Below are positions 1-64,000 of a stretch of DNA of 64,000 nt, piece by piece. A program made the translations under genes and the position numbers. Numbering within the stretch: the first letter of the stretch is position 1; every line of letters begins with the position of its first letter. The notes under the pieces are model-generated. The model saw only the letters and a program-made list of their open reading frames with translations. It did no database searches and was not told where the DNA came from. Source of the DNA: Mariluticola halotolerans (lineage in GTDB: Bacteria > Pseudomonadota > Alphaproteobacteria > Rhizobiales > Devosiaceae); the NCBI RefSeq assembly GCF_021611515.1, contig NZ_CP090960.1, positions 1,736,001-1,800,000 of the forward strand, in the 5' to 3' direction.

Positions 1-2
1 AG

Positions 3-521
3 AAGACCCATGAATGGGGTATCTGGCTGAATACCGACCAACTGGTTTTCCGCAATTTCCCTTCATATTTCTGGGTGCTCTCCAGCGACAAGCTGAACGA
101 TATTACCGATGAGGAAACGCTGATCCGCGAAGGATTGCTGCCCGAGACCCGGCCGCAACTGGCCGTGGTGCAAGGCAGCGGCGACCCCGAAAAATTCGGC
201 ACGGAACTGGTGCGGTTGATGACGCAAAAAGGGTTGTTCGGCCTTGATGAACGCGGGGTGTTGTTTCAGTCAGACACGCTTTATTCCGCCCGGCTGTCCC
301 TGCCCTCCAATGTGCCGAATGGCAGTTTCCTGGCCTATACCTATTTGTTCAAGGACGGGGTGATTGTGGCGCAAAAGGCCGAGGCCTTTTCGGTGCGCAA
401 GACCGGATTTGAGCGCTTTGTGGGCATGGCGGCACAGCAATCGCCATGGGCCTATGGCATAACCTGCGTCTTGCTGGCGGTGTTTACCGGCTGGCTTGGC
501 GGCGTGGTGTTCCGGCGTTAG
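3..521 (+). CDS. TIGR02186 family membrane protein, 5' end outside window
   Basis: The reading frame is open from base 3, so the gene starts left of the window and only its C-terminal 172 codons are seen. The visible text (GIWLNTD early, then a beta-rich extracytoplasmic stretch with DTLYSARLSLP) matches what I recall of the alphaproteobacterial TIGR02186 family. Members have an N-terminal signal, a periplasmic domain and one C-terminal membrane anchor. The anchor is visible here (about 22 residues from SPWAYGITC to GGVVF, followed by RR). The biochemical role of the family is not known to me. The DUF3429 gene starts 9 bases downstream on the same strand, so the two are probably cotranscribed. 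A GTG at 75 is an internal codon, not the start. Confidence 0.7.
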   Translation, partial: KTHEWGIWLNTDQLVFRNFPSYFWVLSSDKLNDITDEETLIREGLLPETRPQLAVVQGSGDPEKFGTELVRLMTQKGLFGLDERGVLFQSDTLYSARLSLPSNVPNGSFLAYTYLFKDGVIVAQKAEAFSVRKTGFERFVGMAAQQSPWAYGITCVLLAVFTGWLGGVVFRR

Positions 522-529
522 GATCTGAC

Positions 530-979
530 ATGACAAACGTTCCCGCTTTCTGGTCCCGCATTATTACCTTCACGGCGCTGGCGGGGCTGTTGCCTTTTGT
601 GGCCGGGCTTTTGCTGACGCTGTTTCCCGGCCTGCCGCTGCTTGACCAGATGGTGTTTGAGCGGGCGCTCGTTGGGTATGGCGTGTTGATTCTGGCGTTT
701 CTGGGCGGGGTGCGCTGGGGCTTGCGCCTGCAGGGCGGCGCGGGGTCCGACCTGACCTTTGTCATGGGGATCATCGGCTCTGTTGCCGGGTTCTTCATGC
801 TGCTGATGCCCTATACGCTGGCCCTTGTCATTCTGATCATCGGCTTTGCGCTGCAGGGGGCATGGGACATCTGGTCGGTGGGTGTGCCGCAACTTTATTC
901 GCGGCTGCGGCGGCTGATGACGCTTTTGGTCTGCCTGGTATTGATCGCTATTCTGGTGGCGCGGTTTACCGTCAGCTAG
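530..979 (+). CDS. DUF3429 family integral membrane protein
   Basis: A 149-residue hydrophobic protein with about four or five transmembrane helices: residues near 10-30, 45-62, 75-95, 97-115 and 125-145. The ALVGYGVLILAFLGGVRWG segment is characteristic of the DUF3429 family, small inner-membrane proteins of unknown function common in proteobacteria. I chose the ATG at 530 because it follows the preceding stop by 9 bases and begins a typical family N-terminus. Longer in-frame starts would overlap the upstream gene deeply. Its last 8 bases overlap the convergent pseudouridine synthase gene. Confidence 0.75.
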   Translation: MTNVPAFWSRIITFTALAGLLPFVAGLLLTLFPGLPLLDQMVFERALVGYGVLILAFLGGVRWGLRLQGGAGSDLTFVMGIIGSVAGFFMLLMPYTLALVILIIGFALQGAWDIWSVGVPQLYSRLRRLMTLLVCLVLIAILVARFTVS

Positions 980-1712
980 GCGCAAAGATCGCGGCCAGCG
1001 CTAATTCATCCAGCAATCTGTAATCACCCGGTGCCAGATCTTCCGGCAGATCGAGGCCACCAATGCGGTCGCGGTGCAGGCCGGTTACGTGATTGCCGAC
1101 AGAGGCGAACATGCGGCGCACCTGATGATAACGGCCTTCGGTGACGGACAAAAAGGCCTCTTTATCCCCCAGGACTTCAAGAATTGCAGGCTGTAGCGGC
1201 TTTTCCTCGCCCTCGAGCAGCAGGGTGCCGGCGGCAAAGATTTCACCCTCATTGCCGTTCAGGGGACGCTCGAGCGTGACGCGATAGCGTTTGGCGACGT
1301 GATGGCGCGGGGCGATGACCCGGTGCAGCAGATCGCCATCATCGGTCATCAGCAAGAGGCCCGAGGTCTCCTTGTCGAGCCGCCCGATGGTGGAAATGGC
1401 GGGGTTGCGCCCGCGCCAGCGGGTGGGCAACAGGTCATAGACCAGCGGCCCGGCTTCCTTGTGCGAACAGGTGACGCCGAGGGGCTTGTTGAGCATTAGT
1501 GCCATGCCCGGGACGGGATCGAGGGGTTCACCATCAATCATCAAACGGGTGGAAAGGTCGGGGCTGACCGCGACTTTCACATCGGGTTTCTTAATATCGA
1601 CCCCGTCCAGCGTCACCGCGCCGAGGCGGGCGAGCTGTTGGATATCCTTGCGCGAGCCATAGCCCATATTGGCCAGCAAGCGGTCGAGCCGCATCATGGC
1701 GGGCTTGCTCAT
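972..1712 (-). CDS. rsuA: Pseudouridine synthase, RsuA/RluB/E/F family
   Basis: A 246-residue RNA pseudouridine synthase of the RsuA type, which isomerises a specific uridine in rRNA (U516 of 16S rRNA for RsuA itself). An N-terminal S4 RNA-binding domain (about residues 7-60, RLDRLLANMGYGSRKDI) is followed by the catalytic domain. The signature GRLDKETSGLLL lies at residues 110-121 with the catalytic aspartate at D113. The C-terminal EGRYHQVRRMFA motif is also intact. The start overlaps the stop of the upstream methyltransferase gene in an ATGA arrangement, indicating translational coupling of two rRNA-modifying enzymes. RsuA is favoured over RluE/RluF by overall length and the S4 domain, but the exact rRNA target is inference. 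Confidence 0.85.
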   Translation of the reverse strand: MSKPAMMRLDRLLANMGYGSRKDIQQLARLGAVTLDGVDIKKPDVKVAVSPDLSTRLMIDGEPLDPVPGMALMLNKPLGVTCSHKEAGPLVYDLLPTRWRGRNPAISTIGRLDKETSGLLLMTDDGDLLHRVIAPRHHVAKRYRVTLERPLNGNEGEIFAAGTLLLEGEEKPLQPAILEVLGDKEAFLSVTEGRYHQVRRMFASVGNHVTGLHRDRIGGLDLPEDLAPGDYRLLDELALAAIFAPS

Positions 1713-2617
1713 TTTTCGGCCCTGTAGATTTTGTAGCCATCGCGGTCGGCGACAAGAGTGCTTTCGGTGAACAACCGGTTGAGGGTTTCCTCATAGGGCA
1801 GATGCCGGTTGGCAACGAGCCAGCACACGCCACGCGGGCGCAGGGCCGATGCGGCCTTGACGATGAAATGCTGACCGAGCACCCGGTCTTCATTACCGCC
1901 ATCATGGAAGGGCGGGTTCATGACGATAAAATCGAGCCGCTCGCCGATATCGGCCTGACGCACATCGGCCCAAAGAGTGCTGGCGCGGGTATCGGTGACG
2001 TTGCGTTTGGCCGCTTCAATGGCGCGCCGGTCGGTATCGACCATGATGACCGACGTGACCTTATCCGAGGCCAGCACGGCGGCGGTGAGAAAACCAATGC
2101 CACAGCCGAGATCGGCCCCGCGCCCTGAAAGCGGTGGCAGGGCTTCCATTAAAAGCGCGCTGCCCGGATCGAGCCGGTCCCAGCTGAACACGCCCGGCTG
2201 TGACCAGATGGCACCGCCATCCACCTGTTGCAGACCCGCTTCGTTGAGGGTTGTCTCAATCCCCTCGACCGCCTCGGGCCGGGTGGTGGTGCAGATGCGG
2301 TGATGGCGGCGGCTTTCAGCCTCCACATCACAGCCGAAAGCTGTCAGTTCCTTGGCGATACGGGCACCGCCCTTGTCCTTTGGCGCAAGGGCAATCAACT
2401 GGCCACCGGGCTTGAGCAGGTGCAGCGCTGCGGCGAGGACATAACGGCGTTCCAGCGTGCCGGGCGGAGCAAGGATCACCATGCGATCAAGGCTCGCCGG
2501 GGCGGCCGTCTCCAGTGCTTCAGCGCCGGGCATGAGGGGCGAGAACTGGGTGATGTCCGCAGGCCAATCGGCCAGTTCTGTGGGTGGTGTCCCGTAAAGT
2601 CCCTCGATTGTGCTCAC
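1709..2617 (-). CDS. RsmC-like class I SAM-dependent rRNA methyltransferase
   Basis: A 302-residue protein with the two-domain layout of RsmC/RlmG (m2G) methyltransferases. The N-terminal half is a degenerate methyltransferase-like domain. The C-terminal half has the SAM-binding motif I (DLGCGIGFLTAAV, residues 169-181) and the catalytic NPPF tetrapeptide (residues 234-237) typical of base amino-methyltransferases. RsmC methylates G1207 of 16S rRNA; that specificity is assumed, not shown. It heads a two-gene operon with the pseudouridine synthase, whose start codon overlaps this stop. Confidence 0.82.
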   Translation of the reverse strand: MSTIEGLYGTPPTELADWPADITQFSPLMPGAEALETAAPASLDRMVILAPPGTLERRYVLAAALHLLKPGGQLIALAPKDKGGARIAKELTAFGCDVEAESRRHHRICTTTRPEAVEGIETTLNEAGLQQVDGGAIWSQPGVFSWDRLDPGSALLMEALPPLSGRGADLGCGIGFLTAAVLASDKVTSVIMVDTDRRAIEAAKRNVTDTRASTLWADVRQADIGERLDFIVMNPPFHDGGNEDRVLGQHFIVKAASALRPRGVCWLVANRHLPYEETLNRLFTESTLVADRDGYKIYRAEK

Positions 2618-2789
2618 CCTGTCGTCCCGTCGCTTTCCTGAAATCCGGCTGATCCATAGTACAGGGCGGCCCCGCCTTCAATCGTGCAGCGGCAATTAGC
2701 CGTAAACCGGGTTTTGCGAATGCGGCTGGCCGGATTCACCTTGCGGCAACGCCTTTGCCTTATGGAATTGGGGGATTGGAGCGCGCACC

Positions 2790-3551
2790 ATGCAAGATAC
2801 AGCACCTGCCCTCGACATTTCAGGGCTTTGTAAAAGCTTTGACCGCCCGGCGGTCAACGGGTTGAACCTGACAGTTCGCCGGGGCGAATTCTATGGTCTT
2901 TTGGGGCCGAATGGCGCGGGCAAGACCACGATTTTGCGCATGGTCGCGGGGCTGTTGCAGCCGGATGAAGGCCAGATCAATATTCTTGGCATTGATGCGG
3001 CGCGTGATCCGGTGGCGGCGAAGCGGGTTGTGGCCTGGGTCTCGGACGAGCCGATGGTTTATGACCGGCTGACGCCGCTTGAATATCTCGAATTTATTGC
3101 CGGGCTTTGGCAGGTGGACGCCCAGGAGGCGGCGCGCCGGGCCGAAGACCTGCTCGGCTGGCTGGGCCTTGCCCCGCATGCGCATGAGCGCTGTGGCGGC
3201 TTTTCCAAGGGCATGCTGCAAAAGGTGGCGCTGGCTGGCGCACTGGTGCATGAGCCGCAATTGATTATTCTCGATGAGCCCCTGACCGGGCTTGATGCCG
3301 GCTCGGCCCGGCAGGTCAAGGATGTGCTCAAGGCGCGGGTTGCCAGTGGCGTGACCGTAATCATGACGACGCATATTCTTGAAGTTGCCGAACGGATGGC
3401 CGAGCGCATTGGGGTTATCGCCCATGGCAGGCTGATTGCCGAAGGCACGCTGGAGGAATTGCGCGTGAAGGCCGGGCGTGGTGATACCAGCCTTGAAGAC
3501 ATCTTTCTTGATCTGGTCGCGGCCGATGCCGATCAGGAACAAGTGGCATGA
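2790..3551 (+). CDS. ABC transporter ATP-binding protein (ABC-2 exporter type)
   Basis: A 253-residue nucleotide-binding subunit. Walker A is GPNGAGKTT (residues 39-47), the signature loop is the FSKGM form (138-142) found in drug/ABC-2 exporters, and Walker B is LIILDEPLTGLD (158-169). A switch histidine lies in TTHILE. It would power the membrane protein encoded by the next gene, whose ATG overlaps this stop by 4 bases. The substrate cannot be read from sequence; ABC-2 systems of this kind export drugs, lipids or polysaccharides or aid envelope functions. Confidence 0.88.
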   Translation: MQDTAPALDISGLCKSFDRPAVNGLNLTVRRGEFYGLLGPNGAGKTTILRMVAGLLQPDEGQINILGIDAARDPVAAKRVVAWVSDEPMVYDRLTPLEYLEFIAGLWQVDAQEAARRAEDLLGWLGLAPHAHERCGGFSKGMLQKVALAGALVHEPQLIILDEPLTGLDAGSARQVKDVLKARVASGVTVIMTTHILEVAERMAERIGVIAHGRLIAEGTLEELRVKAGRGDTSLEDIFLDLVAADADQEQVA

Positions 3552-5092
3552 TTGCCGCCCCTGCCCCCGGTTCGCTGATCTGGTTTGCCCGGCATGAGAT
3601 CGCGCTGACCTGGCGCGACTGGACAGCGTTGATGACCGGCGGCAAGCGCATGCGCACCTATGTGGCGGTGGCGGTGTTTGCCAGCATTGCTCTCGTAGCG
3701 CATCTGATCGCCTATAGCCTGCTGGGTCCGCACATTGCCAATGGCATTGTGGCCGACAAGACAAGTCTTGTCTGGCTGACCGGTGCCGGGATCCTGTTTT
3801 TCACCGTCATGCTGTCGCAGGCCATGGAATCGGTGACACGGGCCTATTATGCCCGCGCCGATCTCGATCTGATCCTTTCCTCCCCGGCCTCGTCGCGGCG
3901 GCTGTTTGCCATTCGCACGCTTTCGATTGCCGGGTCGACCATGATGCTGTCCTGCCTTTTGGCCGGGCCGGCCATCAATATTCTGGCCTATCATGACAGC
4001 CCTGTCTGGCTGTTGGCCTATGGGGTGATGGCGGTTCTGGCAGCGATTGCCACCGCGATTGCCGTGGGAATTACCATCGCACTTTTTCGTCTGACCGGGC
4101 CGAAGCGTACCCGCTTTATCGCCCAGATTCTGGCCGCGATTGTGGGCGCCGGGTTTCTGATCGGCATTCAGCTGGTCGCCATTCTGGCCTTTGGGCAATA
4201 TGCGCGGTTTTCATTTCTGCAATCGGACGCGGTGCTGGCCGCTGCGCCTGCTGCTGACAGCCTCTTCTGGTTGCCCGCCCGCGCGGCCATGGGGGACGGG
4301 CTTGCCTTTGCCATGCTGGCGATTGCCGGATTTGGCTTGCTGGGTCTGGTCATTGCCGCCTCGTCAGCCAGCTTTGGCCACTATGCCGTTGCGGCGGCGG
4401 GCGTGCCCGAAACACGGTTCAGGGCGCAGGGCAAAAGCCGGTTGTTTCGCCATATCAGCCAGAAACAGGTTTTGCGGCGCAAGGAGTGGAAGCTTTTGGC
4501 ACGCGACCCATGGTTGCTGTCGCAAACGCTGATGCAAATTCTTTATCTGTTGCCGCCCGCACTGCTGCTCTGGCTGAATTACGGGCAGGATGCGGGCATG
4601 TTCATTGTTGTCGTGCCTGTGCTGGTTATGGCCTCGGGCCAATTGGCCGGCGGGCTGGCCTGGCTGGCGATCTCGGGCGAGGATGCGCATGATCTGGTGG
4701 TCACCGCGCCGGTCAATCCGCGCACTATTCTTGCCGCCAAGATTGAGGCTGTGCTGGGGGCGATTGCCATGGTGCTGACGCCCTTGTTGTTGCTGATGGC
4801 ACTCTCCTCGTGGCAGGCCGCCCTTGTGACCGGGTTTGGCGCATTGCTGTCGGCAGGATCGGCGACACTGATCCAGCTCTGGTTCCGCTCGCAGGCCAAG
4901 CGCGCCATGTTCCGGCGCCGTCAGGTCTCCTCCCGCGTGGCCACCCTTTCGGAAGCCTTTGCCTCGATCATGTGGGCGGGGACGGCGGCCATTGCGGTCA
5001 GCGGCGCGTGGTTGCTGGCCATTATTCCGGCCGTGATCGCACTGATTGTCATGGGGATCGCCAAGGCGCTCAGCCCCAGGGCATCGGACTAG
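3548..5092 (+). CDS. ABC-2 type transporter permease
   Basis: A 514-residue polytopic membrane protein with around ten hydrophobic segments spread over the length (for example residues 37-55, 75-92, 135-180, 195-225, 240-275, 320-365, 390-440, 470-500). It is translationally coupled to the ATPase gene before it and clearly forms the membrane half of that exporter. The large size fits the permeases that carry two membrane blocks joined by a cytoplasmic loop (around residues 280-315, rich in R/K and Q). The substrate is unknown. Confidence 0.8.
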   Translation: MIAAPAPGSLIWFARHEIALTWRDWTALMTGGKRMRTYVAVAVFASIALVAHLIAYSLLGPHIANGIVADKTSLVWLTGAGILFFTVMLSQAMESVTRAYYARADLDLILSSPASSRRLFAIRTLSIAGSTMMLSCLLAGPAINILAYHDSPVWLLAYGVMAVLAAIATAIAVGITIALFRLTGPKRTRFIAQILAAIVGAGFLIGIQLVAILAFGQYARFSFLQSDAVLAAAPAADSLFWLPARAAMGDGLAFAMLAIAGFGLLGLVIAASSASFGHYAVAAAGVPETRFRAQGKSRLFRHISQKQVLRRKEWKLLARDPWLLSQTLMQILYLLPPALLLWLNYGQDAGMFIVVVPVLVMASGQLAGGLAWLAISGEDAHDLVVTAPVNPRTILAAKIEAVLGAIAMVLTPLLLLMALSSWQAALVTGFGALLSAGSATLIQLWFRSQAKRAMFRRRQVSSRVATLSEAFASIMWAGTAAIAVSGAWLLAIIPAVIALIVMGIAKALSPRASD

Positions 5093-5101
5093 GTTTTCAC
5101 C

Positions 5102-5473
5102 CTAAACATGCTGGTCGATCAGGATGGTATTGCCATCCGGGTCCTTGAGCATGCAGCTGGCGGGACCGGTTGTGGCTTCGTCGGCTTCATTCAACAGCGC
5201 AATGCCATCGGCCTTCAGGCGTTTTTGAATCTCCCTAACATCGGTGAACGGGGTGACCGGCTGGCCGTTTGAATCCCAGCCGGGGTTGAAGGTGAGGATA
5301 TTGCCCTCGAACATGCCCTGAAACAGCCCAATGACGCAGGTGGGGGATTTCATGATCATCCAGCCATGCTGTTGCTGATCGTGAAAGACCTCAAATCCGA
5401 GCTTTTCATAAAAGGCGCGCGAGGCGGCGATATCCTTGACGGCAAGACTGAGGGAAAAACCACCGAGTTCCAT
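5102..5473 (-). CDS. VOC (glyoxalase/bleomycin-resistance fold) family protein
   Basis: A 123-residue single-domain VOC protein. It opens with LGGFSLSLAVKDIAASRAFYEKLGFEVF, the standard first beta-alpha unit, and ends in MLKDPDGNTILIDQH, the usual last strand with a metal-ligand position. Such proteins act as metal-dependent lyases, isomerases, dioxygenases or binding proteins; nothing here picks one. I start it at the ATG at 5473 because AGGAG lies 7 bases upstream on the minus strand. The in-frame upstream start would add seven unrelated residues. It is convergent with the ABC permease, 9 bases apart. Confidence 0.8.
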   Translation of the reverse strand: MELGGFSLSLAVKDIAASRAFYEKLGFEVFHDQQQHGWMIMKSPTCVIGLFQGMFEGNILTFNPGWDSNGQPVTPFTDVREIQKRLKADGIALLNEADEATTGPASCMLKDPDGNTILIDQHV

Positions 5474-5543
5474 TGTGCATCTCCTGTCTGGCAATCGCTT
5501 ATTGAATGCACAAAACAGAAGGGCTGACCAATCACATCGTATC

Positions 5544-6260
5544 TCAGCCCGCCACCAGCCGCCGGGGATTGACCGGATAGGTGCGGTCGCGGCCGAGCAT
5601 GACGACCTGCAACTGGCTCATGCGGAACAGGCCATGAAAGGCCGGGGAGAGGATGTTGAGATTGCCGGTGGAACTGCCATAGGCAGGCAGGATCATCAGG
5701 CGCTCATCGGCGACGAAACAGGGCCGCCGCGTGGCGCGTCCATTAAGGGCGATCCGGGCTGCGGGGTGCAGGTGCCCGGCCATGAGGCCTGTACTGGTTT
5801 TATCCGGTTCGTGGCTAAGGGTGATGTCGCGGAGGATAATGTTTTGCCGGCAATCGCCGCCAAGGGCGTGCGGCGCGGGATCGTGATTACCTGAAAGCCA
5901 GAGCCAGTCCGTCATCCCCAGCAGGCGATCCAGCCGCGCCCGGTCATGGGGCAGAATGGTGCTGGTGCCTTCGTCACGGTGAAAGCTGTCACCCAGCGCG
6001 ATCAGACGGCTGGCGCGGGTGTGCATCAGATCGGCTTCGAGACGGCTGAGCGTCAGGCCCGTATCATAAGGCGGCAGCAATTGGCCGGTGCGGGCGAAGG
6101 ACGACATTTTCTCCAGATGCAGATCGGCGACCAGCAGCGCGTTTTCCGCCCGCCAGAACAGCGCGCCCGAGGGTAGCGGTTCGAACAGTTCGCCCCGGAA
6201 GCGGATCATCGCCGTCGCCTCCTCCTCGTCTTTCTGGCGTGTGGCGGCATGGGTCATCAT
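5544..6260 (-). CDS. pdeM: Ligase-associated DNA damage response endonuclease PdeM
   Basis: A 238-residue calcineurin-like metallophosphoesterase. All metal-binding blocks are present: ADLHLEK (D46, H48), ALGDSFH (D91), SGNHD (residues 123-127), a histidine at 150 and AGHLHP (161-166). In the PdeM family these sites cleave DNA phosphodiesters as part of a repair group that also includes a DEXH helicase, an exonuclease and an ATP-dependent ligase. Here it is last in the operon helicase - acetyltransferase - pdeM, and its ATG overlaps the acetyltransferase stop. The ligase and exonuclease members are not in this window. Confidence 0.85.
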   Translation of the reverse strand: MMTHAATRQKDEEEATAMIRFRGELFEPLPSGALFWRAENALLVADLHLEKMSSFARTGQLLPPYDTGLTLSRLEADLMHTRASRLIALGDSFHRDEGTSTILPHDRARLDRLLGMTDWLWLSGNHDPAPHALGGDCRQNIILRDITLSHEPDKTSTGLMAGHLHPAARIALNGRATRRPCFVADERLMILPAYGSSTGNLNILSPAFHGLFRMSQLQVVMLGRDRTYPVNPRRLVAG

Positions 6261-6712
6261 TTCAGCCGCATGCGGTAATTGACCACCCGGCCACTTTCGA
6301 TAAAGCCGAGGGCCTTGTGGGCGTGTTGGCTGACGACATTGTCCACTTCAACATCGGAGCCAAGATAGGAATAGCCGTTTGCGCGCGCCCAATCGGCGGC
6401 GGCGGCCACGAGCGCGCCACCCACGCCACGGGCGCGGAATTCGGGCTCCACATACCAGCCCTCGATATAGGCCGCGGGATCATTGCCGCAGCTATCGACC
6501 ACGCTGCGCTCGCCAATTTCAGCAAAGCCGACAGGTTCGTCACCAGCTAGAGCCAGCAGCACGATTTTCAGGGCACCCTGCCCGGATTTGAAGGCGGCAA
6601 GATCGGCCTGATTTTCAGCCTCGGAGCAATCGGGCCACAACTTTGTGCGCATGCCACCCCAGATGGCGTATTCCGCATCCGCCATGGCTCTGACTGTCAG
6701 GGTTACCGTCAC
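6257..6712 (-). CDS. GNAT acetyltransferase resembling aminoglycoside 6'-N-acetyltransferases
   Basis: A 151-residue GNAT enzyme. The acetyl-CoA pyrophosphate-binding motif is in FRARGVGGALVAAAADWA. The flanking text (MRTKLWPD near the N-terminus, YIEGWYVEPEFR before motif A, then SQHAHKALGFIESGRVVNYRM) follows the arrangement of chromosomal AAC(6')-I proteins closely. The resemblance suggests acetylation of a small amine; whether an aminoglycoside is a real substrate cannot be told from sequence. It sits between the repair helicase and pdeM with overlapping start and stop codons on both sides, so it is co-translated with DNA repair genes, an odd partner for this fold. Confidence 0.8.
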   Translation of the reverse strand: MTVTLTVRAMADAEYAIWGGMRTKLWPDCSEAENQADLAAFKSGQGALKIVLLALAGDEPVGFAEIGERSVVDSCGNDPAAYIEGWYVEPEFRARGVGGALVAAAADWARANGYSYLGSDVEVDNVVSQHAHKALGFIESGRVVNYRMRLK

Positions 6713-9186
6713 CCGCCCATCGCCTCCTTGATCAATTCATCCGCGGCTTCCGCCATTGCGCTTTCGCGGCCCTCGCCGAAAATCGGTTCGCGGCCAATCT
6801 CAAGCATTACCGGTACCGCAAGTGGAGAGATTCGGTCGAGCGGTTTATGGACGATGTGCTGACGCGCCCGCGCGAGGCACTGGCCGAGCCGTTCGATATC
6901 CAAAAGGCCGCGCGCCGCATCGCGCCGCGTCGCCTGAATGAGGATATGGTCGGGCTCGTGCTGGTAGAGCACGTCATAGATCAGGTCGGAATTCATGGTG
7001 ATCTGGCGGCCGGTTTTTTCCTTGCCGGGATGACGGCGTTCGATCAGTCCTGAAATGATAGCGCAATTACGAAAGGTGCGTTTCATCAGGCTGGATTCAT
7101 CGAGCCAGGCTTCCAGATCATCGCCGAGCATATCTTCGGAAAACAATTCATCCAGCGACAGCCGCCCGGTGCGGATCATCGCGGTCAGATCACCCAGCCC
7201 CCAGATGGCCAGCGCATATTCGCTCGCGACAAACCCAAGAGGGCGCGCCCGCATGCGCTCGAGCCGGCGGGTCAGCAGCATGCCCATGGTCTGATGCGCC
7301 AGACGGCCCTCGAAGGGATAACAGACCAGATAGGATTTATCGGCGCGCGGAAAGGTTTCAACCAGAAGGTTGTCGGTGCCGGGCAAAACGGAAACGTCGC
7401 GTTGCAGGCTCAGCCAGTCGCGCACCTGTGGCGGCAGCACGCCCCAGCTATCGGGACTGGCCAACATGGCGCGGACCCGTTCGGCCAGATAGGTGGAGAG
7501 CGGAAACTTGCCACCCATATAGGAGGGGATTTTCGGATTGGGGGAAAAGCTGCGCGAGACATAGGCCTCGTTTTCGCGCATGGCCTCAAAGGCGACGATC
7601 TCGCCGCCGAACAAAAACGTGTCGCCGGGCAGAAGCTGGGAGAAGAAATATTCCTCCATCTCGCCGAGCACGCGCCCGCCCCGGCCAATCGGGCCGGTGG
7701 TTGCGCCCTGTTTGTGGCCGCGGCCACGCACGAGGCGCACGCGCACCATTGGTTCCTCGATAATGGTGCCGACATTGAGCCGATATTGCTGGGCCACTTG
7801 CGGATTGGCGATGCGCCATTTGCCCTCGCCGGTCTGGCGCAGGCGGGCATAGCGTTCATAGGCCTTGAGGGCATAGCCGCCGGTGGCGACGAATTCGAGC
7901 ACCCGGTCGAACTGGGAACGGGGCAGATCGCGATAGGGCCAGGCGCGGGTGATTTCGACAAAGGTTGCGTCCGCATCAATCGGTGCGGCGCAGGCGAGGC
8001 CGAGAATATGCTGTGCCAGGACATCGAGACCACCGGCGACCGGGTCCTCGCTGTCCTGTGCCCCTTCATTGACGGCTTCCAGGGCCGCTTCGCATTCAAG
8101 CACCTCAAAGCGGTTGGCGGGGACGAACAGCGCGCGCGAGGGTTCATCGAGCCGGTGATTGGCGCGGCCAATGCGTTGCAGCATGCGCGAGGAGCCTTTG
8201 GGCGCGCCAATCTGGACGACCAGATCGACATCGCCCCAATCGATGCCGAGATCGAGGGTGGAGGTGCAGACCACGGCGCGGAGGTTTCCGGCGACCATCG
8301 CCGTTTCCACCTTGCGGCGCTGTTCGACATTGAGTGAGCCGTGATGGAGCGCAATCGGCAGATTGTCGTCATTGATCGACCAGAGGCCCTGAAACAGCAT
8401 TTCCGCTTGCGAGCGGGTGTTGACGAACAGCAGCACGGTGCCGTTTTGCTTGATGATCTCATAGAGATCCTTATGGGCGTAATTGGCCGAATGCCCGGCC
8501 CAGGGCACCCGGTCCTCGCTGGCCAGTATCGAGAGTTCCGGATGAGCCCCGCCTTCGGCAGTCAGCAGCGCTGTGGGGCGCGGGGCGACCGGGGCGGCGA
8601 TCCAGTCGCGCAGCATTTCGGGCTGAGCCACGGTGGCGCTGAGGGCGGTAATCTTGACGTCAGAGGCAAGCATGCCCAGCCGGGCAATGGCCAGTGACAG
8701 CAATTCGCCGCGCTTGGAGGTGACCATGGCATGCAGCTCATCAAGCACGATGCGCTGCACCGAGCCGAACAGTTTGGCGCTATCGCCATGGCTGAGCAGG
8801 AGCGCGATCTGTTCAGGCGTGGTCAACAGGATATGCGGGGGATCATATCTCTGGCGCTGACGCTTGTGCTGGGGGGTGTCGCCGGTGCGGGTTTCCACCC
8901 GGATGTTCAGGCCCATCTCGGCAATGGGCGTGGTCAGGTTGCGCGCCACGTCCACCGCCAGCGCCTTGAGGGGCGAAATATAGAGCGTGTGCAACCCCTC
9001 CCGGGGGGCATTGATCAAATCATTGAGGGTGGGCAGGAACCCCGCCAGCGTTTTACCCGCACCGGTGGGGGCGATCAGCAGCGCGGATTGACCTTGCTCA
9101 TGGGCATTCAGCACAGCCAGCTGATGCGGCCTCGGCACCCATTGGCGAGCCGCAAACCAGTCGGTGATCGGGGGCGAAAGTTTCAA
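6709..9186 (-). CDS. Ligase-associated DNA damage response DEXH-box helicase (Lhr-like)
   Basis: An 825-residue superfamily 2 helicase. Walker A is APTGAGKT (residues 39-46), the DExH box is DELH (149-152), motif III-like LSATV follows, and the second RecA domain has VCTSTLDLGIDWGDVD and the arginine-finger motif QRIGRANHR. The C-terminal half carries the Lhr-specific winged-helix and beta-rich core. Lhr-type helicases unwind DNA or DNA/RNA hybrids 3'-5'. The ligase-associated subgroup is named for its usual neighbours, of which only pdeM is present here. It is the first gene of a three-gene overlapping operon. Confidence 0.88.
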   Translation of the reverse strand: MKLSPPITDWFAARQWVPRPHQLAVLNAHEQGQSALLIAPTGAGKTLAGFLPTLNDLINAPREGLHTLYISPLKALAVDVARNLTTPIAEMGLNIRVETRTGDTPQHKRQRQRYDPPHILLTTPEQIALLLSHGDSAKLFGSVQRIVLDELHAMVTSKRGELLSLAIARLGMLASDVKITALSATVAQPEMLRDWIAAPVAPRPTALLTAEGGAHPELSILASEDRVPWAGHSANYAHKDLYEIIKQNGTVLLFVNTRSQAEMLFQGLWSINDDNLPIALHHGSLNVEQRRKVETAMVAGNLRAVVCTSTLDLGIDWGDVDLVVQIGAPKGSSRMLQRIGRANHRLDEPSRALFVPANRFEVLECEAALEAVNEGAQDSEDPVAGGLDVLAQHILGLACAAPIDADATFVEITRAWPYRDLPRSQFDRVLEFVATGGYALKAYERYARLRQTGEGKWRIANPQVAQQYRLNVGTIIEEPMVRVRLVRGRGHKQGATTGPIGRGGRVLGEMEEYFFSQLLPGDTFLFGGEIVAFEAMRENEAYVSRSFSPNPKIPSYMGGKFPLSTYLAERVRAMLASPDSWGVLPPQVRDWLSLQRDVSVLPGTDNLLVETFPRADKSYLVCYPFEGRLAHQTMGMLLTRRLERMRARPLGFVASEYALAIWGLGDLTAMIRTGRLSLDELFSEDMLGDDLEAWLDESSLMKRTFRNCAIISGLIERRHPGKEKTGRQITMNSDLIYDVLYQHEPDHILIQATRRDAARGLLDIERLGQCLARARQHIVHKPLDRISPLAVPVMLEIGREPIFGEGRESAMAEAADELIKEAMGG

Positions 9187-9280
9187 CCGGATGCCTTCAT
9201 CAATTTGTCATCTTTATGCGCGGGCAAATCCGGCATAGTCTAACCTTGGTTTCCCCCAGAGTCGCAACCCAAGGGATGCT

Positions 9281-9979
9281 ATGACCGATAGCACGACTGA
9301 ACCATCCAACCCGCCGGAAAAACTGCGTCTGACGCCAGAAGATGCGGCCATTGAAATTACCAAACGTGCCATTTCGGTGGCGGCGACCCAGCAGCGCCGG
9401 GTTGTGGTGGGTATTGCCGGTGGTCCCGGTTCGGGTAAATCAACCATCGCGGCGGCTGTTATCGGCCAGCTCAATGACCTGATTGATGGCAGCGCCGCCC
9501 GGGTGCCGATGGATGGCTTTCATATGAAGCATGACAAGCTGGTGGAGATGGAACTGGACGCGGTGAAAGGGTCGCCGGAGACGTTCGATCCGCGTGCTTT
9601 CATCAGCTTTTTGAAGAACCTCAAGCAAAGCCGGCAGCCCTGCCAGGTGCCTTCCTATTCCCGCAAGATTGAGGACGTGGTCGAGAACGCTTTCACCATT
9701 GCGGGCAATGTGCCCATTCTGGTGGTTGAGGGGAATTATCTGTTGCTCTCCAAAACACCCTGGCACGAAATCCGCGATTTGCTGGATGTGGCGATTTATA
9801 TCTCCGTGCCGCGCGATAAGGTGCGTGCGCGCCTGCTCAAACGTCACCGGGAACATGACCTTTTCACCGAGGAACGCAATATTGCCCATGTCGATAATGT
9901 GGATCTGGCCAATTACGATCTGGTGGCCAGTTCGCGCGATCGCGCTGACGTGGTGATCGACCTGCTGACAGAGAGCTGA
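9281..9979 (+). CDS. P-loop nucleoside/sugar kinase of the PRK/pantothenate-kinase-like family
   Basis: A 232-residue kinase with Walker A GGPGSGKST (residues 47-55), a DGFHMKHDKL substrate-loop block about 30 residues later, an FDPRAF motif, and a VPILVVEGNYLLL Walker-B-like strand. This combination is that of the uridine kinase / phosphoribulokinase / pantothenate kinase-like group; proteins of this exact type are usually annotated as nucleoside/nucleotide kinases or fructose kinases. The real substrate is not determinable. It is transcribed divergently from the repair helicase, 94 bases apart. Confidence 0.78.
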   Translation: MTDSTTEPSNPPEKLRLTPEDAAIEITKRAISVAATQQRRVVVGIAGGPGSGKSTIAAAVIGQLNDLIDGSAARVPMDGFHMKHDKLVEMELDAVKGSPETFDPRAFISFLKNLKQSRQPCQVPSYSRKIEDVVENAFTIAGNVPILVVEGNYLLLSKTPWHEIRDLLDVAIYISVPRDKVRARLLKRHREHDLFTEERNIAHVDNVDLANYDLVASSRDRADVVIDLLTES

Positions 9980-9988
9980 GGCGGATTT

Positions 9989-11020
9989 TTACGCGGCGTG
10001 GGTGTTAACCGCTTCGGCGAGAACATTGACCAGCACACGCTCCACCTTGCCTTCGTCAGCCATGCCAGAGAGAATGTCGATCGCCTCATGCGGGGCGGCG
10101 GCAAGTTTATAGGGCCGGGTTTCCACCAGGGCGCCATAGATGTCGCAGACGGTGAGAATGCGGGTGACATCACCAATTTCAGAACCCTTCAGCCCGTCAG
10201 GATAGCCAGAGCCGTCGAGATATTCGTGGTGGTGGCGGACCGCTGCGAGGATTTCCGGGGCGACGCCTTTCTGGGTAGACAAGTACTCATGGCCAATAGC
10301 GGGGTGGCTGCGCACCAGCGCCAATTCGGCCTCGCTCAACTTATCGGGCTTGTCGAGGATGGTGGCGGGAATTTCGATCTTGCCGATATCATGCAGCAAT
10401 GCCGCCGTGGCAAGGGTGGTAATGTCTGCCCGGGCCATGCCTGTGTGATAGCCGAATGCCGTTGCAAGGCCGGTGACGATCAGGCAGTGCTGGAAGGTGC
10501 CCTCGTGATAGGCCCGCACGGTGCCCAGCCAGCTCTCGAGACTGCTTCTGGCAATCGCATTGCTGATTTCCCCACCTGATTTGTCAATCTGGCCAATATC
10601 GAGCAGGCTATGGGAATGCAGCGCGGAAAAAGCCAGCTCCAGCGCACCGGCGGCATACATGACAGAGGTCTGGCACTGAATCATGGCGGGGTTATTGGCA
10701 GCAGCACTGCGGATCAATTGCGTCAGGCCAGGCGTGCTGAGCGGTGCCGGCAATAGCCGTGTGGCACCCAATGCCCAGGCCTGGGTGCGGGCGCGGTGAT
10801 TAGCCGGGTCGGCGACAGCGGCGAGCAAAGCCGGCTTTTTGCCTTTGCCCAGAAATTCACGGGTCCTGCTGACGGTCTTGAGATCGAGAAAATCGATATC
10901 CATGACCACAATGTCAGCGTCTGGAAAGACGTCATCCCATATCTGGGCAATTAAAACCGGATCACCGCCTACGTAATGCGGGAGTTTCCGGGGTTTGTCA
11001 TTATCGCATAAAATGAGCAA
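9989..11020 (-). CDS. HD-GYP domain protein, probable cyclic-di-GMP phosphodiesterase
   Basis: About 343 residues. The N-terminal 110 residues look like a receiver-type alpha/beta domain (ADIVVMDIDFLD holds acidic residues), with an undefined linker after it. The HD-GYP catalytic domain spans about 170-345: an early metal histidine in FQHCLIV, the HD pair in LLHDIGK, a downstream SHPAIGHEY block, and HHHEYLDGSGYP, the defining GYP motif. All metal ligands I can check are intact, so hydrolysis of c-di-GMP is likely. I prefer the TTG start at 11020 because GGAGG lies 5 bases upstream. A GTG at 11026 overlaps that ribosome-binding site. Confidence 0.8.
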   Translation of the reverse strand: MLILCDNDKPRKLPHYVGGDPVLIAQIWDDVFPDADIVVMDIDFLDLKTVSRTREFLGKGKKPALLAAVADPANHRARTQAWALGATRLLPAPLSTPGLTQLIRSAAANNPAMIQCQTSVMYAAGALELAFSALHSHSLLDIGQIDKSGGEISNAIARSSLESWLGTVRAYHEGTFQHCLIVTGLATAFGYHTGMARADITTLATAALLHDIGKIEIPATILDKPDKLSEAELALVRSHPAIGHEYLSTQKGVAPEILAAVRHHHEYLDGSGYPDGLKGSEIGDVTRILTVCDIYGALVETRPYKLAAAPHEAIDILSGMADEGKVERVLVNVLAEAVNTHAA

Positions 11021-11288
11021 GAGCACCTCCCCCAGCGTCTACTCATGTCATAAATTTCCCCGAAATAAGGGGGCGTGGATTATTCAAAATATGCAAGTAA
11101 CTTAGAAAATTCGTATAAATATTGTATTTATATTTCCCACGGGGCAAGCCAGTTTATTTCGCGGGGTACTTTGGCTTTTTCACCTATCTCCTGTGCCGGC
11201 TGGCGCCACAGGCGCGGTACGTGCCGTTCGCACTTGCCAGCGCTGGCCAATCATGGCACCTCCCTTGGGTCGTTAATGCGAGGTTGTC

Positions 11289-12044
11289 ATGCACAAGAAA
11301 ACCATTTTCATCACCGGTGCCACATCCGGCTTTGGCGCGGCCACTGCCCGCCTGTTTGCCCATAATGGCTGGCAGGTGATTGCAACCGGCAGGCGCGTGG
11401 AACGCCTCGAAGCGCTGCGCGACGAACTGCCTGCGGGCATGGTGCATATTGCCGCGATGGATTTGACGGATCGTGACAGCATCATTGCCGCCATTAAAGG
11501 GTTGCCTGATGCATTCAAACCCGTGACATGCCTGTTCAATAATGGCGGCCTGGCACTGGGCACCAAGCCGATGCCCGATATCAAGGTTGATGACTGGCGG
11601 GTGATGGTGGAGACCAATATTATGGGCCTCATCCACACCAGCCAGGAAATGATCCCGCTGTTGAAGGCAACCGGACCGGGCGCGTCGATTATCAATGTAG
11701 GCTCGATTGCGGGGCGTTTTGCCTATCCGGGTGGCAATGTCTATGGCGCGTCAAAAGCCTTTGTGCGCCAGTTCTCCTATGAAATGCGCTGCGACCTTGA
11801 AGGCACCGGCATTCGGGTAACCAGCCTGGAGCCGGGCATGGCCAAGTCTGAATTCACCGCTGTGCGCACGGGTGACGCCAAGCTGAATGAAACCTTTTAT
11901 GAAGGTGCCGAGCCGATATTGCCGGAAGACATTGCCAATACGGTCTGGTTTCTGGCGACCCAGCCGGACCATATCAATATCAACTCGATCGAGATCATGC
12001 CGGTCAGCCAGGTGCCGGCCGTTCCCAAAATTCTGCGGAAATAG
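11289..12044 (+). CDS. Short-chain dehydrogenase/reductase, YdfG-like
   Basis: A 251-residue classical SDR. The NADP(H)-binding TGATSGFG lies at residues 9-16, the catalytic Ser near 139 in VGSIAG, and the Tyr/Lys pair in YGASK (152-156). The SLEPGMAKSEF stretch and the C-terminal IEIMPVSQ are typical of YdfG-type 3-hydroxy acid / serine dehydrogenases (malonic semialdehyde reductase activity in E. coli), though the true substrate is unproven. The usual NNAG motif reads NNGG (84-87), a mild variation. It is followed 10 bases later by the MATE transporter gene, probably in one transcript. Confidence 0.82.
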   Translation: MHKKTIFITGATSGFGAATARLFAHNGWQVIATGRRVERLEALRDELPAGMVHIAAMDLTDRDSIIAAIKGLPDAFKPVTCLFNNGGLALGTKPMPDIKVDDWRVMVETNIMGLIHTSQEMIPLLKATGPGASIINVGSIAGRFAYPGGNVYGASKAFVRQFSYEMRCDLEGTGIRVTSLEPGMAKSEFTAVRTGDAKLNETFYEGAEPILPEDIANTVWFLATQPDHININSIEIMPVSQVPAVPKILRK

Positions 12045-12053
12045 GCACCCATA

Positions 12054-13394
12054 ATGTCCAAGCCGTCGTACCCGTTCACGGTGCGGCATCGCGATGTGTG
12101 GCGCATCGCCCTGCCAGCGACCTTTGCCTTTATCACTGAACCGCTGGCGGGGCTGGTGGACCTTACCGTGATCGGCAGGCTGGGAGATGCGACCCTGCTT
12201 GGGGGGCTGGTGCTGGGCACGCTGGCCTTCAATTTCATTTTCTCGATGGTGTTCTTTCTCAGGCTGGGCACGGCCGGGCTGGTGGCCCAATCGGTTGGCG
12301 CACGGGATGCGGATGAAGGGCTGATACATTTCGGGCGCGCCATCCTGATTGCGCTGGTAATCGGGCTGGCGCTGCTGATTTTGACGATGCCGCTGATCTG
12401 GCTGAGCGCGTGGCTGCTGGGTGCGGGGCCATCCGTGATGGTCGCATTTGAAACCTATATGCAGGTGCGCATGTGGTCGGCCCCTCTGGTTTTGATCAAT
12501 TTTGCGCTGCTCGGCTGGTTTTACGGGCGGGCCGAGGCGACGACCGGCATGGCGCTGCAATTTCTGGTATCGGGCGGCAATATCGTTTTCTCGATCCTGT
12601 TCGTTTACGGATTTGGCTGGGGCGTGGCCGGGGTGGCATTTGGCACGGTGCTCGGCGAATTGATGGCGGCGGCGACCGGCCTTTTTCTGGTGGTCCGGCA
12701 TTTCGGCGGTATCCACCCGATCCTTAAGACCTTGCCGCGTGACCGGCTGCTTGAATTACGCGGGCTGAAACGGCTGTTTGCACTTAGCCGCGACCTGATG
12801 ATCCGCTCGGCCGCACTGATGGGCGCGTTTGCGTTTTTCACGGCCCAGACCGCGCGCGAAAGTGCAGTGGTTTTGGCAGCCAATGCAATCATTCTCAATT
12901 TCCAGATGGTCACGGCGTTTTTTCTCGACGGGCAGGCGCAGGCGGCGGAACAATTATGCGGCAAGGCGGTGGGGGCCAATTACCGCCCCGCGTTCGATCG
13001 CGCCATCAAGCTGTCGATGGGGTGGGGATTTCTGATCGGGCTGGGGCTGTTTCTCATTCTCATCAGTTTCGGGCCGCTGTTTATCAACCTGATGACCACG
13101 GCACCCGATGTGCGCCAGGTCGCCTATGATCACTTGTTCATCGCCTCTTTCATGGCGCTGACCGGGGTTGGTGCGTTTGTGATGGACGGGGTTATGCAGG
13201 GCGCAACGCTGAACACGATCATTCGCAACGGCATGGTTGCCGCGTTTTTGATCTTTCTGGCGGCGGCCAATATTCTTTATCCGCTTTACGGGCTGAACGG
13301 CCTTTGGCTGGCCATGAACATTTTCTTTATCGCCCGTGGCGTGATCTTCTGGTTCGCCGTCAAATGGAAAATGCCAACGCTGTTCGGCGGGTGA
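12054..13394 (+). CDS. MATE family efflux transporter, DinF subfamily
   Basis: A 446-residue membrane protein with about twelve helices. It has the MATE opening IALPATFAFITEPLAGLVDLTVIGRLGDA and a matching second half, consistent with cation-coupled (Na+ or H+) export of organic cations, drugs or metabolites. DinF-type membership is suggested by TEPLAGLVDLTVIG and FLRLGTAGLVAQSVGARD. It lies directly behind the SDR gene. No repeat of an SOS operator was seen upstream, so the DinF label says nothing about SOS control here. Confidence 0.85.
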   Translation: MSKPSYPFTVRHRDVWRIALPATFAFITEPLAGLVDLTVIGRLGDATLLGGLVLGTLAFNFIFSMVFFLRLGTAGLVAQSVGARDADEGLIHFGRAILIALVIGLALLILTMPLIWLSAWLLGAGPSVMVAFETYMQVRMWSAPLVLINFALLGWFYGRAEATTGMALQFLVSGGNIVFSILFVYGFGWGVAGVAFGTVLGELMAAATGLFLVVRHFGGIHPILKTLPRDRLLELRGLKRLFALSRDLMIRSAALMGAFAFFTAQTARESAVVLAANAIILNFQMVTAFFLDGQAQAAEQLCGKAVGANYRPAFDRAIKLSMGWGFLIGLGLFLILISFGPLFINLMTTAPDVRQVAYDHLFIASFMALTGVGAFVMDGVMQGATLNTIIRNGMVAAFLIFLAAANILYPLYGLNGLWLAMNIFFIARGVIFWFAVKWKMPTLFGG

Positions 13395-13414
13395 TCTGGC
13401 TGGCCTGCGCCGCC

Positions 13415-13462
13415 CATCCTTCGACAGGCTCAGGATGAGGAGCGACAGCTAAGGATGAGGAG
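13415..13462. repeat. Short intergenic palindromic repeat of the CATCCTTCGACA type
   Basis: Between the MATE gene and pyrD the sequence CATCCTTCGACAGGCTCAGG (13415-13434) continues as ATGAGG. It is followed 10 bases later by a second partial copy, AAGGATGAGG. The first copy is an imperfect palindrome (CATCCT...AGGATG) and is a familiar dispersed intergenic motif in many alphaproteobacterial genomes. It may act as a bidirectional transcription stop for the two convergent genes. No gene is present here. Confidence 0.55.
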
Positions 13463-13498
13463 GGGCTGGCGGGTCCCTGTGCTGCGATTGAGCGCGCG

Positions 13499-14605
13499 CT
13501 AAATCCCGGCCTTGCCGCTGGCCCAGTCCGTAACTGCCGTGCCGGTTAGACCGGCGACCGAGGTGTGCCCGCCGGCGCGAATGGCTTTGGTGAGACCGGT
13601 CTTGATATCGCCGAGCAGTTCCATGCCCTCGAACACCAAAGCGGAATAGAGCTGGATGGCATTGGCCCCAGCGGCGAATTTGGCCACGGCGCTTTCTGCG
13701 GAATGCACACCGCCCACACCAATGATGGGGAGTTCGCCCAGACGCAAACGCATTTGTGCCAGTTTTTGGGTGGCCAGATTGAATAATGGCTTGCCCGACA
13801 ATCCGCCGGTTTCTTCCGCATAGGGCAGGCCTGCAACGGTATCCCGGCCAATGGTGGTGTTTGAGACAATCAACCCATCGAGATTGGTCGCCTGGATGAC
13901 GCCGGCAATCTCGTCCATTTCCGTTTCATTGAGATCGGGGGCGATTTTGAGGAATACGGGCACGCGTATGCTGGCGGCGGCCCGTTCCTCGAGCACCGCG
14001 CCGAGCAGTTTGCGCAAGGCATCGTGAGACTGCAGATCGCGCAGGCCCGGCGTGTTCGGCGAGGAAATATTGACCGTCAGATAATCTGCCTTGGTGGCGA
14101 AACGTTTAACCCCGGCCACATAGTCAGCCACGAAATCGGTGCTGTCCTTGTTGGCCCCCACATTGACCCCGAGAATGGTGGAAACGCGCCGGTCGGCCAG
14201 ACGCTGGAAGGCGGCGTCATGTCCCTCATTGTTGAACCCCATGCGATTGATTACCCCCCCGGCTTCGCTGACGCGGAACAGGCGGGGTTTGGGATTGCCC
14301 GTTTGCGGACGCGGGGTGAGCGTGCCCACTTCGGCAAAACCAAAACCGATGCGACCCAGCGCTTCGGGGACTTCCGCATTCTTGTCGAACCCGGCAGCCA
14401 TGCCGACCGGGTTTTTGAGGTCGAGCCCGCAAAGGTTGAGACTGAGCTCGGCCGGGTCCGAGTCTGCCTGGGCTGGCACGAGACCCAGCTTCAGCGCCGA
14501 AATGGTGGCGCGGTGGGCGATCTCGGGATCCATTTTCAGAAGGGCGTCACGGGTGATGCCCTGCATCAGGCCAGAACGAAGAAGCGGTGACAGGGAGGAG
14601 AACAT
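13499..14605 (-). CDS. pyrD: Dihydroorotate dehydrogenase (quinone), class 2
   Basis: A 368-residue membrane-associated flavoenzyme that oxidises dihydroorotate to orotate in pyrimidine synthesis, passing electrons to quinone. FMN-binding motifs NPVGMAAGFDKN and GVGGVHSAESA are visible. The active-site segment NISSPNTPGLR carries the class 2 catalytic serine. The amphipathic N-terminus (FSSLSPLLRSGLM) matches class 2 enzymes. I start at the ATG at 14605. The reading frame runs on upstream to 15091, but that portion is the DUF952 gene read in another frame. The start overlaps the DUF952 stop (TGATG), so translation is coupled. Confidence 0.9.
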   Translation of the reverse strand: MFSSLSPLLRSGLMQGITRDALLKMDPEIAHRATISALKLGLVPAQADSDPAELSLNLCGLDLKNPVGMAAGFDKNAEVPEALGRIGFGFAEVGTLTPRPQTGNPKPRLFRVSEAGGVINRMGFNNEGHDAAFQRLADRRVSTILGVNVGANKDSTDFVADYVAGVKRFATKADYLTVNISSPNTPGLRDLQSHDALRKLLGAVLEERAAASIRVPVFLKIAPDLNETEMDEIAGVIQATNLDGLIVSNTTIGRDTVAGLPYAEETGGLSGKPLFNLATQKLAQMRLRLGELPIIGVGGVHSAESAVAKFAAGANAIQLYSALVFEGMELLGDIKTGLTKAIRAGGHTSVAGLTGTAVTDWASGKAGI

Positions 14606-15027
14606 CAGCTGAGGTCCGGCAAATTGTTGATGGTGCCATCGGCGTTGACCGAGATCGCGGACGCCTCGGCGACCTGGCTTGTGGACAGTGGCGCGTAAAG
14701 ATGCGGGAACAGTGCCCCGCCACGCGAGAGTTCCCATTTCAGTTCCGGCCCGACGGTGGCCGCCGGCACCTTGAGCAGCACGAGTTGATCCTGACCCTTG
14801 AAGTGCAGGCTGAGGGTCTCGGATAACTGATCGGCTGTGGAGAAATGCATATAGCCGTCGGCCTGGTCTATGGGCATGCCCGCAAGGGTGCCGGTGGCTT
14901 GCGCCTCGGCCCACAGGGCGCTGGTGGTGATTTTGTAAATATGTTCGGGCACGGGCTCTGACGCTGGTTCGGGAACGGGTCTGATCTGGCCGCGACCATA
15001 GGCAAAGGGACTGTGGGCAGCAAGCAT
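14605..15027 (-). CDS. DUF952 family protein
   Basis: A 140-residue protein. The core from about residue 28 (EHIYKITTSALWAEAQ) through DGYMHFSTADQLSETL and LFPHLYAPL is the DUF952 signature. These small domains look related to ADP-ribosyltransferase/RNA 2'-phosphotransferase-like folds, but no activity is established that I know of. It precedes pyrD with a one-base overlap, an arrangement common in Rhizobiales. The first 25 residues, rich in P and E, are not conserved-looking, so a later start cannot be excluded. Confidence 0.78.
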   Translation of the reverse strand: MLAAHSPFAYGRGQIRPVPEPASEPVPEHIYKITTSALWAEAQATGTLAGMPIDQADGYMHFSTADQLSETLSLHFKGQDQLVLLKVPAATVGPELKWELSRGGALFPHLYAPLSTSQVAEASAISVNADGTINNLPDLS

Positions 15028-15130
15028 TGCGGGACTTTACATATATATGCACCAATGCCAATAATAGGACAATGATCCGCATTAAGGACACTTGTCCTTC
15101 TCCACTCGTATAACTCTTAAAGCCACCCCG

Positions 15131-15769
15131 ATGTTGTCACACGCCGCCATATGGGAATCGATTGATAATCTCGCCAAACGCCGCGGCCTGACGCCTTCCG
15201 GGCTGGCGCGGCTGGCCGGGCTTGATTCCACCGCATTCAACAAATCCAAGCGGGTCAGCAAGGACGGGCGCGAACGCTGGCCCTCGACCGAAAGCCTTGC
15301 CAAAGTGCTTGAGGCGACGGGCGAGGGATTTGACAGCTTCCTGCTTGAGGGTGGTGCTTATGTGCAAACCGCCTCGGCACAGAATTCAACGGTTCCCCTG
15401 CTCGGTTTTGCCCAGGCCGGTTCCGGCGGGTTCTTTGATTCCGGTGGTTTTCCGGCCGGTCAGGGTTGGGACGAGGTGCGGTTACCCACGGTCTCTGAGG
15501 GGGGCACCTATGCGCTGGAGGTTTCTGGCGATTCCATGCTGCCGCTCTATCGGGATGGCGATATCATTATTGTCTCGCCCAGCCAGCAATTGCGCCGGGG
15601 GGACCGGGTGGTGGTGCGCACGCGCGAAGGCGAAGTGATGGCCAAGGTTTTGCACCGGCAGACAGAAAAAACCGTGGAACTGCATTCGCTCAATCCAGAA
15701 CACAAACCGCGTGTGCTCAGCAGCGCGGAAATCGACTGGATCGCCCGGATTGTCTGGGCCAGCCAATGA
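15131..15769 (+). CDS. XRE/S24 regulator with LexA/CI-like C-terminal peptidase domain
   Basis: A 212-residue protein. An N-terminal helix-turn-helix (about residues 5-65, RRGLTPSGLARLAGLDSTAFNKS) is joined to a C-terminal S24 domain. The S24 serine is in SGDSMLPLYRDGD and the general-base lysine in EGEVMAKVLHR; an Ala-Gly pair in FAQAGSGG is placed where LexA/CI proteins self-cleave. This suggests a repressor that could be inactivated by autoproteolysis, possibly RecA-stimulated; its targets are unknown. The ATG at 15131 gives the standard N-terminus, while a TTG at 15092 would add 13 residues. A HAD phosphatase gene overlaps its stop by 4 bases. Confidence 0.82.
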   Translation: MLSHAAIWESIDNLAKRRGLTPSGLARLAGLDSTAFNKSKRVSKDGRERWPSTESLAKVLEATGEGFDSFLLEGGAYVQTASAQNSTVPLLGFAQAGSGGFFDSGGFPAGQGWDEVRLPTVSEGGTYALEVSGDSMLPLYRDGDIIIVSPSQQLRRGDRVVVRTREGEVMAKVLHRQTEKTVELHSLNPEHKPRVLSSAEIDWIARIVWASQ

Positions 15770-16467
15770 GCAAATCTCAGATCAGTCTGATCGGTCTCGA
15801 TGCCGATGACACGCTCTGGCACAATGAATATTTCTTTCAGCTGACCCAGAAACGGTTTCTGGAATTGCTGGCCGACCATGCCGAGAGCACGCATGCCAGC
15901 GCGCGTTTGCTGGAGGCGGAAAAGCGCAATCTTGCCATTTACGGCTTCGGCATCAAGGGTTTCACCCTGTCGATGATTGAAACGGCGCTGGAAATTACCG
16001 CGGGCCGGGTGCCGGCCTCTGTCATTCAGGAAATCCTTGATGCGGGGCGCGACCTGCTGGCGCATCCGGTTGAGACATTGCCCGGGGTTGAAGACACGGT
16101 GGAGAAACTCGCTAGTGCCTACAAGCTGGTGCTGATCACCAAGGGTGATCTGTTTGATCAGGAACGGAAGCTGGCACAATCGGGCCTTGGCGAGATGTTC
16201 AAGGCGGTCGAGATCGTCAGCGACAAGAACCGGGGCACCTATGAGCGGATTTTCAGCCAGCATGGCGAGGGTCCCGACCAGTCGGTGATGGTGGGGAACT
16301 CGCTGAAATCAGATGTGGTGCCGGCGATCGAGGCCGGTGGCTGGGGCATTTTTGTGCCGCATGAACACGTCTGGGCGGTGGAGCATGCGGATGCGCCAGT
16401 TGATGCGCCGCGTTTCCGCGAAGCCGCCCGGTTTGACGACATCGCGGAAATTATTGAAAAGCTTTAG
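15766..16467 (+). CDS. HAD superfamily hydrolase (phosphatase)
   Basis: A 233-residue HAD hydrolase. Motif I is GLDADDTLW (nucleophile Asp and acid/base Asp), the cap is alpha-helical (about 20-100), motif II is VLITKGD, and the acidic motif IV is embedded in VMVGNSLKSDV. It resembles the FMN/pyrophosphatase-like YjjG subgroup that dephosphorylates small phosphometabolites. The substrate is unknown. It is translationally coupled to the S24 regulator gene. Confidence 0.8.
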   Translation: MSKSQISLIGLDADDTLWHNEYFFQLTQKRFLELLADHAESTHASARLLEAEKRNLAIYGFGIKGFTLSMIETALEITAGRVPASVIQEILDAGRDLLAHPVETLPGVEDTVEKLASAYKLVLITKGDLFDQERKLAQSGLGEMFKAVEIVSDKNRGTYERIFSQHGEGPDQSVMVGNSLKSDVVPAIEAGGWGIFVPHEHVWAVEHADAPVDAPRFREAARFDDIAEIIEKL

Positions 16468-16526
16468 GCCTTTCCGGCCGCATCGGTGGGCGCGGAAAGC
16501 CGGCACCCAGTTTTCTGCACGATGCT

Positions 16527-18140
16527 TTAGCTGACCAATTCGCCGGCCAGCCCCTTTTTGATCAGGGCGCGGGTCTGATCGACACCGTAAAGCGCCGTGA
16601 AGGAGCCGAAGCGCGGCCCCTGATCCTGCCCCAGCAATACCTGATAGAGGGCCTTGAACCAGTCGCGCAGCGGCTCGAAGCCTGCGGCCTTGCCCACTTC
16701 ATAAACAAGGTTCTGAATGGCTTCGGCATCGGTTGAGCCGGAGAATTCCGCAAGGCCTGCATCAAGCGCTTCAAAGGCCTGGCGCTCCTGTTCGTTTGGC
16801 GCGCGGAAGACTTTTGATGGTTTGACGAAATCGTGGAAATAGCGAATGGCAAAGCCGACCAGCCGGTCCAGCTCGGCATGGGTTTCCGGCGAGGCGCCGG
16901 GCACATAATTGGAGATAAAGCCCCAAAGCACGCTCGCATCTTCCGCATTGGCGGCGGAGACGAGATTGAGCAGCAGCCCGAAAGTGACGGGCACGTCCGG
17001 TGTACCGGGATTGCCTGAATGAATGTGAAAGGCTGGGTTTTCCAGCCGTTCCGCCACTGTCTGCCGGCCAAACGCCTCGACAAAAGTGTAATATTCATCG
17101 ACGGCGCGCGGGATCACATCAAAGAACAGCCGCTTGGCCGCCCGGGGTTTCTGGAACATGAACAGCGCCAGGCTTTCGGGCGTGGCATAGTTGAGCCAAT
17201 CCTCGATGGTCAGGCCATTGCCCTTGGATTTTGAAATCTTCTGGCCCTTGTCGTCGAGGAACAATTCGTAATTGAACCCTTCGGGCGGCGTGCCGCCGAG
17301 CGCCTTGACGATGCGGCTGGAGAGACGTACGGAATCGATCAGGTCCTTGCCGGACATTTCGTAATCGACACCAAGGGCGAACCAGCGCAAGGCCCAATCA
17401 GCTTTCCACTGACACTTGACCGCGCCGCCTGTGACCGTGGTTTCGACCTCTTCACCTGTATCGGGATCGACATAGGTGACGGTGCCCTTTTCCACATTGC
17501 GGGCAATCATGGGCACCTGCAGCACGACACCGGTGCGCGGGCTGACCGGCAGGAAGGGTGAATAGGTGGCGCGGCGCTCTGCCCCAAGAGTTGGCAGGAT
17601 GATGTCCATGATCTCGTCATAGACTTCGAGCATGCGCAGCAATGCCTTGTCGAACACACCGGAGGTGTAATAATCGGTGGCGCTGACGAATTCATATTCG
17701 AAGCCGTACTGATCGAGAAATGCCATCAGGCGCGCGTTGTTGGCCGCGCCAAATGAGGGATGTTCGTCAGAGAACGGGTCGGGAATGCGGCTCAGCGGCT
17801 TGCCGATATATTCGGCCATCATTTCCTGATTGGGCACATTGGTTGGCACTTTGCGCAAGCCGTCCATATCGTCGGAAAAACACACCAGACGGGTCGGGAT
17901 TTCATCGCGGGTGAGCAGGCGGAAGGCCGTGCGCACCATGGTTGTGCGCGCCACTTCACCGAACGTGCCGATATGCGGCAGGCCGGAGGGGCCATAGCCG
18001 GTTTCAAACAATACGCTTTTCTCGCCGGTTTTCTCGATCCGGGCCACAATTTTCCGGGCCTCTTCAAAGGGCCAGGCGCGTGCGGTTTGGGCCGCGTCGA
18101 AGGCGGCAGGATCGAGGTCGGGGAGCGTGTTTGACGGCAC
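16527..18140 (-). CDS. lysK: Class I lysyl-tRNA synthetase
   Basis: About 537 residues. It charges tRNA-Lys using a class I Rossmann catalytic domain, as in archaea, alphaproteobacteria and spirochaetes, instead of the class II LysS of most bacteria. The HIGH-type motif is [11 protein letters not shown] and the KMSKS loop is [20 protein letters not shown] and [24 protein letters not shown] are class I LysRS blocks. The C-terminus is helical, for anticodon recognition. I prefer the GTG at 18140, which follows an AAGAG element 8 bases upstream. ATGs at 18167 and 18242 lack a ribosome-binding site and add sequence unlike the family. Confidence 0.9.
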
Positions 18141-18309
18141 TTTTACATCTCTTTGCTTGCAGCCCATCCAGCGGGCCTGGCTGGTGTCGCATCCGAGAGC
18201 GGTCTGCGTCAACATTTTCAATCTCGACCGCAACCTTGTCATGCGCCATCATGGTGCCTAGGTAAGGCGCACCTTATTACTTCCAAAAGATAATATTTCG
18301 GAGAATGTC

Positions 18310-18717
18310 ATGTCCCTGTCGCCGCAAGATGCCCTGGTCTATCTCATGGTGGTCACCTCCGCCGCTGACACAGACATGACTGCCCCGGAACTGGACCGGA
18401 TTGCCGGACTGGTGGAACGCCTGCCCGTGTTCGAGGGCTATGACCGGCTGCAACTTTCCGAAATCGCCGGCCAATGCGTCGAGGCCATGAGCCGGGTTGA
18501 TGACCTTGAGCAGATTCTGGACGAAGTGCTGGATGCCCTGCCCGAGCGGCTGCACGACACGGCCTATGCGCTGGCGGTGGAAGTGGCGGCAGTTGATCTC
18601 GATCTGGGGCAGGAAGAATTGCGCTGGCTGGAAATGATCCGTGACAGGCTGAAGCTGGACCGGTTGACCACGGCTGCAATCGAGGTGGCGGCACGGGCCC
18701 GGTTGCGCAAGGCCTAA
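18310..18717 (+). CDS. TerB-like (tellurite-resistance B fold) protein
   Basis: A 135-residue all-helical acidic protein. Text such as ALVYLMVVTSAADTDMTAPELDRI and YALAVEVAAVDLDLGQEELRWLEMI shows the two metal-binding-like acidic helix pairs of the TerB fold (D/E at helix ends). Single-domain TerB proteins of this kind are widespread; despite the name they are seldom tied to tellurite resistance, and the function is unknown. No other ter genes are nearby. Confidence 0.75.
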   Translation: MSLSPQDALVYLMVVTSAADTDMTAPELDRIAGLVERLPVFEGYDRLQLSEIAGQCVEAMSRVDDLEQILDEVLDALPERLHDTAYALAVEVAAVDLDLGQEELRWLEMIRDRLKLDRLTTAAIEVAARARLRKA

Positions 18718-18812
18718 AACCAGGATCACGCCGAATTGTGCGGGTTTTATTGGCGTGCGCTGCTCGTTTATGTTTATATTAGACTGTTGTCATATACATA
18801 AGGCGTTTGCGT

Positions 18813-19652
18813 GTGACCCTTTTCGGCCTGAGCGAAGGCGCTCTCAGATTTTCGATCTTTCTGGCGATCTTTCTCGCCATGACGGCCCTCGAGGCCTTCC
18901 TGCCGCGGCGGGCGCGGCGGTTTCCGCGCGGGCAGCGCTGGTTCACCAATATCGGGGTGTTGTTTGCCGATTATCTGGCGGTCGCGGCGATGACCTTTGT
19001 GGTGCCCATCACCGCAGCATTGGCCGCGCTCTGGGCTGAAGCCAACAGCTTTGGTCTGTTCTATCAGCTCGACTGGCCGCTTTGGCTGGTGTGGCTCATC
19101 AGCTTTATCGTGCTGGATTTCGTGATCTGGGGCCAGCATGTGGTCACCCACAAAATTCCGCTATTGTGGCGCATTCACCGGGTGCACCATTCCGATGAGG
19201 ATCTGGATGCAACCAGCGCTGTGCGTTTTCATCCGCTGGAAATCCTCTTGTCGATTTTCGTCAAGGCGCTGGCGGTTGTGCTGCTGGGCGCGCCTGTGGT
19301 GCTGGTGGTTATATTTGAGGCCATTGTGAACGGGTCGGCCCTGTTCAACCATGCCAACCTGAAATTGCCGCTCTGGCTCGACAAGTGGCTGCGCCTGATC
19401 CTTGTGACACCGGATATGCACCGGGTGCATCATTCCGTCATCCATCGCGAGACGGACAGCAATTACGGGTTTGCGCTATCAATCTGGGACCGGCTGTTCC
19501 GCACCTATAACGACCAGCCGGAAATGGGGCATGAGGGCATGACCATTGGCCTGTCGGAATGGCAGGATGATGCGCCCACACGCCTGGGATGGACGCTTGC
19601 CTTGCCCTTCCGCACCCCGCCAAAATCCCCGCCGCCGGTCAATAAAAGCTGA
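18813..19652 (+). CDS. Sterol desaturase / fatty acid hydroxylase family protein
   Basis: A 279-residue membrane di-iron oxygenase. About four membrane helices are separated by the histidine clusters HVVTH, HRVHHSDED and the late HRVHHSVIHRE, which together supply the eight or more His ligands of the di-iron site. Family members hydroxylate or desaturate lipids, sterols, hopanoids or carotenoids, and the substrate here is unknown. The start is uncertain: GTG at 18813 has AAGG about 9 bases upstream, while a TTG at 18807 is too close to it. The 3' end overlaps the convergent binding-protein gene by 14 bases. Confidence 0.8.
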   Translation: MTLFGLSEGALRFSIFLAIFLAMTALEAFLPRRARRFPRGQRWFTNIGVLFADYLAVAAMTFVVPITAALAALWAEANSFGLFYQLDWPLWLVWLISFIVLDFVIWGQHVVTHKIPLLWRIHRVHHSDEDLDATSAVRFHPLEILLSIFVKALAVVLLGAPVVLVVIFEAIVNGSALFNHANLKLPLWLDKWLRLILVTPDMHRVHHSVIHRETDSNYGFALSIWDRLFRTYNDQPEMGHEGMTIGLSEWQDDAPTRLGWTLALPFRTPPKSPPPVNKS

Positions 19653-20448
19653 CAGGGAACCAGCGCAGATAGAGTTCGTCGAGCTTGCCATTGCGTTTGA
19701 GTTGCGCGAGCGCTGTGTTGACCGCATTGCGCACATTGCCGCGTCCGGCGGGAATGGCAGCGGCCAACCCCTCGCCGAACCAGTGCGGACTGAAATAGGG
19801 GTCGCCCGCGAACGCGCAGCAATTCCCGCTCTCGTTGAGCCAGAACGAGGCCCGCATGGCGTCGCCGAAATAGGCATCCACCTCCCCTTCCCGCACGGCT
19901 TCGAGCGCCAGGATTTCGTTGTCGAAGGGCACCAGCTCACGCGCGGGCATATTGGCTTGCAGAAACCGGGCATGGGCCGAACCGTCGCGCACCGCGATTT
20001 TCTTGTCGCCGGGCATCGTCGCAGTGAAATCGGCCGCCACGTCCCGCATCGTTACGAAACGGCCCGGTAGCATCAGGTAAAGGGAGGAGAAATCGAATTG
20101 CTCGGCGGAGATTTCGTCAATCGCCAGCCCGGCGAGCAGAACATCGCCCTGATTGCTGGCCAGCGCGTCGGCCACCTGGTCCCAGGGCCAGGCCTGCACC
20201 GTGCAGGATACGTCAAGCACCGTGCAGATCGCCTTGGCCAGGTCGATGTGAAAGCCGACCAGTTCCCCGCCATCATCGCGATAATTGAAGGGGGGAAAAT
20301 CGGCGCTGGTGAGAAAGCGGATCGCGGGCACGCCTGCCAGATCAGCGGCTTCTTCACGGGCGCTTGGATCGGCATGAAAGGGCAAGGCTTGCGCCAGGGC
20401 GGCCGCAGAAAATCCAAGCAGGAAACACAAACTGATCAGCACGCGCAT
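19639..20448 (-). CDS. Periplasmic substrate-binding protein, amino-acid (SBP_bac_3) type
   Basis: A 269-residue secreted protein. An N-terminal signal peptide (VLISLCFLLGFSAAALAQA) is followed by a family 3 solute-binding domain: IRFLTSADFPPFNYRDDGGELVGFHIDLAKAI is the classic opening, and LFFGDAMRAS-like and ALAQLKRNGKLDELYLRWF segments close it. It would bind a polar amino acid or related solute in the periplasm. No ABC permease genes are adjacent, so it is either an orphan receptor or serves a transporter encoded elsewhere. Confidence 0.8.
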   Translation of the reverse strand: MRVLISLCFLLGFSAAALAQALPFHADPSAREEAADLAGVPAIRFLTSADFPPFNYRDDGGELVGFHIDLAKAICTVLDVSCTVQAWPWDQVADALASNQGDVLLAGLAIDEISAEQFDFSSLYLMLPGRFVTMRDVAADFTATMPGDKKIAVRDGSAHARFLQANMPARELVPFDNEILALEAVREGEVDAYFGDAMRASFWLNESGNCCAFAGDPYFSPHWFGEGLAAAIPAGRGNVRNAVNTALAQLKRNGKLDELYLRWFPVSFY

Positions 20449-20665
20449 GACACAACATCGCCTCGCAAAGAATCATGACCCCAGTGCTCTAGCATAAACC
20501 GGGCAGCCGGGCCGATGTCGAATGCGAAAGATCACGCTGGAAGTTCAGCCAGAAGGCACGCGGCCACGGCTCCCTTTTGTGCCTGCCACGCATATATAAT
20601 ATAATCAGGCCCAACTCCCACTTGCACTTAATGCACACAAATGTAGAATTAGTATAATTACTTAT

Positions 20666-20685
20666 TTTGTTGATAACTCAACAAA
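20666..20685. promoter_or_regulatory. AT-rich palindrome upstream of the interrupted glycosyltransferase gene
   Basis: The 260-base gap before the glycosyltransferase gene is strikingly AT-rich and holds no gene. It contains an 8-bp inverted repeat, TTTGTTGA (20666-20673) and TCAACAAA (20678-20685), 25 bases before the ATG. The position suggests an operator overlapping the promoter or leader. The binding protein is unknown. Confidence 0.4.
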
Positions 20686-20709
20686 TGATTACGCAGGTAT
20701 TTTAACCAC

Positions 20710-21499
20710 ATGCTGGATTTAATATCTTTAATTCAATTTATACTTCAAGACAAAGTCCAATCCCACGACGAGGCTGCTTCGATTGTGGTGGATGCTGGCA
20801 GGCTTGAAGCCGAGTTATTGCTGCACATCGCCCACCGTTTCGCAATTTCCGGGACTGACATCTATGCCCACAGCGCGCAGTTTTGCGGCTTGCCGTTTTC
20901 ACCAGTTGTGCCCGATGGGCTGATCCGGGATATCGATGGCAGCCATATCGACCGGCTGGGTGATATGCGCAGTGTGACCGTAAGAGTTCAGGATCGCGAT
21001 ATCCTGTTTCTGGCACCCGGGGCGGCGCAAATGCTGGCGCTTGCACACAGACGGCAAAGCGGTCTGTCGCTGATGCGGGATATCTGTGTAGTCCCGCCGG
21101 CCGCGTTGCGCGCGGCGCTGATCCGCGCGCATGCTGATAATTTGCTGCAATTCTCGCGGCAACGGCTCGCGCGCCGCTGGCCGTTTGCAAGCGCTCATCT
21201 GGATCTTACCCTTGCTGCGCGGCTGGGGTTCGTTACCCTGCTGAGTGCGCTTGTGGGTGTGACGGCACTGGTGCCTTTTGCCCTGTCGGCGATCCTGCTG
21301 CCGCTGTTGGCCCTGCTGTTTCTACCGCCGTCCTTTTTCCGGCTGGCCGCGCTGATGGAAAAGCCGAAGCGGCCACGGCCGGCGGATGAGAGCCTGCTCC
21401 CCGACATCGCCTTGCCGGTTTATAGCGTGCTTATTCCGTTGCGCGATGAAACCGGCATGGTGCCGCAGCTGGCCGCGGCCATGCGCGCGCTCGATTATC
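20710..21499 (+). pseudogene. Family 2 glycosyltransferase, 5' part, disrupted by IS1595-type insertion
   Basis: The first 263 codons of a processive-type glycosyltransferase. An N-terminal domain of about 165 residues without clear homology by eye is followed by two membrane helices (about 175-215) and the start of the GT-A domain (PVYSVLIPLRDETGMVPQLAAAMRALDYP). The mobile element enters right after ALDYP; translation then runs 15 codons into the element and stops at 21546. Joining base 21499 to base 25144 restores one frame of 634 codons including stop. The product is probably inactive in this strain because DXD and QxxRW motifs lie in the severed part. Confidence 0.9.
21492..21499. repeat. 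Left copy of the 8-bp target site duplication (CGATTATC)
   Basis: CGATTATC immediately precedes the left inverted repeat and recurs at 25136-25143 immediately after the right one. Eight-base duplications are typical of IS1595-family transposition. The sequence belongs to the glycosyltransferase coding region (Leu-Asp-Tyr-Pro codons). Confidence 0.92.
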
Positions 21500-21524
21500 C
21501 GGCCTTATGTATCAAGCGCACCAA
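21500..21524 (+). repeat. Left terminal inverted repeat of the IS1595-type element (25 bp)
   Basis: Starts CGGCCTTATGTATCAAG and is the exact reverse complement of 25111-25135 over all 25 bases; identity ends at base 26. It should be the transposase recognition end. Confidence 0.92.
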
Positions 21525-21567
21525 ATTCACGCACGAATATAACTGAATCCAGTGCTATTGTCACGGC

Positions 21568-21996
21568 ATGAGCGACATGCCACAAGTTTTAAACACCCTG
21601 CACACCAAAGCCGACAAGATAGCTGCACACATAGCCAGCCTTGAAGCTGAGATAGACCAAGCCCGCATGGCACTGGCACATGTAAACGCAACAATCGTCC
21701 TGTTTGAGGCACCAGACGCACAAAGCCGCCAGCCCGCGCTTATGGACGTGAACCGGCTGTTCAAGCGCCGTGAGGTCTCACAACTGTGCGCTGAGGCACT
21801 ACAGGGCGGGCCAATGGATACGCGGGCGCTGGCGCTCTATATCATTCGCAAAAAGGGCTTTGATGAAAACGACCGGCACTTAAAGAAGGCGGTCGCATTT
21901 CGCGTTGTGCAAGCACTGAGATTGCAGGAAAAGCGGGGCGGGCCGATAAAAAGAGTCGGGAAGCATCAAAATGTAGTGATCTGGGAACGGTCTTAA
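21568..21996 (+). CDS. Element-borne hypothetical protein with coiled coil and winged-helix-like end
   Basis: A 142-residue protein 44 bases inside the left terminal repeat. Residues about 5-45 (LHTKADKIAAHIASLEAEIDQARMALAHVNATI) have heptad spacing typical of a coiled coil. Residues about 60-138 (REVSQLCAEALQGGPMDTRALALYIIRKKGF and RVVQALRLQEKRGGPIKRVGKHQNVVIWE) look like a winged-helix domain ending in a beta-wing. I recall similar hypothetical proteins near mobile elements in alphaproteobacteria, but no named family. It may be a regulator or accessory factor of the element; that is inference. Only a weak ribosome-binding site precedes the ATG. Confidence 0.7.
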   Translation: MSDMPQVLNTLHTKADKIAAHIASLEAEIDQARMALAHVNATIVLFEAPDAQSRQPALMDVNRLFKRREVSQLCAEALQGGPMDTRALALYIIRKKGFDENDRHLKKAVAFRVVQALRLQEKRGGPIKRVGKHQNVVIWERS

Positions 21997-22119
21997 ATCT
22001 GCCGAGTTCACCCCTTATGTTAAGAGAAACTTGACAACCAAGCCTTTCTAATGCCTCAATCTGTCAAGGCGGAGGGGTTTTGGTTGAGTTCTTTATGTCT
22101 CGACCAAAGGAGCGCAAAA

Positions 22120-22320
22120 ATGGATTTTGATTTTCTCATTTTGCTGCCGTTTGTTGCGGTGGTCGGTGGACTGGTCACTCTCAATGGCTTGTTGGTACTG
22201 TTGAGGCTATCTCATCACGGTAAAGACGCCAATCGTCTTGTGAGCTTTGTCGCTCCCTTGATTACATTGTTAAAACTCGGCGGTCGGTCTGGCCCAAGTG
22301 GCGAGCATCGAAAAGCCTAG
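22120..22320 (+). CDS. Element-borne small membrane protein (66 aa)
   Basis: A 66-residue protein with one strongly hydrophobic segment (about residues 4-28, DFLILLPFVAVVGGLVTLNGL) followed by a short basic tail. The start at 22120 is well supported: AAGGAG lies 7 bases upstream. I do not recognise a family. The next small membrane gene begins within about 20 bases, so they form a pair. Single-helix proteins in mobile elements can be holin-like, toxin-like or subunits of membrane complexes; nothing here distinguishes these. Confidence 0.6.
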   Translation: MDFDFLILLPFVAVVGGLVTLNGLLVLLRLSHHGKDANRLVSFVAPLITLLKLGGRSGPSGEHRKA

Positions 22321-22340
22321 TTCAGGCAAGTGGGGGCGCT

Positions 22341-22601
22341 TTGTACTGGACTGGTGTGCTCGGCAGTTTTGCCGTTGAAATAGGTGCCGCTTTAAAAATT
22401 TGTACTGAGATAGGCGGTAAAACCCCGCCAATGTACAAAGAGCCGTTCTATTTGGGTGTACGAATTGCTCTTGCGCTGGCCGCTGCCGGTCCGCTGGCTG
22501 CATTTTTGTCCAACGGAAGCGGACTAACGGCATTTTATCTGGGCGCAAGCGCTCCATTGGTTCTTGACCAACTAGCCAAGGGTATCCGCCCAAGTGAATA
22601 G
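22341..22601 (+). CDS. Element-borne small membrane protein, start uncertain, possible frameshift
   Basis: An 86-codon frame with two hydrophobic stretches (GVLGSFAVEIGAAL and GVRIALALAAAGPLAAFL) and a hydrophilic end (LDQLAKGIRPSE). The only in-frame initiator near the start is a TTG at 22341 with no ribosome-binding site. In another frame a GTG at 22298 overlaps the upstream gene and reads VASIEKPSSGKWGRFVLDW, a sensible cytoplasmic N-terminus, before crossing into this frame near 22350-22360. Either a single-base shift has broken the gene or the true start is non-canonical. No family is recognised. Confidence 0.45.
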   Translation: MYWTGVLGSFAVEIGAALKICTEIGGKTPPMYKEPFYLGVRIALALAAAGPLAAFLSNGSGLTAFYLGASAPLVLDQLAKGIRPSE

Positions 22602-22633
22602 GCGCGTCCGCAAGAATACTAATGTGGTGGTGT

Positions 22634-22664
22634 GGGGAATGGCGTAGCCGCCACTCCCCTTTTT
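22634..22664 (+). terminator. Intrinsic terminator after the small membrane gene pair
   Basis: An 11-bp stem, GGGGAATGGCG (22634-22644) with CGCCACTCCCC (22649-22659), carries one mismatch and a TAGC loop and is followed by TTTTT. It ends the rightward transcript of the element's left half, just before the leftward HTH gene stops. Confidence 0.75.
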
Positions 22665-22671
22665 GTTCCGG

Positions 22672-22881
22672 CTAGGCGGGTTCAGCAGGAACGCGCTTGC
22701 GCGCTTCCGCTTCACTGCCAACGTGCATGCGATGCTTAACAACATCACTTACACGTCCCGGGTTGACGTCGAACTCAGCGGCAATACGATTGTGGAAGTG
22801 ACCTTCCCAAACCATGAGCCAAATACGAACAGCGTCTTCAAAAGTAAGCCGATAACTCGGCGTTCTTACGTTTCCGGTCAT
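22672..22881 (-). CDS. Element-borne small helix-turn-helix protein (69 aa)
   Basis: A 69-residue basic protein. The core RLTFEDAVRIWLMVWEGHFHNRIAAEFDVNPGRVSDVVK reads as two helices then a helix-turn-helix (HNRIAAEFDVNPGRVSDVVK), with a charged C-terminal tail (SEAEARKR). Comparable short proteins beginning with an RLTFEDAV-like block occur in Rhizobiales and are usually annotated as hypothetical. A DNA-binding role is inferred. A rightward frame over the same bases (22663-22917) is rejected because only the minus-strand product has recognisable structure. It lies downstream of the transposase gene on the same strand, with 229 bases between stop and start. Confidence 0.65.
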   Translation of the reverse strand: MTGNVRTPSYRLTFEDAVRIWLMVWEGHFHNRIAAEFDVNPGRVSDVVKHRMHVGSEAEARKRVPAEPA

Positions 22882-22920
22882 ATAAAGATTCCTCTATATG
22901 GGCCGGAAGGCTATTGATAA

Positions 22921-23016
22921 AGCACGGCATATCGTGCTACTAAAAGTTGTGTTTAGATCAATGGCCAACCGGCCAAGGTTCAAATTAGGGTCGGTATCGT
23001 TAGCGCGATATCGGCC
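22921..23016. other. Run of hairpins between the element's HTH gene and transposase
   Basis: The 229-base gap between the transposase stop and the HTH start holds three inverted repeats: AGCACG/CGTGCT (22921-22926 and 22933-22938), TGGCC/GGCCA around 22962-22975, and an 11-bp stem with two G-U pairs, GGTCGGTATCG (22989-22999) with CGATATCGGCC (23006-23016). None is followed by a clear T-run on the minus strand. This could be a structured RNA, an attenuator or a replication/recombination site. No coding sequence is seen in it. Confidence 0.4.
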
Positions 23017-23110
23017 TCGTTTGATAGCGGATTCCAACAAACGTCATCATTTTATCATATTGTTAACCCTTTGACCAGACTCACTAAAAAGTGGCCTGTT
23101 CTGGTTCGGT

Positions 23111-24070
23111 TCACGCTGCGTTCCGCTGCCAATAACCCTTCCAATTTCGACTAACTGGATGCGCCATTGCATTAGCAACGGTAGCAAAAGCATTTTCGCC
23201 ATTTGACCGACGGCGGTGATCTTCCAGCCATGCAGCATGCGCGCTGTACTGGTGCAGGTACTTGGGCGAAACGCCGTGGTGCTGGCCCGTTACCATGCGG
23301 CGCAAACGGCTAAAGAAGCTTTCAACGGCATTGGTGTTTGCGCCATCGGCTGAATAAGCCTCAGAGTGATTGATGCGGCCAACGGTCCAAGCGTCGTGCA
23401 AGTGGTCCCAATGGCTACCTTCATCGGCATACACAACCGTTGCCATGCGAGAAATAACCTCAGAGGCGATCTGTACGCCCTCAGCTTCGGTCTTGCGCAC
23501 AAAGGTCAGCGTCCGGCCCATGCGCTCACGCAGGGCGATAACAACACGACGCTTGCCTGTCTGGTGACGTGCAAGGCGACGATCAACGCGATCTTCAACA
23601 TGGTTGGCAGGGCGGATATGACCGCCAAAGTATGCCCCATCGATCTCGACTTCACCGTCAAGCGTATGGCCTTTAGTTTCAGCGGCCATTGCCTCGCGCA
23701 GTTTGTGCGACATGACAAAAGCGGTTTTATACTGGCAATCCAGATCACGGCTTAACTGGCTGGCACTAATGCCCTTCACCGCGTTCACGAAAATGCAGAT
23801 TGCAGCCAGCAAGTCACAGAATGACATTTTGCGGCTGGCAAAGATTGTGCCGCTGGTCACTGAGAACTGGCGATAGCATGCCTTGCACTTGAACTTGCGG
23901 CGCGTGGTGATTTCGTAAGTCTCGCAGCAACCGCAATCAGGACAAACAGGTTCCCCGCCTTCCCAGCGCATTGCCTTGAAGGTGTCATATGCAGCGCCTT
24001 CGCCAGACTTGTAGATTTCCTTGAGGGAAAGGGTGCGGGCTGCTGCTGAAAGTAGGAAATGCTGTGCCAT
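23111..24070 (-). CDS. IS1595-family (ISXO2-like) transposase
   Basis: A 319-residue DDE transposase. An N-terminal zinc ribbon (CPDC at residues 43-46 and CKAC at 62-65) precedes the catalytic core. Metal-binding positions are D144 in EIDGAYFGG, D216 in YADEGSHWD, and the N247/E250 pair in TNAVESFFSRLRR, with the NHSEAYS block between: the ISXO2-like pattern. It appears complete and so probably active. I start at the ATG at 24070, which has GGAG 9 bases upstream; the frame continues to 24133 but without support. It is divergent from the DUF6471-like gene across a shared promoter region. Confidence 0.92.
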   Translation of the reverse strand: MAQHFLLSAAARTLSLKEIYKSGEGAAYDTFKAMRWEGGEPVCPDCGCCETYEITTRRKFKCKACYRQFSVTSGTIFASRKMSFCDLLAAICIFVNAVKGISASQLSRDLDCQYKTAFVMSHKLREAMAAETKGHTLDGEVEIDGAYFGGHIRPANHVEDRVDRRLARHQTGKRRVVIALRERMGRTLTFVRKTEAEGVQIASEVISRMATVVYADEGSHWDHLHDAWTVGRINHSEAYSADGANTNAVESFFSRLRRMVTGQHHGVSPKYLHQYSAHAAWLEDHRRRSNGENAFATVANAMAHPVSRNWKGYWQRNAA

Positions 24071-24082
24071 TGTAACTATCTC

Positions 24083-24152
24083 CGATACGTATGTATCGTA
24101 TATAGTACGTTGACGTAGCTTGTGCAAGGGCATATGTAATCATTTACGATAC
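24083..24152. promoter_or_regulatory. Divergent promoter region with paired operator-like repeats
   Basis: Between the transposase and DUF6471-like starts, GTATCGTA (24093-24100) and its exact inverse TACGATAC (24145-24152) face each other. The left copy is part of a tighter palindrome, CGATAC-GTAT-GTATCG (24083-24098). Between them is a sigma70-like promoter on the plus strand: TTGACG (24110-24115), a 17-base spacer, TATGTA (24133-24138). The right repeat would fall near the transcription start. The layout fits repression of both genes by one element-encoded regulator. Confidence 0.55.
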
Positions 24153-24173
24153 AATTAGCATCGCAGGTGATAC

Positions 24174-24398
24174 ATGGCAGAAAAAACAGACTGGGAACTA
24201 AAGGCCGCTAACCTCCTGAAAGCGGAATTGAAACGTAAAGGGGTTACCTATTCGCAGCTTGTCGAAAAGCTGGCGGATATTGGGATAGATGAACGTGAGG
24301 CGAATATCAGGAATAAGCTAAGCCGGGGGAAGTTCACTGCAGCTTTTCTTCTGGCGTGTTTGGAGGCGATTGATTCTCAATCTGTTCGTTTGGACTAG
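24174..24398 (+). CDS. DUF6471 domain protein, putative small regulator
   Basis: A 74-residue protein. The segment KAELKRKGVTYSQLVEKLADIGIDEREANIRNKLSRGKFTAAFLLACLEAIDS matches the DUF6471 pattern as I recall it: a helix-turn-helix-like fold similar to Cro-type repressors. The domain is common next to mobile genes in alphaproteobacteria. The position behind the palindromic operator suggests it controls transposase expression; this is inference. Its last 65 bases overlap the 3' end of the convergent membrane gene, an unusually deep tail-to-tail overlap. Confidence 0.75.
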   Translation: MAEKTDWELKAANLLKAELKRKGVTYSQLVEKLADIGIDEREANIRNKLSRGKFTAAFLLACLEAIDSQSVRLD

Positions 24399-25050
24399 CT
24401 GTGTCCATCCCCGGAAACTGCGGTTCATCGTCGTTGATATTAAGCCAATGGAGCCAATCCAAGTGCTCGAACCCTGAATAAGCAATTTCAGGCACAATTA
24501 TGGTAACCCGTTTGAATGAGCACCCCCGAAATGTACAGTTGTCAATAATTATTCCATTATGCGGCCATCTATCTGTACGCGTAAGTATGGCGTCGCAATT
24601 TGGGAGTCGTTGGTCGGCCAATTGATTGTTGTTTCGGATTAGTATGTTTGCAGGCCCGATGATGTCACAATTAATGAACGCTTTTCCATCAATATGCGGC
24701 TCTGATGGGAGACAAAATTCGTTGAGAAAAATTCGTTTGTTCTCGAATGTTTTAGCCATCGGGTCTACGTATCCGGACTTAGAAAACAAATACTGATTGT
24801 ATTTCGACCGGACCCATCGCCCATATGACCATGAGAATATCGCATAAGCCAAAACGGCTATAATCAAACCCACAAACCCGGCTATAACCCATGAGAGCGG
24901 TGCAAATTGCTGAAACAAGTCCATCGCACTAACCGCCCATGCCGGTAGAGCTGTTAATGCAATGAAATAACCGCCAAGCATGAATTGGCTTAATGACCAC
25001 CGCCACTCTAGTCGAGCTAGAAACTGATCTATTCTTTGTCCTATTTTCAT
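24334..25050 (-). CDS. Element-borne membrane protein with pentapeptide-like C-terminal region
   Basis: A 238-residue protein starting 60 bases inside the right terminal repeat. Two membrane helices (about residues 22-43 and 52-75) are followed by a cytoplasmic region. KTFENKRIFLNEF and HIDGKAFINCDIIGPANILI, then GIIIDNCTFRGCSFKRVTII, have the F-x-x-C spacing of short right-handed beta-helix or pentapeptide repeats. The last 30 residues are acidic and proline-rich. I recall similar hypothetical proteins but no defined function. AT content is high. It is the largest passenger gene and has no evident role in transposition, so it may be cargo that affects the host. Confidence 0.7.
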   Translation of the reverse strand: MKIGQRIDQFLARLEWRWSLSQFMLGGYFIALTALPAWAVSAMDLFQQFAPLSWVIAGFVGLIIAVLAYAIFSWSYGRWVRSKYNQYLFSKSGYVDPMAKTFENKRIFLNEFCLPSEPHIDGKAFINCDIIGPANILIRNNNQLADQRLPNCDAILTRTDRWPHNGIIIDNCTFRGCSFKRVTIIVPEIAYSGFEHLDWLHWLNINDDEPQFPGMDTASPNEQIENQSPPNTPEEKLQ

Positions 25051-25110
25051 TTAGGTATCTTGCCCCAAACCATTTGCTGAATCGAGTCATATCCCGACCC
25101 CGCGAACAGC

Positions 25111-25135
25111 TTGGTGCGCTTGATACATAAGGCCG
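25111..25135 (-). repeat. Right terminal inverted repeat of the IS1595-type element (25 bp)
   Basis: Exact reverse complement of 21500-21524. It is followed directly by the right copy of the target duplication. Confidence 0.92.
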
Positions 25136-26255
25136 CGATTATCCACCCGAAAAACTCGACATCAAATTCGTGGTGGAGGCGAGCAGTGCAGAGACGGTTG
25201 CAGCGGTAAAACCTTTCCTTGATGACCCGCGTTTTGAACTGATCGTCGTCCCGCCCTGCGCCCCGCACACCAAACCCAAGGCGCTCAATTATACGCTGCC
25301 CATGGTGCGGGGCGACCATCTGGTGGTTTATGATGCTGAGGATATACCGGAGCCGGACCAGTTGCGGCGGGCGGCATCGCAATTTGACGAAGACCCTTGT
25401 GTCGATTGCCTGCAGGCCGAACTGCGTATCGACAATGCCGGCGAAAGCTGGCTGACCGCCTTGTTTGCGGCGGAATATAGCGGATTGTTTGGCATCATGC
25501 TGCCGGCGCTGGCCCATTGGCGCCTGCCGGTGCCCCTTGGCGGCACCTCAAACCATTTCCGGACGGCCAGTTTGCGCGAGGTGGGGGGATGGGATGCGTT
25601 CAACGTTACCGAGGATGCGGATCTCGGTATTCGTTTCGCCCGGTTGCGCTACCGGGTGGGCACGCTCAAATCGCGCACTTATGAAGAAGCGCCGGTGCGC
25701 ATGATGCCCTGGATCCGGCAGCGCACGCGCTGGATGAAGGGCTGGATGCAGACCTTTATCGTCCATAACCGCTATCCGTTGCAGTTCTTGCGCGATGCCG
25801 GCTGGCGCAATTTTCTGGTGTTCCAGATTTATATCAGTGGGATGATTTTCAGTGCGCCGCTGCATCTGGTGTTTGTTATCGCCCTTTTGATCCGGGGCTC
25901 TGTGGCGCTATTCGCCGGCACCCCCGTGCAGCCGATGGCCTTTGCCCACATGTTCGTGCTTGCGGCAGGATATTTCGGGGCATGTGTACTGGCGATTGCG
26001 GGCACCGCCCGTCTGCCGGGGCAAAATATTGGCCGCTATCAATGGCTGCTGCCGCTCTATTGGGGGCTCACCGGCATTGCTGCCTTTCGCGCCATGTATG
26101 AGCTGGTGGTGCGTCCCTATTTCTGGGCAAAGACCGGCCACGGTGTCACCGAACACAGGCGCGGACCCGTTTCAGGACAAAGACAACAGACCCGGCCCGA
26201 ACCCACTCCGCCGATTGATCTCAAGAAGTGGGGGGACGCAAAAGAACCGTCCTGA
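25136..26255 (+). pseudogene. Family 2 glycosyltransferase, 3' part, disrupted by IS1595-type insertion
   Basis: Starts with the right target duplicate (CGATTATC, 25136-25143) and continues the frame broken at 21499. It holds the catalytic parts of the GT-A domain: VYDAEDIPEPDQL (DXD-like), TEDADLGIRFARL and the QxxRW motif in RQRTRWMKGW, followed by several membrane helices and a proline-rich tail. The severed piece has a possible GTG start at 25170 but lacks the nucleotide-binding opening strand. The family includes synthases of exopolysaccharide and related glycans. Precise excision would restore the gene, so the loss may be reversible. Confidence 0.9.
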
Positions 26256-26288
26256 CCCGCAATGCGTTCTTGTCCGCAAGACCCCCTG

Positions 26289-26513
26289 TCACCCCGGACT
26301 GGTACTCAGATAACGCGCAAGCGCCAAATGCTTCAGGTGCGCGCCTGTCGCAGATGCCTGATTGCGCGCCGCACGGCTGATGCCGACATCCTCAAGCTGC
26401 CAGTCGGGCCATTCATCCAGATTGACCCGGGCTCCGCTATGGCGCGGGGGCAGATAGCGCGCAGCCAGGCGGGCAATTTTTCCCTGCATTTGCGTGTCGG
26501 CTCTCTTGGGCAT
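26289..26513 (-). CDS. Small DUF1127-like protein
   Basis: A 74-residue basic protein. The C-terminal block LDEWPDWQLEDVGISRAARNQ resembles the DUF1127 pattern (short helix, then D-x-G-(I/L)-S/T-R). DUF1127 proteins are small, Arg-rich and, in some rhizobia and Agrobacterium, linked to RNA turnover and phosphate or stress responses; the match here is weak. The ATG at 26513 is chosen because AAAGGAG precedes it by 7 bases. It is transcribed divergently from the LysR gene with about 110 bases between the starts, suggesting LysR control. Confidence 0.6.
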   Translation of the reverse strand: MPKRADTQMQGKIARLAARYLPPRHSGARVNLDEWPDWQLEDVGISRAARNQASATGAHLKHLALARYLSTSPG

Positions 26514-26624
26514 GATGCGTCTCCTTTGCTGGGCATCATGCTTGCGCAAATAAAAACATTGATTTAGTCAATGTTTTTTGCAAAATTGATCGCAAATATC
26601 GATCTTTTGGCGAGAGAACCACCC

Positions 26625-27497
26625 ATGTTTTCGCTCGACCCTGATTTTCTGCGCAGCTTTCTGGCCATTTGCGAGACAGGCAGCTATGGCGCGGCGGCGG
26701 CGCGGGTCAACAAGACCCAGTCCACCCTTTCCGCCCAGATGAAGAAGCTTGAAGAGACACTCGGCACCAATCTGTTCGAGAAGACAGGTCGGCGCAACAC
26801 GCTTAGCCCTGCCGGCTCACGTCTGCTTGCCTATGCCGGACCGATCGTCAGGCTGAACGACGAGACCATCAATGCCTTCCGGCCGCCAGCGGTTAGCGGC
26901 GCGATCAAGATTGGTACCAGCGACGACTATGCCCAGTCGTTCCTGCCGCCCGTTCTTGCCAATTTCGCCGCCACATGCCCCGCTGTTGAGGTCGAGGTTG
27001 TCACCAGTGACACCCGCACCTTGCTGGCGCGTGATGATACGGAGACATTTGACGCGTTGCTGATCTCGACCACTTACGGTGACGACGGGTTTGAAATATT
27101 GCGCAAGGACCAGTTGCATTGGATTGGTTCGGACCGGCATGCCCGCCACAAGGCAGAACGGATTCCACTGGCATTATGGTCAGATGGCTGTTCCTGGCGC
27201 GCCAAGGCGCTGGCGGCACTGGCCCAGGGCGGGCGTGAATGGCGCATGGCCTATACGACATCTAACGCCCCGCTGCTGCTGGCTACCGTGCGCGACGGGC
27301 TTGGCATCACTATTGGCCCGCGCTGGTATCTGACGCCGGGACTGAGAATTATTGAAGAAATGGACGCGCAATGCCCCCTCGAGAAAGATGGCATCGGCAT
27401 TCGCACACGCCCGGGCGAAAAATCACCGTCGCTGGAAGCGTTTTTAAAGGAAGTGCGGCTGCATTTCAAAGGTGAGGGACGGCTGGCGGTGGCGTGA
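26625..27497 (+). CDS. LysR-family transcriptional regulator
   Basis: A 290-residue LTTR. The N-terminal winged helix is canonical (LDPDFLRSFLAICETGSYGAAAARVNKTQSTLSAQMKKLEETLGTNLFEKTGR). The effector-binding domain from about residue 85 has IKIGTSDDYAQSFLPPVLANFAATCP. The ATG at 26625 gives the usual start; the frame extends upstream to 26571 without support. It is divergent from the DUF1127-like gene, the classic LTTR arrangement. The effector is unknown. Confidence 0.85.
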   Translation: MFSLDPDFLRSFLAICETGSYGAAAARVNKTQSTLSAQMKKLEETLGTNLFEKTGRRNTLSPAGSRLLAYAGPIVRLNDETINAFRPPAVSGAIKIGTSDDYAQSFLPPVLANFAATCPAVEVEVVTSDTRTLLARDDTETFDALLISTTYGDDGFEILRKDQLHWIGSDRHARHKAERIPLALWSDGCSWRAKALAALAQGGREWRMAYTTSNAPLLLATVRDGLGITIGPRWYLTPGLRIIEEMDAQCPLEKDGIGIRTRPGEKSPSLEAFLKEVRLHFKGEGRLAVA

Positions 27498-27571
27498 TGG
27501 AGCGGGTGAAGGGAATCGAACCCTCGTCACTTGCTTGGGAAGCAAAAGCTCTACCATTGAGCTACACCCGC
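27498..27571 (-). tRNA. tRNA-Gly (anticodon CCC)
   Basis: The minus strand reads GCGGGTGTAGCTCAATGGTA at the 5' end and closes with CACCCGCTCCA. The acceptor arm GCGGGTG pairs with CACCCGC, the TTCGATTC T-loop is present, and the anticodon loop is TTCCCAA. CCA is encoded. Length is 74 nt. It lies directly after the LysR stop codon. Confidence 0.93.
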
Positions 27572-27617
27572 AACGCTGTTCGCGCGGCGCTATATCTGCG
27601 CGAAAGCCGCGCAGTCG

Positions 27618-28736
27618 TCAAGCCAGATTGCCAAACGGTTTGAAGTGCTTTGACAGTTTAAGGCTCTGCGCCTGATAATTGGAGCCGAGGGCTGTGCCAT
27701 AAAGTACCTCGGGCTGTTCGGCCATGCGCTCATAAATCAGCCGGCCGATGGTTTGCCCATGGCCGAGCAAAAACGGCACTTCGCGGCTACGCACTTCCAG
27801 CACAGCACGGCTGCCGGTGCCCCCTGCCCCGGCATAGCCGAAACCGGGATCGAAGAAACCGGCATAATGCACGCGGAATTCGCCCACCAACGGATCGAAT
27901 GGCACCATTTCGGCGGCATAATCGGGCGGCACCTGCACGCTTTCGCGGCTGACCAGAATATAGAACTCATCCGGATCGAGGATCAGGTCATCATTGCCGC
28001 GATTATAAAGCGGATCCCAGAAATCGAGCACCTCGAGGGCGGCCTTCTTGTCCACGTCGACAACAGCGGTGTGGCGCTTGGAGCGGTAACCGATCAGCCC
28101 GTCGCGGCCATCGCCCTTGAGATCGATCGAGAGGGCCACGCCCTCGCCCACTTCCATATTGGCATCAAAGACCAGTGTCTGTTCCTGATGCAGGGCCTGA
28201 TGCTCTGCAACCGACAGGCGCGTCTGGCCCTTGCGGAAACGCATTTGTGACAGGCGTGAGCCGGTGCGCACCAGAACGGGAAAGGTGCGCGGGCTGATTT
28301 CGAGATAAAGCGGCCCCCGATAGCCCGGGGCCACGTTGTCGAAGCCGCGGGCGCTATCGACAATCACGCGGGTAAAGATGTCGAGCCGGCCGGTCGAGCT
28401 TTTCGGATTGGCGGCAGCGCTGATGCCGTCAGGCAGATCCAGGCTTTCCAGCAGCGGCACCAGATAGACGCAGCCGCGCTCGAGCACCGCGCCTTGGCGC
28501 AGGTCGATTTCATGCAGCTTGAGTTCGCCGATCCGGTCTTCAACCGTGTGGCCGGGGCCGGGCAGAAAGCTGGAACGGACGCGGATGGCCTTGGCGCCCA
28601 GACGCAAATCGAGGCTTGCAGGTTGCACCTGGTCGGCATCCAGCGGGGTTTCGATATTGATCGCGCCATCGGCAACCAATGCCTCGATCATACGCGCGGA
28701 AAAGATGCCGTCCGGCCAGTCTTGCGTCTTGGTCAT
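27618..28736 (-). CDS. dcd: 2'-deoxycytidine 5'-triphosphate deaminase (long, two-module form)
   Basis: A 372-residue protein of the long alphaproteobacterial type, about twice the size of E. coli Dcd (193 aa). The N-terminal module has the trimeric dUTPase/dCTP-deaminase fold (DADQVQPASLDLRLGAKAIRV and NPKSSTGRLDIFTRVI, with nucleotide-contacting S/R residues), and the C-terminal half repeats a related barrel (PDEFYILVSRESVQVPPDYAAEMVPFDPLVGEFRVHYAGFFDPGFG). It converts dCTP to dUTP for dTTP supply. It is divergent from metZ, with the riboswitch leader between them. Confidence 0.88.
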   Translation of the reverse strand: MTKTQDWPDGIFSARMIEALVADGAINIETPLDADQVQPASLDLRLGAKAIRVRSSFLPGPGHTVEDRIGELKLHEIDLRQGAVLERGCVYLVPLLESLDLPDGISAAANPKSSTGRLDIFTRVIVDSARGFDNVAPGYRGPLYLEISPRTFPVLVRTGSRLSQMRFRKGQTRLSVAEHQALHQEQTLVFDANMEVGEGVALSIDLKGDGRDGLIGYRSKRHTAVVDVDKKAALEVLDFWDPLYNRGNDDLILDPDEFYILVSRESVQVPPDYAAEMVPFDPLVGEFRVHYAGFFDPGFGYAGAGGTGSRAVLEVRSREVPFLLGHGQTIGRLIYERMAEQPEVLYGTALGSNYQAQSLKLSKHFKPFGNLA

Positions 28737-28841
28737 GCTGCGGCTTGTCCTCCGGTTGGGTGCTATCCCTAATCGTCACCCTATCCGATAGCAACCGGGT
28801 GCATTGACGCCAAGGCTGAATTGGCCGTAAAACCCAATCTA

Positions 28842-28893
28842 TTGTGGTGATTTGGCCGGTCAGATTGCAAGCCACATTAAACAAATTGCTAAA
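28842..28893 (+). ncRNA. SAM-II riboswitch aptamer upstream of metZ
   Basis: The sequence GTGGTGATTTGGCCGG (28844-28859), then ATTGCAAGCCACATTAAA and AATTGCTAAA, matches the conserved SAM-II core. The P1 stem is GTGG (28844-28847) with CCAC (28872-28875), and the 3' GCTAAA forms the pseudoknot with the loop region. The class senses S-adenosylmethionine and represses methionine-biosynthesis genes in alphaproteobacteria. It is followed at once by an intrinsic terminator, so control is likely at transcription elongation. Confidence 0.9.
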
Positions 28894-28902
28894 CGACCGT
28901 TT

Positions 28903-28931
28903 CGCCGGCCGCATTCGCGCCGGCGTTTTTT
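28903..28931 (+). terminator. Riboswitch expression-platform terminator before metZ
   Basis: CGCCGGC (28903-28909) pairs with GCCGGCG (28919-28925) and is followed by six T residues (28926-28931). It lies 10 bases after the SAM-II aptamer and 20 bases before the metZ ATG, the expected position for SAM-dependent premature termination. Confidence 0.85.
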
Positions 28932-28950
28932 GTTTGGAAAGGTTGACTTC

Positions 28951-30156
28951 ATGTCCCGTGACCGCAATCCACTCAGCGATCCAAAACGCCGTTCGGCGCA
29001 AACCCAGTTGATTCACGGCGGCACCGAGCGCAGCCAGCATGGCGAGACCTCGGAAGCCATTTTCATGAGCTCGGGGTTTATTTACGAAGATTCGGGGGCG
29101 GCGGAAGCGCGGTTCAAGGGCGAAGATCCGGGGTACATCTATTCGCGGTTTTCCAATCCGACGGTTGAAATGTTCCAGCAGCGCATGGCGCTGGTTGAGG
29201 GCGCTGAGGCAGCGCGTGGCACAGCCTCTGGCATGGCGGCGGTCACCACCGCGCTGATGGCGCAGGTGCGCGCGGGCGATCATGTTGTCGCCTCCCGGGC
29301 CTTGTTTGGCGGCTGCCGTTTTGTGGTTGAGGATTATCTGCCGCGCTGGGGCGTTGAATCCACTTTGGTGGACGGGCGCGACCCGGAGAATTTCGCCCGG
29401 GCGATGAAGCCGAATACCAAGCTGGTATTTATCGAAACACCGACCAACCCCACCCTGGAACTGGTTGATATCAAGGCGGTTGCCGAGATTGCCCATGTCC
29501 ATGATGCGGTGCTGGTGGTGGACAATGTGTTTGCCACCCCGATCTGGCAGAAGCCGCTGGAGCTGGGCGCAGATCTGGTTGTTTATTCGGCCACCAAACA
29601 TATTGATGGGCAAGGCCGGGCGCTGGGCGGGATTATTCTTGGCTCTGAAGACCTGATTTCGGGCGATGTGCACACGATTATCCGCCAGACCGGTCCCTCA
29701 ATGAGCCCGTTCAATGCCTGGGTGATGCTGAAGGGTCTGGAGACACTGTCCCTCAGGGTTGAGCAGATGACGCGAAACGCTGCGAAGGTTGCCGATTTTC
29801 TGGCTGACCATCCGAAAGTCGAGCGGCTGATCTATCCCGGCCATGCCTCGCACCCACAATATGAACTGGCGCAGCGCCAGATGAAGGCGGGTTCGACCCT
29901 TGTTTCTTTCGAGGTAAAGGGCGGACAGGAAAAGTCGTTTGCCGCTGCCGACGCGCTTGGGATCATTCTGACGTCAAACAATCTTGGGGATGCCAAATCG
30001 ATCATTTCGCACCCGGCGACCACCACCCATGCGCGTTTCACCGACGAAGTGCGCGAAGAAGCCGGGATCAGCCGCGCGCTATTGCGCCTTTCGGTGGGGT
30101 TGGAAGACGCTGATGACCTGATCGCCGACCTGGCTTACGGGCTTGATCAGGCCTGA
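28951..30156 (+). CDS. metZ: O-succinylhomoserine sulfhydrylase
   Basis: A 401-residue PLP enzyme of the cystathionine gamma-synthase family that makes homocysteine from O-succinylhomoserine and sulfide. Motifs: SRFSNPTVEMFQQRMALVEGAE, phosphate-binding ASGMAAV, aspartate of VLVVDNVFATP, and the PLP lysine in YSATKHIDGQG. The ATG at 28951 has GGAAAGG about 8 bases upstream; an upstream frame extension to 28852 covers the riboswitch and is not coding. Regulation by SAM-II fits its pathway. The 3' end overlaps the convergent phosphotransferase gene by 10 bases. Confidence 0.92.
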   Translation: MSRDRNPLSDPKRRSAQTQLIHGGTERSQHGETSEAIFMSSGFIYEDSGAAEARFKGEDPGYIYSRFSNPTVEMFQQRMALVEGAEAARGTASGMAAVTTALMAQVRAGDHVVASRALFGGCRFVVEDYLPRWGVESTLVDGRDPENFARAMKPNTKLVFIETPTNPTLELVDIKAVAEIAHVHDAVLVVDNVFATPIWQKPLELGADLVVYSATKHIDGQGRALGGIILGSEDLISGDVHTIIRQTGPSMSPFNAWVMLKGLETLSLRVEQMTRNAAKVADFLADHPKVERLIYPGHASHPQYELAQRQMKAGSTLVSFEVKGGQEKSFAAADALGIILTSNNLGDAKSIISHPATTTHARFTDEVREEAGISRALLRLSVGLEDADDLIADLAYGLDQA

Positions 30157-30776
30157 GTTTCGGTCTGTTTGTCGCCAAATTGCCGATAGGCCATCAGCCA
30201 GCGCGAAACGCCGGTGACAAAGCATAACAGGGCGAAAATGGTGGCCAGAACGGGGAACAGGAATGGCCAGATGGCCAAAACGACAAAGAACAGAATGGTC
30301 TCGGTGCCCTCAAGCAGGCCCTCGGTGAAATAGAGCGATTTGATGCCGCGCAGTTCGGTGGTCAGCGCGTGCTTTTCCGCAAGGATGGCATAGCCGAGAA
30401 ATGTCGCACCGTTGAAATAAAAGGCGAACAGCAGGAAGGCGCCGGCAATGGCATTGCTTTCGGGATTGGCGAGCACAAAGCCCATGGGGATGGCCCCATA
30501 GAACAGAAAGTCGGCGCTGATATCGAGATAGCCGCCGAAATCGGTTTTCTCTGTGGCGCGGGCAATGGCCCCGTCCAGCCCATCGGCCAGCCGTGACACC
30601 AGAATAAGCACAAGCCCCAGCACAAACCATTGGGCGGCGATGGCAATGGCTGCCGCCAGCCCGATGCCCAATCCGAACAAGGTCATGGCATTGGCACTCA
30701 TGCCGACACTAGCCAGCGCCGCGCCCAGATTATTCAGCGGCGGATCAATCAATTTGCGCATGACGCCATCAAGCAT
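30147..30776 (-). CDS. CDP-alcohol phosphatidyltransferase family protein
   Basis: A 209-residue membrane enzyme with about six helices. The CDP-alcohol phosphotransferase signature is complete: DGLDGAIARATEKTDFGGYL followed by DISAD, supplying the metal-binding aspartates. It transfers a phosphatidyl or similar group from a CDP-alcohol to an alcohol acceptor in phospholipid synthesis; the acceptor cannot be deduced. The ATG at 30776 is favoured because GGAGG lies about 9 bases upstream. An in-frame start at 30800 lacks this. Confidence 0.83.
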   Translation of the reverse strand: MLDGVMRKLIDPPLNNLGAALASVGMSANAMTLFGLGIGLAAAIAIAAQWFVLGLVLILVSRLADGLDGAIARATEKTDFGGYLDISADFLFYGAIPMGFVLANPESNAIAGAFLLFAFYFNGATFLGYAILAEKHALTTELRGIKSLYFTEGLLEGTETILFFVVLAIWPFLFPVLATIFALLCFVTGVSRWLMAYRQFGDKQTETQA

Positions 30777-30824
30777 GGTGTCGGCCTCCCCATTCCCCAA
30801 GGCGACACACTTACACCTCGCCAG

Positions 30825-30849
30825 CCGCCAATCAATGCATGATTGGCGG
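30825..30849. terminator. Perfect 10-bp palindromic hairpin between RND permease and phosphotransferase genes
   Basis: CCGCCAATCA (30825-30834) and TGATTGGCGG (30840-30849) form a perfect stem with a 5-base loop in the gap downstream of the RND permease stop. No T-run follows on the minus strand, so it may be an inefficient terminator, an mRNA-stabilising end or a protein site. Confidence 0.45.
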
Positions 30850-30905
30850 ATAACGAGATGTTGAAAAGCGCGTGTGTGGCGCGCGGCGCGTTGCCGCTTT
30901 CCGGC

Positions 30906-33900
30906 TTATTCGGGGGAGAGCTTTTGATGCCGCTCATGATGGCGGCCGGTCAAAATCTGGCGGAAACTCGGGCTGCCCTTGGTCATGAAAGCCCATGAGA
31001 GGACCGCACGCATATCCGCACCGATAGCCATGAACGCGGGCACAAGGAACAACACCAGCAACGTGGCGAGGCCCAGACCGAACACAATTGTCACGGCCAT
31101 GGGGATGAGGAATTGCGCCTGCAGGCTTTTCTCGAACAGCAGGGGCACCAGTCCGGCGATTGTGGTCAGCGAGGTCAACAGCACAGCCCGCAAGCGATCA
31201 CGCGACGCCCCGGTTGAGGCCAGCCGCAGGCTGTCGCCCTCGGCCATGCGCTCCTGTATTCGCGAGATCAGAACGATGGAATCGTTGACCAGAATGCCGG
31301 AGAGACCCAGCATGCCCATCAGGGAAACCAGGGTGATGCTGTAGCCGAGCAGGTAATGCCCCCAAATGGCACCCACCAGACCGAATGGCACGATCAGCAT
31401 GACGGCAAGGGGCGCGAAATAGGATGCAAAAATCCAGGCGATAATCACATACATCAGCCCCAGGGCGAAGACTGCACCGATCTGCAGGTCGGCAAAAGCG
31501 GCGTTCTGCTCAGCCTGAGTGCCGCCAAAGCGGTAGCTGACGTCATATTTGGAGACGATGGCGGGCAGATAATCTGCGGCCAACCGGTCGAGCACTTCCT
31601 GAAAATCAGTGCCGTCTTCAGTATCGGCGCGCACGTGGATGGTGGATTTACCCTCATCCCGCAGAATGAAGGCGAGGCCCTGCTTCTCGGAGAAAGTGAC
31701 AATCGAGGACAAGGGGACATAGCTGCCGCCGGGTGCCCGCACGGACAGATTGCGCAGCGCACCCGAGCCTGTTTCACTTGAGGTCTGTTCAAGGCGGATT
31801 GTCACCTCGTCACCATTGGAGATGACGGTTGCCACATCATTGCCCTCGAATGCATCACGCACCTGGGTCCCCAGATTGTTCAGGGTGAAGCCAAGCGCTG
31901 TCCCACGGGAATTGAGTGACATCACCACTTCGGGATTGCCGAAAAACAGCGTGTCGGAAATCGAGGTCAGACCATCAAAGCCTTCCAGAATGCCTTGCAG
32001 ATCTTCCGAGGCCTGTTTCAGGGTGGTTGCATCCGAACCGGAGAATTCGACATCAATGGCGCGTCCCGGCGGGCCGCCGCGGCTTTCACGAACATTGATC
32101 CTTTCGACGCCGGCAACCGTGGGCAGCTTGGCCCGCAATGCATCGGTGATATCGCCGGTGCGAACTGACCGCTCTTCACTCGGGGTCAGAAAGACATCGA
32201 AATTGGCCCCGCCATTCTCGAGATCGAGATTGGCATAGGTCGTGTTGATCAGCTGTTCGCCCGGCGGGGTCAGCTCGGTCTCCACCTCACTCACGGCATT
32301 CTCGATATTGACGATAATGCCGCGCATTTCGTCTTCGGGCACACCGGCCTGGAAACGGGCGAAAATGTTGAAGCTTTCACCTTCCGCTGTCGGGAAGAAT
32401 TCGAATTTGAGCTGTCCTGCGGCGAGCAGCGAAAAACCCAGAATGGAGATGGCAACCGCAATTGCCGCTGTGACATAGCGCCAGCGATAGGACAGATCGG
32501 CCAGAAACCCGAACTGGTGATCGCGGAAATGGCCGAACGCACCGTCAAAGGCCCGCCGGAACCGGCTGGGGCGTTTGCGCTCTTCGGGCAGGGAATGGGC
32601 GAGATGGCCCGGCAGGATGAAAAAACATTCCAGCATGCTGGCCGCCAGCACGCAGGCGACTACCACTGGTAGCGTCGCCATGATCTGCCCCACAACGTCA
32701 CCAACCAGAAGAATGGGCAGGAACGCAGCCATGGTGGTCAGCGACGCGGCAATGACCGGTGCGGCCATGCGGCCGGCGCCCTTGATCGCCGCTTCCGAGC
32801 GGGAATCCCCCGCGCCATAGCGGGTGGCTGTGTGTTCGCCTACGACAATGGCGTCATCAACGATAATGCCAAGGGTCATCATCAGGGCGAACATGGAGAT
32901 CATGTTGATGGTCTGCCCAAACAGGAACATCATGCCAAGCGTGGCGAGAATGGACACAGGAATGCCCATGGCGACCCAGAAGGCAATGCGCCCGTCAAGG
33001 AACAGGAACAGGATCACGAGCACCAGCACCAGGCCGGTGACGCCATTGGTGACCAGCAGTGACAGGCGCTGGTTGACCTGTTCGGCGGCGGCATCGAACA
33101 CTTTGAGTTCGAGCGAAGGCGGCAATGTCGGCGCGATTTCGGCGACATAGGCCTTCACTTTTTCATAGCTGTCCACGGTGTCGGCTGTGGCAGACCGCGA
33201 GACTGTCAGCTTGATGGCCGGTTCCCCGCGCATATACCCCAGCGCATCATCTTCATCAAAATCATCAGTGATGGTGGCGATGTCGCCAAAGGTTGTGGTC
33301 TGGCCGGTGGCCGAGCTTTTCACCTCGGTCTCGGCAATGTCGCGGGCGCTGAGCTGATCAGCTGCGGCGCGGATTTGCGCGTCATAATCACCGGTCAGCG
33401 AACCCGACGGCTTGTCGGCCAGGTTGGGGGTGAGCACATCGGCGAGATCCGACAGGGTCATATCGAGCTGACGCAGCTTGGAATCGTCTATCTCAATGCC
33501 GATCTTGCGGTCGCGATAGCCGGTGAATTCGACCTTGTCGACACCGGCGGCGAGAAGCCCGTCGCGGATTTCAAGCGCATAACGGCGCAAGGCGAGTTCG
33601 GGGAACGGCCCCGCGATAGCGATCGATGCAATCGGGTCGAAGAATTTCTGCAGGCTGACAGTGGGGTCATTCGCTTCCGCGGGCAGATTATTGACCGAGG
33701 CTACGGCCGTTTCCACCGCGCGCTGGGCCTCCTGCATATCCGTGTCACGCTCATATTCCAGCGTGATAATGCCGCTGCTCTCGCGGGCACGCCCAGACAT
33801 CGACTTCACACCATCCAGAAACCGCACGGCCGGTTCGATCAGAAGCAGGATGTTCTTTTCAACATCCTCGGCACTGGCCCCGCTCCAGTTGACGCTGATC

Positions 33901-34061
33901 CTGATCGTGCTGGCTTCCGTATTCGGCATGAGCTGACGATTGAGATTGATGGTGCCCCAGATGCCGAACATCACGAGCAGGATCATCAGCAGGTTGGCGG
34001 CGTTGCGATGCCGCACGAAAGTCGCCATCAGGCCGGTGGAGCGTTCAACAGAGGGACGCAT
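30906..34061 (-). CDS. RND efflux transporter permease (AcrB/MdtB-like)
   Basis: A 1051-residue inner-membrane pump with the twelve-helix RND layout: one N-terminal helix (RNAANLLMILLVMFGIWGTI), a large periplasmic loop, helices 2-6 with MTLGIIVDDAIVVGEHT (helix 4 acidic residues for proton relay), a second periplasmic loop, and helices 8-12 including MGMLGLSGILVNDSIVLISRI. The periplasmic text with NNLPAEANDP and GPFPE resembles the hydrophobe/amphiphile efflux group. It is coupled to the adaptor gene: the ATG at 34061 starts 2 bases past that stop. No outer-membrane partner or local regulator is adjacent. Confidence 0.9.
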   Translation of the reverse strand: MRPSVERSTGLMATFVRHRNAANLLMILLVMFGIWGTINLNRQLMPNTEASTIRISVNWSGASAEDVEKNILLLIEPAVRFLDGVKSMSGRARESSGIITLEYERDTDMQEAQRAVETAVASVNNLPAEANDPTVSLQKFFDPIASIAIAGPFPELALRRYALEIRDGLLAAGVDKVEFTGYRDRKIGIEIDDSKLRQLDMTLSDLADVLTPNLADKPSGSLTGDYDAQIRAAADQLSARDIAETEVKSSATGQTTTFGDIATITDDFDEDDALGYMRGEPAIKLTVSRSATADTVDSYEKVKAYVAEIAPTLPPSLELKVFDAAAEQVNQRLSLLVTNGVTGLVLVLVILFLFLDGRIAFWVAMGIPVSILATLGMMFLFGQTINMISMFALMMTLGIIVDDAIVVGEHTATRYGAGDSRSEAAIKGAGRMAAPVIAASLTTMAAFLPILLVGDVVGQIMATLPVVVACVLAASMLECFFILPGHLAHSLPEERKRPSRFRRAFDGAFGHFRDHQFGFLADLSYRWRYVTAAIAVAISILGFSLLAAGQLKFEFFPTAEGESFNIFARFQAGVPEDEMRGIIVNIENAVSEVETELTPPGEQLINTTYANLDLENGGANFDVFLTPSEERSVRTGDITDALRAKLPTVAGVERINVRESRGGPPGRAIDVEFSGSDATTLKQASEDLQGILEGFDGLTSISDTLFFGNPEVVMSLNSRGTALGFTLNNLGTQVRDAFEGNDVATVISNGDEVTIRLEQTSSETGSGALRNLSVRAPGGSYVPLSSIVTFSEKQGLAFILRDEGKSTIHVRADTEDGTDFQEVLDRLAADYLPAIVSKYDVSYRFGGTQAEQNAAFADLQIGAVFALGLMYVIIAWIFASYFAPLAVMLIVPFGLVGAIWGHYLLGYSITLVSLMGMLGLSGILVNDSIVLISRIQERMAEGDSLRLASTGASRDRLRAVLLTSLTTIAGLVPLLFEKSLQAQFLIPMAVTIVFGLGLATLLVLFLVPAFMAIGADMRAVLSWAFMTKGSPSFRQILTGRHHERHQKLSPE

Positions 34062-34062
34062 A

Positions 34063-35631
34063 TCAGTTTCCACCTCTGCGCTGACCGCCGCCCGGACGGT
34101 TGCCGCGCTGGCTGGCGGCCTCTTCGGCCGAAATTATGGTGCCATCGGGCTGCTCAATGCGGCCATCGGGATGGCGAATATTGCCATTGGGCAGCAGCAC
34201 GCTGCCATCATCACGCCGCACCGCGCCTTCGGGCAGACGCGCATTTGCACCGGCATTGGCATTGGCATTTTCGTTACTTCCAGCACCACGTGTCGGGGCG
34301 GCTTCTTCCTCGCCCTCAACGCTGACGGCAACACCCTCGCCGGCCTGGGACAGACGTGTGGTGATGATCCGTTCACCCTCGGGCACCTCGGCTGAAATGA
34401 TCAGATAATCATTGTCGCGGGTCATAATTCTGGCGTCGACCTTGGCCATGCGGCCATCGCGAATAGTATAGATATGATCGCTCTCATAGAGCGCCGTTTC
34501 CGGCACCCGCAGCGTGCGTTCGTAAGACGGGCCCTTGATCTGCACCTCGACAAAGGTGCCGGGGCGCAACTGGCTGGCATTGTCGCCGGTTAACCGGGCA
34601 AACAGTTTGACACCGCCGGTAGTGCTGTCGATCTCGGCAGCGGCCCGGGTGATCTCGCCGGCAACCTTGATCGGTTCTGCGGCGATGTCCCAGCTGACCT
34701 CCACCTCGCGGCCTTCCAGCCCTTCGGTGATCAACTGGCCATATTGCAGATCGGAAATGGTAAAGCTGACATCTAGCGCTGTGGGATCATAGAGGCTGGC
34801 AACATTCTCATTGGCGGTAACATAGGAGCCGAGGCTAAGATTTTCGGACACCACAATCCCGTCAAAAGGCGCGGTGATGCGGGTGTTTTCGAGATCACGG
34901 CGCGCCTGCTCGAGGCTGAGCTGGGCACTGATGATGCTGGCGCGCTGCCGGTCGATCTGGGCCTGCAAGGTAAACAGGCCGCTTTCGATTTCACTGACGC
35001 TTTGCTGACGATCAGAGACCGTGAGCTTGCGGGTATCGAGTTCCTTGTCGGTCAGGTTGCCATTTTCGTTGAGCACTTGCGCCCGCTCCAGATCGGTCTG
35101 TGCTGCGGCGAGCGAGGTTTTGGCGGCAGCCAGTTTGAGTTCCTGCAGCTTGTAGGCTTCCTCGGCCTCTGCAAGCGACAGGCGGGCATTGGCTTCGGCG
35201 GCCTGTGCTTCCACAAGCTTGCCGTCATAATCGGTTGAATCAATGGCGACCAGTTGCGTGCCCTTGGCAACCAGATTGCCGACGGCCAGATTGGGTGCCA
35301 GTTCGACCACTTCGCCCACTACCTGCGCGCGCACTTCAAAAGTGCGCGAGGCCTGAACCTGGCCAAACGCCCTGAAATGGGTGTTAAACGTGCCATATTC
35401 CGGCGTCATCACCGCCACGGTGAAGCTGCGCTCGCGTGCCTGCCGCTTGATGGCTTCGGGTTTGCTGGCGATCATGGACGCGCCATAAACGACTGCGCCC
35501 GCCAGAATGGCGACAGCAACCGCCAGACGGAGAAAAACACTGATGATGGAACGACGTTTGCGCGGCTTTGCCGCGGGGCGGTCATCTGCTGTCAGGTGAT
35601 CTTGCACCGGATGGGACTGACGCTCTTCCAA
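34063..35631 (-). CDS. RND efflux periplasmic adaptor subunit (HlyD/AcrA-type)
   Basis: About 522 residues. A cytoplasmic lead of 27 residues and one anchor helix (FLRLAVAVAILAGAVVYGASM) precede the membrane-fusion domains: a lipoyl half (VVGEVVELAPNLAVGNLVAKGTQLVAID), a long alpha-hairpin (LVEAQAAEANARLSLAEAEEAYK and on), the second lipoyl half, and beta-barrel domains. The C-terminus ends in an unusual low-complexity tail with repeated P(D/N)G(x)I units and a GGGQRRGG end. I place the start at TTG 35631, with GAGGA 8 bases upstream. The frame continues to 36384 only as antisense of hslO. Confidence 0.85.
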   Translation of the reverse strand: MEERQSHPVQDHLTADDRPAAKPRKRRSIISVFLRLAVAVAILAGAVVYGASMIASKPEAIKRQARERSFTVAVMTPEYGTFNTHFRAFGQVQASRTFEVRAQVVGEVVELAPNLAVGNLVAKGTQLVAIDSTDYDGKLVEAQAAEANARLSLAEAEEAYKLQELKLAAAKTSLAAAQTDLERAQVLNENGNLTDKELDTRKLTVSDRQQSVSEIESGLFTLQAQIDRQRASIISAQLSLEQARRDLENTRITAPFDGIVVSENLSLGSYVTANENVASLYDPTALDVSFTISDLQYGQLITEGLEGREVEVSWDIAAEPIKVAGEITRAAAEIDSTTGGVKLFARLTGDNASQLRPGTFVEVQIKGPSYERTLRVPETALYESDHIYTIRDGRMAKVDARIMTRDNDYLIISAEVPEGERIITTRLSQAGEGVAVSVEGEEEAAPTRGAGSNENANANAGANARLPEGAVRRDDGSVLLPNGNIRHPDGRIEQPDGTIISAEEAASQRGNRPGGGQRRGGN

Positions 35632-35776
35632 GTGAATTTCCTCATGTAATGATTGGCGAAAGTTACGCTGCAGATTTGAGGGAAACAAATGAAACTTTGG
35701 AAAGGTTGGTAGGCTGCCGTCCACCTCCGGTTGAAGGGGCAAGGGTGGCGGCAGGTTTCTGCCCCCTTTAAACAAC

Positions 35777-35801
35777 AAAGCCCGGCACAAGGCCGGGCTT
35801 T
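35777..35801 (-). terminator. Terminator after hslO
   Basis: AAAGCCCGGC (35777-35786) with GCCGGGCTTT (35792-35801) gives a perfect 10-bp stem and a 5-base loop, 27 bases past the hslO stop. On the minus strand it is followed by GTTGTTTAAA, moderately T-rich. It separates the argD-argF-hslO operon from the efflux operon. Confidence 0.75.
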
Positions 35802-35827
35802 GGAAGACACGATTGAAACGGGAACTA

Positions 35828-36829
35828 TCAGTGCTCGGTTTCGAACTGGTGCGGGTTGAAATGGTAGGCGGCGGAGCAGAATTCGCACACGACCTCAATC
35901 TCGCCGTCGACCGCCATTTCTTCACGTTCCTGGTTGTTGAAATTGTCCTGCAGCATGCCCTCGATCCGCTCGGCGGAACAGGAGCAACGCTCCTCGATAT
36001 GCCCGGAGGGGAACACGCGCACGCCGGTTTCATGATAGAGCCGGAACAAGAGCCGTTCGGGCGAGAGATCTGGATCGACCAGTTCATCATCACCAATGGT
36101 GCTGAGCAGTGATTTGGCCTCTGTCCAGTGGTCAGCCTCGGTGTAATTGGGATCTGCCATGCTCTCGTCGGCAAAATCGCCGTTGCCCGGCAAATCCGGC
36201 ATCGCAGTATTGCGGCCTTCGGGCAGGTATTGCACCAGAACACCGGCGGCGCGCCAGCGGGCCCGGTCATCGCCGCGCACTGTGTGCTCGGCCACGGCAA
36301 GACGGACCGCTGTGGGTATCTGTTCGGACTGCATGAAATAGCGATGCGCCACTTCCTCAAGGCTATCGCCTTCAAGTGCCACAATGCCCTGATAGCGCTC
36401 CATATGCATGCCCTGATCCACCGTCATGGCCATGTGGCCGCTGCCGAGCAATTCGCCGGGGCTGGTTGCCCCCTGCTCCGCCGCCTTGACCAAGGCGTCG
36501 TGATCAAAGCGGGCATAGCCGCGCAATCCGTCGGGCGCATCAAGATCGACAACGATCATGTTGACCGGTCCATCGGTCTGGGTTTGCAGGATGAACTTGC
36601 CCTCAAACTTCAGCGATGAGCCCACCAGTGCCGTCAGGACCACCGCTTCACCCAACAGGCGCGCGACCGGGGCGGGGTAATCATGACGGCTCAAGATGCC
36701 ATCAATCGCTGCACCCAGCCGCACAGAGCGGCCACGGCAATCAAGATTTTCAAGCGTGAACGGCACAACGACATTATCGCCGCTTTCCGCCCGGTCCAGC
36801 CCGAAACTCGAAAGAATATTTTCAGTCAT
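35828..36829 (-). CDS. hslO: Redox-regulated chaperone Hsp33
   Basis: A 333-residue Hsp33. The N-terminal domain (VVPFTLENLDCRGRSVRLG, typical opening) and the C-terminal zinc-binding redox switch are present: the CSC pair in EERCSCSAERI and the CEFC pair in VVCEFCSAAYHF, separated by the usual linker of about 28 residues. Oxidation of these cysteines by peroxide or hypochlorite with heat unfolds the switch and activates holdase function. Its start overlaps the argF stop by one base, completing an argD-argF-hslO operon often seen in alphaproteobacteria. Confidence 0.92.
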   Translation of the reverse strand: MTENILSSFGLDRAESGDNVVVPFTLENLDCRGRSVRLGAAIDGILSRHDYPAPVARLLGEAVVLTALVGSSLKFEGKFILQTQTDGPVNMIVVDLDAPDGLRGYARFDHDALVKAAEQGATSPGELLGSGHMAMTVDQGMHMERYQGIVALEGDSLEEVAHRYFMQSEQIPTAVRLAVAEHTVRGDDRARWRAAGVLVQYLPEGRNTAMPDLPGNGDFADESMADPNYTEADHWTEAKSLLSTIGDDELVDPDLSPERLLFRLYHETGVRVFPSGHIEERCSCSAERIEGMLQDNFNNQEREEMAVDGEIEVVCEFCSAAYHFNPHQFETEH

Positions 36830-37767
36830 CAGATTTCCTCAATGCCGAATGCCCAGCACAAAATAGCCTTTTGGGCGTGCAAGCGGTTCTCGGCCTCATC
36901 GAAGACGACGGCGCTGGGGCCATCGATCACTTCATCAGTTACTTCATCGCCCCTGTGTGCTGGCAGACAGTGCATGAACAATGCATCCGGCTTTGCCTTG
37001 CTCATCAGATTGGCGTCGACCCTATAAGGGCTCAATATCTTGCGGCGTTCCTTGGCGTCGGTATCGCCCATGGAAACCCAGGTATCGGTGATCACCAGAT
37101 CCGCATCCTTTGCCGCAACCAGAGGATCGGCCACCATTTCCACGGCATCACCGGCTGCTTCAATATCGGCCCGAAGACCCTGGTCAGGGGCATATTCAAC
37201 CGGGACCGAGATTTTCAGCTTCGCGCCGAACAATTTGGCGGCATGGACCCAGGAGGCCAGAACGTTATTGCTGTCGCCGACCCAGACAACCGTCTTGCCC
37301 TCGATCGAGCCGCGATGCTCTTCATAGGTCATGATATCGGCCATAATCTGGCAAGGGTGCGAAACCCGTGTCAAACCGTTGATCACGGGCACGCTGGATG
37401 CGCCGGCCAGTTCCAGCAAATCGTCATGGCTGAGAATACGGATCATGATCGCATCGACATAGCGCGACATTACCCGGGCGGTATCAGCCAGGGTCTCCTC
37501 GCGGCTCAACTGCATTTCAGCGCCGGTGAGCATCAGTGTTTCGCCCCCCAGCTGGCGCATGCCGACATCAAAGGAAACGCGGGTGCGCGTGCTCTCGCGC
37601 TCGAAGATCATGGCAAGCACCTTGTCTTTCAACAATTGCGGGCGTTCGCCGTTTTTCAGGCGGGCCTTGAGCTCATGCGCCAATTTGAGGATTTTCTTGA
37701 GTTCCTCTGGCGAAAAATTATCGAGATCCAGAAAATGTCTGGGCTGCCCTTGGGTGGGACTGGTCAT
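36829..37767 (-). CDS. argF: Ornithine carbamoyltransferase
   Basis: A 312-residue enzyme making citrulline from ornithine and carbamoyl phosphate in arginine synthesis. Carbamoyl phosphate-binding motif ESTRTRVSF, the HPCQ motif ([12 protein letters not shown]), ornithine loop SMGD, and the HCLPAHRG motif with the catalytic cysteine are all present. It lies 35 bases downstream of argD on the same strand and overlaps hslO. Confidence 0.93.
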
Positions 37768-37802
37768 CTTTATGATCCTTGAAACGGAGAAGGCGGAAGC
37801 GC

Positions 37803-38990
37803 TCAGGCTTTGTCCGCAGCTTCCTTGTCGAGTTCTGCGAATGCATCGGCGATCTTGCCCATGGCTTCGGTGATATCGGCCTCGGTTACAATCAGTGGCG
37901 GCAAAAGCCGCAACACATTCTCGCCCGCAGCGACAGCCAAGAGTTGATGACCGCGCAACCGCGCAACGAAGTCGCGGACCGGAGGTGTGATCTTGACCCC
38001 GGCGATCAATCCCTTGCCGCGCACTTCCAGGGCATATTGGGGAAAGCGCTGTACCAGTTGCTGCAGGTTCCAGGCGAGTACCTGGCCCATTTTTTCGACA
38101 TGATCGAGAAAACCGGGTTCGAGCACACGATCAAGCACGGCATTACCAACGGCGCAGGCCATGGGATTGCCGCCATAGGTGGAGCCATGGGTGCCGGGCA
38201 CCATGGCCTTGGCCACTTCGGCCGTTGCAAGGCAGGCACCGAGCGGAAAGCCCCCGCCGATACCCTTGGCCACGCTCATGATATCGGGGGTGATCCCGGC
38301 CCATTCATGGGCAAAGAACTTGCCGGTCCGGCCATAGCCGCACTGCACTTCATCAAGGATCAGCAGCAGACCGTGCTGATCGCAAAGCTTGCGCAGGCCT
38401 TGCAGGAATTCAACGGGGAACGCCGTCACCCCGCCCTCGCCCTGCACCGGCTCGATCATGATCGCGGCGGTTTTGTCGTCAATCAACGCCTCGACTGCCT
38501 TGAGGTCGCCGGGTGCTGTGTGCTTGAAGCCTTCAAGCACCGGGCCGAAGCCTTCGGTATAGGCGGCATTGCCACCGGCAGCGACCGCGGCCAGCGTCCT
38601 GCCATGGAAGGAACCGGTGAAGGCGATGATCTCGTAGCGGTCCTTCTCGCCCTTGTCATAAAAATAGCGCCGCGCTGTCTTGATGGCGCATTCAACAGCC
38701 TCGGTGCCGGAATTGGTGAAGAACACCGCATCGGCGAAAGTGGCATCGACCAGCCGCTGGGCCAGCGTTTCTGCTTCCGGCACTGTGAACACGTTGGAGA
38801 CGTGCCAGACCTTTTCGGCCTGTTCTTTTAGTGTAGCGAGCAGATGCGGGTCGTGATGGCCGAGCGCATTGACACCGATACCGGAGTTGAAATCGAGATA
38901 TTCCGTGCCATCGCCCGTATAAAGGCGCATGCCTTCGCCCCGCGCAAAGGCGAGATCGGAGCGGGCATAGGTGCCAAAGAGCGCAGACAT
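37803..38990 (-). CDS. argD: Acetylornithine aminotransferase
   Basis: A 395-residue class III PLP aminotransferase. Recognisable blocks are [55 protein letters not shown] and the PLP lysine in [15 protein letters not shown]. In arginine synthesis it converts N-acetylglutamate semialdehyde to N-acetylornithine. Placement directly before argF supports argD over other omega-aminotransferases. The ATG at 38990 is preceded by AGAGAA; an in-frame extension to 39065 is not supported. Confidence 0.9.
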
Positions 38991-39358
38991 TGGATTTTCT
39001 CTTTCATGGTTAGGCCGTGACATTTTCGGCACAGAAACTAAAAACGCGCCGCTTTTGGGCGGCACGCTCGATAGATGTTATATGCCCCTCACCCCCAGAA
39101 AAGTCAACGTTTTCGGTGCAAGTGACTGATTTGACTCTCTTTCAGGGAGAGAAACCGGCACCCCCTTGTTTTACGGGGAAAGTCTCGGGCGTCCCTTGCA
39201 CGAGATTCCGGCCCTTGTGTATTATCAGCGCTGTTGGGACACGATATCTCGTGGGGCGGACCCACTCAACATACGAGTATTAGCGTCGGTGGCTGCTACG
39301 GATAAATTCCGGCAGCGTAAGCTGACTCTGTTTTGAACCAAGGGGCTAGGAGCAATCG
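38991..39358. promoter_or_regulatory. Divergent argD/gcrA control region with three GANTC sites
   Basis: A 368-base gap without a gene. It carries three GANTC motifs, the target of the CcrM methyltransferase whose methylation GcrA reads: GACTC (39133-39137), GATTC (39204-39208) and GACTC (39324-39328). Near the gcrA start are two small hairpins, CACGA/TCGTG (39240-39253) and GTGGG/CCCAC (39251-39265), that overlap and could alternate in the leader RNA. A strong AGGAG lies 6 bases before the gcrA ATG. Confidence 0.6.
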
Positions 39359-39919
39359 ATGAGCTGGACTGACGAGCGCGTCGAACTATTGAAGAAACTA
39401 TGGATGGAAGGTCTGAGCGCCAGCCAGATCGCCAGCGAGCTAGCGCAAGGTGTTACCCGCAATGCCGTTATCGGCAAGGTACATCGCCTCAAGCTCAGCG
39501 CGCGCGCCAAGCCTGCGACATCCGCATCGCGCCCGCGCACCGCAAGCCGGCCCGCGCCGCGCCGCCCATCTTCGGGTTCGAGCACAACAACGGGGGCCTC
39601 TTCGGGTAATGTTGCGGCGGGTGTGATGAAACGCCGGGCGATGAATTCCGCGCCGATGATCGGCGCGACCGCTCTCAAGCAATCCGAGGATACAGACGCC
39701 GAGCTTTATACGGCCCCGGCCCAGGCGCAGGAAATCTTCATTCCCGAGGGCGAGCGTATCAGCCTTCTGGAATTGAACGAGAATACCTGCAAATGGCCGA
39801 TTGGCGATCCGCTGAACAGCGACTTCCATTTCTGCGGTCAGCATTCTCTGGAAGGTAAACCTTATTGCGAATTCCATTCGCGGCGCGCCTATCACACGAT
39901 CGAGCGCAAGAAACGCTAA
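39359..39919 (+). CDS. gcrA: GcrA cell-cycle regulator
   Basis: A 186-residue GcrA. The N-terminal helix-turn-helix MSWTDERVELLKKLWMEGLS continuing SQIASELAQGVTRNAVIGKVHRL is diagnostic. A basic, low-complexity linker (about 50-95) leads to the conserved C-terminal domain that binds sigma70 (NENTCKWPIGDP, then FHFCGQHSLEGKPYCEFHSRRAY, with paired cysteines). GcrA activates sigma70 promoters that carry methylated GANTC sites, tying transcription to chromosome replication in alphaproteobacteria. GANTC sites in its own promoter suggest feedback. Confidence 0.95.
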   Translation: MSWTDERVELLKKLWMEGLSASQIASELAQGVTRNAVIGKVHRLKLSARAKPATSASRPRTASRPAPRRPSSGSSTTTGASSGNVAAGVMKRRAMNSAPMIGATALKQSEDTDAELYTAPAQAQEIFIPEGERISLLELNENTCKWPIGDPLNSDFHFCGQHSLEGKPYCEFHSRRAYHTIERKKR

Positions 39920-39936
39920 GGCGCACCACCAGACAC

Positions 39937-39968
39937 TAAAAAGGGCACCTTGCGGGTGCCCTTTTTGT
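39937..39968. terminator. Bidirectional terminator between gcrA and phoB
   Basis: An A-run and AAGGGCACC pair with GGGTGCCCTTTTTG around a TTGC loop. The stem has A/T runs on both outer sides, so it can stop gcrA transcripts rightward and phoB transcripts leftward. Confidence 0.88.
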
Positions 39969-39991
39969 TTGTGCCAAATTCTGCAGGCCGG

Positions 39992-40693
39992 TCAGGCTGT
40001 GGCCGCGAAACGTTCGTTAAAGGCATAGCCAGCGCCGCGCACAGTGCGGATGGGATCATTGCCCCGGCCGCGATTGATGGCCTTGCGCAATCTGCCCACG
40101 TGTACATCGACGGTACGTTCATCGACAAAAACATCGGTGCCCCAAACGCTGTTGAGCAATTGCTCGCGCGAATAGACCCGGCCGGGATTGCGCATCAGAT
40201 ATTCAAGCAACCGGTACTCGGTGGGGCCAAGATGGATCTCGCGGCCTGACCGGCGCACCCGGTGATTGGCGCGATCAAGTTCCAGATCCCCCGCCTTCAT
40301 CACCGAGGTGACCAATTGCGGATTGGCGCGGCGCAGCAGCGCGTTGACCCGGGCCAGCAATTCAGGGATCGAGAACGGCTTGACCACATAATCATCGGCA
40401 CCGGTGGCTAGACCGCGAATACGCTCGTCTTCCTCACCACGGGCCGTGAGCATGATGATGGGGATATGCGCGGTTTCCTCACGGGCGCGCCAGCGGCGGC
40501 ACAGTTCAATCCCCGAGAGCCCGGGCAACATCCAGTCCAGAAGGATCAGATCGGGTGTTGTCTCATGCAACAGGGTTGCCGCTTCGTCGCCGCTGAGGGC
40601 AGAGAGCACATTAAAACCCTCTGCCTCGAGATTGTAACGCAGCATGACCGCGAGGTCGCTTTCATCTTCCACAATCAGAATCGTCGCTGCCAT
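39992..40693 (-). CDS. phoB: Phosphate regulon response regulator PhoB
   Basis: A 233-residue OmpR/PhoB-class regulator. The receiver domain has E9/D10 and the phosphoacceptor D53 (LLDWMLPG), with the conserved lysine in DDYVVKPF. The C-terminal winged helix (LGPTEYRLLEYLMRNPGRVYSREQLL, VDVHVGRLRKAI) binds Pho boxes. Phosphorylated by PhoR when phosphate is low, it activates pst and related genes. It is last in the phoR-pstSCAB-phoU-phoB cluster; the cluster's own Pho box lies before pstS. Confidence 0.95.
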   Translation of the reverse strand: MAATILIVEDESDLAVMLRYNLEAEGFNVLSALSGDEAATLLHETTPDLILLDWMLPGLSGIELCRRWRAREETAHIPIIMLTARGEEDERIRGLATGADDYVVKPFSIPELLARVNALLRRANPQLVTSVMKAGDLELDRANHRVRRSGREIHLGPTEYRLLEYLMRNPGRVYSREQLLNSVWGTDVFVDERTVDVHVGRLRKAINRGRGNDPIRTVRGAGYAFNERFAATA

Positions 40694-40714
40694 GGTCCGG
40701 TTTCCCTTGGGCTC

Positions 40715-41410
40715 TTAGCTTTTTTGCTGGGCCTTTTCCTCGAGAATGACGGGCAGGTTCTTGCCGGTCTCGAGGTAATAGGCGGCCTCGGCAATATTGG
40801 TGGCGTGGTCGCCGGTGCGCTCCAGATTCTTGCCGCAGAACAACAAATTGGTGCACTGGGTGATATTGCGCGGGTCTTCCATCATGTAGGTGAGGAGTTC
40901 GCGGAACAGGGACATATAGAGCGCGTCAACCTCGTCATCGCGTTCACATACGGCAATTGCCGCCGCCGTGTCGCGATTGGCAAAGGAATCGAGCGCATCC
41001 TTGATCTGCTGCAGGATCAGGTCGGTCATGTGCCGCACGCCGTTATAGAATTGCGGCGACAGCTTGTTGCCATCGATCTGCAGGGTGCGGCGGGCGATGT
41101 TTTTCGCCATGTCGCCGATCCGCTCCAGATCATTGGCCACATGCACCGAGGAGATGATCATGCGCAGGTCAGCCGCCATGGGCTGCCGGCGGGCGATCAT
41201 CGAGACGGCGGTTTCATCGATCTTGCGCTGCATGTCGTCAACGGCCTTGTCGGCAGCGATGATTTGCTTGGCGGTCTCGTGATCGAGTTTCAACAGGGCA
41301 TTGATGGCGGTTGAGATAGCCGCTTCCACCATGCCGCCCATTTCCGAAATGGCGCGGGCCAGGTCGGTCAACTCGTCTTCGTAAGAGGTAACGATATGTT
41401 CGGAGGACAT
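40715..41410 (-). CDS. phoU: Phosphate signalling protein PhoU
   Basis: A 231-residue all-helical protein of two three-helix repeats. Metal-binding motifs of the E/D-x-x-x-D type are visible in AADKAVDDMQRKIDE, VANDLERIGDMAKNIA and CGKNLERTGDHATNIAE. PhoU links the Pst transporter to PhoR and keeps the system off when phosphate is plentiful. I start at the ATG at 41410 (MSSEHIV), with GGGAG 8 bases upstream. Confidence 0.94.
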   Translation of the reverse strand: MSSEHIVTSYEDELTDLARAISEMGGMVEAAISTAINALLKLDHETAKQIIAADKAVDDMQRKIDETAVSMIARRQPMAADLRMIISSVHVANDLERIGDMAKNIARRTLQIDGNKLSPQFYNGVRHMTDLILQQIKDALDSFANRDTAAAIAVCERDDEVDALYMSLFRELLTYMMEDPRNITQCTNLLFCGKNLERTGDHATNIAEAAYYLETGKNLPVILEEKAQQKS

Positions 41411-41435
41411 CCTGGATGCTCCCTTTCGCGTCAAA

Positions 41436-42266
41436 TCAGCCGATACGGCCGGTTATGTAATCCTGGGTCTTTTTGTCGTGCGGATTGGTGAAAATCTCAT
41501 CCGTCGCGCCTTCCTCGATCAGCCTGCCGAGATGGAAGAACGCCGTTTTCTGGCTCACACGCGCCGCCTGTTGCATGGAGTGGGTCACGATGATGATTGT
41601 GAAATTCTCGCGCAATTCATCGATCAGTTCCTCAATGATGGCGGTCGCAATCGGATCGAGCGCTGAGCAAGGCTCATCCATGAGCAAAACTTCGGGCTTG
41701 GTGGCGATGGCGCGGGCAATGCACAAGCGCTGCTGCTGACCACCGGACAGGCCGGTGCCGGGTTCGGCGAGGCGGTCCTTGACCTCTTCAAAAAGACCTG
41801 CGCGCTTCAGCGAGGACGTCACGATCTCGTCGAGATCGGTTTTCGACTGCACCATGCCGTGAATGCGCGGGCCATAGGCGACGTTCTCGAAAATCGATTT
41901 CGGGAACGGGTTCGGCTTCTGGAACACCATGCCGACGCGGGCGCGCAATTCCACCACATCGATACTGCGATCGTAGATATCCTGCCCGTCGAGAAGAATA
42001 TTGCCCGTCACCCGGCAGATATCGATCGTATCGTTCATGCGGTTGAGAGAGCGCAGGAAGGTTGACTTGCCGCACCCGGAAGGCCCGATCAGGGAGGTGA
42101 CCTGATTGGTCTCGATTTCCAGGTTCACATCGAACAGGGCCTGCTTCTCGCCATAAAAGACACTGACGTTGCGACCGGTCATTTTTGGCCGGGAGCTGGC
42201 GCCCTCTGCCAAAGGCGTCGCGCTTGCGGCTTCATTCGGCGGTACAATCATTGTGCTATCGTTCAT
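41436..42266 (-). CDS. pstB: Phosphate ABC transporter ATP-binding protein PstB
   Basis: A 276-residue ATPase. Walker A is GPSGCGKST, the signature is [16 protein letters not shown], and Walker B is [13 protein letters not shown]. The family-specific [19 protein letters not shown] block identifies PstB among ABC ATPases. It drives high-affinity phosphate uptake with PstC and PstA. The ATG at 42266 (MNDSTMI) follows GAGAG closely; an extension to 42308 is not needed. Confidence 0.94.
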
Positions 42267-42291
42267 CGTTCTCTCGCAATCCTTGAATTTG

Positions 42292-43569
42292 CTACCAGCG
42301 CCGCTCAAGGCGTTGGCGCAGGAAAATGGCTATCGCGTTCATCACCAGAAGGAAGCCCAACAGAACCATGATACCCGCCGAAGTCCGCGCGACAAACCCG
42401 CGTTCGGGGCTGTCGGCCCAGATGAAAATCTGCGTGGGCAGCGCCGTTGACGCTTCCATCACACCACCCGGCGGGCTGGTGATGAAGGCGTTCATGCCGA
42501 TGAGCAGAAGCGGTGCGGTTTCGCCAAGCGCCTGGGCGAGGCCGATAATGGTGCCGGTCAGGATGCCGGGCAATGCCAGCGGCAACACGTGGTGCAGAAT
42601 AACCTGATGGGGGGACGCCCCGATGCCGGCCGCCGCTTCACGGATAGAGGGGGGCACGGATTTCAGCGCGGCCCGGGTGACAATAATGATGGTTGGCAGC
42701 GTCATCAGCGACAGAACCATGCCGCCGACCAATGGTGCCGAGCGCGGCAATCCGAACATTTGCAGGAAGACGGCAAGACCCAAAAGACCAAACACAATCG
42801 AGGGCACGGCCGCCAGATTGTTGATGTTGACCTCGATAATATCGGTGATGCGGTTCTTCGGCGCGAACTCTTCGAGATAGACTGCCGCGGCAATGCCCAC
42901 GGGGAAGCTGATCAGGAAGCACACCATCAGCGCATAGAACGAGCCGACAATGGCACCGGACAGGCCGGCAATTTCGGGGAAGCGGCTATCCGCATTGAAC
43001 AACAGGCCCCAGTTGAACGGTGTGCTGATACGGCCCTGGCTTGCCAATGCATCGAACCATTCGATCTCCCGGTCGGTCAGCCGGCGGCGCTCCTCGGGCA
43101 GATGGCGGCTTACAACGCCCTTTTGCATCTGGTCATAAGGATCAGAGACCGGCACGCGCATGGTCAGGGTCTTGCCGATAACCGATGGATCAGCCACGAC
43201 AGCATCACGCACGAAGAACTGGGTGTTGTTCGTCAGGATTTGCTGAGCCTTGCGCAATTCGCTTGCGGCAATGCCGGGAATGGCCGCCTCAATGCCGTTT
43301 CGTACAACCGCACGCCAGTCACCCTTGGCGGGATCTGCGCGATCCACGAGTTCCTCCGAAATGGGGAAATCGATGGTGGCATGGGTCTGGATGAAAGCCT
43401 TGTAGCCGCCAGCCGAGATGGTGACCAGAAGTGTCAGCAAAAGCAGGATTGCCACGCTGATGGCGATCCGTCCGTACCAGCGCAGGCGGGCATCCGCGGC
43501 GTAGCGCCGTTTGCGCATCGCTTCCGCTGCGGTTTTTTGAGCTTGGAGTGTCGCGGCCATATCGGTCAT
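42292..43569 (-). CDS. pstA: Phosphate ABC transporter permease PstA
   Basis: A 425-residue permease, longer than E. coli PstA (296 aa). An N-terminal helix (about 35-55) is followed by an extra periplasmic domain of about 130 residues, as is usual in alphaproteobacteria. The transport core of five to six helices has the EAA-like loop [36 protein letters not shown]. It pairs with PstC. Confidence 0.92.
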
Positions 43570-43576
43570 GTCAATC

Positions 43577-44956
43577 TCAATCGTACTGTTCGCGGTATTT
43601 GCGCACGACCCGCAACGCCACCACGTTCAGTGCGAGCGTTATCAGGAAGAGCACAAGACCCAGAGCAAAGGCGGCAAGGGTTTTCGGACTGTCGAATGCC
43701 GTGTCACCAATCAGGAGCGTGACGATCTGCACGGTCACGGTGGTTACCGAGTCAATGGGATTAAAGGTCAGTGAGGCGATCAGGCCGGCGGCCATCACCA
43801 CGATCATGGTTTCACCAATGGCGCGGCTGAGGGCGAGCAATATGCCGCCCACAATGCCCGGCAAGGCTGCCGGCAGAAGCACCCTGGTCATGGTTTCAGC
43901 CCGTGTCGCGCCCATGGCCAGAGACCCGTCGCGGAGCGAACGGGGCACGGCCCGCAAGGCATCATCGCTCAGGGAGGAAATGAAGGGGATGATCATGATG
44001 CCCATCACACCACCTGCGGCCAGCGCGCTGTTGGGTGATGTCGCGAGCCCGAACAGGCCACCTGCTTCGCGGATGGCGGGTGCCACCGTGAGCACGGCGA
44101 AAAAGCCATAAACCACTGTGGGGACGCCTGCGAGCATTTCAAGGATCGGCTTGACGATCGAGCGGGTCCGCTCATTGGCATATTCGACCAGATAGATGGC
44201 CGTATAGAGACCAATCGGGGTCGCCACTGTCATGGCGATGGTGGCGATAAGAATGGTGCCGACGAAAACGGGCACCGCACCAAAGGCACCGTTACCGGCA
44301 ACCTGATCTGCACGGATGGCGATCTGGGGTTCCCAGTTCAGCCCGAAAAAGAAATCGGCTGGCGGCACAATCTTGAAGAAGGCCCAGGATTCGTAAAGCA
44401 AAGAGGTGATGATGCCGAGGGTTGTGAGAACGGCCGCGATGGAACAAAGGATCATCAGGCCCGACAGGATATTCTCGACGCGGTTGCGCGCACGAAAGGC
44501 CGGGGTCAGCCGGGCGCGGGTAAAGGCCATTGCCAGCAACATGATGCTGACGGCAACAACAACCATCGCCCATGCGCTGATCGACTGCCAGCTGCCCAAG
44601 CGTTCGGCGGCGGCAACAATATCAGGTGAGGGTGTGCCAAAAATCTGTCCGGCGGCGACGTTGCGCACTTCGGCGATAAGCAGGCTGATCTGTGCCGGCG
44701 ATGCCCCGGCGGTCAGATCGTCGGGCAGACTGCCAACGAGCAGCCCATTAATCACATTGTTCTGAAACAGAACCCAGAGCAGCACCAGAACAAGGGCTGG
44801 CAGCCCCACCCAAATGGCGACAAAAGCCCCGTGATAGCCAGGCAGGGAATGTGTTGATTGGGCGGATTTGGCGGCAAACTTGTTCCCCGCGCTGCGGCCG
44901 ACCCAGAAGGCGACACAAGACAACAACAGGATGGTTGTAAGTAGGTAGCCGACCAC
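43577..44956 (-). CDS. pstC: Phosphate ABC transporter permease PstC
   Basis: A 459-residue permease, again extended relative to E. coli (319 aa): two or three N-terminal helices and a periplasmic segment precede the core. The core has GTILIATIAMTVATPIGLYTAIYLVEYANERTR and the ABC-contact loop LRAVPRSLRDGSLAMGATRAETMTRVLLPAALPGI. It is 7 bases upstream of pstA and separated from pstS by a strong hairpin. Confidence 0.92.
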   Translation of the reverse strand: MVGYLLTTILLLSCVAFWVGRSAGNKFAAKSAQSTHSLPGYHGAFVAIWVGLPALVLVLLWVLFQNNVINGLLVGSLPDDLTAGASPAQISLLIAEVRNVAAGQIFGTPSPDIVAAAERLGSWQSISAWAMVVVAVSIMLLAMAFTRARLTPAFRARNRVENILSGLMILCSIAAVLTTLGIITSLLYESWAFFKIVPPADFFFGLNWEPQIAIRADQVAGNGAFGAVPVFVGTILIATIAMTVATPIGLYTAIYLVEYANERTRSIVKPILEMLAGVPTVVYGFFAVLTVAPAIREAGGLFGLATSPNSALAAGGVMGIMIIPFISSLSDDALRAVPRSLRDGSLAMGATRAETMTRVLLPAALPGIVGGILLALSRAIGETMIVVMAAGLIASLTFNPIDSVTTVTVQIVTLLIGDTAFDSPKTLAAFALGLVLFLITLALNVVALRVVRKYREQYD

Positions 44957-44992
44957 GATTATCTCCGCCTGTCGTTTTCTTCAGAAAATGCA

Positions 44993-45018
44993 GATCGGGG
45001 CGCTGGTGCGCCCCGATC
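44993..45018 (-). terminator. Hairpin between pstS and pstC, likely attenuator
   Basis: GATCGGGGCGC (44993-45003) and GCGCCCCGATC (45008-45018) form a perfect 11-bp stem with a TGGT loop, starting 15 bases after the pstS stop. Downstream on the minus strand is TGCATTTTC, a weak T-run. A partial terminator here would make the binding protein in excess over the permeases. Confidence 0.75.
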
Positions 45019-45032
45019 CGAGAATTCAGCGC

Positions 45033-46073
45033 TTACTGGTAGCGCGTCATGTTGACGTTTGCTTCAACTGTGGCACGTGTTTCGTCGCGCTTGTCAGCCG
45101 GAAGCGGGATAAGGCCGCGCTCGGACAGGTAGCCGCCTTCACCGAAGGAATCTTCGGAAACATATTCAGCGACAAACTCTTCAAGGCCAGGGATCACGCC
45201 ACGATGTGCGTTCTTGGCATAGAAGAACAGCGGGCGGGAAACGCCATAGGAACCGTCTGCAATGGTGTCAGTGTTCGGCGCAACGCCTTCAACCTTGACA
45301 GCCTTCAGCGTGTCCTGGTTTTCGTAGAGGAAGGAGTAACCGAAGATACCCAGTGCATTGTGGTCAGCATTGAGGCGCTGAACGATCAGGTTGTCGTTTT
45401 CGCCAGCTTCAACGAACGGGCCGTCCTGACGCATACGTTCGCAAACTTCGTCCTTGCGATCGCCTTCGAGCGCCGCGATGGCTTCAAATGCCTCACAACC
45501 TTCGTGCATTACCAGTTCCACGAATGCATCGCGGGTACCGGATGTCGGCGGGGGGCCGAAAACGGTGATTTCGCTGTCAGGCAGCGACGAATCGATTTCA
45601 GACCATTTGGTGTAAGGGTTGGCGACGATTTCGCCATCAACAGCAACTTCAGAAGCCAGGGCCATGAAGATCTGTGCCTTGGTCAAGTTCATGTCAGCAG
45701 CGTCCTGAGCATGGGCGATGGACAAGCCATCATAGCCGATCAGAACTTCGGTGATGCTGTCGACACCATTGTCGAGGCAGAGCTTGTATTCGGATTCTTT
45801 CATGGCGCGCGATGCACCAGTGATATCGGGATGCTGCGGGCCAACGCCTTCGCAGAAAATCTTCATACCACCACCGGTACCTGTCGATTCAACGACAGGA
45901 GCCGCGCCGCCGGTTGATGCGGCAAACTGCTCGGAAACAGCCTGGGTGTAAGGAAACACCGTGGAAGAACCCACGATACGGATCTGGTCGCGTGACTGCG
46001 CAAAGGCAGGCGCTGTACCGAGCGCGCTCACCAGAGCAATAGCGGTAGCACCGGCATAGAGTGCGGTTTTCAT
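45033..46073 (-). CDS. pstS: Phosphate-binding periplasmic protein PstS
   Basis: A 346-residue secreted binding protein. The signal peptide (MKTALYAGATAIALVSALGT, ending APAFAQS) is clear. The mature protein begins with RDQIRIVGSSTVFPYTQAV, where the GSSTV loop contacts phosphate. ESTGTGGGMKIFCEG, ASRAMKESE and PPPTSGTRDAFVELV supply further ligand contacts. The start is the ATG at 46073 because it opens the signal sequence. An in-frame extension to 46214 crosses the Pho box and is not real. Confidence 0.94.
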   Translation of the reverse strand: MKTALYAGATAIALVSALGTAPAFAQSRDQIRIVGSSTVFPYTQAVSEQFAASTGGAAPVVESTGTGGGMKIFCEGVGPQHPDITGASRAMKESEYKLCLDNGVDSITEVLIGYDGLSIAHAQDAADMNLTKAQIFMALASEVAVDGEIVANPYTKWSEIDSSLPDSEITVFGPPPTSGTRDAFVELVMHEGCEAFEAIAALEGDRKDEVCERMRQDGPFVEAGENDNLIVQRLNADHNALGIFGYSFLYENQDTLKAVKVEGVAPNTDTIADGSYGVSRPLFFYAKNAHRGVIPGLEEFVAEYVSEDSFGEGGYLSERGLIPLPADKRDETRATVEANVNMTRYQ

Positions 46074-46175
46074 TTTTGAATTCCCTTTCAAAGCATGAGG
46101 GGTAGGATACCCGCGGACGCCGCCAGAGTTGGAAGCCGTGCGCCCTTCAACGAGCGGCAAACTATGCTTCCGTGC

Positions 46176-46213
46176 TGACGGTTCTATGTCACTTAAATGA
46201 CAGTTCCGTGACA
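46176..46213 (-). promoter_or_regulatory. Pho box array upstream of pstS (four 11-bp units)
   Basis: On the minus strand, TGTCA, TGTCA, TGACA and CGTCA units occur at exact 11-base intervals (plus-strand positions 46209, 46198, 46187 and 46176 mark each unit's first base). The first two match the PhoB half-site CTGTCAT well; the later two are weaker. Two adjacent PhoB dimer sites are therefore possible about 100-140 bases before the pstS start codon. Confidence 0.82.
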
Positions 46214-46295
46214 TGTTAATTTATTGAAAAATATAATGTTTTTTCGACCGCCGCCGAGGAGAGCCCAAAACAGGCCCCGATTTGCGACGATTTTG

Positions 46296-47579
46296 TCACC
46301 TGGCGAAGAGAATCTCTACCGTCGTGCCCTCGCCCAGTTTGGAGCGAATGGACATTTGCGCGCCGTGGCGGCTCAGGATGTGCTTGACGATGGCCAGGCC
46401 CAGCCCTGTTCCCTTCTTGCGGCGGCTCGATTCTGCATCGACCCTGTAGAAGCGTTCTGTCAGGCGCGGCACATGCTCCTGGGCGATGCCCGCGCCATGA
46501 TCTGTAATATGCACCATATAGGTAAAGCCGGGCCGCGACGAGGGGGCAAGCGCCACCTCGACACTATTGCCATCGGCACCATACTTGATCGCATTGTCGA
46601 TCAGGTTCTCGAAAACCTCGTACAGCTCATCCTGCTGCCCCAGTACGTTCACCGGCTCTTCGGGCACGGTCACCTTGACCTCAACACCGGCTTCCTTTGC
46701 CTGGGTCTGCAACTCTTCAGCCACCTGCCCCAATATCAAAGACAGGTTCACATTGGTTGTGGGGCGCACGTGCTGGCGCAATTCGATGCGCGACAGCGAC
46801 AGCAGATCATCAATGAGCTTGGACATGCGTTCGCCCTGGGCGCGCATGATACCCAGAAACCGCTCGCGGGCTTCGGGGTCTCTGGCGGCCGGGCCTTGCA
46901 GGGTATCGACAAAGCCGATCAGGGAGGTCAGCGGGGTGCGCAATTCATGGCTGGCATTGGCGACAAAATCAGCGCGCATGGCCTCGACACGCTTTTGTTC
47001 TGTCAGATTGTGCATGGTGACCACAATCCAGTTCGCCGCCTGCCCGCCCTCACCATTCATGTCGAGGGGTGAGACAAATATCTGAAACCAGGTCTCATTG
47101 GGGATGGTCTGGTGCAATTCCACATTCTGGGGCACACCGCTGAGGCGCACACGGTCAATTGCCGACAGCAGGGCCGGATGCCGGATGGAAAAGGCGATCG
47201 GGTTGCCGGCAGGGGTTGAGGGGAACTGGTTTGCCGCCGGGGGATTGCGATGCATGACCACGGCGCGCCGGTCGAGAAGAAAGCAGGGATCGGGCAGCGC
47301 ATCGGCAAACTGGATCGCGGCCTGCTGGCGCATCTGGCGCTGCATGTCCGCCGCCGCTGCTGCAGGCACCCTGGCTTCGACCGTGCGCGGCAGGAAAAGC
47401 GTTGCCGCCAGAATGAGGGCGAAGCCGACAATGCCCTGCCAGAATGTCAGGTCACTGAAAAGGACGAACACGCATGTGACCGCTGCCGAGACGAGCAAAA
47501 TGCCGCGCGCCGCGCCAAGGCGCATCTGCCATTTGGCGAGGACCACTTTGGGGAAGGCCGTTTCGAGATGATCCGTCAT
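46296..47579 (-). CDS. phoR: Phosphate regulon sensor histidine kinase PhoR
   Basis: A 427-residue kinase. Two adjacent N-terminal membrane helices (about 25-65) are followed by a PAS-like domain (about 100-190), the H-box FVANASHELRTPLTSLIGF, and an ATPase domain with N box NLIDNAIKYG, G1 DHGAGIAQEHV and G2 KGTGLGLAIVKH. The short periplasmic part fits PhoR, which senses phosphate through PstSCAB/PhoU and not directly. It begins the cluster, upstream of the pstS promoter. Confidence 0.92.
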   Translation of the reverse strand: MTDHLETAFPKVVLAKWQMRLGAARGILLVSAAVTCVFVLFSDLTFWQGIVGFALILAATLFLPRTVEARVPAAAAADMQRQMRQQAAIQFADALPDPCFLLDRRAVVMHRNPPAANQFPSTPAGNPIAFSIRHPALLSAIDRVRLSGVPQNVELHQTIPNETWFQIFVSPLDMNGEGGQAANWIVVTMHNLTEQKRVEAMRADFVANASHELRTPLTSLIGFVDTLQGPAARDPEARERFLGIMRAQGERMSKLIDDLLSLSRIELRQHVRPTTNVNLSLILGQVAEELQTQAKEAGVEVKVTVPEEPVNVLGQQDELYEVFENLIDNAIKYGADGNSVEVALAPSSRPGFTYMVHITDHGAGIAQEHVPRLTERFYRVDAESSRRKKGTGLGLAIVKHILSRHGAQMSIRSKLGEGTTVEILFAR

Positions 47580-47621
47580 GTTCGGTTACCGTCAGAAAAC
47601 AGCGGGTTTAACTTTTGATCG

Positions 47622-47637
47622 TGACAGCGTGGTGACG
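47622..47637 (+). promoter_or_regulatory. Candidate Pho box between phoR and ppk2
   Basis: TGACA (47622-47626) and TGACG (47633-47637) lie 11 bases apart, the PhoB half-site period, in the 137-base divergent region. This is a weaker match than the pstS array. It could serve phoR, ppk2 or both. Confidence 0.5.
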
Positions 47638-47716
47638 CAAAATACACATCGTTCGGGCAGATGCATTGCACTGCGGCGCTTCTCATAGCATGTTTGCGTA
47701 AAAACAAGGAACTATC

Positions 47717-48568
47717 GTGTCAGATAACGATCCCTTTACCGATTTCGACCTCAACGATCCGGAACTGCCCAAGCGCATCAAGCAAAAGGCGATGCAATCG
47801 GGCGGCTATCCTTACGAGAAGAAACTCGACAAGGACACCTATTGGGACGAGCTGGGCGCGCTGCACCGGGAACTGGTGAAGCTGCAGGCCTCGATCCAGG
47901 AAAGCGGCGAGCGGATTGCCATTGTGTTTGAGGGGCGCGATGCGGCCGGCAAGGGCGGCACCATCAAGCGGTTTCTTGAACATCTCAACCCGCGCACCAA
48001 CCGCATTGTCGCCCTGCCCAAGCCGAGCGACAGGGAGCGCGGCGAATGGTATTTTCAGCGCTATGTCAGCCATTTGCCCTCCGCGGGCGAGAGCGCGCTG
48101 TTTGACCGCTCCTGGTATAACCGGGCCGGCGTGGAGCCGGTTATGGGGTTTTCCACCCCCGAACAAACCCAGCATTTCCTCAGTGAAGCGCCGCGATTTG
48201 AGCAGATGCTGGTTGATGACGGCATCCATTTCTTCAAATTCTGGCTGGATATGGGGCGCGAAATGCAGATCAAGCGCTTCCATGACCGGCGGCATGACCC
48301 GCTCAAGGTGTGGAAGCTCTCCCCGATCGATTTGAAGGCGCTGGGCCAGTGGGATGAATATACCGCGGCGCGGGACGCCATGCTGGAAGCCACCGACACC
48401 CCTTACGCCCCCTGGACGGTGATCCGGGCCAATGACAAGCGCCGGTTGCGCCTCAACGTGATGCGCACGGTGCTGCTGCAACTCGATTACAAGGACAAGG
48501 ACCTCAAAGCCATTGGCGAGATCGATCCGCAGATCGTCTTGAGCGTCAAACAATATCTGGCACTCTGA
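47717..48568 (+). CDS. ppk2: Polyphosphate kinase 2
   Basis: A 283-residue PPK2 enzyme transferring phosphate between polyphosphate and nucleotides. Walker A is EGRDAAGKGGT (residues 72-82). The lid and Walker B motifs FQRYVSHLPSAGE and LFDRSWYNRAGVE, and the FWLDMGREMQIKRFHDR block, are typical of one-domain class I PPK2. Location divergent to phoR, with a possible Pho box, suggests induction by phosphate limitation so that polyphosphate can be used; that is inference. Confidence 0.9.
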   Translation: MSDNDPFTDFDLNDPELPKRIKQKAMQSGGYPYEKKLDKDTYWDELGALHRELVKLQASIQESGERIAIVFEGRDAAGKGGTIKRFLEHLNPRTNRIVALPKPSDRERGEWYFQRYVSHLPSAGESALFDRSWYNRAGVEPVMGFSTPEQTQHFLSEAPRFEQMLVDDGIHFFKFWLDMGREMQIKRFHDRRHDPLKVWKLSPIDLKALGQWDEYTAARDAMLEATDTPYAPWTVIRANDKRRLRLNVMRTVLLQLDYKDKDLKAIGEIDPQIVLSVKQYLAL

Positions 48569-48715
48569 CCCCGGAAACCAGACCATTGCCATGGCGGTGC
48601 AGCGCTGGAACGGGGGTTGTTGCGGATATTGGCTGCGGCGGCCATGTCAGGGTTTGACTTGGCTCATCTTCCGTCCCAATCATGAGGACATGCGCTGACA
48701 GGGAGACGCGGTGAG

Positions 48716-49519
48716 ATGGGAAAGCAGGATACGCATTTTGCGGCCAGCCTTCGGCCGCCTGCAATCGTTTTCAATCCCATGGGCCGGTCGCGTTTCCTCA
48801 TTGTATGCGATCACGCCTCAAACCATATGCCTGCCGCCTATGGCGCGCTCGGTCTCAGCGCTATTGAACGCCTGATGCACATTGCCTGGGATCCCGGTGC
48901 ACTGGCGGTGAGCAAAAAGCTTTCCGCTCTTCTGGATGCGCCGCTGGTGCAATCGACAAATTCAAGGCTCCTGGTTGACCCCAATCGCGGGCACGATGCC
49001 AAGGACCTGATCCCGGAAATCAGCGAAGCCACCCCGATCCCGGGCAATGCCGATATCAGCGCTGAGGAACGCGCGGCGCGGATTGCGAAATTCCATACCC
49101 CCTATCACAAGGCCATTGCCGCCCTGCTGGATGCGCGCGCCGCAAGAGGGATTGAAAGCATCCTGGTTGCCATGCATTCCTTCACCCCTGTTTATCACGG
49201 CGCGCAGCGGCCCTGGCCGGTGGGGCTCATTCATGGCGCGGATACGGGTTTTACCCAGGCGCTTTTTGATGCGTTGAAAGCCGACGCGCCGGAGATGAAC
49301 GTGGGCTGGAACGAACCCTATGCTGCCCGGCAGGGCATTTATTACACCATGGACCTGCATGCTGATCAGCGCGGGTTACATGGCACGATGGTGGAAATCC
49401 GCCATGACGAAATCCTTACACCGGCGGGGGTGACAGACTGGACGGAGCGCATGGCGCGCTGCCTGACCCGGCTACTTGCCACACTCCCCTCTACCCCCGC
49501 ATCTTCCCCTATCAGCTGA
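48716..49519 (+). CDS. N-formylglutamate amidohydrolase family protein
   Basis: A 267-residue zinc-dependent hydrolase. The opening FLIVCDHASNHMPAAYGALGL, the LVDPNRGHDAKDLI block, AMHSFTPVYHG, and YTMDLHADQRGLHGTMVEIRHD with zinc/catalytic His and Glu residues are the family pattern. HutG-type members release formate from N-formylglutamate in histidine breakdown, but no hut genes are nearby. The gene is followed 14 bases later by an amino acid/ethanolamine permease gene and then an aldehyde dehydrogenase gene, which points to catabolism of an amine-derived compound. Confidence 0.83.
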   Translation: MGKQDTHFAASLRPPAIVFNPMGRSRFLIVCDHASNHMPAAYGALGLSAIERLMHIAWDPGALAVSKKLSALLDAPLVQSTNSRLLVDPNRGHDAKDLIPEISEATPIPGNADISAEERAARIAKFHTPYHKAIAALLDARAARGIESILVAMHSFTPVYHGAQRPWPVGLIHGADTGFTQALFDALKADAPEMNVGWNEPYAARQGIYYTMDLHADQRGLHGTMVEIRHDEILTPAGVTDWTERMARCLTRLLATLPSTPASSPIS

Positions 49520-49533
49520 CCCCGGAGACATTG

Positions 49534-51039
49534 ATGAGCGAGACAACGGACGCGCCGACGCCCGCAGGCAGCGTGACCTATACGCGGCCCGATGCCGCCT
49601 ATTTCGAAAAACGCGGTCTGGCGAAACATGCAGGGGCGTGGTCGCTCTGGGCACTTGGGGTGGGGGCTGTGATTTCAGGCGATTTCTTTGGCTGGAATTA
49701 TGGGCTTGGGGTTGCCGGCTTTGGCGGGCTTGCCATCGCCACGGTGATTATCGCTATCATGTATGTGGGCATGGCCTATTCGCTGGCCGAACTCAGCCCG
49801 GCACTGCCGCATACGGGCGGGGCCTATTCGTTCGGGCGTACCGCCATGGGGCCGTGGGGCGGCTTTATCACCGGGCTGGCGGAGACCATGGAATATGTGC
49901 TGACCCCGGCGGTCGTTGTCGTTGGCATAGCCGGCTATATGAGCGCGATCAGCACGGACATGCTCGGCTTTACCCTGCCCAATCCGGTGTGGTGGCTGAT
50001 TTTTTACGCCATCTTTGTGGGGCTCAATATTGTCGGGGTGGCGCTGACGTTCCGCTTTACCATTGTCATCACCTTTCTGGCTTTGGCAATTCTGGCGGTG
50101 TTCTGGATCGGGGCGATCCCGCATTTCGATTTCAACCGCTGGGCGCTCAATATCGGCTATGACGGGGTTGAACTGCCAAACGGAGGCGGGCCCTTGCTGC
50201 CGTTTGGCTGGCAGGGCATTGCTGCCGCCCTGCCCTTTGCCATCTGGTTTTATCTGGCCATCGAGCAATTGCCGCTGGCGGCCGAGGAAAGCCATGACCC
50301 GAAACGCGACATGCCGCGCGGGCTGCTCTGGGGCATGCTCACCCTGATCATCGCCTCGGTACTGACCCTGTTCTTTAACGCCGGCATCGCGCCGGGGGCC
50401 CATGCGGTGGGCACGGCGACCGATCCGCTGTTTCTCGCCTTCAAGACGATTTTTGGCGACGGCGTTGGCGCTTCAGCGCTGGCCCTTGTGGCGGTGGCGG
50501 GGCTGGTGGCCTCGTTCCACACCATCATTTACGCCTATGGCCGCAATATCTATTCGCTCAGCCGGGCGGGCTATTTTCCGCGCTGGCTCAGCGTGACCCA
50601 TGGCACCCGCAAAACCCCGCATGTGGCGCTGATCGCGGGGGCGGTAATCGGCTTTGTGATTTGCCTTGCGCTTGAATATGGCCCGGCCGTGTTCGGCGCA
50701 GTGCCGGTGGGGGCCGTCCTGCTCAATATGGCGGTTTTTGGCGCGGTCATTGCCTATATCATGCAAATGATTGCCTATGTGCGCATCAAGCGGCTGGCGC
50801 TGACCCGGCCCTATGTCAGCCCTTTGGGTAATTTCGGGGCGATCATTGCGGGGATCATCGCCGCCATCACGCTTTTGTCGCTCTTGCTCAATCCGGATTA
50901 CCGGCCCGGTATTTATGGCTGCGCCATCTGGTTTGCCGCCGGGCTGTTGTATTTCGCCATCGCCGGGCGCAACAGGCTTGTGCTGTCGCCGGAAGAGGCC
51001 TTTGCGCTGGCTCATGCTGAAGAGGCAGAGCGGCCATAA
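49534..51039 (+). CDS. APC-family permease, ethanolamine permease-like
   Basis: A 501-residue transporter with twelve or so membrane helices. The N-terminal RPDAAYFEKRGLAKHAGAWSLWALGVGAVISGDFFGWN, SLAELSPALPHTGGAYSFGRTAMG and AETMEYVLTPAVVVVGI match ethanolamine permeases (EutP/Eat type) of proteobacteria. The ATG at 49534 follows GGAG by 6 bases; the TTG three bases earlier is not needed. The neighbours fit import and oxidation of ethanolamine or a related amine. Confidence 0.83.
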   Translation: MSETTDAPTPAGSVTYTRPDAAYFEKRGLAKHAGAWSLWALGVGAVISGDFFGWNYGLGVAGFGGLAIATVIIAIMYVGMAYSLAELSPALPHTGGAYSFGRTAMGPWGGFITGLAETMEYVLTPAVVVVGIAGYMSAISTDMLGFTLPNPVWWLIFYAIFVGLNIVGVALTFRFTIVITFLALAILAVFWIGAIPHFDFNRWALNIGYDGVELPNGGGPLLPFGWQGIAAALPFAIWFYLAIEQLPLAAEESHDPKRDMPRGLLWGMLTLIIASVLTLFFNAGIAPGAHAVGTATDPLFLAFKTIFGDGVGASALALVAVAGLVASFHTIIYAYGRNIYSLSRAGYFPRWLSVTHGTRKTPHVALIAGAVIGFVICLALEYGPAVFGAVPVGAVLLNMAVFGAVIAYIMQMIAYVRIKRLALTRPYVSPLGNFGAIIAGIIAAITLLSLLLNPDYRPGIYGCAIWFAAGLLYFAIAGRNRLVLSPEEAFALAHAEEAERP

Positions 51040-51110
51040 AATATTCGGAGTTGAAGCGCAGGTTTGAACGGACGTAAGACTAGGGCAACACGCAAACCCA
51101 AAGGTGCCTC

Positions 51111-52493
51111 ATGGCCGACACGGTCAAACTGATTTCCCCGATTGATGGCAGTGTTTATGCCGAGCGACCGATTGCACAGGACGCGGAGATTACCCGCGCC
51201 CTCACCCGTGCGCACGGCGCGCAGGCCGAATGGCGGCGCACCCCGATTGCCACGCGCAACGCCTATATGGCGAAATTTCTTGAGGCGATCACCGCGTTGA
51301 ATGCAGCTATCGTGCCTGAACTGGCCTGGCAGATGGGCCGGCCGGTGCGCTTTGGCGGCGAGAATGGCGGGATCATCGAGCGTACCGAATATATGATGTC
51401 GATTGCCGAGAGCGCCCTTGCCCCGATCCAGCGCACCGACAAGCCCGGCTTTCGCCGCTATATCAGCCACGAGCCGCTTGGAATCGTGCTGGTCGTTGCG
51501 CCCTGGAACTACCCCTATCTGACCGCGGTCAACACCATCATTCCCGCGCTGATTGCAGGCAATGCGGTCATCCTCAAACATGCCTCACAAACATTGTTGG
51601 CGGGCGAACGTTTTGCCGAGGCTTTTGCCATGGCGGGACTGCCTGAGGGCCTGTTTCAAAATGTCGTTCTCAGCCATGGCCAGACCGAAGCCCTGATCGG
51701 CTCGGGCAAGATTGACCACATCAATTTCACCGGTTCGGTGGAAGGCGGCCGCCGCATCGAACGCGCTGCCGCCGGCACTTTCGCCACCCTCGGGCTGGAA
51801 CTGGGCGGCAAGGACCCCGCCTATGTGCGGGCCGATGCCAATCTCGATTTTTCCATCGAGAGCATTGTCGATGGCGCTTTCTACAATGCCGGGCAATGCT
51901 GTTGCGGCATTGAGCGGATTTACGCCCATGAAGATGTCTATGACCGGGTGGTCGAGGGCGTTATCGAGCTGACCAAAAAATATGTCGTCGGCAATCCGCT
52001 GGATGAAGCGACCACCATGGGCCCGATGGCGCAGCCACGTTTTGCCGATGCGATCCGTGAGCAAAAGGAAGAGGCTTTGCGCAAGGGTGCGAAGGCCAAT
52101 ATCAATATGCAACTGGCCAATGACAAGCAGGGCTCGCCCTATCTGGCACCCGAAGTGCTGACCAATGTGAACCATCAGATGTCGGTAATGCGCGAGGAAA
52201 GCTTTGGTCCGGTCGTCGGGATCATGAAGGTCAAGGATGATGCGGAAGCCATCCAGCTGATGAATGACAGCCCCTATGGCCTGACCGCCTCGATCTGGAC
52301 CATGGATACGGACAAGGCCGCCGAGATTGGCGATCAGGTGGAAACCGGCACGGTATTCATGAACCGCTGCGATTATCTCGACCCGGCGCTGGTGTGGACC
52401 GGGGTCAAGGATACGGGCAAGGGCGCGGCCCTCAGCGAAATCGGCTTTGCCAATTTGACCCGACCCAAGAGCTTCCATTTGCGGGAAATCTAG
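51111..52493 (+). CDS. Aldehyde dehydrogenase family protein
   Basis: A 460-residue NAD(P)-dependent aldehyde dehydrogenase. The Rossmann segment VVAPWNYPYLTAVNTIIPAL carries the catalytic Asn (in PWNYP), the general base Glu is in LELGGKDP, and the nucleophilic cysteine lies in NAGQCCCGIER. It oxidises an aldehyde to the acid. Being third behind the amidohydrolase and permease genes (72 bases after the latter), it likely handles the aldehyde produced from the imported amine. The substrate is unproven. Confidence 0.88.
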   Translation: MADTVKLISPIDGSVYAERPIAQDAEITRALTRAHGAQAEWRRTPIATRNAYMAKFLEAITALNAAIVPELAWQMGRPVRFGGENGGIIERTEYMMSIAESALAPIQRTDKPGFRRYISHEPLGIVLVVAPWNYPYLTAVNTIIPALIAGNAVILKHASQTLLAGERFAEAFAMAGLPEGLFQNVVLSHGQTEALIGSGKIDHINFTGSVEGGRRIERAAAGTFATLGLELGGKDPAYVRADANLDFSIESIVDGAFYNAGQCCCGIERIYAHEDVYDRVVEGVIELTKKYVVGNPLDEATTMGPMAQPRFADAIREQKEEALRKGAKANINMQLANDKQGSPYLAPEVLTNVNHQMSVMREESFGPVVGIMKVKDDAEAIQLMNDSPYGLTASIWTMDTDKAAEIGDQVETGTVFMNRCDYLDPALVWTGVKDTGKGAALSEIGFANLTRPKSFHLREI

Positions 52494-52526
52494 AGCGGGA
52501 CACCGGGAGGGCGTTCTAACTGAAAT

Positions 52527-52734
52527 CGTCACCCTCGGGCTTGACCCGGGGGCCTATGACCCGCCATCCACACCGAAAAAGGACGGGGTTCAGGCAAACT
52601 TCCCAACGCCCACCTGTCCACCCGCCCCATCGCATGGGTACTCGGGTCAAGCCCGAGTATGACGATGCGGGGTGGCGCAAACCTCAACTCCCCATCGTCA
52701 TTGCGAGCGACCAAAGGCCGCGCGGCAATCCAGA
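52527..52734. repeat. Intergenic palindromic repeats (CTCGGGCTTGACCCGAG type and CATTGCGAG type)
   Basis: The 269-base gap after the aldehyde dehydrogenase gene holds no gene. CTCGGGCTTGACCCGGG (52534-52550) and CTCGGGTCAAGCCCGAG (52641-52657) are inverted copies matching at 16 of 17 bases, and each is itself nearly palindromic. Further on, CATTGCGAGCGACC (52699 on) and GCGCGGCAATCCAG (to 52734) form another inverted pair. Both resemble well-known dispersed intergenic repeats of Rhizobiales and other bacteria. They may fold as long hairpins in transcripts. Confidence 0.7.
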
Positions 52735-52762
52735 AGCGGCAAACACCACCCCCCAGTAATTC

Positions 52763-54244
52763 CTAGCCTTCCGGCCCATTGACCACCGTTTCAACCGTCG
52801 CTAGTGCCCCTTGATGCAACAACTGCCCGAGGAGGGTGACCAGTTGCTGGCGGAAGCTGGCGACGTTGGGCAGGTCTTCGCCGAAGACTTCGGCCAGCCC
52901 CAGGAAGGCGGTTGCCATGGCGTCGGGATTGGTGTGTGCACCCTGCCCGAGGAAATGCATACGGTCGGCCAGCGGGTCGCGCACGTCGATTTCGGCACCA
53001 TTCTCGTCAATGCCCGAGGCATAGCGGATCCAGGCGGCGACGCCGAGGGTGAGGCGAACGCGTGGTTCGCCGGCTTCAATGCGATCGCGGATAGTGCCGA
53101 GCAGGCGCTGCGGCAGTTTCTGGCTGCCATCCATGGCGATCTGCCAGGTACGGTGCTTGAGCGCAGGATTGGAGAAACGCTCCAGCAGCGCATCGCGATA
53201 GGCATTGAGATCGGTGCCGGGCATATCCAGCGTCGGCATGATCTCGCGGGTCATCATGTCGTGGATCAGCGTCTTGAAATCAGGATTGGCCACGGTCTCG
53301 GAAACGGTTTCAAACCCGGCCAGATAGCCGAGATAGGAAAGGGTCGAGTGCGAGCCATTGAGCATGCGCAGTTTCATGTGTTCGAACGGTTCGACATCGT
53401 CGACCAGTTGCGCGCCCGCATCTTCAAACGGCGGCCTGCCATTGGGGAAATTATCCTCGATCACCCATTGGGTGAATGGCTCGGTCATGATGGGCCATGC
53501 ATCCTCGCAACCGATGGCTTCGGCAACAAAGGCACGGTCCTCGTCGGTTGTGGCGGGGACGATGCGATCGACCATGGTGCCGGGGAAGGCTACTTCTTCG
53601 GCAACAAAACGGCCAAGGGCGGCATCGCGCAATGCGGCAAAACGGGAGACGATGCGCTTGGCGGTTGCGCCATTGGCGGGCAGGTTATCGCAGCTCATCA
53701 CCGCAAACGGGGCAATACCCGCCGCCTGCCGCCGGGCCAGCGCCTCGACAATCAGGCCGGGGGCGCTTTTGGGCGCGGTGGGGTTTGCCAGATCATGAAC
53801 GATATCGGCGTGTTTGGTGTCGAGTTCGCCGCTGGCGGGATCGTGGCAATAGCCCTTTTCCGTCACCGTCAGCGAAACGATGCGGATTTTGGGATGAGCC
53901 ATGATGGTGAGCAGGCGTTCGCGCTCGGCATTGGCATCGATCACCTCAAGGATGGAACCGATGATGCGGCAGCGGGTGCCCGCAGCATCGCGAACCGCAA
54001 CAGTGAACAGCCCATCCTGCGGGTCCAGCGCGTCCTTGGTATCGGGCCGGCGCAGGCTCGCGCCGATAATGCCCCAATCTGGATGATCCTTTAAAAGATC
54101 GTCGACATAAACGGCCTGATGGGCACGATGGAAAGCGCCGATACCGATATGGACAATGCCCGGCGTTATGGCCGCACGATCATAGTCGGGCTTTTGCACA
54201 TCGGCAGGAAGAGCGTTCAAACGGTCATTGGAAAGGCGTGTCAT
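52763..54244 (-). CDS. Mannitol dehydrogenase family protein, probably fructuronate reductase
   Basis: A 493-residue polyol dehydrogenase-type enzyme. NAD-binding region IVHIGIGAFHRAHQAVYVDDLL, conserved TEKGYCHD, SCDNLPANG, and the substrate-site block EPFTQWVIEDNFPNGRPPFEDAGAQLVDDVEPFEHMKLRMLNGSHS with the catalytic lysine are clear. Family members act on mannitol, fructuronate (UxuB) or tagaturonate. The KDG kinase gene transcribed divergently next to it favours fructuronate reduction to mannonate in hexuronate breakdown. The ATG at 54244 (MTRLSNDRL) is the likely start. Confidence 0.82.
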   Translation of the reverse strand: MTRLSNDRLNALPADVQKPDYDRAAITPGIVHIGIGAFHRAHQAVYVDDLLKDHPDWGIIGASLRRPDTKDALDPQDGLFTVAVRDAAGTRCRIIGSILEVIDANAERERLLTIMAHPKIRIVSLTVTEKGYCHDPASGELDTKHADIVHDLANPTAPKSAPGLIVEALARRQAAGIAPFAVMSCDNLPANGATAKRIVSRFAALRDAALGRFVAEEVAFPGTMVDRIVPATTDEDRAFVAEAIGCEDAWPIMTEPFTQWVIEDNFPNGRPPFEDAGAQLVDDVEPFEHMKLRMLNGSHSTLSYLGYLAGFETVSETVANPDFKTLIHDMMTREIMPTLDMPGTDLNAYRDALLERFSNPALKHRTWQIAMDGSQKLPQRLLGTIRDRIEAGEPRVRLTLGVAAWIRYASGIDENGAEIDVRDPLADRMHFLGQGAHTNPDAMATAFLGLAEVFGEDLPNVASFRQQLVTLLGQLLHQGALATVETVVNGPEG

Positions 54245-54352
54245 TATTGTCCGTCGCGGTTTGGTCTGGTAAGTCGACACGACAATAGCGGAGCTGGGCC
54301 GGAACCGCTACCATTCCAGACGCAGTACACCGGCAAAATTTGGGGATTGGCG

Positions 54353-55258
54353 TTGAAGCGTTTTGTAAGTATCGGCGAATGCATGATCGAAATGTCTGGC
54401 GGCGAAAACCAGACCTATAAGCAAGGCTATGCCGGTGACACGCTGAATACCGCCTGGTATGCGCGGGCGGCCCTGCCCGACACGTGGTCCATCGATTATT
54501 TTACCGCGCTGGGCGACGACATTTATTCCGGGCAGATGCTGGATTTTCTGAAGCGCAACCAGATCGGCACCAGCGCTATCAGGCAAATCCGCAACAAGCG
54601 GCCCGGCCTTTATATGATCCACCAGGCTGATGGCGACCGGCACTTCACCTATTGGCGCGACACATCTGCGGCTAAAATGCTTGCCGATGACGCTGATGCG
54701 CTAAAGGCGGTCACAGATGCGGCTGACCTGATTTATTTCTCCGGCATTACGCTGGCTATCCTCTCTCCGGAAGCGCGCGGACGATTGCTTCAAAGCGTTG
54801 GAAATGCGCGCAGCCGGGGCGCGCAAACCGCATTTGATCCCAATATCCGCCCGGTCCTCTGGCCTGAGGCAGATGCCCTTAGATCCGCCATGACAGAAGC
54901 GGCGAAAGTATCGAGCTTCGTCTTGCCCACGCATGATGATGAGAAGCCGATTTTCGGCGACCGCACACCTGAGGAGACCGCTGCGCGCTATTTGCAGCAC
55001 GGGGTAGAGGAAGTTGTGGTCAAGAATGGTGCGGAAGATGCGCTGATTTTTACCGCTGACGGACAAACCACTGTGCCGGCATGCAAGGGCGCAAAGGTGA
55101 TTGATGCGACAGGCGCCGGGGACAGCTTTAACGGGGCCTATCTGTCGGCCCGGCTGCAAGGCCAGTCTATCGCGGATGCGGGCGCTTTCGCGCACAAAAC
55201 CGCCGCGACGGTTATCGGCCATCGCGGCGCGCTGATTGATCCGAAATTGATCGGCTAG
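54353..55258 (+). CDS. kdgK: 2-Keto-3-deoxygluconate kinase (PfkB family)
   Basis: A 301-residue ribokinase-family sugar kinase. The opening KRFVSIGECMIEMSGGENQTYKQGYAGDTLNTAWYAR is typical of KdgK, and the C-terminal signature DATGAGDSFNGAYLSARL carries the catalytic aspartate and anion hole. It phosphorylates 2-dehydro-3-deoxygluconate in hexuronate catabolism. The start is a TTG at 54353 with GGGGA 6 bases upstream. No ATG exists near; the frame reaches back to 54119 only as antisense of the dehydrogenase. Confidence 0.86.
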   Translation: MKRFVSIGECMIEMSGGENQTYKQGYAGDTLNTAWYARAALPDTWSIDYFTALGDDIYSGQMLDFLKRNQIGTSAIRQIRNKRPGLYMIHQADGDRHFTYWRDTSAAKMLADDADALKAVTDAADLIYFSGITLAILSPEARGRLLQSVGNARSRGAQTAFDPNIRPVLWPEADALRSAMTEAAKVSSFVLPTHDDEKPIFGDRTPEETAARYLQHGVEEVVVKNGAEDALIFTADGQTTVPACKGAKVIDATGAGDSFNGAYLSARLQGQSIADAGAFAHKTAATVIGHRGALIDPKLIG

Positions 55259-55259
55259 A

Positions 55260-55303
55260 GCGTTTCCAGAATAAGTGGCCCCACTTATTCGGTTCGGAAA
55301 CGC
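55260..55303. terminator. Long palindromic hairpin between kdgK and the DUF924 gene
   Basis: Nested stems GCGTTTCC (55260-55267)/GGAAACGC (55296-55303) and AATAAGTGG (55270-55278)/CCACTTATT (55281-55289) make an almost continuous hairpin between convergent genes. It probably acts as a bidirectional stop and looks like a dispersed intergenic repeat. Confidence 0.65.
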
Positions 55304-55318
55304 GACAAACCAAAGACT

Positions 55319-55864
55319 CTAGAACATCGAGTCGCCGGCTTCTTCGATATAGGCGATCTCTTCGGGCGTTGACTGACGTCCGAGCGCGGCATTGCGTTTC
55401 GGATAACGTCCGAAACGCTTGATCAGCGCGTGGTGCTTGGCTTCGAATTCGAGCGTGTCGGGTTTCCCCAACGTGCCGAAAAGGCGTAGCGCCTCTTCAT
55501 GCACCAGCAGGGATTCTGAATGCATATAGGGCATGTAAAGAAACATGCGTTCGGTATTGTCGAGCGCCAGATCATGGCCGCCGGCAACCGCCTCCTGCGC
55601 CAGTGCAAGGGCCATGCCGTCCTGGGCAAAGGCCTTGGCGCTATCGCGGTATAGCTGACGCGAGAACTGATCGAGCACGATGATTTCGGCCAGGCGTCCC
55701 CTCGGGGTCTCGCGCCAGGTATAGGCTTCACCCTGCGCCACAAGCGGCACGGTGTCGGCAAAAGCTTTTGCCAGTTCAGCATCGAATTCGGCCTTGCCGC
55801 CAAACCAGTCCTCAGCCCCGTGGGTCACAAACCAGAAATTGTGGACGTCTTCAGCGGTTTTCAT
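55319..55864 (-). CDS. DUF924 family protein
   Basis: A 181-residue helical protein. VHNFWFVTHGAEDWFGGKAEFDAELAKAF, EIIVLDQFSRQLYRDSAKAFAQD, and MFLYMPYMHSESLLVHEEALRLF are the DUF924 hallmarks (tetratricopeptide-like fold). No biochemical role is established that I can name. The ATG at 55864 has AGGAGG 5-6 bases upstream, and it lies 33 bases from the VOC dioxygenase-like gene on the same strand. Confidence 0.82.
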   Translation of the reverse strand: MKTAEDVHNFWFVTHGAEDWFGGKAEFDAELAKAFADTVPLVAQGEAYTWRETPRGRLAEIIVLDQFSRQLYRDSAKAFAQDGMALALAQEAVAGGHDLALDNTERMFLYMPYMHSESLLVHEEALRLFGTLGKPDTLEFEAKHHALIKRFGRYPKRNAALGRQSTPEEIAYIEEAGDSMF

Positions 55865-55897
55865 GGTGCCTCCTCGCACGCGGTTCAGTTCAGGGAG

Positions 55898-56818
55898 TCA
55901 ATTCTCGACCATAATATGCAGGCTGTTGCCGGATGGGTCAGTGATCGCAAAACCATCCGGCCGCTCGGTCAGGGCAATATCATTGTCACTCAGCCTGATC
56001 TTCAGCGCGTCTGCTGTTGCCGTGTCGGGCAAAACAATTGTGTACCAACGCAGGCCAGCGGTGTTGGCCGGGGCGGGTGTTGCCTGAGGTCCGTTCCAGA
56101 CATTGAACGCCAGAATATGCGGCATGTAATCCAGAACCACGTCGCCCATACCGAACGTATAGGATAGAAGCTGCCCCCCGAAACCGAGCACATCACGATA
56201 GAAGTGCATCGATTGGTCGAGGTCGTTCACATGGACGTGCACATGGCCCACCCGTGCCCCCTCGGGCATTAACCCCATCGGGTTATAATCAGGCGTGATC
56301 TCGCTCATCAGGTCATCAAGATCAATCGGCTCGCGTCCGGAATGTGGCTTGCCATCCGCCGTCAGGCCATAGGCGTCACCATCATCGGGCGTCTGCAACC
56401 GCCCGCGCCAGGGCGTTTCGAATGCGACTTCAATGCCGTTGCCGTCATGATCCCAGATATACACCGCCTCGGAGACCAGATGGTCTGTCGGTGAGAAGCG
56501 GATATTCGCTTTCGCGGCCCGGAAGACAAAACCGGCGAGATCCCGCCGTTGCGGCACATGGATGGCGACGTGGTAAAGCCCTGTGGTGCGTGGGGCGACC
56601 GGCTGGTCTGAATCAAGATGCAGCACAATCAACACCTTGGTGCCAATGCCCAGGTCGATCTGCGCTGCGGTCTCGCGGATCACTTCCAGCCCGACCACAT
56701 CGCGCCAGACAGCCAAAGCCCTTGCGGCGCTTGTCACGCCAATATGAACCGCGTCCAAACGGGTGCTCAAAGGCAGGATGGGGGCACTTGGTTTCAGCGT
56801 ATTGGTGATCGTTGGCAT
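55898..56818 (-). CDS. Two-domain VOC protein, CatE-like ring-cleavage dioxygenase homologue
   Basis: A 306-residue protein with two VOC modules. The first (about 18-130) starts TRLDAVHIGVTSAARALAVWRDVVGLEVI and ends YIWDHDGNGIEVAFETP; the second (about 190-305) starts GHVHVHVNDLDQSMHFYRDVLGF and ends ITDPSGNSLHIMVEN. The paired layout with His and Glu ligands resembles extradiol catechol 2,3-dioxygenases of the CatE/YfiE group. Substrate and activity are not known. Confidence 0.78.
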   Translation of the reverse strand: MPTITNTLKPSAPILPLSTRLDAVHIGVTSAARALAVWRDVVGLEVIRETAAQIDLGIGTKVLIVLHLDSDQPVAPRTTGLYHVAIHVPQRRDLAGFVFRAAKANIRFSPTDHLVSEAVYIWDHDGNGIEVAFETPWRGRLQTPDDGDAYGLTADGKPHSGREPIDLDDLMSEITPDYNPMGLMPEGARVGHVHVHVNDLDQSMHFYRDVLGFGGQLLSYTFGMGDVVLDYMPHILAFNVWNGPQATPAPANTAGLRWYTIVLPDTATADALKIRLSDNDIALTERPDGFAITDPSGNSLHIMVEN

Positions 56819-56986
56819 TGGGGCGAACCTTTTATTTGTTGCCTTGAATATAGGCCGCCCCTTAACTGCAAACCACCCGTGTTGGTTCAGCCATGACGGC
56901 TTGATCGTTCGTTATTTCACAACAATAATCTGACACTGATCACATGCTTTGTCGGTACATCTTGTAAATTTTCCTTGCCATCCAAT

Positions 56987-57014
56987 TTAGTGTGTTATAT
57001 CACTAGCACACTAA
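56987..57014. promoter_or_regulatory. Inverted-repeat operator candidate before the gntR-ABC operon
   Basis: TTAGTGTG (56987-56994) and CACACTAA (57007-57014) form a perfect 8-bp inverted repeat with a 12-base centre, ending 13 bases before the gntR start codon. YtrA-type GntR repressors usually bind such sites in their own promoters, so autoregulation is likely. Confidence 0.65.
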
Positions 57015-57027
57015 CTAGGTAAATCAC

Positions 57028-57378
57028 ATGACCCAATGGAATGATACGCAGCCGATATTTCTGCAAATAAGACAGCAGATCATCACGCTGATTTTGGACG
57101 GGACGGTCGCCGAAGGCGCGGCTGTGCCATCGATCCGGCAGATCGCAACAGACCTGTCGGTCAACCCGCTCACGGTGACCAAAGCGTATCAATCGCTGGT
57201 CGACACCGGCATTGTCGAGAAGAAACGAGGACTAGGCATGTATGTCAAAGAGGGCGCGCGGGCAGCATTGCTGGCGCAGGAGCGGGAAAAATTCCTGCAT
57301 GAGGAATGGCCACGTATCCTGCAACAGGTGGAGGCACTCGGCCTCAAGGTTCAGGACCTGATGGGCGAGGACAAATAA
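57028..57378 (+). CDS. GntR-family regulator, YtrA subfamily
   Basis: A 116-residue repressor. A winged helix (PIFLQIRQQIITLILDGTVAEGAAVPSIRQIATDLSVNPLTVTKAYQSLVDTGIVEKKRGLGMYV) is followed only by a short helical tail of about 40 residues, the compact YtrA plan. It is directly followed by ABC exporter genes, which such regulators typically control in response to envelope-active compounds. Confidence 0.88.
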   Translation: MTQWNDTQPIFLQIRQQIITLILDGTVAEGAAVPSIRQIATDLSVNPLTVTKAYQSLVDTGIVEKKRGLGMYVKEGARAALLAQEREKFLHEEWPRILQQVEALGLKVQDLMGEDK

Positions 57379-58257
57379 ATGACCGACCAGACCCCCATCA
57401 TCACCGCCCGCAATCTGCGCAAGCGTTTTGGCCGCACGGAAATCCTGCACGGGCTCAATTTCACTATTCCCACCGGCCGCATTTACGGACTGATCGGACA
57501 TAATGGTGCCGGCAAGACCACGGCGCTGAATGCCATTCTGGGGCTGACCGATTGCGAGGGCGACATTTCCGTTCTTGGCAAAGCCCCCTTTCAACACCGC
57601 GCCGAGCTGATGAACGATGTGGCGTTCATTTCCGATGTTGCCAGCCTGCCCAGGTTTTTGAAGGTTCGCGAGCTGTTCGACCTTCTCGACAATATTCACC
57701 CCAATTTTTCGCGGGAGAAGGCAAATGTATTTTTACAGGGGACCGATCTACGGCCTGAACTCAAGATTAAAAATCTATCGAAAGGTATGGTCGCTCAGCT
57801 TCACCTGGCTGTCGTCATGGCGATTGACGCTAAGCTTCTCGTGCTCGACGAACCCACGCTCGGACTCGACATCACTTACCGTAAACGGTTCTACCGGCGG
57901 CTGCTCGAAGACTATATGAATGACGAGCGGACGCTGCTGATCACCACCCATCAGGTGGACGAGATCGCCTCCATGCTGACCGACATCATGTTTCTGCGCG
58001 ATGGCGAGATTGTGCTCGATGTCCCCACCGATGAGGTGGATGCCATCTATAGCCAGATCTCGGTGACGGGCGACAACATTGCCAGGGCGGCCGCATTGCA
58101 GCCGGTGTTTACCGAAGCCCGGTTTGGGCAAACGGTGATGATTTTCGAGAACGTGGCGCGCGAAAAACTCGATGGGCTGGGGCAGATTTCAACCCCCACC
58201 ATCAGCGACCTGTTCGTTGCGCTCATGCAGCGCCAGACGGCCAATCCAGGAGAATAA
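57379..58257 (+). CDS. ABC transporter ATP-binding protein (YtrB-like)
   Basis: A 292-residue ATPase with Walker A GHNGAGKTT, signature LSKGM in IKNLSKGMVAQLHLA and Walker B LLVLDEPTLGLD. The C-terminal extension of about 75 residues is typical of ABC-2 exporter ATPases. It begins immediately after the gntR stop and ends 1 base before the permease start, a tight operon. Confidence 0.88.
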   Translation: MTDQTPIITARNLRKRFGRTEILHGLNFTIPTGRIYGLIGHNGAGKTTALNAILGLTDCEGDISVLGKAPFQHRAELMNDVAFISDVASLPRFLKVRELFDLLDNIHPNFSREKANVFLQGTDLRPELKIKNLSKGMVAQLHLAVVMAIDAKLLVLDEPTLGLDITYRKRFYRRLLEDYMNDERTLLITTHQVDEIASMLTDIMFLRDGEIVLDVPTDEVDAIYSQISVTGDNIARAAALQPVFTEARFGQTVMIFENVAREKLDGLGQISTPTISDLFVALMQRQTANPGE

Positions 58258-58258
58258 A

Positions 58259-59164
58259 ATGAACGCCCATTTGGCCCTGATCAAACGCGAACTGCTGGAA
58301 CATCGCGGCGCGTTCCTTTACGCACCAGCCGCGCTTCTGGCAGCCCTGTTCGCCATGCTCATCCTCAGCCTTGTTTTTGGTGAGACCGAATTCACCCATA
58401 TTACCCGCGGTGATGTGACCATCGACTGGCGGGAGACCGGCGTCGATCTCTACTATATCGGCCTGGCGGCGATATTCGCCATGTGGTCCGGCTATCTGAT
58501 GATCGCGCTGTTCTTTTATTATGCCGACAGCTTTTCGGCGGACCGGCGCAATAATTCGATGCTGTTCTGGAAATCCATGCCGCAAAGCGATTTGAAAATC
58601 CTCACCAGCAAGGCTCTGGCCGGCATCACTATCTTTCCGCTGCTCATCTTTATCTTTGCCGTGATCACCGGGTTTTTGATCTACCCGTTCAGCTTTCTCG
58701 TCGCGATGCGCATCCCGATCATACCGCTGATCAATCCGGCAGAAATGCTGGGCGCGTGGGTGCAAATGGCGCTGGTGGGCGCGGTCTATTTCGTACTCAC
58801 TATTTTGTGGTACGCGCCGTTTCTGGCATGGGTTGCCGGCCTGTCGACGCTCGTACAGCGCTGGAGCATACCCTTGGCCTTTCTCATCCCCGGCGCTGTG
58901 GTGCTGGTCGAGAAAGTCACCAGCTATGGCCGTGGCGGCAGCCAGCCGATTGCCGAATATCTTGGATATCGCGCCGATGGCATTCTTGAGGATTCCGATA
59001 TTTTCAAACAGGTGTTCCGGGAGGGCTCGTTCACGCCGTTCGAACTTTTGTCCGAAATGCTGATCCGGACCGACTGGACGCAAATGCTTGTGGGATTGCT
59101 GTTTGCAATTGTGGCGGTCTATCTCGCCAGCGAATACCGGCGGCGTCGGCTGGAAGCATCCTGA
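58259..59164 (+). CDS. ABC-2 type permease of the GntR-linked exporter
   Basis: A 301-residue membrane protein with about six helices (near residues 20-40, 65-88, 118-150, 162-195, 205-225 and 270-292). Its gene sits behind the ATPase and regulator genes. The ATG at 58259 has AGGAG 6-7 bases upstream. The export substrate is unknown; antibiotics or envelope stress are the usual triggers of this operon type. Confidence 0.82.
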   Translation: MNAHLALIKRELLEHRGAFLYAPAALLAALFAMLILSLVFGETEFTHITRGDVTIDWRETGVDLYYIGLAAIFAMWSGYLMIALFFYYADSFSADRRNNSMLFWKSMPQSDLKILTSKALAGITIFPLLIFIFAVITGFLIYPFSFLVAMRIPIIPLINPAEMLGAWVQMALVGAVYFVLTILWYAPFLAWVAGLSTLVQRWSIPLAFLIPGAVVLVEKVTSYGRGGSQPIAEYLGYRADGILEDSDIFKQVFREGSFTPFELLSEMLIRTDWTQMLVGLLFAIVAVYLASEYRRRRLEAS

Positions 59165-59173
59165 ACCGGATTT

Positions 59174-59198
59174 GCGGGCGGCACACTGTGCTGCCCGC
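59174..59198. terminator. Bidirectional hairpin between ABC permease and DUF1513 genes
   Basis: GCGGGCGGCAC (59174-59184) pairs with GTGCTGCCCGC (59188-59198) with one G-U pair. It sits between two convergent stop codons. A short T/C-rich tract (CTCTTTC) follows on the plus strand. Confidence 0.65.
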
Positions 59199-59205
59199 AG
59201 CTCTT

Positions 59206-60288
59206 TCAAGCCCTGGTCAGCGTGACCATGTGATGGTCAAAATAATAGTCGGGCGCAAATGTGCGGGTGTCGCCGCTCACGAACTCGCCCGCACCGGTTG
59301 AAAACACAAACGCATCGCGGGCCCAGCTGACCCCGCACACCTTGTCTGCCTCAACAAGCTCTGCCTTGCCGCTCGTGGCGTCGAGAATAACCGCAGCGCC
59401 GCCGACGGGCGAGGTCGCCACAATCAGACTGCCATCCGGGGACGCAGCCATTGCGCCGACATAGCCGGCCAGCCGGGCATTAAGGTCGCCGGGCAAGGTT
59501 GCAATCTCCAGCGGCTCATCGGGGCTTGCCGAAGCGATCAGCGGAATATCGTCGGCTCTGGCGCCCTGATATTGCCCCCCGATCCAGATCCGGCCATTGG
59601 TCCCGATTGCGGTATGGCGCAGGGATAGCTGATGATATTCAGCCGGCAGTTTATGGGTTGCGATGATCGTGCCGGTGTCCCTATCCAGCCAGGTGATATT
59701 GGGCTGCATCGTGGCGATATTCAGCTTGGCCCGTCCGTAATCGGGATGGGTCTCAATGCCGCCATTGGCGATGCAAAGCCATTTGCCGTCCGGACTGATT
59801 TCCACGTCATGCGGACCAACACCGCCGGAATAGAATTCACCGATCCTGCGGAAACCATCGGTTGCGTCATAGATCCCGATCATGCCCCGGCTATTGTCGA
59901 AATCATTCTCGGTGGCATAAAGCAGTTTGCCATCGGGCGCGAAGGCCCCGTGCCCGAAGAAATGCCGCCCCTCGGGGCTGGTAATTGTCGCGATCCCCTC
60001 CCCTTCCCTTGAGAAAACAACGGCAAAGGTGCCGGGCCGGCGTGCGAACGCTACCAGCCTGCCGGTATGCGCACACTGGGTCACGTCATGGCCGCGATCC
60101 GGCAAGGAGACGGTCGAGATGATCGCGCCGGTCTCGGAGACGATGGCCGCGGCGAAACGCCCGTTATGGGTCATGCCGGCGGTGGCATAAACGATATCGG
60201 CGCTGGCCAATGCTTCGGCCCGTTGCGGGGCGAGACCCGCTGCGAAAGCAGCACCGGCGGACGCTATGAATGTGCGGCGGGTCCACAT
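59206..60288 (-). CDS. DUF1513 family Tat-exported protein of the imelysin cluster
   Basis: A 360-residue protein. The N-terminus MWTRRTFIASAGAAFAAGLA is a Tat-type signal (RRTFIA, then a hydrophobic core). The rest forms repeated beta-blade segments such as HFFGHGAFAPDGKLLYATEND and VGPHDVEISPDGKWLCIANGG, a beta-propeller of the DUF1513 family. It is the last gene of the iron-handling cluster, where this family normally sits behind imelysin and di-heme genes. Its exact role is unknown. Confidence 0.85.
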   Translation of the reverse strand: MWTRRTFIASAGAAFAAGLAPQRAEALASADIVYATAGMTHNGRFAAAIVSETGAIISTVSLPDRGHDVTQCAHTGRLVAFARRPGTFAVVFSREGEGIATITSPEGRHFFGHGAFAPDGKLLYATENDFDNSRGMIGIYDATDGFRRIGEFYSGGVGPHDVEISPDGKWLCIANGGIETHPDYGRAKLNIATMQPNITWLDRDTGTIIATHKLPAEYHQLSLRHTAIGTNGRIWIGGQYQGARADDIPLIASASPDEPLEIATLPGDLNARLAGYVGAMAASPDGSLIVATSPVGGAAVILDATSGKAELVEADKVCGVSWARDAFVFSTGAGEFVSGDTRTFAPDYYFDHHMVTLTRA

Positions 60289-60296
60289 GGCAGAAC

Positions 60297-61364
60297 TCAG
60301 TCGCCATCCATGGCGGAGAAGCCGGCGCTCAGCCCGAGTTCAGCGCCGATCTGTTGCACGGCAATCCGCTGCAGGGAGGTCGTCAGGATCAACAAATAGC
60401 TGATTTTGCCGCGCGCGATGTCGTCATCAAGCGCGTCGGCTACCGGTGGATTGATATCACCTGCTGTCCGCACGAAATTGTCGAGCTCGAACACAAAGGC
60501 CCCACCTGCCCAACGCGCACTCTCGGCCAGGGCATCTGACAGGCCGGTGACAATGAACATGTCCCGCAGGCCGAGCGCATTGGCGCGCAACGCCTCAAAG
60601 GTCAGCCCCGAACGCCAGAACAGGGCCGCCTTGGGGTTCGAACCGGCGCGGCTATTGGCGTAGAATGGCGAGAGCCGCGTGTCACGCAACAATTCCATGC
60701 CATGCACCCAGACGCCCAGCAATTCCTGCATTACCTCCGCCTCGGTCCGGTAATCGGCATAACCGGGCTGGGGGGAGATCATATGGCTGGCAATGCCGTC
60801 TTCCGCTTCCCAATCGGCGACAATCTCGGCACCATTCGCCTGGATCGCCTCAGCGATCGTGCGGCCGAAAGCACAGCGATAGGCGCCATCCGGCCCGGTC
60901 AGGTTTTCAGCGCCCGTACCGAACAGCACAAATTCAAGCGCCCCCAAACCCTGCAGGGCAACGCTTTTCTGGCGCAGGCTTTCCAGCGAGGTGGTGGTGT
61001 CGTCCTTTGTGGCGATTGCCGCCTGTACCTGCTTCAGTCCGGTGGATTTACGGTCTGGCCAGAACAGGATCTTGTCCAGCCGGTTATCGGTGAGGACCGG
61101 GCCAAACCGGACCGGTTCGATCCGGCTCCAGGCGGTGACCAATGCCTTGAATCCGGCGCGGGCGGTCGCCAGATTTGCCGCATTCGGTTCTGCACAAAGC
61201 CGGTCTATGCTGAACGCCTGCAGTTCCGCCTCGCCTGTCAATTGCTCATAGCCCGGCAGAATGAAGCCGGAAATGGCTGAGCGGGCAATATCGCTGGCCG
61301 CCGCTCTTGCGGGCGATGTGGCAAGGAAGGGGACCAGAACGAGGGCGACGAACAGACGCAGCAT
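60297..61364 (-). CDS. Imelysin family protein (second copy of the cluster)
   Basis: A 355-residue secreted protein. The signal peptide (MLRLFVALVLVPFLATSPARA, cleaved after ARA/AA) is followed by the helical imelysin fold with GFILPGYEQLTGEAELQ at the start and the block WSRIEPVRFGPVLTDNRLDKILFWPDRKS. Imelysins such as IrpA, EfeO and algal-type iron-regulated proteins occur in ferric/ferrous iron uptake systems. Only one base separates it from the di-heme gene, so it is cotranscribed. Confidence 0.87.
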   Translation of the reverse strand: MLRLFVALVLVPFLATSPARAAASDIARSAISGFILPGYEQLTGEAELQAFSIDRLCAEPNAANLATARAGFKALVTAWSRIEPVRFGPVLTDNRLDKILFWPDRKSTGLKQVQAAIATKDDTTTSLESLRQKSVALQGLGALEFVLFGTGAENLTGPDGAYRCAFGRTIAEAIQANGAEIVADWEAEDGIASHMISPQPGYADYRTEAEVMQELLGVWVHGMELLRDTRLSPFYANSRAGSNPKAALFWRSGLTFEALRANALGLRDMFIVTGLSDALAESARWAGGAFVFELDNFVRTAGDINPPVADALDDDIARGKISYLLILTTSLQRIAVQQIGAELGLSAGFSAMDGD

Positions 61365-62879
61365 TTAAAGCGACTCCAGAAAGGCGATAAGTGAATCACG
61401 GTCGGGCTTGGACATGTCAATGACAGCCTGTTGTTGTGTTTCCGCCTCGCCACCATGCCACAATATGGCTTCAAGCAGATTACGGGCACGGCCATCATGC
61501 AGAAACTGGGTATGGCCGCTGACCTCTTTTGTCAGGCCAATGCCCCAAAGCGGCGGCGTGCGCCATTCATATCCATCCGCATCGCCATCGGGTCGGTGAT
61601 CGGCCAAGCCCTCCCCCATATCGTGCAACAGCACGTCGGAATAGGGCCAGATCAGCTGGAAGGCGTGTATGTCGTCCGCTGCATCGCGGCGGGTCACAAA
61701 TTTGGGCGTATGGCAGCTGATGCAGCCGGTTTCGTAGAAAACCTGCTTGCCGCGCAGCACCTGCGGATCATCAACGTTGCGGCGGGCGGGCACGGCGAGG
61801 TTCTGGCTATAAAACGTGACCAGCGGCATGACCGGATCGGGGGCTTCCGTATCGCCCAGCGCCAGCTGCACGCCATTGGGGGCGGCCAGACAATCAGTTT
61901 GCAGCGCGGTACAATCCCCTGCGTGATTGGGGACTTCCGGCGATGAAATCCCCACGTCACCGGCAAAAGCGTGGGCACTTTGCGTGCCGATGCCGGGCAT
62001 GGTGGCTTTCCAGCCGAAGCGGCCGAGCACCAGTTCGCCTGTGGTTTTGTCCAGCACCCAGCTGGGACGTCCTGAAATACCATCGCCGTCAGCATCATCA
62101 GGATCTGCATTGGCGAGAATATCGGCGGGATGAATTTGCTCGATCAGGCCCAGCCCGATCATCGGCGAGGCTATGCGCGGTGACAAAAGAATATCCGGGT
62201 CCGGATCGCCATAGCCGGGATTTTCAAACGTATAGGTTGGCTGGCGGAGGCTGACGACCGTCCCATCGGCCAGTTCAACCGGTACTTCCTCATAAGAAAT
62301 CCCCATGTCGCCCTCGGCCTTGAAGCCGGGAATGGCACGGTTTTGCAATTGTCCGCCATAAATGGGGGCTGGCACATTCTGCCATTCCCGGCTGGCGAGT
62401 TTGGCTTTCTCTTCGTCGGTTTTGGGTGGCACCGAGAGCCGCAAGAAAAGCGAGGTCGCCTTTTCGCCCTCGGTATCGGGCGCGCGGCCGCGACCGTCCT
62501 TGACGTGGCAGGATTGGCACGACCGAGCATTGAACAGCGGCCCCAATCCGTCAGAGGCAAGCGTTGAGGATGGTGACGACACCCAGAGCTTGCGGAACAG
62601 GGCATTGCCGAGCTTGAAAGTCTCTTCCTGCTCAAACGAAAGATTTTCGGAGAAATGCGAAAAGGCGTCACGGTTCACTTCGGCAGTTGAAGTGGTGGCC
62701 CCGGCCTGCTTGGCCTCGAAACGCTCTGCTTTCGAAAAATCGCTCGTTGGCTTTGTGACACTGGTGACCCGCCCCCGGTCTTTGGGGGTCAGGTCATCTC
62801 GTACGGGATCTGCCGCAAACCCATGCGCGGCAGTCGCAATGATAACGCCTGCTGCGAAAATTACGGGACTGCACTTCAT
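61365..62879 (-). CDS. Di-heme c-type cytochrome oxidoreductase (DUF1111)
   Basis: A 504-residue periplasmic protein with a signal peptide (FAAGVIIATAAHGFA). Two CXXCH heme c sites are visible, in ARSCQSCHVKDGRG and ETGCISCHTPKF. The long insert between them and VLHDMGEGLADHRPDGDADGYEWRTPPLWGIG match the DUF1111 di-heme oxidoreductase family. In this cluster it may transfer electrons for periplasmic iron redox chemistry; that role is inferred from its constant company with imelysins. Confidence 0.88.
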   Translation of the reverse strand: MKCSPVIFAAGVIIATAAHGFAADPVRDDLTPKDRGRVTSVTKPTSDFSKAERFEAKQAGATTSTAEVNRDAFSHFSENLSFEQEETFKLGNALFRKLWVSSPSSTLASDGLGPLFNARSCQSCHVKDGRGRAPDTEGEKATSLFLRLSVPPKTDEEKAKLASREWQNVPAPIYGGQLQNRAIPGFKAEGDMGISYEEVPVELADGTVVSLRQPTYTFENPGYGDPDPDILLSPRIASPMIGLGLIEQIHPADILANADPDDADGDGISGRPSWVLDKTTGELVLGRFGWKATMPGIGTQSAHAFAGDVGISSPEVPNHAGDCTALQTDCLAAPNGVQLALGDTEAPDPVMPLVTFYSQNLAVPARRNVDDPQVLRGKQVFYETGCISCHTPKFVTRRDAADDIHAFQLIWPYSDVLLHDMGEGLADHRPDGDADGYEWRTPPLWGIGLTKEVSGHTQFLHDGRARNLLEAILWHGGEAETQQQAVIDMSKPDRDSLIAFLESL

Positions 62880-62937
62880 AAGCTTTTACTGCTCCAGATT
62901 ATCGGCCGCCGCAAAAGCCCGATCGGGTTATGGCAAC

Positions 62938-63423
62938 CTATTCGGCGTCCAGCGAAGTCCCGGCATTGAGCTGGCCATAGCTCACCTCTCCCAGCTTGTC
63001 CAAAAGCGCCAGCTGGGTTTCAAGAAAATCGATATGGCCTTCTTCGTCCGTCAGCAATTCCTCAAAGAGTCGCATGGAGACGATGTCGCCCTTTTCGTGA
63101 CAAATCTCGCGGGAGTTCGCGTAGCTCGCCCGCGCTTCATGTTCACCTGCCAGATCCGCCTCGAGCACCTCGCGCACCGACTGACCGATCTTGAGGGGCG
63201 CAACCTGCTGCAGATTTGGATGGCCTTCAAGAAAGATGATCCGCGCAACAAGCTTGTCGGCGTGATGCATTTCCTCGATCGATTCAGCCCGTTCTTTCTG
63301 TGCCAGTTTTGTGTAACCCCAATCCTCCAGCAGCCGGAAATGCACCCAATACTGGTTGACTGCCCCGAGCTCGAGAAACAGCGCTTCGTTCAGCCGTTCG
63401 ATAACCTTGTCGTCCCCGCGCAT
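62938..63423 (-). CDS. bfr: Bacterioferritin
   Basis: A 161-residue ferritin-like four-helix protein storing iron as a 24-mer with heme. Di-iron ferroxidase residues are in place (E18 in [11 protein letters not shown]51 and H54 in [11 protein letters not shown], later E and E/H in [10 protein letters not shown] and [11 protein letters not shown]), and the heme-ligand methionine is M52. The ATG at 63423 has GGAGAGG upstream. Its first 140 bases lie inside the frame of the upstream bfd gene. Confidence 0.93.
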
Positions 63424-63700
63424 GGCGTTTCCTCTCCATTTTCGTTTGCAAACCGGATAGCCGGTCGCGAAGGTCGATCACCTCATGCTCCGGTGTTTCC
63501 AGCGCACGATGATAACCTTCTACAACACGTATTATAGTGTCGACGATCGAGGGAAGACACCCACAGCATTTTCCGCGCTTTTCCAGCACGCTGAACACCA
63601 TGGCCGGCACGATGAGACGCCAGGGATCTTCATCCAGCAGACCGGTGATGACCTGCTCGATTTCCTTGCTGGAGATGATATTGCAGTGACATACAAGCAT
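63284..63700 (-). CDS. bfd: Bacterioferritin-associated ferredoxin-like protein, extended C-terminus
   Basis: The first 65-70 residues ([17 protein letters not shown], then [20 protein letters not shown]) carry the CxC...CxxC pattern of the BFD-type [2Fe-2S] domain, which reduces bacterioferritin to release iron. The reading frame, however, has no stop before 63284 and continues as non-family sequence across the bfr start, giving about 138 residues instead of the usual 60-100. This could be a lost stop codon, a frameshift, or a sequencing error near the gene end. The ATG at 63700 starts the conserved domain. Confidence 0.75.
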
Positions 63701-63713
63701 TGAATGCGCGCCA

Positions 63714-63750
63714 AAAAGCAAAAGGGACCGAGCGGCATATGCGCCGCCCG
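63714..63750 (-). terminator. Hairpin between upstream imelysin gene and bfd
   Basis: On the minus strand CGGGCGGC pairs with GCCGCTCG (63743-63750 with 63729-63736, one G-U pair) over a 6-base loop. It is followed by GTCCCTTTTGCTTTTT. It resembles an intrinsic terminator and would split the cluster into two transcription units or attenuate bfd-bfr. Confidence 0.6.
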
Positions 63751-63761
63751 ATCATTGTTGA

Positions 63762-64000
63762 TTACTGGAATACAGCGTCCGGGCTATCAAGGCTGTCAGA
63801 ACCTTCAATGCTGACATCGCCGAGATTGAGCGCGGTCACGATGCGCTCAATTGACGTGGTCTGGTCGACCAGCGCGTCAATTGCCGCCATCACCGTCGCA
63901 TTGCCCTCATCATTGGCTTCGCCAATCATCTGGTCATACGCTTCAACGGTTTCGGCACGGGTCACCATGTCCCCCATGCGCGCCATCGTGATGGAAAGCT
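63762..64000 (-). CDS. Imelysin family protein, C-terminal part, cut by window edge
   Basis: Only the last 79 codons are visible; the frame is open to base 64000. The end of the protein (IDALVDQTTSIERIVTALNLG followed by EGSDSLDSPDAVFQ) matches the conserved C-terminus of iron-regulated imelysins. It would be the first gene of the cluster imelysin - bfd - bfr - di-heme - imelysin - DUF1513. Confidence 0.82.
   Translation of the reverse strand, partial: LSITMARMGDMVTRAETVEAYDQMIGEANDEGNATVMAAIDALVDQTTSIERIVTALNLGDVSIEGSDSLDSPDAVFQ

Follow-up and report, generated by a model that had tools for sequence, protein, structure and literature searches.

An exchangeable IS1595 cargo gene predicted to encode a membrane-anchored Knotted Solenoid protein in Mariluticola halotolerans

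Passenger genes have been described in IS1595-family insertion sequences, for which the term 'transporter IS' is used (Siguier et al. 2009, as cited in PMC3129680). The Knotted Solenoid (KS) fold, represented by the PDB entries 9RDS, 9SOJ and 9QIX, is of unknown function according to the main text of the PNAS 2026 study (PMC13123833). There, the first coil is described as two strands followed by an outward helix, coils 2, 3 and 4 start with an F-x-x-C motif, GP marks the start of the knot core, a cap helix lies at the C-terminus and the proteins form homodimers; for members of up to 250 residues, an unspecified extra N-terminal domain is mentioned. The main text of that study does not mention transposition, operon, mobile, rhizobia or Hyphomicrobiales, and the word 'transmembrane' occurs in it only twice, both times for other knotted proteins. 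HalA of the Hailong anti-phage system (PDB 9NYI) is described as a defence membrane protein with a channel role (PMC13275509).

Here, a window of 64,000 nucleotides from M. halotolerans was analysed, in which an IS1595-family transposon carries a gene, termed TM-KS, for a protein with two transmembrane (TM) segments and a predicted KS domain. The identity of the carrier together with that of the KS domain is regarded as very probable. The explanation as a whole, namely that TM-KS is an exchangeable IS1595 cargo, consists of a membrane hairpin with a KS domain and acts on the host, is assigned a probability of about 0.4. In a literature search, neither a membrane-anchored KS, nor the carriage of KS on transposons, nor the fixed targets of this clade were found in print; the TM-KS architecture may be present among the sequences of the KS study, given the extra N-terminal domain noted there.

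The carrier transposon and its passenger gene

The carrier is an IS1595-family transposon of 3,636 bp (21500-25135) with perfect 25-bp terminal repeats (TIRs) and an 8-bp target duplication (TSD), CGATTATC. It possesses the traits of the family, i.e. DDE_Tnp_IS1595 and Zn_ribbon_IS1595 domains, TIRs and an 8-bp target duplication, and it interrupts a GT2 glycosyltransferase gene, whose joined flanks give a single open frame of 634 codons including the stop. The features are, in window positions:

20710..21499, plus strand, 5' part of the interrupted GT2 glycosyltransferase gene (from the flank join)
21492..21499, plus strand, left copy of the TSD CGATTATC
21500..21524, plus strand, left TIR
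21568..21996, plus strand, orfA, 142 aa, a conserved small partner gene at the opposite end of the clade's elements
23111..24133, minus strand, IS1595-family transposase with Zn ribbon and DDE domains (PF12762 E 2e-33, PF12760 E 3.9e-13, NF033547 E 9.6e-43)
24174..24398, plus strand, DUF6471 gene, 74 aa (PF20075 E 1.8e-30), a core gene of the transposon clade (21/30 loci)
24334..24398, no strand assigned, tail-to-tail overlap of TM-KS and DUF6471, 65 bp
24334..25050, minus strand, passenger gene TM-KS (two TM segments and Knotted Solenoid), 238 aa, ATG start
25111..25135, minus strand, right TIR
25136..25143, plus strand, right copy of the TSD CGATTATC
25144..26255, plus strand, 3' part of the interrupted GT2 gene (PF13632 E 4.4e-23 on 25170-26255)

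The gap of around 0.9 kb between orfA and the transposase gene (22051-22917) contains short ORFs in both orientations, none of which matched a family.

An earlier note on this DNA, made from the letters alone, had described the passenger as lying right inside the terminal repeat and as the largest cargo gene. Both statements hold: the TM-KS start codon is located 60 bp inside the right TIR, and at 238 aa TM-KS exceeds every gene of the element except the transposase, orfA having 142 aa and DUF6471 74 aa. The same genome contains a paralogue with 37% identity (locus L006), and a copy with 69% identity is found in Devosia submarina, where it is broken at around residue 160 and spread over two contig ends. 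At one of these ends (L007:5550 and L008:9640), a transposase-like frame begins where TM-KS stops, and the copy looks disrupted by another insertion element. Comparison of the window gene with this copy over 157 codons gave a pS of 0.875 and a pN of 0.203, with 0.276 in the TM part and 0.106 in the solenoid (KS) part; the synonymous sites are saturated, and a pN/pS ratio is therefore left unquoted. The constraint is nevertheless plain: the comparison indicates strong purifying selection and a real gene, and the ORF at 24334-25050 on the minus strand is as the earlier note described it.

A predicted Knotted Solenoid domain on a membrane hairpin

Three parts of the protein are distinguished:

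24928..24984, minus strand, TM segment 1, residues 23-41 (hydropathy KD 1.51; AF2 helix 3-33)
24832..24888, minus strand, TM segment 2, residues 55-73 (hydropathy KD 2.53; AF2 helix 50-92)
24490..24765, minus strand, Knotted Solenoid domain, residues ~96-187 (from sequence profiles and the domain model)

The two hydrophobic segments correspond to the two membrane helices proposed earlier. Hydropathy and charge were determined for six of the seven TM-KS copies, L008 from D. submarina being left out, and both segments recur in all six; in some members the hydrophobicity of TM1 is low (KD 1.01 in G500), and the full-length AF2 model is of poor quality across the TM part (mean pLDDT 49-57 for residues 1-50). 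The loop between TM1 and TM2 contains no K/R in five of the six copies, the exception being L017 with two, while the 20 residues after TM2 contain four to five K/R in every copy. This charge pattern, read by the positive-inside rule, predicts an N-in/C-in topology, in which both ends of TM-KS, and hence the solenoid, are in the cytosol.

Scans of the passenger against Pfam and NCBIfam yielded nothing over the cut-off; Pentapeptide_3 (PF13576) reached an E-value of 0.12 and 13 bits against a cut-off of 27. A profile built from seven relatives matched 9RDS (E 4.4e-4), 9SOJ (1.9e-3) and 9QIX (3.3e-3) as the best three PDB chains, followed by an unrelated chain at 0.16 and the best pentapeptide protein at 0.78, and the paralogue L006 alone matched the same three KS structures at E-values of 2.7e-4 to 3.2e-3. 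In HHalign, the family aligned with three soluble KS proteins from the genomes G559 and G738 at 96.3% (E 1.8e-9, 103 columns); for one of these three, a check gave a match to 9RDS with an E-value of 6.6e-23. The controls gave 11% for five pentapeptide-type rows, one of which (L047) lacks the repeat in its printed part and is possibly in the wrong frame, and 0.08% for the reversed KS alignment. Since the values are 96% against KS and 11% against pentapeptide proteins, with the Pfam match below its cut-off, the fold is predicted to be KS rather than pentapeptide: by whole-domain profile similarity, the C-terminal domain of the passenger is a member of the Knotted Solenoid family. An ordinary pentapeptide protein was rejected on the same figures (13 bits below 27; 11% versus 96%).

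A model of the KS domain from ten sequences has a pLDDT of 84.6 and a pTM of 0.76, and according to DSSP it begins with two strands and a helix and ends with a C-terminal helix. The solenoid region is thus modelled as ordered and not as disordered, and the short beta-helix that the earlier note placed C-terminal to the two membrane helices is retained at this pLDDT, while its pentapeptide-like character is not, the fold being KS. The spacing of F-x-x-C and C-x-F-x-x-C that had drawn attention to the region is present, with F-x-x-C at residues 125 and 174 and C-x-F-x-x-C at residue 172, next to a GP at 132; as many of the two motifs occurred in 24 of 20,000 shuffles of the TM-KS residues. In the middle coil, C152 is present without the Phe, and the relatives from G500, G199 and G294 lack several Phe/Cys. 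Foldseek and VIA comparisons of the full-length and KS-domain models gave no match with E <= 0.001 or Z >= 5; the KS crystal entries are absent from these lists, whose library extends to 2026-04-08 and may predate their release, which makes their absence uninformative.

Distribution, cargo exchange and target sites

A three-row profile matched 8 of 397 genomes of the order, and six of these are convincing TM-KS carriers (the genome of the window, G152, G199, G294, G296 and G500). Two matches were dropped: the one in G171 (E 7.7e-4) has three in-frame stops, and the one in G439 is a pentapeptide-like gene among nuo genes, as read by eye. A single-sequence search of the family matched 2 of 136 genomes; the class search matched four of 387 (the own genome, two members of family f100 whose KS proteins are soluble, plus a short match in G586), and the phylum search matched eight of 397 (the own genome, six f100 genomes and a short match in G989). 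Searches of the carriers' own families gave 1/79 for G500, 1/11 for G199, 1/10 for G294 and 2/6 for G152. Judged from these searches, the distribution of TM-KS in Hyphomicrobiales is sporadic, which is the pattern of a mobile gene. Phage records, plasmid records and viral contigs gave no match to TM-KS. The soluble KS proteins are devoid of a membrane part. In L054:4729-8676, pheS and pheT flank a soluble KS gene within a single operon, each flanking gene being supported by a Pfam match, and the same arrangement was read by eye in L087, L088 and L089.

TM-KS occurs in seven places, namely the window, L006, D. submarina, one site shared by G152 and G296, which lies beside a moeA-like gene (read by eye), G199, G294 and G500. 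TIR-derived DNA is located just upstream of TM-KS in five of the seven, and a sixth adjoins an IS1595 transposase fragment (G152; NF033547 E 1e-8). A TIR lies directly upstream in the window, G500, G199 and G294 (0/500 shuffles each): G500 contains a complete element organised like that of the window (L019, 5218-8237, TSD CGCGTGAA), and in G199 and G294 a single repeat precedes the start codon by 119 and 87 bp, with scores of 23.5 and 25.3, respectively. The DNA upstream of L006 aligns with the repeat and leader of the window with a score of 65, the best of 1000 shuffles being 32; L006 thus has transposon-end sequence upstream, and a transposase is absent. For D. submarina, the upstream similarity to the window is marginal (3/1000 shuffles), and a general TIR weight matrix was unconvincing upstream of L006, L017 and L008, where 64, 379 and 177 of 500 shuffles were equal. 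The overlap with DUF6471 measures 71 bp in G500 (L019), while in G199 (L020) TM-KS overlaps a remnant of DUF6471 by 65 bp; no DUF6471 was detectable at the solo copies L006 and L021. The earlier note had regarded a confinement of homologues to housekeeping loci as evidence against its reading, and the homologues are instead repeatedly tied to transposon ends, though soluble KS relatives lie in the pheS-KS-pheT operon.

A search of the order with the transposase yielded 40 matches in 35 of 397 genomes, and 30 of these 40 loci were surveyed for cargo. TM-KS is found at two of the 30 (the window and G500) and DUF6471 at 21; the transposase, orfA and DUF6471 genes reappear in combination with a large variety of cargos. 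Elsewhere, the slot is occupied by an M78 peptidase with a two-TM neighbour or by DUF3800, DUF7931 or DUF6731 proteins. Five slots (L058, L065, L072, L073 and L085) contain a membrane protein that combines two, or almost two, hydrophobic stretches with a shared N-x-G-Q-[ST]-P domain; these proteins of two TM segments and a beta-domain share 18-23% identity, and no Pfam family exceeded its cut-off in the two that were scanned. The M78 peptidase of L060 matches the capP profile (E 1.1e-31), which may just reflect the common M78 peptidase fold. A related transposon on a Methylobacterium aquaticum plasmid (L030:3190-7992) carries a TM protein and a cyclase-NUDIX protein (PF00211 E 8.4e-7, PF00293 E 9.8e-5; a weak match to the PycC profile and a stronger one to PDC-S07), a combination reminiscent of signalling-type defence cargo. 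In four elements, a small HTH-type gene replaces DUF6471 (L077, HTH_3 E 9e-8; L079, L081 and L084, by eye), hinting that DUF6471, for which the literature search found no paper, might be a DNA-binding regulator.

Among plasmid relatives, 18 records were found and 12 inspected; both ends were located in 10 of the 12, with elements of 1.1 kb to 4.8 kb, and none of the 12 carries TM-KS. A transposase tree placed the window and G500 on different supported, non-sister branches, with G500 adjoining an element with the other two-TM cargo (99/96); with just two TM-KS rows, label shuffles are uninformative and the separation rests on the supported branches. Since the elements with TM-KS are not sisters and the content of the slot varies, the cargo has been exchanged, and the comparison marks TM-KS as exchangeable cargo and not as transposition machinery. 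A core transposon gene was rejected on its absence from 28 of the 30 transposase loci and all 12 plasmid relatives, which sustains the passenger status that the earlier note had given it.

The clade reuses fixed target sites. A repeat together with 30 bp or more of flank is available for 23 transposase loci, and at least nine of them are inserted in a homologue of the window's GT2 gene, a lower bound given that many flanks are short. Five of the nine lie in identical L-[DN]-Y-P codons (the window, L059, L060, L065 and L077), three at a second site, S-N-H (L061, L062 and L067), and one elsewhere in the gene (L086, i.e. G500); the exact sites were read by eye from the flanks, and the GT2 insertions are spread over genomes of four families. 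The left flanks of L068 and L073 define one common site with the same TSD, GAAATCCT, in what we take to be a comM-like gene, and others, L075 and L066, presumably lie in comEC-like and radC-like genes, as judged from the translated flanks. The comM-, comEC- and radC-like targets are competence or recombination genes. Among the 12 papers listed out of 1,330 matches in a literature search, none dealt by title with IS1595 insertion into glycosyltransferase or comM genes.

Proposed role and comparison with known systems

A cytosolic, sensor-like domain, membrane proteins as alternative cargos and relatives of defence type in the slots together suggest that TM-KS acts on the host. It would form an inner-membrane hairpin (N-in, C-in) that holds the KS domain on the cytosolic face, where the solenoid, as a probably dimeric binding module, would sense or capture a component of the host or of an invader at the membrane; ligand capture would change the state of the membrane segments. 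As an interference-type protein, TM-KS might repay the transposon by benefiting or policing the host. This role is held tentatively. Two observations speak against it: PADLOC assigned no defence family to the passenger, which lends no support to the defence link that the earlier note had considered, and the soluble KS relatives have a housekeeping setting in the pheS-KS-pheT operon. For the relative of the passenger in L019, PADLOC gave one weak match to LeoBC (E 0.0098), which covers the TM stretch.

The best-placed alternative, though an unlikely one, is that TM-KS does the job of a soluble KS protein, perhaps linked to translation or stress, and merely hitchhikes on the transposon. The soluble KS gene between pheS and pheT in L054 and the strong purifying selection on the KS half agree with such a housekeeping cargo, but TM-KS is sporadic (in the order search, six of 397 genomes are convincing carriers) and linked to the ends of transposons, and soluble KS proteins lack its membrane part. 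A more specific version of the host-acting role is rather improbable: a site-selective IS1595 shuttle would swap single-gene membrane effectors, and TM-KS would be a HalA-like channel or disruptor controlled by a ligand, with KS as its cytosolic sensor; if true, this would give the KS fold a first function. HalA was the top Foldseek row for the KS-domain model at an E-value of 0.16, which is not significant, and the top VIA row (Z 3.4, 78 residues, 3.1 A), with SV2 rows within 1 Z. Membership in the HalA family was rejected, since NF051894 has a cut-off of 250 bits and the passenger gave no row and the paralogue 13.4 bits; generic pentapeptide proteins answer to the HalA model as well, in 6 of the 21 genomes searched and in 5 of the 14 controls, always below the cut-off. 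The modelled HalA likeness is a lead only.

As a transposition accessory, TM-KS would tether the transposition complex to the membrane or regulate it there, which is improbable; its fixed place beside one TIR on the transposase strand and the conserved DUF6471 overlap of 65-71 bp would fit such an accessory, yet it is missing from 28 of 30 transposase loci and 12 of 12 plasmid records, and unrelated genes fill the slot elsewhere. A toxin-antitoxin pair, with TM-KS as membrane toxin and DUF6471 as regulator or antitoxin, could draw on the overlap of the two genes and on the HTH_3 protein that replaces DUF6471 in related elements (L077, E 9e-8), but we consider it still harder to uphold, as the genes are convergent and form no operon, DUF6471 accompanies many cargos (21/30 loci) and the solo copies L006 and L021 have no detectable DUF6471. 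Hardly any credence is given to a Qnr/MfpA-like DNA mimic protecting gyrase, for which a weak Pentapeptide_3 match (E 0.12) and pentapeptide chains without significance in the fold lists stand against a score below the Pfam cut-off and 11% for pentapeptide versus 96% for KS in HHalign.

A membrane-anchored, mobile KS protein offers a genetic setting in which the function of a newly solved knotted fold can be tested, and a little-studied IS1595 clade with a modular cargo slot and repeated target sites can be mined for host-acting genes. Compared with HalA, TM-KS is likewise a membrane protein with a solenoid-like region; however, the match falls close to the HalA N-terminus (chain residues 35-148) but follows the TM part in TM-KS, and the scanned ORFs of the element include no nucleotidyltransferase (HalB), which distinguishes it from Hailong. 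The paralogue L006 resembles mobile insertion cassettes in having an upstream transposon end and no transposase, whereas its other end matches marginally (38/1000 shuffles equal) and a target duplication was not seen by eye. TM-KS resembles the described KS proteins in its domain-wide sequence profile and, in its model, in the strand-strand-helix first coil and the C-terminal helix; of their sequence marks, it has F-x-x-C at some of the coil starts and a GP like that of the knot core. It differs by its two N-terminal TM helices, its carriage on a transposon and its Hyphomicrobiales hosts. The carrier matches the known IS1595 elements with passengers in its Zn ribbon and DDE transposase, TIRs, 8-bp TSD and extra genes, whereas the clade described here keeps its parts in a constant order (TIR, cargo slot, DUF6471 or HTH gene, transposase, orfA, TIR), swaps its cargo and repeats its target sites.
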